Shown here piece by piece: positions 1 to 31,582 of a DNA stretch of 31,582 nt. The notes below the pieces were generated by a model. The model was not told the origin of the DNA, did no database searches, and saw only the letters and a list, made by a program, of their open reading frames with translations. The first letter of the stretch is position 1. Each line of letters begins with the position of its first letter. The position numbers and the translations under genes are program-made. The stretch covers positions 1 to 31,582 of IMG/VR virus record IMGVR_UViG_3300018876_001937. One strand, written 5' to 3'. This DNA comes from a virus.

Positions 1-1
1 T

Positions 2-55
2 GATGATAATACATTAACTGGCACAGATGATACAGACTTCACTGACGACGCTTAA
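2..55 (+). CDS. 3' end of a truncated upstream gene, product unknown
   Basis: An open frame enters from the left edge and stops at TAA 53-55. It encodes 17 visible residues with a very acidic end (TGTDDTDFTDDA). The next gene starts 12 bases later on the same strand, so the two are probably co-transcribed. Too little remains to name the product. Its position next to virion genes suggests a baseplate or other structural protein, but that is inference from context only. Confidence 0.5.
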   Translation, partial: DDNTLTGTDDTDFTDDA

Positions 56-67
56 GGATAACTGAGG

Positions 68-430
68 ATGGAACCACCAATTAATGTATTTTGGGATTTT
101 TTAAAAAACCTAAAAGACTTGGTTGTTTCTGTTAAAATTGAAAGTGCTAAGGCGTGCCACAACGGTAACGTCTTAGCACAAATTTCAAACTCAGAGTTTA
201 AGGTAGAAGATAGAGAAGGCAACGTAGGCATTTGTAAACTTGTTGAAAAACAAGTAAGTGAACTAGAAGATAATGAAATGTCGTTATCTGGATTAGTTTT
301 ACAATCAAGTGCTTGGGTTTTTATAAAAGAAATTATTGATAACGTAATGAAAGATTTTGTAAATATAAACTATAACTGGGAAGTTGATGATGATTCATCT
401 CAACGTATAGTTTTACTTAAAGGTATTTAG
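68..430 (+). CDS. hypothetical protein in the structural operon
   Basis: This gene encodes a 120-residue acidic protein that I do not recognise. It has no signal peptide or membrane segment. A mixed N-terminal half is followed by a helical stretch at about residues 80-97 (WVFIKEIIDNVMKDFVNI). The start is preceded by an AAGGAT-like ribosome site at about 54-59 and a second GAGG directly before the ATG. Its stop TAG (428-430) directly abuts the ATG of the next gene at 431, so translation is probably coupled. Being first in a run of virion genes, a small baseplate or neck component or a chaperone is possible. The real-gene call rests on packing and ribosome site. Confidence 0.7.
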   Translation: MEPPINVFWDFLKNLKDLVVSVKIESAKACHNGNVLAQISNSEFKVEDREGNVGICKLVEKQVSELEDNEMSLSGLVLQSSAWVFIKEIIDNVMKDFVNINYNWEVDDDSSQRIVLLKGI

Positions 431-1411
431 ATGGGACAGTTTTTACAAACAAACGGTGATTATGCTATAAAAACAAGAGAAGGTGGCATAGTAAGATTAG
501 ATGTCGGACCTCCAAGTTCAGGCGGACAAGTTGTTGTTACTTCTGACCTTATTGTTGAAGGTGATACACTTACTGTAGAAGCAGAAAACCTAAATGTAAA
601 AGATAATATTATACAATTAAATTTTGGTGAAACAGGCGCAGGAGTATCTTTAAGATATTCAGGATTACAAATAGATAGAGGCACACTAGAACCTGCTTCA
701 TTCTTTTTTGATGATAATGACGATTCATTTAATTTAGCAACAGGATCCCCAGAATCAACATTTAACTATAATACAACATTAAGATTAAAGAAAATAACAA
801 CAGACACAGCAAGTCCTGATTTAGAACTTATAGGTTATGGCGAGGGTGTGCTAACAGTAACTGGAACTAACAATTACGAGGATCAAGTTACTGACGATGA
901 TGACATCCCAAACAAAAAATATGTAGACGATAGTATTAGAGACAATCCAACATTCCAAATTATTGATGATAATACTAGAGTTATTGTTACTGATAAAGAA
1001 GTTACAGGATCACTGCAATATCTAATAGATAATACAGGTTACAGTACATTTGGAGAAAGTGCGGTAAGTGTTTTAATTGACAACACTCTTAACACACAGT
1101 TTTATTCAAATAGAGCATTAATACAAGGGTTTGAATTAAACCAAAACGAACCTGGTAGTCCTGCAATTACTGTAAACAATACCAACGATAGTATATTTTT
1201 ACAAACAAACGGAACAGGTAAACTAAGAACTAACTATGGATTACAACTAGAACAAATAAGTGTAGATCCAGCATATGTGCCTAATTCAACAATACAATTT
1301 GCAAAAGAACCTAGTATTGGAGATACAGGGTTGTTTTATAGAAATACTAACAACGATACGGATGAATTGATAAGTAAAAACAAAGCATTGCTGTTTAGCA
1401 TGATATTTTAG
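431..1411 (+). CDS. virion structural protein, fibre-like
   Basis: A 326-residue protein rich in Thr, Asn, Asp and Gly with alternating hydrophobic residues, typical of beta-rich phage fibres. The N-terminus (MGQFLQTNGDYAIKT) and the segment LIVEGDTLTVEAENLNVKDN at about 37-56 resemble the repeated beta modules of structural proteins in marine T4-like phages. There is no signal peptide or catalytic motif. The ATG directly follows the preceding stop, with AAAGG at 418-422 as ribosome site. The next gene begins 9 bases downstream. I infer a tail or baseplate-associated structural role; the exact virion position cannot be read from the sequence. Confidence 0.72.
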   Translation: MGQFLQTNGDYAIKTREGGIVRLDVGPPSSGGQVVVTSDLIVEGDTLTVEAENLNVKDNIIQLNFGETGAGVSLRYSGLQIDRGTLEPASFFFDDNDDSFNLATGSPESTFNYNTTLRLKKITTDTASPDLELIGYGEGVLTVTGTNNYEDQVTDDDDIPNKKYVDDSIRDNPTFQIIDDNTRVIVTDKEVTGSLQYLIDNTGYSTFGESAVSVLIDNTLNTQFYSNRALIQGFELNQNEPGSPAITVNNTNDSIFLQTNGTGKLRTNYGLQLEQISVDPAYVPNSTIQFAKEPSIGDTGLFYRNTNNDTDELISKNKALLFSMIF

Positions 1412-1420
1412 GAAAAACAA

Positions 1421-1789
1421 ATGATTAACAACCAACAATTAACTACTACAAGCGACACACAAGTTTTTACAGCATCAACAACGGGTGCCGCTATTGGCGG
1501 TGCTGTAACAGCACAAAATAGAGCTGTAACTAACATTATACTTTGTAACACAGGCGCAGTAACCATAACTGATGAATCAATTAATAGAACTTCGGTAGAT
1601 GTTTACCTAGTAAAACAAGGTGAAACACCTGTTGATGCAAACAAAATTGTTTCAAGTTTAACTGTTCCTGCAGGCGAAACTGTTTTTTTCAGTGATGAAA
1701 AAATTATACTAGACGGCGGTGATGAAGTATGGGTAAAAGCAGCAGACGCAAATTTGATTTCAGTAACAGTAAGTTCGTTACCGGTATAG
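1421..1789 (+). CDS. small beta-sandwich virion protein, copy 1 of 3
   Basis: A 122-residue protein without charged clusters or membrane segments. Its pattern is a conserved middle of short strands (NIILCNTGAVTI, then SVDVYLVKQGE), a linker with PAGETVFF at about 85-92, and a last strand pair ending SVTVSSLPV. The 110-residue protein at 5356 and the 111-residue protein at 19494 show the same length and the same 'Asn-rich strand, V-V-Y-V strand, P-P-G/A loop, L-x-x-G' order, so I read all three as paralogous small decoration or fibre-joining proteins. The ribosome site AGGAAAA lies just before the start. Function beyond virion structure is not visible. Confidence 0.65.
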   Translation: MINNQQLTTTSDTQVFTASTTGAAIGGAVTAQNRAVTNIILCNTGAVTITDESINRTSVDVYLVKQGETPVDANKIVSSLTVPAGETVFFSDEKIILDGGDEVWVKAADANLISVTVSSLPV

Positions 1790-1799
1790 GAAAAAATAA

Positions 1800-2495
1800 A
1801 TGAAATTTTTAAAGTCACAGTACGTATCAAAATATAGTCCTAACGATAACACAGTGCGTGTTAATCCTTATGGAAGAGCTGTGATGGATTTTAATGGCGG
1901 TATAATGATTCCAAAAGGAACTACTGCTCAACGTCCACAACTTACAGGTGTTAGACACCCTATTGATGGTAACGGATACTTAAGATATAATATAGACAAT
2001 GATGCTGTTACAGGTTTACCGATTGGTATAGAAGCATATGTTGGCGGTAATTGGGAAGTTGTAAGAGCACCAGGAGCAGCAGCAGTATCTATCGAAACAT
2101 TTGGACCAGGCAATGCTGTAGATACTTTGTTTGGACCTTTAGCAAAAGTTCCTTCTAGTGCAAACAACATAATTGTTTTAGTTGAAAATGTATTTCAAAT
2201 ACCTACAACTAACTTCACACTTAATCAAAATCCAACTTCAACAGGAACAGGAGCAGAAGTAGATTCTGGAAATTTTGTAACAAGTACAGAATATATTATC
2301 ACTGCAACAGGTTCAACAGACTTTGTAGCAGAACACGGTGCTGCTGATAATAATCCAGGAACAATATTCACAGCCGCAAGTGCAGGAACACCAGATGCTA
2401 CAGGGCTTGCAAGAGAAACTGGCTGGTATCTAACATTTAATTCTGCAGTACCACTTGACAAATATATTACAGTATTCTTTGGATTTGCAAACTAG
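1800..2495 (+). CDS. virion structural protein with a QRP/RYN fibre module
   Basis: A 231-residue protein. After an N-terminal segment (MKFLKSQYVSKYSPNDN), residues about 40-89 carry a module common in phage fibres: G-T-T-A-Q-R-P, a loop, G-Y-L-R-Y-N, then I-E-A-Y-V-G-G-N-W. The same module recurs in the proteins at 2505, 4281 and 30608. Residues about 158-205 (NFVTSTEYIITATGSTDF and onward to PGTIFTA) match a second module that also occurs inside the giant protein at 11735. Start: AGGAAAA ribosome site and ATG at 1800. The product is a short structural or fibre-like protein in the adhesion operon. Confidence 0.7.
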   Translation: MKFLKSQYVSKYSPNDNTVRVNPYGRAVMDFNGGIMIPKGTTAQRPQLTGVRHPIDGNGYLRYNIDNDAVTGLPIGIEAYVGGNWEVVRAPGAAAVSIETFGPGNAVDTLFGPLAKVPSSANNIIVLVENVFQIPTTNFTLNQNPTSTGTGAEVDSGNFVTSTEYIITATGSTDFVAEHGAADNNPGTIFTAASAGTPDATGLARETGWYLTFNSAVPLDKYITVFFGFAN

Positions 2496-2504
2496 GAGAA
2501 GTAA

Positions 2505-4166
2505 ATGTCTCAATTGGGGCGAATTACAGGAGCATTACTACAACAGAATCTACATAGAGACGGTGTAGATCTTAAATTTAGTAACACCACATACGATTCA
2601 ACCCCTGTACTATTCCTTGACGTTAACAACGGAAGAATAGGTGTAAACTATGATACTCCTCAGTATGATGTAGATGTTCCTACCACCCTGAGAAGCACAC
2701 GAGTTCAAATTGATAATGTAGCAACTATTGATAGAGTTATTGCAAAAGCACCTGCAACTTTTTCCACAGTTTATGGACCGCTTAATATAATGCCGGCTAC
2801 TCCTGGGGCTTACATGACATTCCAAAGAATGAGATCAGATGATTTAGATTTTAATGATAATACCATAAGCGGACTTAACACTAATCAAACAATTGAAGTT
2901 AGGTCTGAGTCAGGAACAGTAGATTTTCCAAGTGCAGCAAACATTTATGGTGACCTAGGAGTAACAGGTGACTTGACTATGGATGGAAACCTTAGTAAAC
3001 TTGGCGACCTGACTATTGGAGACGAACTATATAATCCTGATGTAGGGGGCGGTTCAGGAGATGTTGTTGAGATAGTTCCAGACTTTTCACAATCGATTAT
3101 TCCTGGCGATGACGCTACTTGGAATTTAGGTTCAGGAACACTGGTTGATAGTTCTGTAAGAAGATGGAACAATATTTTTGTAACAGATAATTTAACAAAC
3201 ACTGATACAGTATTACCATTAGAAGTTAGAGTAAGTGATCAACAAAAATTAGATGGTGTTAATAATCAAATTTTTGCACTACAAAGTAACGATGATATAA
3301 TACTTGCACCGGATACAGGTATTAACATAATTGAATGGACGAAGTGGAATAATATAAGTGCATCAAGTACTGCTGCTAGTATCAGTGGTAATGTTTTAAC
3401 AGTAGGCGGAACGATTACAGGAACATTTATACCAGGAATGTTACTTACAGGTGTAGGTATCATAGATGGAACTGTTATTACAGGCACTTCAACAGGATCA
3501 GATAGTGCTGGTACTTACACCGTAAACTTTAACTATGATGGTTCAGGATCAAGACCAGCACCTACAGGCACTATAGCAGTAACTGGTGCTACTGATGCAA
3601 TAACAAATCTTACTGATATAGACGGCGGACCTAGAGAATATCCCGAAACACCATTAACTTTTGCAAATACGGGTATAGGTTACTTAAGGTTTCTTGATAC
3701 AAATGCTTTATTAATTCCTGCTGCTGATGATGCTTCTCGTCCAGCTCGTCCTGAACTAGGTGACACACGTTGGAACGATCAACAAAATTTACTAGAAGTC
3801 TTTGCAGGTACTATCGAAGTAGTTACAGGCATAGGTGTTGTAACAGGATTACCTAATCAAACAGCAACTAGTTTAACAGGTGTTACAGATGGAAGCGGTG
3901 TTGATGCTGAATTTTCTATTACAATAACTTCCGGAGCAATATCTACTATAACTATTACCACAGTAGGACAAGGTTATATAACCGGCGACTTAATTACAAT
4001 TACTGGTAACAATTTTACAGGAGGCTCTACTCCTACCAACGATATTGTACTTACAGTAGGTGCTCAAACAGACGACGGATATCAATTATCAACAGGTGGC
4101 GGTGCCGAAATCGACGTTCCTTTTATGGAAGATTTAGGCGATGCATACAGCCTAATACTGGGCTAA
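2505..4166 (+). CDS. tail-fibre-like structural protein, tandem paralogue A
   Basis: A 553-residue beta-rich protein. The N-terminus (GRITGALLQQNLHRDGVDL, then FLDVNNGRIGVN) aligns clearly with the 355-residue protein at 4281 (GRISGPLLKANLIRNGVDL, YVDVNNARIGVN), and both end in a short Leu-x-Leu-Gly tail. Residues about 283-365 hold a GNVLTVGGTITGTFIPGM-type module and about 440-525 a G-x-G-Y...TITG...STPTND module; both are absent from the paralogue and explain the extra length. The QRP/RYN-like module lies at about 407-435. The ribosome site AGGAGAAG is strong. A role as a long fibre or baseplate fibre protein is inferred from composition and neighbours. Confidence 0.78.
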   Translation: MSQLGRITGALLQQNLHRDGVDLKFSNTTYDSTPVLFLDVNNGRIGVNYDTPQYDVDVPTTLRSTRVQIDNVATIDRVIAKAPATFSTVYGPLNIMPATPGAYMTFQRMRSDDLDFNDNTISGLNTNQTIEVRSESGTVDFPSAANIYGDLGVTGDLTMDGNLSKLGDLTIGDELYNPDVGGGSGDVVEIVPDFSQSIIPGDDATWNLGSGTLVDSSVRRWNNIFVTDNLTNTDTVLPLEVRVSDQQKLDGVNNQIFALQSNDDIILAPDTGINIIEWTKWNNISASSTAASISGNVLTVGGTITGTFIPGMLLTGVGIIDGTVITGTSTGSDSAGTYTVNFNYDGSGSRPAPTGTIAVTGATDAITNLTDIDGGPREYPETPLTFANTGIGYLRFLDTNALLIPAADDASRPARPELGDTRWNDQQNLLEVFAGTIEVVTGIGVVTGLPNQTATSLTGVTDGSGVDAEFSITITSGAISTITITTVGQGYITGDLITITGNNFTGGSTPTNDIVLTVGAQTDDGYQLSTGGGAEIDVPFMEDLGDAYSLILG

Positions 4167-4178
4167 ATTCTCCTTTTG

Positions 4179-4186
4179 GCTAAATA
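4179..4186 (+). promoter_or_regulatory. candidate T4-type late promoter upstream of the 4281 fibre gene
   Basis: GCTAAATA matches the T4 late octamer TATAAATA at six of eight positions, including all of TAAATA. It sits in the longest gap of the structural block. By T4 spacing, transcription would start about six or seven bases downstream, at about 4192-4193, exactly where the leader stem begins. No -35 element is expected for this promoter class. The match alone is weak in AT-rich DNA; its placement gives it weight. Confidence 0.45.
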
Positions 4187-4191
4187 CTTTT

Positions 4192-4227
4192 GTTAACGAA
4201 GACCATCGTTAATCTTTTACTGTGGTC
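4192..4227 (+). ncRNA. predicted H-type RNA pseudoknot in the mRNA leader
   Basis: Stem 1 is TTAACGA (4193-4199) with TCGTTAA (4206-4212), seven perfect pairs plus a possible G-U at 4192/4213. The loop bases GACCA (4201-4205) are the exact complement of TGGTC (4223-4227), giving a five-pair stem 2. Loop lengths are 1, 0 and 10 bases, which fits classical H-type geometry. A four-T run (4215-4218) follows stem 1, so a weak terminator is the alternative reading. The structure would lie at the 5' end of a transcript from the late promoter at 4179. Confidence 0.5.
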
Positions 4228-4280
4228 AACTCGCAATGTAAGGTAGTTGGAGGGACAGGATCCCCGTGTAAGGAGAGCAA

Positions 4281-5348
4281 ATGGCAATAGGTCGTATAAG
4301 TGGGCCGCTCTTAAAGGCAAATCTCATACGTAATGGCGTAGATTTGACTTTTAGAAATGGAGCAACAGACCCAGATATTTTATATGTTGATGTAAACAAT
4401 GCTCGCATTGGAGTCAACAATTCAGCACCTACAGCAGATTTACACGTCACAGGAACTACAAGATCAACAAACATTCAAATTGATACTGAAATTGATATTG
4501 GTAATTTAAACATTACTGGTAACACTATCTCTAGTGATTTAGATACTATAAGTTTTGCTCCTAGTGGATCAGATCCTGTTATATATCACTCAAAAGTAGA
4601 CGTTGATGATTTAAGGATAGAAGGAAATACTATTTCCACTACAGAATCTAATCAAAATTTAGAGTTTAGACCAAACGGAGCAGGCACATTAGAAGTATTG
4701 TCATCAGCAAACGTAGACGGTGATTTGTATGTAACTGGTAATGTAAACGTAGATGGCAATGTAACTATTGGCGGAAATATTACTATAGGTGATGACCTTA
4801 CAGATTCAATTCAAATAAATGCGGCAATTAAAAGTGATTTGATACCTGAACAAGATAACACATTTGATTTAGGAAGCAGTGCATTTAAATGGAAAAATTT
4901 ATTTGCAAATAATTTAAATACTGATTTACTATCACTTAGCACATTAGATGTTGGAGATTTGAGATTTCGTGATAACGAAATAACAACCACAACTGGTCTA
5001 GACTTACACTTAGATGGCAACGGCAGCGGCGGAGTAAGATTAGGAAACTTAAAAGTTACTGATAATGTGATTACAAACGTTGAACCAAATGCCATTACAC
5101 AAATAGAACAAACAGGAACAGGGTATTTTAAAATTGCAGGTACAAACGGATTTGTACCTCCTAGAGGAAATACATCACAAAGACCAACTGCATATGCAGT
5201 AGTTGGTATGACAAGATTTAACACAGATACAAATGCATTAGAAGTTTGGTCAGGTACTGCTTGGGCAAGTCCTGCAGGTGCTTCAGGTGCTGTATCAGAA
5301 ATTTTAGCAAATGATATTGCAGCATCATTTGCACTAATGTTAGGATAA
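4281..5348 (+). CDS. tail-fibre-like structural protein, tandem paralogue B
   Basis: A 355-residue beta-rich protein paralogous to the one at 2505: the first ~50 residues share G-R-I-(S/T)-G-x-L-L, G-V-D-L and D-V-N-N-x-R-I-G-V-N. The middle carries short repeats of the type 'VDGDLYVTGNVNVDGNVTIG' (about 148-167), a beta-helix-like ladder of V-x-G-N turns. Residues about 295-333 form the QRP/RFN module (TSQRP, GMTRFN, ALEVWSGTAW), and the end is ALMLG. A very strong Shine-Dalgarno, AAGGAGA (4270-4276), precedes the start. It is the only fibre gene in the first 11 kb with its own structured leader, suggesting separate control of its dose or timing. Confidence 0.78.
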   Translation: MAIGRISGPLLKANLIRNGVDLTFRNGATDPDILYVDVNNARIGVNNSAPTADLHVTGTTRSTNIQIDTEIDIGNLNITGNTISSDLDTISFAPSGSDPVIYHSKVDVDDLRIEGNTISTTESNQNLEFRPNGAGTLEVLSSANVDGDLYVTGNVNVDGNVTIGGNITIGDDLTDSIQINAAIKSDLIPEQDNTFDLGSSAFKWKNLFANNLNTDLLSLSTLDVGDLRFRDNEITTTTGLDLHLDGNGSGGVRLGNLKVTDNVITNVEPNAITQIEQTGTGYFKIAGTNGFVPPRGNTSQRPTAYAVVGMTRFNTDTNALEVWSGTAWASPAGASGAVSEILANDIAASFALMLG

Positions 5349-5355
5349 GTATAGT

Positions 5356-5688
5356 ATGCCAACAGTATTTAAAAACGAAGTAGTAACTGGAGTAGGAAAA
5401 ACACCTGTAGATATCTTACAGATTATAGCAGGAGTTAGAGCAACAATTGTAGGTTTAAATCTAGCAAATACGTCAGACTTTGACATGGCAGTTGTAAACG
5501 TATACGTAGTAGATGAATCATCTACTGTTGCTAACTATGCTAGACAAATTCCTATACCTCCAGGGTCTAGTGCAAAAGTAATAACAAACGGTGAAAGGTT
5601 AATCCTTCCCGAAACAGCAGGATTAAGACTAGAATGTGATACTGACGATTGTATCGATGCTAGTATTAGTTACGTGGAGATATCATAA
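5356..5688 (+). CDS. small beta-sandwich virion protein, copy 2 of 3
   Basis: A 110-residue protein with strands separated by a conserved I-P-I-P-P-G-S-S-A-K-V loop (about residues 70-80) and a final LRLECDTDDCIDASISYVEI segment with two Cys five apart. Length and layout match the proteins at 1421 and 19494, so the three are probable paralogues. TAA (5686-5688) and the next ATG overlap as TAATG, implying translational coupling to the 126-residue protein downstream. Probably a structural joining or decoration protein; no enzyme motif is visible. Confidence 0.68.
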   Translation: MPTVFKNEVVTGVGKTPVDILQIIAGVRATIVGLNLANTSDFDMAVVNVYVVDESSTVANYARQIPIPPGSSAKVITNGERLILPETAGLRLECDTDDCIDASISYVEIS

Positions 5689-6068
5689 TGAGCACATATT
5701 ATTTTGGTCAGGCTGCTAATGAGTCACTTGGTAACAGTCCTCGTTATCTATATATGATTAGAAGAAACGATGACGGAGAAGTATTTTTAGAAAGAATTGA
5801 TAATTTAATTAGTAAAGATACAATTCATCTTAATTTGCCTGGAAAACCTTCAGAAACTTTTGAAGACTTTGAACCAGGTATTGATTATTTTGAAGGAGTA
5901 AATGCAGATCACGAAGTTGAGGACGATAATTTAGTTTGGAGTCAATATAGATGGGATCAAAGAAGCATACTTTACTATGTAGATAGTAACGGTATGTTAA
6001 CACAAAGAATTAACCAAAATTATGAATACCCAACAGGTAATTCCAGTTCGGAAAACCCTTGGAATTAA
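5688..6068 (+). CDS. hypothetical structural-operon protein
   Basis: A 126-residue acidic, aromatic-rich protein (MSTYYFGQAANESLGNSP at the start; YFEGVNADHEVEDDNLVWSQ around 67-86). I do not recognise a family. Its start overlaps the preceding stop (TAATG), and it ends 11 bases before the giant gene at 6080, so it is translated within the fibre operon. It lacks the low-complexity Thr/Asn/Gly composition of the fibres, which leaves a small baseplate connector or a fibre chaperone as possibilities. Confidence 0.65.
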   Translation: MSTYYFGQAANESLGNSPRYLYMIRRNDDGEVFLERIDNLISKDTIHLNLPGKPSETFEDFEPGIDYFEGVNADHEVEDDNLVWSQYRWDQRSILYYVDSNGMLTQRINQNYEYPTGNSSSENPWN

Positions 6069-6079
6069 GGATATAGGAA

Positions 6080-9000
6080 ATGGCAGAATTTAAGATAAGC
6101 AGACTTAGATATACTTGGAGATCAGGTTGGGTTACTGCAATTGTTTACAATAGAGATGATGTAGTTAGATATGGTGGACAAACTTGGGTTTGTGTAAGAC
6201 AGCACACAGCAAGCGCATTTCAAACTGACCAAGAATATCTAGCAGATCCACAAGATTCAGAATTTACTCCTGCATGGAGAAAAATGACAGATGGTGTTGC
6301 TTGGCGTGGTAACTGGCAGACTGCAACTTTATATAATCCAGGCGATATCACACTTTATGGTGGTAAACTATACCTAGCAGTTACATCACATACTTCAGGA
6401 TCTACTTTTGCAGCAAATGCTGATAAATGGGCAGAGTATGCTGACGCATACAATTGGGCGAATGTATGGACACCTACTACAAGATATGGTGTAGGCGATG
6501 TTGTTAGATACAATGGTAACACGTATAAATGTATAATTGAACACACAAGCGGTACTAATGATGACGGAACTGAAATTGGTAACAATGATGGTGATGATGA
6601 TAGTACATTAGAAAATTGGGAAATCTTACATGAAGGAATTGAGTATGTAGGATCATGGTCAGACGCTACAAGATACAGACCAAACGATCTTGTGAAGTAT
6701 GGTGGATCTATACTTAGAGTTACAAAAGGACACACCTCAGGTGAAGTAATTACAGATAACTGTTTTATAACAGAATTTCCTGGATTCAATTTTTATAATA
6801 ACTGGAGTGGGGAAACATACTATGCAATTGGAGACATAGTAAAACATGGTGGATACATTTACATTGCTACAAGAAATAGTAATGGTGTAAATCCTTCAGC
6901 ATCTTTTGCACCGCAATTTCCGCAAGACACATCATGGACTATCTTACATAAAGCAGCAAGAATTAGAGGACAATACTCCGAAAGTACAGCATATCTAACA
7001 GGTGATCTTGTAAGACGTGGCGGTAACTTATATCTTGCTTTAGCAGATACAGATGTAGCACAAGGCGATAGTTCACTAGCATTTTTAGATAATTCACAAT
7101 GGGAAATAATTATTCCTGGAATAGCATGGAGAAACAGTTGGGCTTCAGGTGAAGATTATTCAGTAGGAGATATTGTTTTATACAGAGGTAATGCATATAA
7201 ATGTAACTTCAATCATGATGCAAATACATTTAACTATCCTGGAGACAACGGAGAAGGTTTTTACTATTGGGATCTTTTATCACAAGCAGGCGACAACGTT
7301 GCTTTAAGTGCTGAAGGAGACTTGCTTACATTTGGATTCCAAAGAGCAGGTGATCTAAGTACAATAGGCACAACATCATTGCCAATAGGTGGCGAAAATC
7401 AAATATTAGTTGTTGATGATGCTAATTTTGTAGAATACAAAACCTTTGGAATAGCAAACAAATTCATTTATGTAGACAAAAATACAGGAGTTGATGACAG
7501 AACTACTAACAGAGGTTTTGATCCTCAAAAGCCTTACAAGTCATTGAGATATGCACTAGATAGAATTATGATGATGGATGACTATTCAAATATTTCTGTG
7601 CAAATGGGTACAGGATTATACGAAGAAGTATTACCATTGAGAGTCCCGGCAAACGTTGCAGTGCTAGGAACAGAATTAAGAAGCACAAGTATAACAGCAT
7701 CTAAACCAGTTGCAGAATTAGCAGGTGATTTATCAAGTCATTATACTGCGCTAAGTTATTTGGCTACAATTATACCTAGCGTAATGACTAATATTGCTAT
7801 AACTCCATCTACTTCTAATACTGTAGCACAAAATACTAATGCTACATTAAAAGGTGAAGTGTATGATGTTGATATTGCTACAGGAGAAGATTTAACATAC
7901 GAACCAGTTCTTGCACCAGATGCACCTGATAACGTTGTAGATTTGATTACAGATATTAGAAGTTATTTAGATTATCACATTGCAGGCACAGGAGCAGAAG
8001 TAACAGTAACAGGATCAAACACTATACAAAATCATACAGTAGGTGAAAACTGGGCATGGTATAATTCAAGACAGATTCTTGAAGCAAACAGAGATTTTTT
8101 AATTGCTGAAGTTATAGCATATCTTACAGATAACGCAATCGCTTACAATTCTAATTATCTACAAGACATGATTAGTAGATATGTAGATGGATTTATAATG
8201 GATACTAGGTATTCAGGAAACTACAGTTCTTTGATAGAAGCAAGATATTACAGAAGACTTGTACAAGGATCAGAGCGCGAAGACATGTTTTATGTTAGAG
8301 ATGCTACAGGTGTTAGAAACTTAACTACCAAAGGGTTAAACGGAGATTTAAATCCTGTAGGTGTAAACGAATTATATAGAAGACCAACCGGAGGTTCATT
8401 TGTATCACTTGATCCAGGCTGGGGTGTAGATGACGAAAGTGTATGGATTAAAACAAGATCACCTTACATTCAAAATGTTACGACATTTGGTACAAATTGT
8501 GTAGGACAAAAAATTGATGGTGCGCTACACGCAGGCGGTAACAAATCGATTGTTTCAAATGACTTTACGCAAGTTTGTAGCGATGGTATAGGTGCTTGGA
8601 TTTTAAACAATGGAAGAGGCGAGCTAGTATCAGTGTTTACATATTACGCACAGATAGGTATGTTTGCAGAAAAGGGCGGTGTAATACGTGCTACTAACGG
8701 TAACAGTTCTTATGGTGACTTTGGTGCAGTTGCTGACGGTAACGATCCGACAGAAACACCTGCATTTGCAGAAGTTGATAACAGAACAGAACAAGCAACA
8801 ATTGGTATTGCCTTTGCAGGAGAAGTTAACGATGAAATTCTTGCACTAGAGTATCGTAATGCAGGTCAAGAATATACAAACGCTACATATCAATTTGCAG
8901 GTGCTGGTACAAATGCAGAAGCAGTATTTGAAGAAACACGTGATGGCGGAATTTATCAAGCACTTGTAAAAAACAGACCAGGCGATTCAGGTGGCACACC

Positions 9001-11677
9001 AGGTGCAGGCGGATACCAAAACATAGGTAATAACGCTCAGTTTGGTGATGAAACTACATTAACACTAGCAACAAATAGTGATTTTGAAGAGGCTGATATT
9101 CTTGGGTTACGATTAATTATTACTTCAGGTAAAGGTGCAGGACAGTATGGTTATGTAACTGGCTACAACAACATTAATCAAAAAGCAACAGTAGCAAGAG
9201 AATCAGACGGGCAGCCTGGTTGGGATCATATTATTCCAGGATTTCCAAGTCAGCCAGCACTATTTACTGACAACACATACAGATTAGAGCCTAGACCAAT
9301 TTTCCAACATCCTGGCTTCGAACAAGAAGTTGTAGACTTAGCAGGTGCATCTCCCTGGACATCAATTGCTTATGGCGAAACAGAAGAAGAATACCAAGGT
9401 GTTACAGGAACTGGCGGCGGAGACAATGTAATTGAAGATGCAACATTTGATGTAACTAAATTAGGAAGAAAATATGTTGCAAGTATAGTCAGCATTGGAG
9501 CAGGATATACTGTAGGAGCAACTATTACTATTCCAGGTGACGAACTAGGTGGTGCAACACCTGAAAACGATTGTTATCTAGAAGTTGCAGGGGTGTCTGA
9601 AGATAGTACAAACACTCTTACAGCAGTATCAGTAACAGGAATTGCACAAAGCGGAAGATTTGTGTTATTACCTAGCTCTAGCACTGACAGTAGTTACAGT
9701 ATTGACGGAACTAATTGGACACAAGAAACTCTACCACAAGGCGGAGATTGGAGAGCACTAGCAGCAGGATCAAATAGATTTGCGGCAGTTGCATATAATT
9801 CTGGAATTGGACTTTATTCTAAAAACGGTATAAATTGGACAGCGGTATCACTTCCTGTAGATAGTACATGGACTGATATGGCATACGGTAAATCACTTGT
9901 AGGTAACGGAGACTATGGAGTATTCCTTGCAGTATCTGAAACAGCCGATAAAGGAATTTATAGTATTGACGGTGGAGCAAGTTGGACGGAAACTGAATTA
10001 CCAAACATAGGAGATTCAACATTTAACAAATGGAAATCTGTAGCGTACGGTAAAGGAAAGTTTGTTGCTATTTGTGATACAGGAAACTTTGCTGCAATAG
10101 GTGAATACAACGCACTTACAGATACTTGGACATGGAATGCAGAAATTATGGATGTGATTGATGACTCTGCTACAAAAGAATGGACATCAATTACATACGG
10201 AAATAACAGATGGGTTGCTATTTCAACAACAGGTGATCTTTCATATAGTTATAATAGTGTTACTTGGTACGGCGGAACAATGCCTACACAAGATGGTTCA
10301 ACCGCACACTATTGGAAAAAAATAGCATACGGACAAGGAGTTTTCTTTGCTGTAGGTGATAACGGATTAAGACCTATCTCAGGTGATGTTCCTGCTGATT
10401 TGACAACACAATTTGCAGCAACATCAGAAGATTGTGTAACTTGGACTACTAGAACATTAACAAATAAATTAGAATGGGATACTGTTGGTTTTGGTAATCC
10501 AGATATAACACTTACTGACTCTACTACATTTTCAAATAGTACAGGTACATGGATTGTTGTTCCTAAGAATAGTAGCCAGGGAGAAAAAATACTAACTGGA
10601 TGTAGAGCAAAAGGAAGAGTAATTGTTGAATCAAGAAACATTAACGAAATTAGAATGTGGGAACCAGGCAGTGGATATGAAACTTTCCAACCTACACTAA
10701 CGTTTGTTGATCCTAACAACACAGTAGATGCATATGCTGAGATAAGGATTGCTGATAGAGTACTTGCACAACCAGGATGGGTAAACAGAGGTTCGGGTTA
10801 TAGAACATCAAGTACACAAGTTACTGTGCTTGGAGATGGTTTTGCAGATAACATACCTTCAGGACAATTTGTAACAATATCAGGTATAGTTGGACCTGTA
10901 CCAGGACCTGGTACACAATTAAGATTTAGAGGTGCAACTGAATTCTATACTACACAGACTGAAGAATTACTAGATGAAGATGCAAAAGGAAACAAAACTG
11001 TAAGATTTAGAATAACACCTAAACTAACTTTAGATGATTTCCTTGAACATACATCACAAGTAGAAATTAGACAAAGATATTCACAGGTTAGAATCACAGG
11101 ACATGATTTCCTTGATGTCGGAACAGGAAACTTTGAACAAACTAATTATCCAACATTGTATCAAGCAGCAACTTTTGTTTATGCTCCGGAAAACGAAGTT
11201 TATGAAAACAACGGTGGTAGAGTATTCTACACATCCACAGACCAAAACGGTAACTTCCGTTGCGGAGAATTGTTTGCTGTTGAACAGGCAACTGGTATTG
11301 TTACTATTAGTGCTGACTTCTTCGACTTTGGCGGACTAACAGAATTAGCACTTGGCGGTGTTAGACTAGGTGGATCAGGGGCAGTTGTTAGAGAATTTTC
11401 AACTGATCCTTTATTTTCACAGGACAGTAACAATGTAGTGCCTACGCAAAGAGCAATTAAATCTTATTTACAAAATAGATTGAATGTTGGTGGTTCGGAT
11501 TTATTGACAGCGAGCTTTATTGCTGGTACTGTTAAGGTAGGTCCAGATGCTATTGGTAACGTAGCAAGTTTAGAAAACTTATTTAGACAACGTGCTGATT
11601 TTGAAGGACCAAATGCTGGAATATCAGGCAGCATATTAGCACAAACAATGTTTATGAACTCATTTGGAATTGAGTAG
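6080..11677 (+). CDS. giant multidomain tail fibre/spike protein 1
   Basis: A 1865-residue virion protein. Seven repeats of about 50 residues start near 9, 75, 126, 189, 238, 295 and 350, with the pattern W...T-x-Y-x-x-G-D-(V/I)-V-x-Y-x-G-x-x-Y...H-T-S, like family 5/12 carbohydrate-binding modules. A linker (PIGGENQILVVDD) and YVDKNTG...PYKSLRYALD follow, typical of pectin-lyase-like fibres. The beta-helix core lies at about 794-890 (VTTFGTNCVGQKIDGALHAG; NGNSSYGDFGAVADG). Residues about 1194-1475 form an Asp-box propeller (SIDGTNWT, SIDGGASWT). The end (about 1666-1850) has RYSQVRITGHDFLDVGTG, TSTDQNGNFRCGELF and PTQRAIKSYL, conserved in its neighbour at 11735. No catalytic residues of a depolymerase could be assigned. 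I infer a host-glycan-binding fibre. Confidence 0.85.
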   Translation: MAEFKISRLRYTWRSGWVTAIVYNRDDVVRYGGQTWVCVRQHTASAFQTDQEYLADPQDSEFTPAWRKMTDGVAWRGNWQTATLYNPGDITLYGGKLYLAVTSHTSGSTFAANADKWAEYADAYNWANVWTPTTRYGVGDVVRYNGNTYKCIIEHTSGTNDDGTEIGNNDGDDDSTLENWEILHEGIEYVGSWSDATRYRPNDLVKYGGSILRVTKGHTSGEVITDNCFITEFPGFNFYNNWSGETYYAIGDIVKHGGYIYIATRNSNGVNPSASFAPQFPQDTSWTILHKAARIRGQYSESTAYLTGDLVRRGGNLYLALADTDVAQGDSSLAFLDNSQWEIIIPGIAWRNSWASGEDYSVGDIVLYRGNAYKCNFNHDANTFNYPGDNGEGFYYWDLLSQAGDNVALSAEGDLLTFGFQRAGDLSTIGTTSLPIGGENQILVVDDANFVEYKTFGIANKFIYVDKNTGVDDRTTNRGFDPQKPYKSLRYALDRIMMMDDYSNISVQMGTGLYEEVLPLRVPANVAVLGTELRSTSITASKPVAELAGDLSSHYTALSYLATIIPSVMTNIAITPSTSNTVAQNTNATLKGEVYDVDIATGEDLTYEPVLAPDAPDNVVDLITDIRSYLDYHIAGTGAEVTVTGSNTIQNHTVGENWAWYNSRQILEANRDFLIAEVIAYLTDNAIAYNSNYLQDMISRYVDGFIMDTRYSGNYSSLIEARYYRRLVQGSEREDMFYVRDATGVRNLTTKGLNGDLNPVGVNELYRRPTGGSFVSLDPGWGVDDESVWIKTRSPYIQNVTTFGTNCVGQKIDGALHAGGNKSIVSNDFTQVCSDGIGAWILNNGRGELVSVFTYYAQIGMFAEKGGVIRATNGNSSYGDFGAVADGNDPTETPAFAEVDNRTEQATIGIAFAGEVNDEILALEYRNAGQEYTNATYQFAGAGTNAEAVFEETRDGGIYQALVKNRPGDSGGTPGAGGYQNIGNNAQFGDETTLTLATNSDFEEADILGLRLIITSGKGAGQYGYVTGYNNINQKATVARESDGQPGWDHIIPGFPSQPALFTDNTYRLEPRPIFQHPGFEQEVVDLAGASPWTSIAYGETEEEYQGVTGTGGGDNVIEDATFDVTKLGRKYVASIVSIGAGYTVGATITIPGDELGGATPENDCYLEVAGVSEDSTNTLTAVSVTGIAQSGRFVLLPSSSTDSSYSIDGTNWTQETLPQGGDWRALAAGSNRFAAVAYNSGIGLYSKNGINWTAVSLPVDSTWTDMAYGKSLVGNGDYGVFLAVSETADKGIYSIDGGASWTETELPNIGDSTFNKWKSVAYGKGKFVAICDTGNFAAIGEYNALTDTWTWNAEIMDVIDDSATKEWTSITYGNNRWVAISTTGDLSYSYNSVTWYGGTMPTQDGSTAHYWKKIAYGQGVFFAVGDNGLRPISGDVPADLTTQFAATSEDCVTWTTRTLTNKLEWDTVGFGNPDITLTDSTTFSNSTGTWIVVPKNSSQGEKILTGCRAKGRVIVESRNINEIRMWEPGSGYETFQPTLTFVDPNNTVDAYAEIRIADRVLAQPGWVNRGSGYRTSSTQVTVLGDGFADNIPSGQFVTISGIVGPVPGPGTQLRFRGATEFYTTQTEELLDEDAKGNKTVRFRITPKLTLDDFLEHTSQVEIRQRYSQVRITGHDFLDVGTGNFEQTNYPTLYQAATFVYAPENEVYENNGGRVFYTSTDQNGNFRCGELFAVEQATGIVTISADFFDFGGLTELALGGVRLGGSGAVVREFSTDPLFSQDSNNVVPTQRAIKSYLQNRLNVGGSDLLTASFIAGTVKVGPDAIGNVASLENLFRQRADFEGPNAGISGSILAQTMFMNSFGIE
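6104..7273 (+). repeat. seven carbohydrate-binding-like repeats in giant protein 1
   Basis: The repeat units encode a conserved core Y-x-x-G-D-(V/I/L)-V-(R/K)-Y-G-G-x-x-Y, often followed by H-T-S-G. Copies 5-7 have lost the H-T-S motif. Spacing varies from about 49 to 66 residues. The core resembles chitin-binding (CBM5/12) modules with exposed Trp and Tyr. Repeats of this type at a fibre N-terminus may bind glycan or serve as a stacked shaft. Confidence 0.7.
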
Positions 11678-11734
11678 TGAGGAACGGTATAATGATGCAT
11701 ATTGATAAATACATAACAACAATGGAAGCAAAAA
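11678..11734 (+). promoter_or_regulatory. intergenic region with candidate late promoter GATAAATA
   Basis: GATAAATA at 11704-11711 matches the T4 late octamer at seven of eight positions. The 11-mer TGATAAATACA (11703-11713) recurs exactly at 30595-30605 before the next fibre gene. The predicted transcript start is about 11717, followed by GGAAG (11724-11728) and the ATG at 11735. This gives a short leader with a correctly placed ribosome site. TATAAT at 11688-11693 could be a host-type -10 box, but I see no convincing -35. Confidence 0.5.
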
Positions 11735-14700
11735 ATGGCAGAGTTTAAATTAGGTAGAATTAGATTTGTCTGGAAGGGCGACTGGACAGGTTCAACGCAA
11801 TATTACATTGACGATGTAGTAAAATACGGTGGAAAAACTTATATTTGTGCTGTAGGACATACATCTGACAACAATTTTTACACAGACTTAGACTTTGTTC
11901 CAAGTAAATGGAACCAGATGAGTGACGGACAACGTTGGAGAGACGAATGGTCTGTAAGCACATCGTACGCACTAAATGATGTTGTTAGATATGGAGGCAG
12001 TTTATACATTGCAAACACTGCTCATACTTCTAATAGTGCAGCATCATCAGGATCTTCCGGAGTTGAAACAAGCACAGGATTAGAAGCCGATCAAGCCAAA
12101 TGGGATTTATATGCAGAAGGATTAGACTGGAAAGCAGATTGGGCAATATCAACTAGATACCTAGTTGGTGATTTGGTAAGATATGGCGGTTATACATATA
12201 GATGTAAAACAGGACATACGTCAACAGCAGATGCAGCACTAGGACAAGAAGCCGATACAGCATATTGGGATACTTTTAACACAGGTATTGACTACAAAGG
12301 CGCATGGGCACAAGCAACAAGATACAAAGCAAATGATGTTGTAAAACAGGGAGCCGGTTTATGGGTTGTACCTGCAGGTGAACATCACACATCAACAGCA
12401 GATTTTGCTGCTGACGTGGCAGCAGGATCATGGAATCAATTTGTAGAAGGTTTAGAATTTGAAGATACATGGAGCATCAGTACACCATATCAAAATGGTG
12501 ATATAGTAAGATACGGTGGTAACCAATATGTTTCAAAATCAACACACACAGGAACAGTTCCAACTGCTTCTGGAAATACAGATTGGGATCTATTTGCAGA
12601 AAACTATACATTCTCAAATGATTGGGCAATTGGTACAAGTTACAAAATTGGTGAAGTAGTAAGATTAAACGGATTTACATATAGAGCTAAAATAGATAGT
12701 TCATCTATAACAGCAACAGTATCAGAAACAGCAGCAGGAACAAACATATTTACTGCTGACGATACAACAGGTATGGTTGCAAACATGGCAATTCAATTGT
12801 CAGGTACTACATTTGGAAATGTATTTACAAGTGCAACTTACTATATTAAAACAGTAGACAGCGGAACAGAATTTACGATTTCAACTACACCTGGCGGAAC
12901 AGTATTTACACCTACGTCAGCAACAGGTACAATGACTGCTACAGTAGCAGCACTACCAGGAAACGCAACTTATTGGGATCAACTTAACGAAGGATTAAAC
13001 TGGACAGGCACATGGACTGATGACAGAGAATACTTCAAAGGCGATTTGGTCAGATTTGGTGCAAACAATTATGTTTGTATTCAAAATCATAGATCAGAAG
13101 CAGACGATGGATCTACTATAGGCGCAGAAGGTGGCGGAGCAGATAATTCAAGACCAGATCAAGATGTAACAGGTAGTTACTGGAATGCGTTTACCGTTGG
13201 TAGCGATATAGATGTACTAAGTGCAACAGGAGATCTTGTTTACTATTCAGGAGCAGGACCTGCTAGATTACCAATTGGTACAGAAGGACAAGTATTAGTT
13301 TCAAGCGGAACACTACCTGAATGGAGAACACTAGGTGCAACAGATCAAGTTTATTATGTTGCTCCTCATGGTACAGACGGACCTGCACCAACATACGGAA
13401 GAACTGTAGATAAACCATTCAAGTCAATCAGATATGCATGTGAACAAGTAGAAAACGGACCAAGAAATCCTAACGCACAGTATCTATTAGAAAGAAATAG
13501 AATATTTTTACAAAGAGAAACTTCTAGTTACATAGAGTATCAAGTAGCAAATGCAACACCAGGAAGTATCTGGGAAAATTTTGACTTTGATGAATATAAA
13601 TGTGAAAGAGATGTTGGATTTATTATTGACAGACTTATCTGGGATATTGGACACGGCGGAAATTTAAAAGTACGTGCAGCAGCGTTATCTTTTGTAAACG
13701 GATTTAGTGCAGACGGTGAATTTTCAGACCCATCAGAAGATAAAGTATATGGTGGAGCAGGATTGGCTGCAGAGGCAGAACAATCTGTTGCTGCATACGG
13801 ACATTTAGAAACAATAATTAATAGTGTTTTGAATAACACTGCACCGGCAACAGCGTACCAAGACAGCAATGACTCAACAGCGGTAGCAGCACAGTACATT
13901 GATACTAACTACACTACAGAAGCAGGAGTATCGGCTACAATCGCTACGCTAATGAAAATTGTTACTGATACAATTACAGCAGGCGACACAAGTGCTATTC
14001 CTACAAGATTAGTACCTAATGTTACAATTAACGTTAAGTCAGGTAGATACAAAGAGATATTACCTATTATTGTTCCTGCAGAAACAGTTATATTAGGCGA
14101 CGAGGTTCGTTCAACAAATGTTGCAGCACAACAAGAAGCAGATAGTAATACAGATGTTACTGATTCTTATTATTCTATAGAAACTTTAAAACATATTAAA
14201 GGATTTATTGGTAATGTTGTTGACGGTACATCAGTTACTCCTACTACAGGAAATACAACTTCACAAGATCAAACATGGCCTTTAGCAGATGACGCTGAAA
14301 CTGCAGGAATTACATCAAAATTAGTTGATGTGATAGCAGAGCAAATTGATTTTAAACTTGGTGTAAAACATACAACCAACTTAACAGAGCCAACAGGTTA
14401 TAATTCATCTTACTTGTCAGGATATGGTACTGCTAAGAAAAATATTGAGTACAACAAAAAATTCTTACAAGAAGAAGTTATACAGTATATTACAAATAAC
14501 TTTCCTACACTAAAATATAGTAAGACAAAGTGTAGACAAGATGTTGGATATATTGTTGACGCATTTAGTTATGATTTAACATATGGTGGAAACTATCAAA
14601 TACTTAATGCAGCAAAAGCATATTGGGATGGAAATAGTTCTACAAGTGCATTAAATAGCAATGCAGTTACACAAACAATTTCAGCATATAACTATTTGAA

Positions 14701-17700
14701 AGAATTGTTAGCAAAAGTTGCTAGAAGTACAACTATTACAGGTTTACAAAGTACAATTCCACAATACATGAATGCAGATGCTGGTGCATCTGTTGCAACA
14801 GTTATTGAAAATAACTTTGATATTATTCTTAACACACTTGCTGGAGATTCAACAGGAGCAGACTTACCGTTTGTTACTGTAACTACAACAGCATCAAATG
14901 TTATAACAACAAGTGCAGCACACAATTTACAAGTTGGTGATGCATTTATTCCATTAGAAGCGTCTAATAACTTAGTAAAAGATACAAAGTATTGGATTAT
15001 AAGCACACCAGCCGCTAACACATTTACAGTTAGTGAAACATTTGGTGGTAGTGTGTTTACATTAACAGACGCAACTGGTTTAAGTGTACCTGCACACGTA
15101 GAAAACTATCCAGCAGTAACGAATGCTGTAAGTTCAACTACAGCACTTATCACCGCTGCAGAGACCTTAGATGCGCAGCAAGAGGCCCTTGTAACACTGG
15201 TTGACAGTTACATTGATACTAACTATCCTACACTTGTATATGACGAGGCTAAGTGTAAAAGAGATACAAGATTAATACTTGAAGCAGTAATGTTTGACTT
15301 TATGTTAGGCGCAGGTGCAATTAATGCAGACTCAACAAATTTTGCTACACATATTGCATCATTAGCATACTTGCGTAGTACTTCAAGTGATGTTTACACT
15401 TTAGGACAAAAGACTGCAACAAGAGCTGCTTTTAAATATCTAGCAACTGTGATTGCAGGCGACACTGCAACTTACTTAAATAGTGACGCAACAGCGGCAG
15501 CAAGAGTTGCGTTGTTGATGGATAAACTAGACACAATATTCTACAGTGCAACTGATGAAGGTGACGTTTGTGCAACTGAAATTAGAAATAGAGACTACGC
15601 TAGATTAAAACTAGAAGAAAACAGAGACTTTATTAAAGCAGAAGTTGCTGCTTACATAGACGATGCATTCAGTGGCACTATAACAAACACAACAATAACA
15701 ACAGATGTTATTACTATAAGTGATACAGGTTGGTTGAAAAGAAATGCAGCAATTAAATTTACAGGTACAACCTTTGGAAATATTGTTGCAGGTACAACAT
15801 ACTATGTGTACGATGTTGTTAGTGCAACACAGTTTAAAATTGCAACTTCACGATATGCAGGTAGTGCAGTAACATTAACTACTGCATCAGGAAGTGCAAA
15901 TGTTGAAATGTTGTACGATGAAACTGCTTGTGCAAGAGATGTTGACACTTATATAGATGCACTTAAATGGGATCTGCAGTGGACTTCCAACTACAAGTCA
16001 CGATATGCTGCAAGATACTATGCAAATGCAGTTACAGGATCACAAGAAGAATATTTCTATTACTTAAGAAACGGAACTGGTGTAAGAAACCAAACACTAG
16101 ATGGCTTAAATGGCGACCTTTTACAACCAAACGAGTATGGAACATCAAGAGTGTCAGCGGGTGCATATGCATCACTTGATCCAGGTTGGGGACCAGATGA
16201 TTTCAGAGGTTGGATTATTTCACGTTCGCCTTATGTACAAAACGTTACAACATTTGGTAACGCAGCCATAGGACAAAAAATTGACGGAGCATTACACAAT
16301 GGTGGTAATGATTCAATAGTATCCAACGACTTTACACAGGTAATTTCCGACGGTATTGGTGCTTGGGTAGCAAACAATGGTAGAGCAGAGCTTGTATCAG
16401 TGTTTACTTACTACTCACACATTGGATACCTGTCAACTGAAGGTGGCAGAATTAGAGGAACCAACGGTAACAATTCTTACGGTGACTTTGGATCAGTAGC
16501 AGAAGGATTTGATAGCACAGAAACTACAGGAACATCTATAGTAGACAACAGACTTCAATTCGAAGCAACAGTAGGATCAGTAACTACAGACGGTGCAGAT
16601 AAAATTTTCACACTAGAATATAATAATGCTGGTTCAGAATATACAGAAGCAGATATGGGACTGTTTGGTGCTGGATCTGATGCGTCTTCAGAATTAGGAA
16701 AAGAAATTAGAGATGATGCAGTATTCAATGTTAGACTGCTTGACAATGTAGACGATTCAACAAATGCACCAGAAGCCGCAGGTAACTTTGGTGGATTTGG
16801 TTACATACAATCAGCAAACACTGCACAAGGTGGTACAACTACACAGATTACCATTGCTGCAACAGACAGTCAAACAAGTACAGCATACATTGGTATGAGA
16901 GTTTACCTAAACGGTGGTAATGGTATTGGACAAATAGGTATAATTGATACTTACAACTCAGGAACAAAAGTTGCTACAGTAACAAAACCTTCTACAGGAG
17001 CAGCAGGTTGGGATCATGAAATTCCAGGTACTACAATTTCAGCACCGGATGCATCAACTACATATGTAATTCAACCAAATGTTACATTTGGTGCACCACC
17101 AAGAAGCGAAACAGCAAGAACATTGGCTGCTACTACTACTTGGGCTGACTTACACTACCAAAACATTTTTGAAAATTACCTTAATACAGCACCGAATTCT
17201 ACTACAGGATCTGGTATTAATGCTACATTTGATGTTTTCAAGAAAGGTACAAAGTATGAAGTTGTTTTAAAAGCAGGTGGTACTGGTTACGGAAGATTAG
17301 AGACAGTTACTATTTTAGGTACAGCAGTTGGTGGTGCAACACCAGCAAACGATATAGTGCTTACAATAACATCTATAAACAGTAGCACTGGTGCTATAGT
17401 AGAATTTGACAAATCAGGTACATCAAACGGTGGTAAGTTTATTGCTTTACCAAGCGCAACAGGAAACGGCACAAATGTTTCCGCAGACGGTGTAACATGG
17501 ACAACAGGTGGAACACTTCCTGCAACAACTACTTGGACAGCACTTGCTGGCGGTAGAATGGATAAAGTGGTTGAAGCAACAAATTTTGTTACTGGCAGAG
17601 CATACACTATTACAGAACCTGGAGATACTCCTTGGTTCTCAATAGGTGCAAGTGCAATTTTACCAGGAACAATTTTTGAAGCAACAGGCGCAGGAACATT

Positions 17701-19471
17701 TACAAGTGTTGCAGGTAAAGCATCTGAAAATGATGAAAGAGTAATTGCTATTGCAGGTGGTACAGGAGTTGACGACACAGCATTTAGTGCTGATGGCGGA
17801 GCAACTTGGACTGCAGGAGGAAACTTACCTAGCACAGGAAGTTGGAATGCAGTTGGTTATGGTGCTAACTGTTGGATAGCAGTAAAATCAGGCTCAACAG
17901 AAGCAGCAATTTCCGAAGATGGTGGTGTTTCTTGGAGCGTTACTGCTGCTAGTCTTCCAAGCACAAGCACATGGGATAGTGTTGCATATGGCGGCGGATA
18001 TTGGGTAGTACTTGCTTCAGGCACAAACAAAGCAGCATGGTCAGTTGACAAAGGCGCAACTTGGACTGCTGTTACTTTACCATCAACTTCAGACTGGAGC
18101 AGTGTTGCATATGGTAACAACAGATTTGTTGCAGTATCAGCAACAAACGGTACAGTAGCCGCTTACAGTATTGATGGCGGTCAAACTTGGACTGCAAGCA
18201 CATTACCTTCAACTGCAGGATGGTCACATATTGAATATGGACAAGGAACATTTGTAGCAGTAAGTGACGGCGCAAACTACGCAACATCGACAGATGGTAT
18301 TGTATGGACAGCAAGAACACAATCCGAAACAAACGGACTTGTTGCTACAGCATTTGGTAATCCAAACCAAGTAGGAATGTTTGTAGGTGCTAGACAAGGT
18401 TCAGGAAACGGCGGTATACAAATTAAAGAAGGTACAAGAGCACAAGGTAGAGCATTTGTTGCAACTGAGAAAATATTTGCAATTAGAATTACTGAACCAG
18501 GTTCAGGATATGCTACTGCACCAACAATAACTATTACAGATCCTAATAATACATTTGAGGCTCCAACAGAAGTTAGAATTGGTAAAGGAGCATTAGCTCA
18601 ACCATCCTTTAAAAACAGAGGATCAGGATATGTTACAGCAAGTGCTGATCTAAATAGCGGAGATGGATTTGCAGATATCTTCCAAAGCGGATCATTTATA
18701 GCGGTAAGAAGATTATCAAAAGTTCCAGCAGTAGGTTCGAACGTAGTGTTTGGACATTTACCAGATAGAACATTTAAACTAGTACAAGTTTTAACACTGT
18801 TAGGTGAAAACGATGGTGCACAAACAGCATTCTTGCAGATTGCTCCGGACATGACAGTATTTGATACTCCACCGGATGGCACAAGTGTTGAAACTAGAAT
18901 TAGGTATTCACAAGTTAGATTGACAGGACACGATTTCTTAGATATTGGTACTGGAGGATTTGCTTCTACAAACTATCCAAATACTCCAAGTAAGTTACCA
19001 AATCAAGCAAATGAAACCAGAGATGATAATGGTGGTAGAGTGTTCTTTACATCAACAGACCAAGATGGTAACTTCAGAGTTGGTGACTTGTTTACAATTG
19101 AACAGTCAACTGGTGTTGCAACATTGAATGCTGATGCATTTAATATTTCAGGACTACAGGAACTTACACTTGGAGAGGTTACACTAGGCGGAAATAGTGC
19201 AAGTATTACTGAATTTAGTACAGATGTATTCTTTAGTGCTAATTCGGACAATATTGTACCAACGCAAAGAGCTATTAAAGCATATATTAGTTCACAAATT
19301 GGTGGCGGTGGTGCTGCACTTAACGTTAACAGTGTAACTGCTGGTTTTATTACTATCCAAAATAATACGATAAGTACTACAACTGGTCAATCAATTAAAA
19401 TGAATGCAACATTTGATTTTAGAAGTGGCGTTGTCGGTCTTCCGATAGCATTTAACTACTTCTTAACATAA
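11735..19471 (+). CDS. giant multidomain tail fibre/spike protein 2, paralogue of protein 1
   Basis: A 2578-residue protein with the domain order of the 6080 gene: seven carbohydrate-binding-like repeats (about 10-485), the linker PIGTEGQVLVSSG, the YVAPHGTDG...PFKSIRYACE segment, a beta-helix core (about 1497-1590: VTTFGNAAIGQKIDGALHNG, SYGDFGSVAEG), an Asp-box propeller (about 1903-2206: SADGGATWT, SEDGGVSWS, SIDGGQTWT) and the shared C-terminal domain (about 2389-2550). It is larger because it holds four Cys-containing helical repeats (Cys 623, 933, 1174, 1399), three copies of a ~75-residue beta insert (about 326-405, 1046-1122, 1314-1392) and an extra module inside the propeller (about 1945-1995). 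Ribosome site GGAAG. It probably sits in the same fibre system as protein 1 or an alternative one. Confidence 0.85.
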   Translation: MAEFKLGRIRFVWKGDWTGSTQYYIDDVVKYGGKTYICAVGHTSDNNFYTDLDFVPSKWNQMSDGQRWRDEWSVSTSYALNDVVRYGGSLYIANTAHTSNSAASSGSSGVETSTGLEADQAKWDLYAEGLDWKADWAISTRYLVGDLVRYGGYTYRCKTGHTSTADAALGQEADTAYWDTFNTGIDYKGAWAQATRYKANDVVKQGAGLWVVPAGEHHTSTADFAADVAAGSWNQFVEGLEFEDTWSISTPYQNGDIVRYGGNQYVSKSTHTGTVPTASGNTDWDLFAENYTFSNDWAIGTSYKIGEVVRLNGFTYRAKIDSSSITATVSETAAGTNIFTADDTTGMVANMAIQLSGTTFGNVFTSATYYIKTVDSGTEFTISTTPGGTVFTPTSATGTMTATVAALPGNATYWDQLNEGLNWTGTWTDDREYFKGDLVRFGANNYVCIQNHRSEADDGSTIGAEGGGADNSRPDQDVTGSYWNAFTVGSDIDVLSATGDLVYYSGAGPARLPIGTEGQVLVSSGTLPEWRTLGATDQVYYVAPHGTDGPAPTYGRTVDKPFKSIRYACEQVENGPRNPNAQYLLERNRIFLQRETSSYIEYQVANATPGSIWENFDFDEYKCERDVGFIIDRLIWDIGHGGNLKVRAAALSFVNGFSADGEFSDPSEDKVYGGAGLAAEAEQSVAAYGHLETIINSVLNNTAPATAYQDSNDSTAVAAQYIDTNYTTEAGVSATIATLMKIVTDTITAGDTSAIPTRLVPNVTINVKSGRYKEILPIIVPAETVILGDEVRSTNVAAQQEADSNTDVTDSYYSIETLKHIKGFIGNVVDGTSVTPTTGNTTSQDQTWPLADDAETAGITSKLVDVIAEQIDFKLGVKHTTNLTEPTGYNSSYLSGYGTAKKNIEYNKKFLQEEVIQYITNNFPTLKYSKTKCRQDVGYIVDAFSYDLTYGGNYQILNAAKAYWDGNSSTSALNSNAVTQTISAYNYLKELLAKVARSTTITGLQSTIPQYMNADAGASVATVIENNFDIILNTLAGDSTGADLPFVTVTTTASNVITTSAAHNLQVGDAFIPLEASNNLVKDTKYWIISTPAANTFTVSETFGGSVFTLTDATGLSVPAHVENYPAVTNAVSSTTALITAAETLDAQQEALVTLVDSYIDTNYPTLVYDEAKCKRDTRLILEAVMFDFMLGAGAINADSTNFATHIASLAYLRSTSSDVYTLGQKTATRAAFKYLATVIAGDTATYLNSDATAAARVALLMDKLDTIFYSATDEGDVCATEIRNRDYARLKLEENRDFIKAEVAAYIDDAFSGTITNTTITTDVITISDTGWLKRNAAIKFTGTTFGNIVAGTTYYVYDVVSATQFKIATSRYAGSAVTLTTASGSANVEMLYDETACARDVDTYIDALKWDLQWTSNYKSRYAARYYANAVTGSQEEYFYYLRNGTGVRNQTLDGLNGDLLQPNEYGTSRVSAGAYASLDPGWGPDDFRGWIISRSPYVQNVTTFGNAAIGQKIDGALHNGGNDSIVSNDFTQVISDGIGAWVANNGRAELVSVFTYYSHIGYLSTEGGRIRGTNGNNSYGDFGSVAEGFDSTETTGTSIVDNRLQFEATVGSVTTDGADKIFTLEYNNAGSEYTEADMGLFGAGSDASSELGKEIRDDAVFNVRLLDNVDDSTNAPEAAGNFGGFGYIQSANTAQGGTTTQITIAATDSQTSTAYIGMRVYLNGGNGIGQIGIIDTYNSGTKVATVTKPSTGAAGWDHEIPGTTISAPDASTTYVIQPNVTFGAPPRSETARTLAATTTWADLHYQNIFENYLNTAPNSTTGSGINATFDVFKKGTKYEVVLKAGGTGYGRLETVTILGTAVGGATPANDIVLTITSINSSTGAIVEFDKSGTSNGGKFIALPSATGNGTNVSADGVTWTTGGTLPATTTWTALAGGRMDKVVEATNFVTGRAYTITEPGDTPWFSIGASAILPGTIFEATGAGTFTSVAGKASENDERVIAIAGGTGVDDTAFSADGGATWTAGGNLPSTGSWNAVGYGANCWIAVKSGSTEAAISEDGGVSWSVTAASLPSTSTWDSVAYGGGYWVVLASGTNKAAWSVDKGATWTAVTLPSTSDWSSVAYGNNRFVAVSATNGTVAAYSIDGGQTWTASTLPSTAGWSHIEYGQGTFVAVSDGANYATSTDGIVWTARTQSETNGLVATAFGNPNQVGMFVGARQGSGNGGIQIKEGTRAQGRAFVATEKIFAIRITEPGSGYATAPTITITDPNNTFEAPTEVRIGKGALAQPSFKNRGSGYVTASADLNSGDGFADIFQSGSFIAVRRLSKVPAVGSNVVFGHLPDRTFKLVQVLTLLGENDGAQTAFLQIAPDMTVFDTPPDGTSVETRIRYSQVRLTGHDFLDIGTGGFASTNYPNTPSKLPNQANETRDDNGGRVFFTSTDQDGNFRVGDLFTIEQSTGVATLNADAFNISGLQELTLGEVTLGGNSASITEFSTDVFFSANSDNIVPTQRAIKAYISSQIGGGGAALNVNSVTAGFITIQNNTISTTTGQSIKMNATFDFRSGVVGLPIAFNYFLT
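11762..13189 (+). repeat. seven carbohydrate-binding-like repeats in giant protein 2
   Basis: Same repeat as in the 6080 gene, with cores such as YYIDDVVKYGGKTYIC, YALNDVVRYGGSLYI, YLVGDLVRYGGYTYRC and YFKGDLVRFGANNYVC. Copy 4 (YKANDVVKQGAGLWVV) lacks the G-G turn. Copy 6 is separated from copy 7 by a ~75-residue insert (about 12710-12949). The first three copies keep the G-H-T-S or A-H-T-S end. Confidence 0.7.
12710..15913 (+). repeat. three copies of a ~75-residue inserted beta module
   Basis: The copies lie at about 12710-12949, 14873-15109 and 15680-15913. Shared order: an N/D-x-I-x-T start, a hydrophobic 'x-I-x-L/F-x-G/E' strand, T-x-Y-(Y/W)-I/V, a T-x-F-(T/K)-(I/V) strand, then (G/A)-G-(T/S)-x-(F/V)-T...T-(A/S)-(T/S)-G. 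One copy interrupts the carbohydrate-binding array and two interrupt the Cys-helical repeats. None is present in the paralogue at 6080. Confidence 0.6.
13589..16027 (+). repeat. four Cys-containing helical repeats (KCxRD type)
   Basis: Repeats start near 13589, 14519, 15242 and 15917 with the pattern K-C-x-(R/Q)-D-(V/T)-x-x-(I/Y)-I-(D/E)-A-x-x-(W/Y/F)-D, usually followed by G-G-N or S-N and an Ala-rich helix. The Cys are residues 623, 933, 1174 and 1399. The paralogue at 6080 keeps one degenerate copy without Cys (YLQDMISRYVDGFIMD). The repeats interrupt the beta-helix-type segments. Confidence 0.65.
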
Positions 19472-19474
19472 ATA
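19467..19474 (+). promoter_or_regulatory. candidate T4-type late promoter
   Basis: CATAAATA matches the T4 late octamer at seven of eight positions and overlaps the stop codon of the giant fibre gene. The predicted transcript start (about 19480) leaves only GGAGAAG (19480-19486) and a few bases before the ATG at 19494, a very short leader. Chance occurrence is possible in this AT-rich DNA. Confidence 0.4.
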
Positions 19475-19493
19475 ACAGTGGAGAAGAAATAAA

Positions 19494-19829
19494 ATGGCAA
19501 CAGGAAGATTAGGAACTTTAGACGTAGCAGCAACTACATACGAAAACTTGTATGTATGCCCTGCAGACACTTTTTGCGTCGCTAGTGTAAGTATGGTTAA
19601 CAGGACCACTGGTAACATTACTTTAAGAGTAGCGGTAACTACAGTGGCTGCACCAGGCACACCTGGAAACGACGAATTCATCGAATATGATGTAGTTTTA
19701 GCACCTAAGGGTGTGTTGGAAAGAACAGGTTTAGTATTAGACGCTGGTAAAATAATTAAAGTTTACGCTTCAGGTGTAGGTGTTAGTGCTGTAGCAATGG
19801 GCATTGAAACATCAACAGTTACGGCGTAA
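19494..19829 (+). CDS. small beta-sandwich virion protein, copy 3 of 3
   Basis: A 111-residue protein (MATGRLGTLDVAATTYENLY...) with strands SVSMVNRTTGNITLRVAV and a final L-D-A-G-K-I-I-K-V segment matching the L-x-x-G-D/K-x-V layout of the proteins at 1421 and 5356. It contains two Cys near residues 22 and 28. A strong GGAGAAG ribosome site lies 7 bases before the start. It sits between the giant fibre and the S74 fibre. Probably a connector or decoration protein of the fibre apparatus; no catalytic motif. Confidence 0.68.
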   Translation: MATGRLGTLDVAATTYENLYVCPADTFCVASVSMVNRTTGNITLRVAVTTVAAPGTPGNDEFIEYDVVLAPKGVLERTGLVLDAGKIIKVYASGVGVSAVAMGIETSTVTA

Positions 19830-19845
19830 TTAAAAGGAAAGTATA

Positions 19846-20721
19846 ATGGCAAGAAAAATTACAACAGGTGAAGTCGGTGGTGCACTAGGTGGTATTAACA
19901 TTACCAATACTACGATTAGTGCTGCTGAAGATCTTGATATCACTATTGATCCACAAGGTACTGGTAGAACAAACATCCAGGGTAACACGCATCTAGGATT
20001 ACAAGCAGATTTAAGATTTGGTGACAGTGACGATAGTCATTACGTTGGATTCAAAGCACCTGCAACTATTGCAAGTGATGTAATATGGACATTGCCAGAT
20101 GCTGAAGCAGTTTCAACAGGATATGCACTAGTAACAAACGGTGCAGGAGTACTATCATGGCAAGCAGCAGGTCCAGCACATGCTGATGAAACAGGTGATG
20201 CAGCAACTTATTATCCAGTAATTAGTACACAATCTGCTACAGGATTTTTAACAGAAACAAAAGTTTCAACTACAAAATTATCTTTCCAACCTAGTACAGG
20301 AACTATGTCATTAGGTGGAAATACTGCTTCAACTTCAATTACTACAGGTACACTTGTTGTAACTGGCGGTGTTGGTGTAAGTGGTGCCATATATGCAGGT
20401 GCAGATATATTAGCATATGCATCTTCAGACAAAAGATTAAAAGAAGATATTGTTAAAATTGATGACAGTTTAGAAAAAATAACAAAATTATCAGGATACG
20501 AATATAACTGGAATAGCATTGCACAAGAAATGTATCCAGAAAGAACTAAACGTGACGTAGGAGTTATAGCTCAAGAAGTTCAAGAAGTTCTTCCATCAGC
20601 AGTTGTAGAAAGAGAAGATGGTTATCTTGCTATAAGTTATGATAGTTTAATTCCACTGTTAATAGAATCTATCAAAACACTTAAACAAGAAATAGATGCA
20701 ATAAAAGGAGGACAACAGTAA
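19846..20721 (+). CDS. tail fibre with C-terminal S74 self-cleaving chaperone domain
   Basis: A 291-residue protein. The N-terminal two thirds are beta-rich fibre repeats (LDITIDPQGTGRTNIQGN; TLVVTGGVGVSGAIYAG). From about residue 191 comes a peptidase S74 / intramolecular chaperone domain: A-S-S-D-K-R-L-K-E-D-I, then L-x-G-Y-E-Y-N-W, D-V-G-V-I-A-Q-E-V-Q-E-V-L-P and a C-terminal coiled-coil helix. The likely catalytic dyad is Ser194 and Lys199, spaced five apart as in the endosialidase chaperone. In this family the domain trimerises the fibre and is then released by autocleavage before Ser194. The stop overlaps the next ATG (TAATG). It is short for a whole fibre and may be a tip segment. Confidence 0.87.
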   Translation: MARKITTGEVGGALGGINITNTTISAAEDLDITIDPQGTGRTNIQGNTHLGLQADLRFGDSDDSHYVGFKAPATIASDVIWTLPDAEAVSTGYALVTNGAGVLSWQAAGPAHADETGDAATYYPVISTQSATGFLTETKVSTTKLSFQPSTGTMSLGGNTASTSITTGTLVVTGGVGVSGAIYAGADILAYASSDKRLKEDIVKIDDSLEKITKLSGYEYNWNSIAQEMYPERTKRDVGVIAQEVQEVLPSAVVEREDGYLAISYDSLIPLLIESIKTLKQEIDAIKGGQQ

Positions 20722-21548
20722 TGGCTGTACAATTATCAAGTAAGGGTATTATCTATTGTAACGGACAGCACCAATGTAAAATTGCTGAAGGTTACGAATT
20801 TTATGTATATGATGGCGATTGGTGGACACCATGTAATGGCGGCAGATGTTGCCTATGGACTGTGCCAAACGGAACTACATCTATTAAATTTGAAATATTA
20901 TCAGGTGGTGGTCCAGGTGGATCATCAGGCGGTGACTACGATAACGGTATCGGTGGTCAAGGCGGAAACTACGCTGTAAAAACATTACAAAAATCAGTTC
21001 ATGGATTTGGAGATGGTAGCCAGTACACAATTTGTGCTGCTGGATCTTCAGCGTGTAGTTGTTGCTGTAGATGTAACGTAAACAACCGTCATGGTTGTAG
21101 AAGTTATGTTAACGGTACAGGATTAAGTAATTTCTGTGTAACAGGCGGCATGGGCGGCCCTACAGTTTGGGATAAATCATCAAACTGTTACAACTGTCAC
21201 ATTGGTAACGTTCAGTGTAACAGAGGTTTATATAACAGTAGTTGGCAAGCAAATGCTTGTAACCAAGCAAGTTATGGCGCTGATATGACATTTAGAGGAA
21301 CAGCAGGTTCAATGAACAGACAGTACAACTGTTGTGCTGATTACTTTTCAGTAGCAGGTGGTCCTTCAGGTCCATTTGCAGCACCACACGGAGTAGGTGG
21401 TAAACACTGGTGTACAGGTAACTTGGCTTGTTGCTCGGCACACGCAGCATTTCCAGGAGGCGGTGGAGCAGGACATGGTACTGGTTCACGTAATGCTTGT
21501 TGGGGTTCATTTGGTGCTGGTGGATTAGTAAGAGTAACATATAGTTAA
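20721..21548 (+). CDS. cysteine- and glycine-rich adhesin-like protein
   Basis: A 275-residue protein with 23 Cys (about 8%) and many Gly. Cys clusters include RCC (about 44-46), ACSCCCRC (about 112-119), NCYNCH (about 160-165), NCC and ACC. Glycine tracts (LSGGGPGGSSGG about 66-77; GGGGAGHG near 250) resemble the glycine-rich motifs of gp38-type distal fibre adhesins in T-even phages. The start overlaps the S74 fibre stop, and a tail-fibre assembly chaperone follows, a gene order expected for a fibre tip. The Cys could form disulfides or bind metal; CxxC-type spacing is limited. There is no signal peptide. I infer a receptor-binding tip protein; the fold is not proven. Confidence 0.7.
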   Translation: MAVQLSSKGIIYCNGQHQCKIAEGYEFYVYDGDWWTPCNGGRCCLWTVPNGTTSIKFEILSGGGPGGSSGGDYDNGIGGQGGNYAVKTLQKSVHGFGDGSQYTICAAGSSACSCCCRCNVNNRHGCRSYVNGTGLSNFCVTGGMGGPTVWDKSSNCYNCHIGNVQCNRGLYNSSWQANACNQASYGADMTFRGTAGSMNRQYNCCADYFSVAGGPSGPFAAPHGVGGKHWCTGNLACCSAHAAFPGGGGAGHGTGSRNACWGSFGAGGLVRVTYS

Positions 21549-21561
21549 GGAGCAAAACATA

Positions 21562-22287
21562 ATGGCAAATATCAAAAAGACACTAACTTACGCTATACCA
21601 GATTATATGTATTCAGGAACTACTGAGCAAGGTAAAACTAGTACGCAAGAATACGACGGACCAGATCATATAATTTTATGGGTTGATAAAGAAACTGGAT
21701 ACTTAGAGCAGTGTCATGCGGAGCATGAAGAGCCTGATTGTCCTCTTCCATTAAACATTAGAAGAGAAATTCTTAGAGCAGACACTAATGAAAACACAAT
21801 AAAAGTTGCTTTATTGTGGGGTGGTGTACAAGAACCTAAAGTATATGAAGTAGAAGTTGGTCCTAGTGATCAACCAAATGCTATTATTCCTGATCCTACA
21901 CACATTTGTGAAGTTTATAACGAATATGCATTATATGCAGATTATAAAGCACCATTACAGTGGGCTCCGATGGATAGAGCAGCAGCAGTTGAAGGTTGGG
22001 ATTTCTTAAGAACTGAAAGAAACACAAGATTGGCTAATAGCGATGGTAAAATAGCAGAAGACATGCCAGAATCATTAAAACAGGCGTGGCGTGATTATAG
22101 ACAGAAACTAAGAGATATGCCAACAGATTGGGCAGATGTTCCAGGTTATTTGGTTAGATTTCCAGAGTCACCTGATGATGGACCAGATCCAAACTTTAAT
22201 GATCCGGATGTAACTGTTACAAGGATTGCTGACAGAGGCGATGCTGATGTTACTGCTATTAGTATGCTTCCAAACGGTGTAAACTAA
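21562..22287 (+). CDS. tail fibre assembly chaperone-like protein
   Basis: A 241-residue protein. Residues about 146-188 (WDFLRTERNTRLANSDGKIA, then AWRDYRQKLRDMPTDW) match the phage tail assembly chaperone motif W-x-x-(V/I)-R-x-x-R-N-x-L-L-x-x-(S/T)-D, followed by W-x-x-Y-R-Q-x-L-R-D-(I/M)-P, of the Phage_tail_APC family. The N-terminal ~130 residues are family-unspecific, with an acidic YDGPDHIILWVDKETGYL segment that may bind the adhesin. It lies 13 bases after the Cys-rich protein and closes the structural operon. Such proteins help fold or attach fibre tips and are often absent from the virion. Ribosome site AAGGAG. Confidence 0.8.
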   Translation: MANIKKTLTYAIPDYMYSGTTEQGKTSTQEYDGPDHIILWVDKETGYLEQCHAEHEEPDCPLPLNIRREILRADTNENTIKVALLWGGVQEPKVYEVEVGPSDQPNAIIPDPTHICEVYNEYALYADYKAPLQWAPMDRAAAVEGWDFLRTERNTRLANSDGKIAEDMPESLKQAWRDYRQKLRDMPTDWADVPGYLVRFPESPDDGPDPNFNDPDVTVTRIADRGDADVTAISMLPNGVN

Positions 22288-22361
22288 ACCACATTATTAA
22301 TTAGGCTTTTCAGAACACAATAAATATTATAACAACAGCATAAGCAAAGGTTATAATATTA
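22288..22361 (+). promoter_or_regulatory. junction leader: late-promoter octamer nested in an RBS-proximal inverted repeat
   Basis: AATAAATA (22319-22326) matches seven of eight positions of the T4 late octamer. AATATTATAAC (22323-22333) and GTTATAATATT (22350-22360) form an 11-bp perfect inverted repeat with a 16-base loop. The right arm ends one base before the ATG at 22362 and overlaps the end of the AAAGG ribosome site (22346-22350). A transcript starting at the promoter (about 22332) would lack almost all of the left arm, so only read-through RNA could fold. No clear terminator follows the structural operon. Confidence 0.55.
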
Positions 22362-23294
22362 ATGAAAAAAGCATTCTTTATCAACGGTGGTGCCGGTCGT
22401 GTACTTTGTGCGATTCCAGCATTAGAATATCATTTAAAAAATATTGATCCAACAGCACCTATTATTGTAGAAGGTTGGATTGATTTATATCTAACCAGTA
22501 AAATATTAGTTAACAATACCTTTCCTGCTAATGATCCTAATCTTTTTGAAAAATTAAAAGATAGAGAAATCATTACACCTGAACCTTACAAACTTAATGC
22601 TTATTTTACTCAAAGAGCAAACTTAGTGCAAGCCTTTGACATGCTGATTAATTATGATTATCCACCTGAAACAGTTCCGGAAACCAAAGTATACAATGAA
22701 CTCTTTATAGGAAAAAAAGATATTGCAACAGGTGAAGAGCTAGTAGCAGAAGCAAAAAGACATTTCAAAAAAGATAAAGTATTAATATTTCAACCATTTG
22801 GATCTACTGCTACAATACATGGCGGAGTAATTGTTGATGAAAGTGGTAGATCGTTTGAAGTAGATGATATTGTAGACTTACTTGAAGAATTGAATAAAGA
22901 TTATGCTGTTATACTAATGAGCAGTATGAAAATACCAACGGAACGAAACTTAAATGTAATGTTTCCGGAAGAAGTAAGTTTATTACAATGGACTGCAATT
23001 ATAAATGCTGCAGATTATTTCTTAGGTTGTGATTCCGTAGGACAACATATTGTTCACGCTCTTAAAAAACCTGGAACAGTAGTTATAGGTAGTACATTTC
23101 CTGAAAATATTTCATATCCGGAAAGTACCACACTAAAAATTATAGATAACGGATTAGGCGAGAGAATATATTCTCCTCTTAGAGTTGTAATAGATATTAG
23201 AATTGATAGACATAACGAAAATTTAATGAAACTAAGTGACGACACTAAGAAAAAAATTGTAAAACAAATTAAAGATACTTTAGGAAAACAATAA
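22362..23294 (+). CDS. GT9-family glycosyltransferase, heptosyltransferase-like
   Basis: A 310-residue soluble GT-B type enzyme. The N-terminal domain starts with the glycine-rich FINGGAGRVLCAIPALEYHL (6-25). The C-terminal domain has VLIFQPFGS (about 139-147) and FLGCDSVGQHIVHAL (about 220-234), matching the heptosyltransferase signature D-(S/T)-G-x-x-H with Asp224 and His229. GT9 enzymes move L,D-heptose from ADP-heptose onto lipid A core or other acceptors. Neighbouring ADP-heptose genes on the opposite strand (28237-30516) support this donor. The acceptor is not visible: phage fibre or host envelope. It heads the + strand sugar operon; its stop overlaps the next ATG as TAATG. Confidence 0.82.
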   Translation: MKKAFFINGGAGRVLCAIPALEYHLKNIDPTAPIIVEGWIDLYLTSKILVNNTFPANDPNLFEKLKDREIITPEPYKLNAYFTQRANLVQAFDMLINYDYPPETVPETKVYNELFIGKKDIATGEELVAEAKRHFKKDKVLIFQPFGSTATIHGGVIVDESGRSFEVDDIVDLLEELNKDYAVILMSSMKIPTERNLNVMFPEEVSLLQWTAIINAADYFLGCDSVGQHIVHALKKPGTVVIGSTFPENISYPESTTLKIIDNGLGERIYSPLRVVIDIRIDRHNENLMKLSDDTKKKIVKQIKDTLGKQ

Positions 23295-25117
23295 TGAGAA
23301 AAACAGGCTACATTGCAGGAATTGCTAGAGGGCATAATGCAGGTGTTTGTCTACTAAAAGACGGCGAAATTGTATTTGCAATAGAAGAAGAAAGATTATC
23401 TCGTTACAAATACGACGGTGGACCTTTTGCAAGTATGATTAAAATTTTAGATTATACAGATAAGATTGATTATCTTGCAATATCACACACACAACTTGCA
23501 GAGCCTATAAATGATTATGTGCCTCAAGATGTGTATACAGCACTCGCTAGAAAACTAAGATTAATTGACGATCCCGAAACACAGGTTTTTAAATATCATG
23601 ATCAACATCATAGAAGTCATGCTGCACTAGCATTTTATAGATCTGGGTTTGAAAAAGCAAGTGCTATAATTGTTGACGGTGCAGGAACATTTGTAGAAAG
23701 ACCTGACGGACAAACTATGTTTGAAGTTGAAAGTATATTTGATTGCACATATCCTGCAGGTTTCAAAGAAATTTATAAGCACTTTGGAGGCAACGGACCT
23801 TGGCAGACTGAACATTACAATAGAGATGGTAATGGCACAGAAGTAATGATCAACGATAAAGCAGGTATTGTTAAAGCATACGAAGCAGTAACAAGATTTT
23901 GCGGGTTTGATTCTATTGAAGCGGGCAAAACAATGGGTCTGTTTCCATACGGAGAACCAGATAAAGCACCTAAAATTTACACTAACATCTTTGGTGGTAA
24001 CAAAGACCTATTTACTAACACATATCCAAACGGAGCATGGGTCAATGAATCCCAATTTCCAGAAATAAGAGACAGAATGTATGATCCTAACGATATAGTT
24101 AGTTCGGTTAGTGATCCTGATAATCCAGATGAACAAAACAAAATTCAAGAATTGCTTAGAAAATCTGATAGAGAAGATGTTACACAACTTCCTTCACGTA
24201 GAAACATGGCATACAATGTTCAAGTAGAATCTCAACAACTTGTACTTGATTTAATTTTAAAATCAATTGAACGTACTGGAAATAAAAACATTGTTATTAG
24301 TGGCGGTTACGCACTAAACTGTGTTGCTAATTATTACTACTTAAAACATTTACCAGAAGGTGTAAAGATATATGTAGAACCTGTTAGCAATGATGCAGGT
24401 ACTGCAATGGGCGCAGCATTTTATCATTATTATAAAACATATGAAGATAAAAAAGTCAGACAAAAAGACGAAAATTTATTTTTAGGGCCAGTTCAAACTA
24501 TTACAGAAGATACAATTAGAGAAACTGCAAAAAAATATAATGGTAAGATAACAACAAATGTAGATTATAAACAAGTTATTGATACTATTAGAAACAGAAA
24601 TATTGTAGCATTATATCAAGAAAGAGGTGAAAGCGGCCCACGTGCATTAGGTAATCGTTCTTTAATGTATGATCCAACAGATCCAGACGGTAAAGATTTT
24701 GTTAATTTAGTGAAGAAGCGCGAATATTTTAGACCATTTGCTGCAACTGTATTACAAGATGATGTACATGATTGGTTTGACTTGCGTGGCATGGAAGATT
24801 CACCAAGTATGATGTATGCTGTTAATTGCCAACCTGGAGTGAAAGAAAAAATACCAGCAGTAATACATGTAGACGACACATGTCGAATACAAACAGTATC
24901 TAAAGAACAAAATGTACATTGGTATAACCTAATTAAGGAATTCAAAGATCAAACTGGAGTACCTGCATTGTTTAATACTAGTTTTAACTTAGGTGGCGAA
25001 CCACTTGTTGAATCTATTGACGATGCTTTACGCACTCTTTACAACTCAGGAATAAATTACATTTACTTTCCTGCTGTTAAAATACTAGTAGAGATCACAC
25101 ATAACGATAGAGCTTAA
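23294..25117 (+). CDS. NodU/CmcH-type O-carbamoyltransferase
   Basis: A 607-residue two-domain enzyme of normal family length. The N-terminal domain has H-N-A-G-V-C-L-L, I-E-E-E-R-L-S-R-Y-K-Y-D (about 16-41), DQHHRSHAALAFY (about 103-115) and D-G-A-G-T. The middle holds SGGYALNCVAN and VSNDAGTAMGAAF. The C-terminal domain has ERGESGPRALGNRSL (about 443-457), REYFRPFAATVL and NTSFNLGGEP (about 560-569). The family uses carbamoyl phosphate and ATP to form a carbamoyl-adenylate and transfers the carbamoyl group to a sugar or antibiotic hydroxyl. With a glycosyltransferase before it and an oxygenase after it, its job is probably sugar decoration. No signal of truncation. Confidence 0.88.
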   Translation: MRKTGYIAGIARGHNAGVCLLKDGEIVFAIEEERLSRYKYDGGPFASMIKILDYTDKIDYLAISHTQLAEPINDYVPQDVYTALARKLRLIDDPETQVFKYHDQHHRSHAALAFYRSGFEKASAIIVDGAGTFVERPDGQTMFEVESIFDCTYPAGFKEIYKHFGGNGPWQTEHYNRDGNGTEVMINDKAGIVKAYEAVTRFCGFDSIEAGKTMGLFPYGEPDKAPKIYTNIFGGNKDLFTNTYPNGAWVNESQFPEIRDRMYDPNDIVSSVSDPDNPDEQNKIQELLRKSDREDVTQLPSRRNMAYNVQVESQQLVLDLILKSIERTGNKNIVISGGYALNCVANYYYLKHLPEGVKIYVEPVSNDAGTAMGAAFYHYYKTYEDKKVRQKDENLFLGPVQTITEDTIRETAKKYNGKITTNVDYKQVIDTIRNRNIVALYQERGESGPRALGNRSLMYDPTDPDGKDFVNLVKKREYFRPFAATVLQDDVHDWFDLRGMEDSPSMMYAVNCQPGVKEKIPAVIHVDDTCRIQTVSKEQNVHWYNLIKEFKDQTGVPALFNTSFNLGGEPLVESIDDALRTLYNSGINYIYFPAVKILVEITHNDRA

Positions 25118-25128
25118 AGGAGAATAAC

Positions 25129-25755
25129 ATGGAAAAAGAAAATGAAGGAGAAATTTTTTCTTTATTTCCAACACCTTTATACACACATAAACTAGTAAAT
25201 CAAGAATATACAAATGTACAAAACGAATTACAGCCTATAGTTGATAATCTATACAGCGAAGGAACTTGGGGACAAAACCCAAATTGGAGTTCATCTTCAC
25301 AATATCTATCTAATCAAGGTGATTTTTTTGAACATCTATTGCAATTAAAAAATATGAAAATTACCGGTGAAACTATTATGCGTCACTGTGTAAATTATAT
25401 GGCAGCATGTAATGTTCAGCCTGCCTACAAAGCAGCAATGACTTCTTCGTGGTTAACATTAAACAAGCCTGGCCTTTCATCGCATATTCACGATCATGGT
25501 AACGCACATATTAGTGGAGTATATTGGTTTAAAACTGGTGGCGATGACGGCGACATTGTATTTAGAAATACATTGAAAGCGTTAAAATGCAATCCTATTG
25601 GCAGTTCTATTGCACACGAAAATTCTTTTCCCCCTGAGCAAGGTAGGCTAATTTTGTTTCCAGGATTTTTAGATCATAGTGTAAATGAAAACAAAACTAA
25701 CAATGATAGAATTAGTTTGTCTTTTAATATCTTGTTGGAAACAGGTGCAGTATAA
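25129..25755 (+). CDS. 2OG-Fe(II) oxygenase, 2OG-FeII_Oxy_5-like, copy 1
   Basis: A 208-residue protein. The start FSLFPTPLYTHKL (about 10-22) and the core SSHIHDHGNAHISGVYWF fit the putative 2OG-Fe(II) oxygenase family (pattern H-x-H...S-G-V-Y-Y), followed by G-D-I-V-F-R-N, G-R-L-I-L-F-P-G-F-L-D-H-S-V and R-I-S-L-S-F-N-I. Candidate metal ligands are His121 and His123 with distal His183; Arg194, eleven residues later, is the expected 2-oxoglutarate contact. Such enzymes hydroxylate proteins, sugars or nucleotides; the substrate is unknown. AAAGGAG lies before the ATG. TAATG overlap couples it to the SGNH-like gene. In this locus it may oxidise a sugar substituent or a fibre residue. Confidence 0.78.
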   Translation: MEKENEGEIFSLFPTPLYTHKLVNQEYTNVQNELQPIVDNLYSEGTWGQNPNWSSSSQYLSNQGDFFEHLLQLKNMKITGETIMRHCVNYMAACNVQPAYKAAMTSSWLTLNKPGLSSHIHDHGNAHISGVYWFKTGGDDGDIVFRNTLKALKCNPIGSSIAHENSFPPEQGRLILFPGFLDHSVNENKTNNDRISLSFNILLETGAV

Positions 25756-26489
25756 TGTTGCATATTTTTGGAGATAGTTTTTCTATTCCTCATGCACATA
25801 TGAAAGAAGTATTTGGTCCTAATAAGACTGAAGTAACATATCTACCTTTAGAAAAAAGTTGGACAACAATAGTAAGTGATGCTATAAGTAAAGATCCTCA
25901 TACTAACTATGCTATTTTAGGTTGTTCTAATGATTACATTTATCAGCAATTACGTGAAAAAGAATTATTGTTCAAATCAGGAGACTGTGTTATAATACAA
26001 TTAACTAATTTATATAGAGAATGGTTCTTTGAAAATAAACCATATATGGCTGTTCATATGGCAACACAAATGACTCCTGGTGTAGATATTACCCAACAAG
26101 AGTATGATGCATTAGAAATGTATAAACGACATTTGTATTCAGAAAGGCGCCTCATTTTGCATTATCATACACTGCTTGATGCATTATCTCTTAGAATAAA
26201 CTTGTATGGAGAACAAAATATTAAGTGTTTAATTTTACCAGGCTTTCACAATATTCAAGGTATAGAAGGAAACTTGTGTGAAGCATCTGGATCAGAATTT
26301 GATAATGAAAAAACTTCTATGGCATACCATGAAAAAACTGGCGACAATAGATTCAATCATTTTTCTGAAGTTAATCATAAAATTTTAGCAAGTAAAATAA
26401 TTAATTTTTTTAATACAGGCGAAACTATTGACTTGACATCTGGATTTAAAACTGGTATAATGACAAAGGAAATATTAGAAACATGTTAA
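25755..26489 (+). CDS. SGNH/GDSL-hydrolase-like protein
   Basis: A 244-residue protein. It begins IFGDSFSIPH with the block I G-D-S motif (catalytic candidate Ser8). GCSND (56-60) matches block III G-x-N-D loosely, with Asn59 as oxyanion-hole candidate. The C-terminal D197-N-R-F-N-H202-F-S-E-V-N-H fits block V, though Asp and His are five rather than three apart. No signal peptide, so it would act in the cytoplasm. In surface-sugar loci such proteins are usually O-acetyltransferases or deacetylases. It overlaps the next ORF by 7 bases (26483-26489). Whether it is an active esterase or a degenerate relative is unclear. Confidence 0.65.
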   Translation: MLHIFGDSFSIPHAHMKEVFGPNKTEVTYLPLEKSWTTIVSDAISKDPHTNYAILGCSNDYIYQQLREKELLFKSGDCVIIQLTNLYREWFFENKPYMAVHMATQMTPGVDITQQEYDALEMYKRHLYSERRLILHYHTLLDALSLRINLYGEQNIKCLILPGFHNIQGIEGNLCEASGSEFDNEKTSMAYHEKTGDNRFNHFSEVNHKILASKIINFFNTGETIDLTSGFKTGIMTKEILETC

Positions 26490-27097
26490 AACTTTCACTT
26501 GAAGGATATCCAGTTGGTATAAAAGAATTAGAACCACAAGACTTAAAAAGTCTACAGGATCATTATCTGCCGTTAGTATTAGGAAAGAATAGTGCTGGAA
26601 GTTCTAACAGTGCAAGTAAAATTACTAACAATCTATCTCAACGCTGGGACGATTCTGATTTTTTTAAAAAATACAATGATACTATATTGCCAGCACCTTA
26701 TATACAAGATTATATTGATTCATATTTGTTTAAATTTCCTTATAGCGTAGATATCGAAACTTGGTACAATGTACATGAGCAATATGATCATCAACAATTA
26801 CATGACCATATTACAACTAACGTACCAGCGTTTTCTTGTGTTGTAATTTTAAAACAGCCTAGTCCAGAAGCAGGACAATTTGTTTTTAGAACTCCTAATT
26901 TATCTAATCATTTAAAATATTTAGAATTAGATCCTATGAATGATTATCCTAATGCTTTTTACCCTGAAATGAAAGAGGGTTTAATATTAATGTTTCCTTC
27001 TTGTTTAGAACACTACGTACATTTTAATCAAACAACTGAGCCAAGAGTTGTTTTTTCTTCAAATATAATTGTAAAAAGAAAAGGTGACTTGTACTAA
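26483..27097 (+). CDS. 2OG-Fe(II) oxygenase-like protein, copy 2
   Basis: A 204-residue protein. The segment WYNVHEQYDHQQLHDHI carries H107-D108-H109, aligned with the H-x-H of copies 1 and 3. Distal EGLILMFPSCLEHYVHF gives His177, and Arg188 is eleven residues later, as in copy 1. The N-terminal half (about 1-80) is not alike and has no recognised domain. Its start lies inside the previous gene and its stop overlaps the next ATG (TAATG), so three genes are tightly coupled. The family needs Fe(II) and 2-oxoglutarate; the substrate is unknown. Confidence 0.7.
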   Translation: MLKLSLEGYPVGIKELEPQDLKSLQDHYLPLVLGKNSAGSSNSASKITNNLSQRWDDSDFFKKYNDTILPAPYIQDYIDSYLFKFPYSVDIETWYNVHEQYDHQQLHDHITTNVPAFSCVVILKQPSPEAGQFVFRTPNLSNHLKYLELDPMNDYPNAFYPEMKEGLILMFPSCLEHYVHFNQTTEPRVVFSSNIIVKRKGDLY

Positions 27098-27627
27098 TGG
27101 AAACTATTATTCCTTTTCCTATCACTGTTAAACCATTTAAACAACATAGTCAACTAAAACAGCAGATACTTGATGCTATTCAAAGACAAGAAAATGCTGA
27201 ACATATGACTGCACCTGACAGTGATATTATTAAATGCGATTGGAATACTGCAAGATATGATGGCAACAGAGAATGGCTTAAATTAATAAACCCTCCACTT
27301 TCTATGCATCTTGACGATTGGTGCAAAAACATGGGATATAAAACATTCGGCATAACTGAAATATGGTTTCAGCAATATGCAAAAGGTGGTAAACACGCAT
27401 GGCATACGCACAGCAATAACTTTACAAATGTTTATTATGTAAACTTACCAGAAGATGCACAAACAGAATGGATTAATCCATTAACTAAAGATAAAAACAC
27501 ATTTGATGTACATGAAGGAGATATTGTTACATTTCCTAGTTGGGTTATACACAGAGCTCCTGTTAATAATACAGAAGAAACAAAAACTATTATTTCGTGG
27601 AACATGGATATATCAATAGAAGATTAA
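27097..27627 (+). CDS. 2OG-Fe(II) oxygenase-like protein, copy 3
   Basis: A 176-residue protein of the same family. HAWHTHSNNFTNVYYVNLP carries His103 and His105, and HEGDIVTFPSWVIHRAPV gives distal His152. At the position of the 2-oxoglutarate-binding Arg (eleven after the distal His) there is Lys163 (ETKTIISWNMDI). Lys can do this job in some 2OG oxygenases, such as FIH, so loss of activity cannot be assumed. The N-terminus (IIPFPITVKPF) fits the family's P-x-P-x-x-V start. It ends 4 bases before the phosphatase gene. Confidence 0.75.
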   Translation: METIIPFPITVKPFKQHSQLKQQILDAIQRQENAEHMTAPDSDIIKCDWNTARYDGNREWLKLINPPLSMHLDDWCKNMGYKTFGITEIWFQQYAKGGKHAWHTHSNNFTNVYYVNLPEDAQTEWINPLTKDKNTFDVHEGDIVTFPSWVIHRAPVNNTEETKTIISWNMDISIED

Positions 27628-27631
27628 ACTT

Positions 27632-28240
27632 ATGAATAATATTACAATAGGATTAGATAGAGACGGCACCATAAATGAAGATATTGGAACTTATGTTACC
27701 CATCCTATGCAATTTAAACCTATCACAAATAGTTTAGAAGCAGTAGCACTTCTTAGGAAAAAAGGTTATAATATTGTTGTACTAACTAATCAAGCAGGAG
27801 TTAGTAAAGGTATAATGACTACTGAACAAGTTGCTGTTGTGCATGACTATCTGCTTAATTTGCTAGGACAAGCAGGTTGTGAGAGTATAGATGGAATCTA
27901 TTATAGTCATACAAGTCAAAAAAACGATATCTTTGCAAAGCCTAATATAGGCATGTTTAAAAAAGCAGAATCTGAGTGCGATATAAAATTTAAAGGTGGA
28001 TTTTATGTTGGCGATAAGTTAACTGATTTAAAGGCAGCAGAAAAAATAGGCGCAACACCAATATTAGTTCGTACAGGGTATGGTGAAGAAACAGAAAAAA
28101 AATTAAAAAGATTTACCTACAAAAATCTTGCAAGAAAAACAATGGTATTTGATAACTTATGGGAATTTGCTAGTTCTTTACCTGATCCAGAAATAGAAAA
28201 TAAATCTGCAAATACTGCATTGAAAGCGTCTTTTATTTAA
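27632..28240 (+). CDS. gmhB: HAD phosphatase, D-glycero-D-manno-heptose 1,7-bisphosphate 7-phosphatase-like
   Basis: A 202-residue HAD-superfamily enzyme. Motif I is GLDRDGTINED (Asp9 nucleophile, Asp11), motif II VVLTNQAGVSKG, motif III Lys103 in AKPNIGMF, and motif IV YVGDKLTDLKAA. Order and spacing fit GmhB/HisB-N phosphatases, which remove the 7-phosphate from heptose 1,7-bisphosphate. The zinc loop (C-x-H...C-x-C in E. coli GmhB) is replaced by YYSHTSQKNDIFAKP, with Ser92-His93 and no Cys, so the zinc site is lost. The neighbouring heptose genes support the substrate; histidinol phosphatase is the main alternative. Convergent with the epimerase gene, with overlapping stop codons. Confidence 0.8.
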   Translation: MNNITIGLDRDGTINEDIGTYVTHPMQFKPITNSLEAVALLRKKGYNIVVLTNQAGVSKGIMTTEQVAVVHDYLLNLLGQAGCESIDGIYYSHTSQKNDIFAKPNIGMFKKAESECDIKFKGGFYVGDKLTDLKAAEKIGATPILVRTGYGEETEKKLKRFTYKNLARKTMVFDNLWEFASSLPDPEIENKSANTALKASFI

Positions 28241-29046
28241 ACACCATCTATATATTCTTTTACAGTTTTAAATTCTATATCAAAAATATTAAGCAACTTC
28301 GTTATATCAGCACAGGTATATTCTTGATATTGCCCTTGTAACCCCTCAGGCATTGGAATATACTTAATATCTGCATTATATTTTTTTGCAATTATTTCTG
28401 CTACTGTTTGAAAACTAGTTGTAGAGCCTGTACCAATATTGTACAAACCAGACTGTATGTTATTCAATATCATCTGTTCATGTATATCACATACATCTCC
28501 TACAAATATAAAATCTCTTAGGTACTTGTCACTGTTTTCGAACAATGTAATAGTACCTTCTTCTTTTGCTTGTGTTGTAAATTTTGTTATAGGACTTGCT
28601 TGATTTCCCTTGTGTTCTTTAGGACCGTATACATTAAAGTATCTCATACCATGTACACAAATCTTGTGTTCCTGCTGCCATACCCATCTATCAAATAGAT
28701 ATTTGCTCCAAGCATAAGGGCTCTGTGGTTGTTTAGGGTCATCTTCTCCAAACTTTTCATATGGTCCATATACACTTGCACTAGATGCGTATTGAAGATT
28801 TACACCCCTAGTGTTGCATTCTTTGAATATCCATTTAGAAAATTCAAAGTTTTGTAACATGATCTTATCAACATCTCTTTCAGTAGTACTAGATATTGCT
28901 CCTAAATGTATTACCCAATCATATCCGTCAACACTAGGTTTATGATTTTCACTATAATCATAACCGTGAACTTCGTGTTCTATTCTAAGTTTATCAATTA
29001 AATGTCTTGCAATAAAACCTTTATCACCTGTAACTAATATCTTCAT
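28237..29046 (-). CDS. hldD: ADP-L-glycero-D-manno-heptose 6-epimerase-like
   Basis: A 269-residue extended short-chain dehydrogenase. G-D-K-G-F-I-A (7-13) is the NAD(P)-binding turn; HLGAISSTTERDVDKI (47-62), SSASVYGP (88-95), Y111-A-W-S-K115 as catalytic pair, RYFNVYGPKEHKG (135-147), LRDFIFVGDV (176-185), YNIGTG and Y-I-P-M-P-E-G-L-Q-G-Q-Y-Q follow HldD closely, including the H-K-G with Lys146. HldD inverts C6 of ADP-D,D-heptose. It is about 40 residues shorter than E. coli HldD. The start overlaps the kinase stop by four bases. The family call is strong; a related nucleotide-sugar epimerase is a minor alternative. Confidence 0.86.
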   Translation of the reverse strand: MKILVTGDKGFIARHLIDKLRIEHEVHGYDYSENHKPSVDGYDWVIHLGAISSTTERDVDKIMLQNFEFSKWIFKECNTRGVNLQYASSASVYGPYEKFGEDDPKQPQSPYAWSKYLFDRWVWQQEHKICVHGMRYFNVYGPKEHKGNQASPITKFTTQAKEEGTITLFENSDKYLRDFIFVGDVCDIHEQMILNNIQSGLYNIGTGSTTSFQTVAEIIAKKYNADIKYIPMPEGLQGQYQEYTCADITKLLNIFDIEFKTVKEYIDGV

Positions 29047-29795
29047 ATCTGTTTTAAATCCTCTTGTGTAAGCACGTATACTCCGCTGTGCTGTACGGAC
29101 AATGCAGCAGCATTATTAGCGTGCATAATTGCTTGTTCGATGTTATTGCAGTTTAGATATGAATACGCAAGTACAGACAAGAATGTATCTCCCGCACCGC
29201 ATACATCATGCACTTCAACTACAGGTGCATTGTACGTATTACCTTTGTATGTGGCACCTTCTTTTCCTTTTGTAACAATTAAATCCTCACAAAAAGTTTT
29301 AGCTCTACTATATTCAAGACTGTTTATTTTTAATATACAACCTTCAAATTTATCAAGGTATAATTTTTTAGTATCTACAAATATAGGACCTTTAAATTTA
29401 TTTCTTAAATTTATAATTAATTCTTCTGTGACAAAACCCTTGTTATAATCACTTATTACTATTGCATCATAACTTAAATTAACAAATTCAGTATGACATG
29501 GAGCAACTGTTTGTTCTTTATCAACTCTAATTAAATGTTGTCCTGATCTATAATCAATATATCGTGACTTAACTATTTTTTCTTTGTTGGTAATAAAATC
29601 AACATTACACCCAAATGCTAGTAAATTTTCATTTACGTTAGCGGCCATTCCTGGATTTGTTTTTGTATTTTTATTTTGAAAAACAGGAACAGGTGCTTCA
29701 GGACTGATACGATCGGTGCTACCATAATGGTATTCATCGATACAACTATCGCCTATCAGTAATATCTTGTATTTTGTTCGTTGTTGAATAACCAT
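29043..29795 (-). CDS. hldA: heptose 7-phosphate kinase-like (HldE kinase half, PfkB family)
   Basis: A 250-residue ribokinase/PfkB protein corresponding to the N-terminal half of HldE. KILLIGDSCIDEYHYG (10-25) and RISPEAPVPVF (29-39) are typical of RfaE domain I; N-P-G-M-A-A-N-V (47-54) is the substrate turn; D-V-C-G-A-G-D-T-F (197-205) holds the catalytic Asp203. The domain is shorter than the ~315 residues usual in HldE. The predicted reaction adds the 1-phosphate to D-glycero-D-manno-heptose 7-phosphate. The reading frame overlaps the upstream cupin-nucleotidyltransferase by 50 bases, leaving the ATG at 29795 inside it. I found no later start that keeps the first strand. Confidence 0.8.
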   Translation of the reverse strand: MVIQQRTKYKILLIGDSCIDEYHYGSTDRISPEAPVPVFQNKNTKTNPGMAANVNENLLAFGCNVDFITNKEKIVKSRYIDYRSGQHLIRVDKEQTVAPCHTEFVNLSYDAIVISDYNKGFVTEELIINLRNKFKGPIFVDTKKLYLDKFEGCILKINSLEYSRAKTFCEDLIVTKGKEGATYKGNTYNAPVVEVHDVCGAGDTFLSVLAYSYLNCNNIEQAIMHANNAAALSVQHSGVYVLTQEDLKQI

Positions 29796-30516
29796 TATCT
29801 ATCTCGTAAAATTCAATTGCGTTACAATGTTCTGCACCTACAATTCTCTTATCTTTGTAATCACTACCTTTGACCATCACATCAGGAGCGTAGTTTTTTA
29901 TTATATCGACTAATTCTTGTTCTGAATCAAAATAAACTACTTCGTCAACTGCTTTTAAATTGTTTAACAAATGTAATCTTTCATTAAGTTGATTTATAGG
30001 ACGATTTTTTCCTTTTAATTCTTTTATTCTAGCATCAGTATCAATAGCAACTAGCAGATAATCTCCTAAAGATTTTGCATAATTTAATAAGTTTACATGT
30101 CCTTTATGCAGAATATCAAAACTTCCATTTACAATAATACGTTTACCTATTTGTTGACTACTACCTGGGAATACTCTATAATTATCTTCAACACTATCCG
30201 CTGAGCTTACTTCAAAAATTTCACTCATTTCTTCTAATGCTTCAAGTTGATGCGGTTGCAATGGTGGATTATGCCATTTGTCTCCTTTAACAAGCTCTTT
30301 CGTATGTATTGTTGCATCTTTTGTGTCAATCCATTTTAACAAAAACTTTCCACTGTTTACAAACCATGTTTCTTCTTTTTCTTTATGAAAATGCATACTA
30401 AATTTAGCACCTATTTTTTCAAATACCATAATTTTTCCACAGTATTTTTCGTTAGTTGCCCATATTAATTCATGGCCCCATCCTTTTTTGACTTTTCCCT
30501 CTAATCGTGTGCTCAT
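29746..30516 (-). CDS. hldC: cupin fused to HldE-type heptose 1-phosphate nucleotidyltransferase
   Basis: A 256-residue two-domain protein. Residues about 10-110 form a cupin (HELIWATNEKYCGKIMVFEK; S-M-H-F-H-K-E-K-E-E-T with His42, His44, Glu48; P-P-L-Q-P-H-Q with His89), like sugar-phosphate isomerase cupins. Residues about 126-256 are the nucleotidyltransferase half of HldE: VNGSFDILHKGHVNLL with H137-x-G-H140, L-K-G-K-N-R-P-I-N, V-K-G-S-D-Y-K and Y-S-T-T-N. In HldE this domain is fused behind the kinase; here it follows a cupin and the kinase is separate. The start at 30516 has GGATAG upstream; the gene heads the - strand operon. Confidence 0.82.
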   Translation of the reverse strand: MSTRLEGKVKKGWGHELIWATNEKYCGKIMVFEKIGAKFSMHFHKEKEETWFVNSGKFLLKWIDTKDATIHTKELVKGDKWHNPPLQPHQLEALEEMSEIFEVSSADSVEDNYRVFPGSSQQIGKRIIVNGSFDILHKGHVNLLNYAKSLGDYLLVAIDTDARIKELKGKNRPINQLNERLHLLNNLKAVDEVVYFDSEQELVDIIKNYAPDVMVKGSDYKDKRIVGAEHCNAIEFYEIDNGYSTTNKIQDITDRR

Positions 30517-30548
30517 GTTACATGCTATCCATTATATGTGTACTTTAA

Positions 30549-30556
30549 TATTTACC
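30549..30556 (-). promoter_or_regulatory. weak late-promoter-like octamer for the - strand sugar operon
   Basis: On the - strand GGTAAATA matches the T4 late octamer at six of eight positions, 33 bases before the ATG at 30516. It is the best candidate I see in the 91-base divergent gap. A middle or host-type promoter not recognised here is equally possible. Confidence 0.25.
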
Positions 30557-30595
30557 TGTGCAATAATATACCAAAAAATTATTTCCCTATCGAAT

Positions 30596-30603
30596 GATAA
30601 ATA
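30596..30603 (+). promoter_or_regulatory. late-promoter-like octamer abutting the start codon
   Basis: GATAAATA at 30596-30603 is in the exact 11-mer TGATAAATACA also found before the gene at 11735. The ATG follows after only four bases, so a transcript by T4 spacing would begin at or inside the start codon. No Shine-Dalgarno sequence is seen. The promoter may be false, or the mRNA may be nearly leaderless. Confidence 0.35.
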
Positions 30604-30607
30604 CAGT

Positions 30608-31582
30608 ATGTCCACAATACCAATATTCAACGCAGTACGTATTATACCTAGAGAAACAGATTTTCTTGACAGAAATGTAGGGTCAAGAGGTGAAATATTT
30701 TTTGATAGGCAAGCAAATGCTTTAAGAATCTATGACGGTACCGCCAAAGGCGGAATCAGTGTTTTAACACCTACAAACGTAACAAAAGAAATAACTTCAT
30801 CTGGTGTTGCAACTGTAAATTACAACACAACAGTAGCAAGAAATACACCAGACACAGGAAACGTTTACTACTTGAACGGTGTTGAAAATCCTGAAATGAC
30901 GTTTGTGATCGGATACACATATGTTTTTGATCAAACAGATTTAACTAATTTATATTTTCCTAACAGTAACGGTACAACACTTAATCAACATCCTTTAAAT
31001 TTTAGTTCTGATAATGCTAATGGTGAATTAAGTGGCGGTACTGCATATCTTGATAATGTTATATACCAATTAGACGGAGTTATTGTAACTAAAACAAAGT
31101 ATAAAGAATCGTTTGCAACTGCAACAACACGTTCAGTTCAAATTACTGTTACTAACAGCACTCCTACTACGCTTTACACTTGGTGTGGTTATCATTCAGG
31201 TATGGGCAACACAATTACTGTTGCTGAACCAGGTACAGGTTCTGGTAGCGGCGGCGCAAGTTTAGCAGTTTCTGACACTGCTCCAGATAGTCCTACACAA
31301 GGAGATATTTGGTATAATAGCACAAGCGCAAAACTATATGTTTATGTACAAGATACTGATAGCAGTCAATGGGTACAACCTGCTGCACCTGCTCCTGGAA
31401 CACTATTAGGTTTAGGTATTGCAGATGGAACAAACGGACAAGTTTTAACTACAGACGGTAATGGAACATTTACATTTCAAGATGCTTCAGGAGGTTTTAG
31501 CGGAGCCTATGGTGATTTAACAGGTGCTCCTACTAATGTAAGCGCATTCACTAATGACAGTGGGTATTTAACTTCAGTTCCA
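30608..31582 (+). CDS. tail fibre protein, 5' part (runs off the window)
   Basis: An open frame of 325 codons without a stop to the right edge. The start MSTIPIFNAVRIIPRETDFL and D-R-N-V-G-S-R-G-E-I-F-F-D are typical of T4-like marine phage fibres. LYTWCGYHSGMG (about 196-207) resembles the plastocyanin-like C-x-x-H-x-G-M-G motif frequent in such fibres. S-D-T-A-P-D-S-P-T-Q-G-D-I-W-Y-N (about 222-237) is the QRP/RYN-type module. GAYGDLTGAPTNVSAFTNDS, near the visible end, is a common fibre repeat. It shows that fibre genes resume beyond the sugar block. No ribosome site precedes the ATG. Confidence 0.82.
   Translation, partial: MSTIPIFNAVRIIPRETDFLDRNVGSRGEIFFDRQANALRIYDGTAKGGISVLTPTNVTKEITSSGVATVNYNTTVARNTPDTGNVYYLNGVENPEMTFVIGYTYVFDQTDLTNLYFPNSNGTTLNQHPLNFSSDNANGELSGGTAYLDNVIYQLDGVIVTKTKYKESFATATTRSVQITVTNSTPTTLYTWCGYHSGMGNTITVAEPGTGSGSGGASLAVSDTAPDSPTQGDIWYNSTSAKLYVYVQDTDSSQWVQPAAPAPGTLLGLGIADGTNGQVLTTDGNGTFTFQDASGGFSGAYGDLTGAPTNVSAFTNDSGYLTSVP

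Follow-up and report, generated by a model that had tools for sequence, protein, structure and literature searches.

A predicted ADP-heptose gene set between the fibre genes of a phage and its possible use in fibre decoration

Introduction

Why would an ocean phage encode, among its fibre genes, what look like nearly all the steps of the synthesis of ADP-heptose, an activated sugar that goes into the outer coat of bacteria? The question is raised by IMGVR_UViG_3300018876_001937, a 31.6-kb record that is the whole available contig and part of a phage genome only; this entire stretch is called the window here. Heptose genes of ocean phages have so far been listed as LPS genes without agreement on their purpose, and the cassettes of cyanophages have been described in the same way, with no purpose assigned.

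Gene Content and Flanks

The block is flanked on both sides by fibre-type genes. Directly 5′ of it lies a fibre-assembly-like gene (21562..22287, + strand; phrog_9740, 2e-34; phrog_4912 tail fiber assembly, 1e-7), and on the other side a tail-fibre or baseplate-like gene extends past the end of the record (30608..31582, +; phrog_708, 3.6e-16; phrog_9729 tail fiber, 2e-8). The PHROG matches of both flanks bear out the statement of the first-pass annotation that fibre genes bound the block. A megablast comparison of the block with phage isolates yielded zero matches.

The five genes named earlier (kinase, phosphatase, adenylyltransferase, epimerase, and transferase) are confirmed where they had been placed. 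Further members of the block are a NodU/Nol-type carbamoyltransferase (23294..25117, +; Carbam_trans_C, 2e-54; Carbam_trans_N, 1e-25), three 2OG-Fe(II) oxygenase-like proteins matching PF13759 (25129..25755, 5e-17; 26483..27097, 7.5e-12; and 27097..27627, 8e-10; all +), and a 244-aa protein (25755..26489, +) that has no Pfam, NCBIfam, or PHROG match and is conserved in relatives.

Four Predicted Enzymes of ADP-Heptose Synthesis

The compact HldA-type heptose 7-phosphate kinase (29043..29795, − strand) has TIGR02198 rfaE_dom_I as its best curated family (152 bits, 1.8e-44), with ribokinase next at 44 bits; it is shorter than HldE and keeps the ISPEAPVPV and GAGDT motifs. The HldD-type ADP-heptose 6-epimerase (28237..29046, −) scores 230 bits with TIGR02197 (2.8e-68) versus 55 with GalE, and it keeps the Y and K of YxxxK as well as HKG when aligned to E. 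coli HldD. The GmhB-type HAD phosphatase (27632..28240, +) matches PRK08942 (141 bits, 3.5e-41) and TIGR00213 (82 bits); it keeps the catalytic LDRDGT, and the Cys residues of the Zn loop are absent. The top PDB matches agree with these family calls (1eq2 HldD, 4e84 HldA, 3l8h/4pnh GmhB-like). Hence the HldA-, GmhB-, and HldD-type assignments of the first-pass annotation hold, the heptose families being best by wide margins and no unrelated clade ranking first.

The adenylyltransferase gene (29746..30516, −) had been called HldC-type, and this is right for one of its two domains. TIGR02199 matches at 128 bits (3.2e-37) across residues 125–252, within an HldC domain of about residues 119–256 (29746..30162) whose predicted model has HldC 5xf2 as best fold match; the DNA motif of this domain occurs once, and 0 times in 100 shuffles. 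What had been missed is that the protein is a fusion: residues 1–118 (30163..30516) form an N-terminal cupin domain of the metal-binding type, recognised from conserved ligands and by profile.

Catalytic motifs are thus retained in the HldD, HldA, HldC, and GmhB proteins, while the scores of all four enzymes are under the full-length curated cut-offs, and we therefore regard them as divergent family members. Family, motif, or structure supports the kinase, the phosphatase, the adenylyltransferase, the epimerase, and the GT9 fold described below, the activities themselves being predicted. To judge from the sequences, these phage genes very probably make ADP-heptose, and the earlier proposal that the phage produces its own heptose donor is very likely correct from heptose 7-phosphate onward.

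The Missing Isomerase and the Cupin Domain

GmhA had been noted as missing, and a PF13580 (SIS) search of the 31.6-kb record, beyond which the rest of the phage genome lies, agrees. The same family is found in none of 50 cassette-bearing records. What these records almost always contain is a cupin similar to type II phosphomannose isomerase. Across 16 diverse cupins from phages, the metal ligands H42, H44, and H89 and K47 are invariant, and E49 is nearly so. The cupin profile aligns with type II phosphomannose isomerase at an hhalign probability of 92% over 92 columns, compared with 88% and 70% for oxalate decarboxylase domains; oxalate decarboxylases ranked first against the PDB, and single cupin members match PF01050 weakly (best 5e-6). 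No cyanobacterial D-lyxose isomerases were obtained for a control of the profile. In the model of the fusion protein, the HldC part is of good quality and the cupin part of poor quality, residues 1–43 having a pLDDT under 50.

From these profile likenesses, the cupin could stand in for GmhA. A more complete proposal is that it is a metal-dependent sedoheptulose 7-phosphate isomerase unrelated to GmhA, that the whole route is phage-encoded, and that, after transfer and carbamoylation, the product ends up as a decoration on the tail fibres of the phage itself; taken jointly, we consider this doubtful. A cupin with this activity would be a non-homologous substitute for GmhA, and the joint proposal, if true, would place everything from a central-metabolism sugar to ADP-heptose under phage genes.

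Transferase and Carbamoyltransferase

The putative glycosyltransferase (22362..23294, +; phrog_8954 family) has no Pfam match and only TIGR02201 among curated families (5e-4), and a profile search of structures retrieved no GT9 structure by sequence. Structure prediction was therefore used. The AlphaFold model (pLDDT 89) matches the GT9 structures 3tov, WaaF, TibC, and WaaC with Z of 18–22, the other GT-B folds scoring 12 or less. According to this model, the protein has the GT9 heptosyltransferase fold, as the first-pass annotation had it. Its activity is another matter: the DS..H donor-site motif of GT9 enzymes is kept, and Arg13 occupies, here and in all aligned phage relatives, the position of the catalytic Asp13 of E. 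coli WaaC/WaaF. Since this catalytic base is absent, heptosyl transfer is only putative.

The carbamoyltransferase accompanies the transferase in 78 of 80 viral loci. The LPS core of Pseudomonas is known to contain carbamoylated L,D-heptose, with WapO as the putative carbamoyltransferase (PMC8005017), and the adjoining gene here suggests a carbamoylated heptose. Some contigs encode the pair although neither HldA nor HldC is detectable in them, so that it does not need a phage-made donor; one HldA search of pair-bearing contigs gave zero matches with no positive control of its own, the same kinase query finding relatives elsewhere. We thus rejected the idea that the transferase always depends on a donor made by the phage.

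Distribution among Phages and Host

The cassette is already present in the isolated cyanophages P-SSM2, S-CAM1, S-SSM7, and P-TIM68, adjoining tail genes in the first three and fibre-type genes in P-SSM2 and S-CAM1. This occurrence was absent from the first-pass annotation. Among viruses, the set recurs in conserved form in 46 distinct cassette clusters, 25 of which have the GmhB-type phosphatase; none has both GmhB and the small HAD-type protein. The latter, 107–114 aa long, is the "phosphoheptose isomerase" of cyanophages. A genuine GmhA in cyanophages was rejected on these grounds, there being no SIS family member in the four genomes. Although the kinases are only 36–50% identical, these phages maintain the gene set, its overlaps, and the catalytic motifs. 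From phage to phage the region varies, and some relatives lack parts of the set. In a Prochlorococcus cluster, a related kinase, HldC, and small HAD are found with RpiB, an aldolase-like protein, and a transaldolase; related sets may therefore make other sugars.

A picocyanobacterial host was rejected as the default. The record itself carries no marker gene, and the signs of Kyanoviridae (psbA and cyanophage-type neck genes) were not found in its relatives. The full-length homologues of gp15 of the closest relative are from jumbo myoviruses, and none of the 37 related contigs has psbA, a gene detected in 4 of 4 cyanophage controls. For these reasons the phage is unlikely to be a cyanophage, and its host is probably not a picocyanobacterium. 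It had been argued that virion glycosylation would be more likely with a cyanobacterial host, since the LPS of marine picocyanobacteria is reported to lack heptose; PMC4515613 reports this of cyanobacterial LPS. Given the probable host, this argument fails for the phage of the record, though it is valid for P-SSM2 and its kin.

Discussion

The reading we prefer, with a probability of about 0.6, is that the phage makes ADP-heptose, which the GT9-fold transferase and the carbamoyltransferase use, on a target that is somewhat more likely its own fibres. Sedoheptulose 7-phosphate would be converted to heptose 7-phosphate by host GmhA or by the HldC-fused cupin. By analogy with the order in E. coli, the HldA kinase would then phosphorylate C1, the GmhB-type phosphatase remove the C7 phosphate, the HldC half of the fusion adenylylate the sugar, and the HldD-type enzyme epimerise C6. 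The transferase and its partner carbamoyltransferase would use the product, with the tail fibres a somewhat more likely acceptor than host LPS. Here we infer the use of the donor by the transferase, the carbamoylation of heptose, the cupin's part, and the target. The sub-cut-off scores, the loss of Asp13, the pair without HldA or HldC, and the Prochlorococcus cluster with other sugar enzymes all speak against this reading.

The cassette might instead remodel the envelope of the infected host, adding heptose or carbamoyl-heptose to LPS or capsule and thereby blocking superinfection or altering receptor display. Earlier authors so interpreted phage LPS genes (PMC7029224, PMC9602691), carbamoyl-heptose does occur in Pseudomonas LPS, and the fit of the transferase fold to LPS heptosyltransferases (Z of 21.5 for WaaF) is no worse than its fit to TibC, a protein heptosyltransferase (Z of 19.7). 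We nevertheless hold this to be possible rather than likely: the block lies inside fibre genes, it has no acceptor-side enzyme, flippase, or ligase, and cyanophages carry the set despite the LPS reported for cyanobacteria.

It is improbable that the activated sugar is not heptose, with substrates shifted in the kinase, nucleotidyltransferase, epimerase, and phosphatase. Such a shift would accord with the low scores, the short kinase, the lack of GmhA in the 50 records, and the sugar enzymes of the Prochlorococcus relative, whereas a heptose family is the best for every enzyme with large gaps to the next, HldD keeps its HKG signature, and the phosphatase is of GmhB type in more than half of the clusters. 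That the block is passenger DNA without selected function is very improbable, for although its region is variable, sets are incomplete in some relatives, and a "stuffer" idea has been raised (Sullivan et al. 2010; PMC3037559), genes, overlaps, and motifs persist between divergent phages.

If virions do carry heptose, as our preferred reading allows, this would be a type of fibre modification new to phages. A mislabelled member, the never-usual isomerase, and a carbamoyltransferase that travels with the transferase replace a loose label with enzyme steps that can be tested, and the set probably extends beyond cyanophages to jumbo-like myoviruses, again beside fibre genes.

Comparison with Known Systems

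Four of the five activities of the E. coli ADP-L,D-heptose pathway (GmhA, HldE, GmhB, HldD) are matched by family and motif. The phage set differs in lacking GmhA and the Zn loop of the phosphatase, in having kinase and adenylyltransferase as separate genes, and in the fusion of HldC to a cupin. With type II phosphomannose isomerase, the cupin shares an N-terminal WG motif, HxH and a later His, and a C-terminal E-V region, at 24% identity and with an oxalate decarboxylase domain nearly equal (88%). The transferase has the fold of WaaC, WaaF, and TibC over the whole chain, together with DS..H, and differs from WaaC and WaaF in the Arg that replaces Asp13. Like WapO of Pseudomonas, the carbamoyltransferase is encoded beside heptose genes (PMC8005017), a likeness of position.

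The heptose set is not new in kind, as it is known from cyanophages. What seems new, judged from sequence, is that the cyanophage "phosphoheptose isomerase" is a small HAD of phosphatase type, together with GmhB in none of the 46 clusters, and that the usual GmhA is absent from the 50 cassette records, with the cupin as a possible substitute. Compared with the cassette of P-SSM2, S-CAM1, and S-SSM7 (T4-GC 302–308), the block of this probable non-cyanophage has a GmhB-type phosphatase in place of the small HAD, a cupin fused to HldC, and three interposed 2OG oxygenases. Common to both are the glycosyltransferase family, the carbamoyltransferase, HldC, HldA, the cupin, an epimerase on the opposite strand, and the neighbourhood of tail genes.

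Pathway Enzymes and Gene Layout

The first-pass annotation had described a near-complete ADP-heptose pathway with a heptosyltransferase-like enzyme inside a phage fibre region, and the gene map of the window bears out the positions of its five enzymes: transferase (22362-23294), GmhB-type phosphatase (27632-28240), HldD-type epimerase (28237-29046), HldA-type kinase (29043-29795), and HldC-type adenylyltransferase (29746-30516). Heptose families come first by wide margins in family searches with the kinase (best curated family TIGR02198, 152 bits), the adenylyltransferase (TIGR02199, 128 bits), the epimerase (TIGR02197, 230 bits), and the phosphatase (PRK08942, 141 bits), and solved structures of relatives match these assignments. 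All four scores lie under the strict cut-offs, as expected for divergent phage proteins. Relative to the E. coli K-12 proteins from the genome record, the epimerase retains YxxxK and the HKG lysine, HldC its nucleotide-binding motif, the kinase ISPEAPVPV and GAGDT, although it is shorter, and the phosphatase LDRDGT without the zinc loop. The original observation is real and was mostly read correctly.

The interval between transferase and phosphatase contains genes overlooked at first: a NodU-type carbamoyltransferase, three 2OG-Fe(II) oxygenase-like proteins, and one protein without family assignment. Transferase to phosphatase run on the + strand and cupin-HldC, HldA, and HldD on the − strand, the two runs being convergent with a 4-base overlap. 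The HldC and HldA genes overlap by 50 bases, much as in P-SSM2. Tail-fibre and baseplate-like proteins are encoded over much of the left part of the window, which covers a complete viral contig of 31,582 bases, linear and probably a fragment.

A Cupin Fused to HldC

The HldC gene codes for a fusion, also missed initially, with a cupin at residues 1-118 that has metal-type ligands (H42, H44, E49, and H89) and an invariant K47. When 74 cassette loci are grouped at 90% kinase identity, the cupin is present in 46/46 clusters, a count biased by the many loci found with the fusion as query; in the sample from a kinase-only search it is present in nearly all untruncated cassettes, the exception being L106. 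Among the best 80 matches to the cupin in a genome scan, the only cellular ones are two contigs of one Neomarinimicrobiota MAG (L109 and L110), which carry the same phage-like cassette as viral contig L014 and are probably phage DNA in the bin. A relative (L008:397-741) has a second cupin copy that has lost the metal-ligand residues. Phage contig L053 (5651-12138) has a cupin-GmhB-HldC-HldA-HldD run whose neighbours, judged by eye, encode a ClpP-like protein on one side and an aminotransferase-like one, similar to 5-aminolevulinate synthase, on the other.

Phosphomannose isomerase and GmhA catalyze the same kind of manno-aldose/ketose exchange. The cupin profile fits type II phosphomannose isomerase slightly better (match probability 92%), and over more of its length, than oxalate decarboxylase (88% and 70%); PDB matches are oxalate decarboxylases, quercetinases, and D-lyxose and L-ribose isomerases. 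That the cupin acts as an isomerase is a tentative idea, on the unlikely side. A cellular sugar cluster in the Prochlorococcus sp. AG-347-M18 single-cell genome (L133:6554-10292) contains an RpiB-like/HldC fusion, a precedent for an isomerase joined to HldC. This cluster also encodes an HldA-like kinase, an aldolase-like protein, another cupin, a transaldolase-like protein, and a member of the cyanophage small-HAD family, a caution that sets of this kind may have other sugars as products.

Isomerase Label and Phosphatase Step

The SIS family (GmhA) was found in none of 50 cassette-bearing records (four complete cyanophage genomes and 46 contigs, possibly fragments). The "phosphoheptose isomerase" of P-SSM2 (L001:14740-15084), with equivalents in S-CAM1, P-TIM68, and S-SSM7, is ruled out as a SIS isomerase. 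These proteins of 107-114 residues match no isomerase family in the family search; they have a HAD motif (DIDGTIC or similar) at the start and GKP..D..IDD near the end, and they score highest against EcbF/BcbF, a capsule phosphatase family (1e-8 at best). GmhB-type phosphatases occur in 25/46 clusters, the small HAD in 7, neither in 14, and both in none (Fisher p = 0.002, the clusters being not fully independent). The simplest reading is that the two perform the same step; judging from the 14 clusters lacking both, a phosphatase of the host may be enough.

Transferase and Carbamoyltransferase

GT9 signals in the transferase are weak by sequence search. Its AlphaFold model (25 relatives as input, pLDDT 89) aligns at Z 18-22 with GT9 structures, among them TibC, which is a protein heptosyltransferase. 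Three chains of the chloroplast NDH-PSI supercomplex (7wff_a, 7f9o_6, and 9grx_1) score similarly (Z 18-19), their fold being close to that of GT9 enzymes, and the remaining structures reach 12 or less. Position 13, where WaaC and WaaF have their catalytic Asp, is Arg in the window and in every relative aligned. Hence, the heptosyltransferase-like assignment stands for the predicted GT9 fold, and heptosyl transfer is a putative activity.

Transferase and carbamoyltransferase were co-detected in 78/80 viral loci. Among 30 contigs of >20 kb with this pair, 15 have both cupin and HldC, one has the cupin without HldC, one has a distant nucleotidyltransferase alone, and 13 have neither; HldA was also not detected in these 13 or in the contig with the distant nucleotidyltransferase. 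In some phages, then, the donor for this pair may be made by the host.

Affiliation and Target

The window has no marker gene. In L006, the nearest related contig with one, full-length homologues of gp15 are from the jumbo myoviruses Atu_ph07, Phosso, and PA5oct (31-32%), whereas cyanophage gp15 matches only partially. psbA, found in all four cyanophages, was absent from 37/37 related contigs, including one that is 262 kb long. The nearest relatives of the window's large fibre protein are from marine cyanophages and single-cell viruses (33-35%), which can reflect fibre-gene exchange. Many cassette-bearing contigs have a NUDIX-like gene after gp15 (L006:2021-2443, L017:5585-6028, L033:5564-6034; family match obtained on the L027 homologue), and several jumbo phages have a MutT/NUDIX gene annotated at the gp15 match. 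Next to the fibre genes of close relatives is the gene of a large protein whose motifs are like those of subtilisin-like (S8) proteases (L006:4300-6333, PHROG protease match 4e-11; L092:2698-5661). In the picocyanobacterial family, 24/101 sampled genomes have GmhA-like genes, so even with such hosts a phage could not be sure of obtaining GmhA from the cell.

Virion decoration is the favoured target of the putative sugar (probability about 0.45), because of the fibre-gene setting, a fibre-assembly-like neighbour, the TibC-like predicted fold, and the absence of heptose from cyanobacterial LPS reported in PMC4515613. Virion glycosylation is known in mycobacteriophages, according to work cited in PMC12619734. 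The host envelope, a less probable target, is nearly as good a fit because of the similarity to LPS GT9 enzymes and the carbamoylated heptose of Pseudomonas LPS (PMC8005017). Some other or unknown target is a little less probable still.

Comparison with Known Cyanophages

The same genes are carried by P-SSM2, S-CAM1, S-CAM3, S-SSM7, and other cyanophages. P-SSM2 and S-CAM1 have the order transferase, carbamoyltransferase, HldC, HldA, "phosphoheptose isomerase," and cupin; the epimerase follows on the other strand, and fibre genes flank the whole run. S-SSM7 has these genes with others inserted, flanked by a tail fibre gene and gp13-gp15, and P-TIM68 has a variant cassette amid other sugar genes. 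Sullivan et al. (2010, PMC3037559) noted that P-SSM2, S-SM2, and S-SSM7 share T4-GCs 304, 305, 307, and 308 together with three more, and stated that it is not known if these are functional genes or stuffer DNA; a later genome note (PMC7378029) listed heptose genes, phosphoheptose isomerase among them, for one cyanophage. Of these findings, the correction of the isomerase label is among the most useful, together with the cupin, the lack of Asp13, and a setting that is probably not that of a cyanophage; the set in the window is a new version of a known phage cassette, not a new kind.
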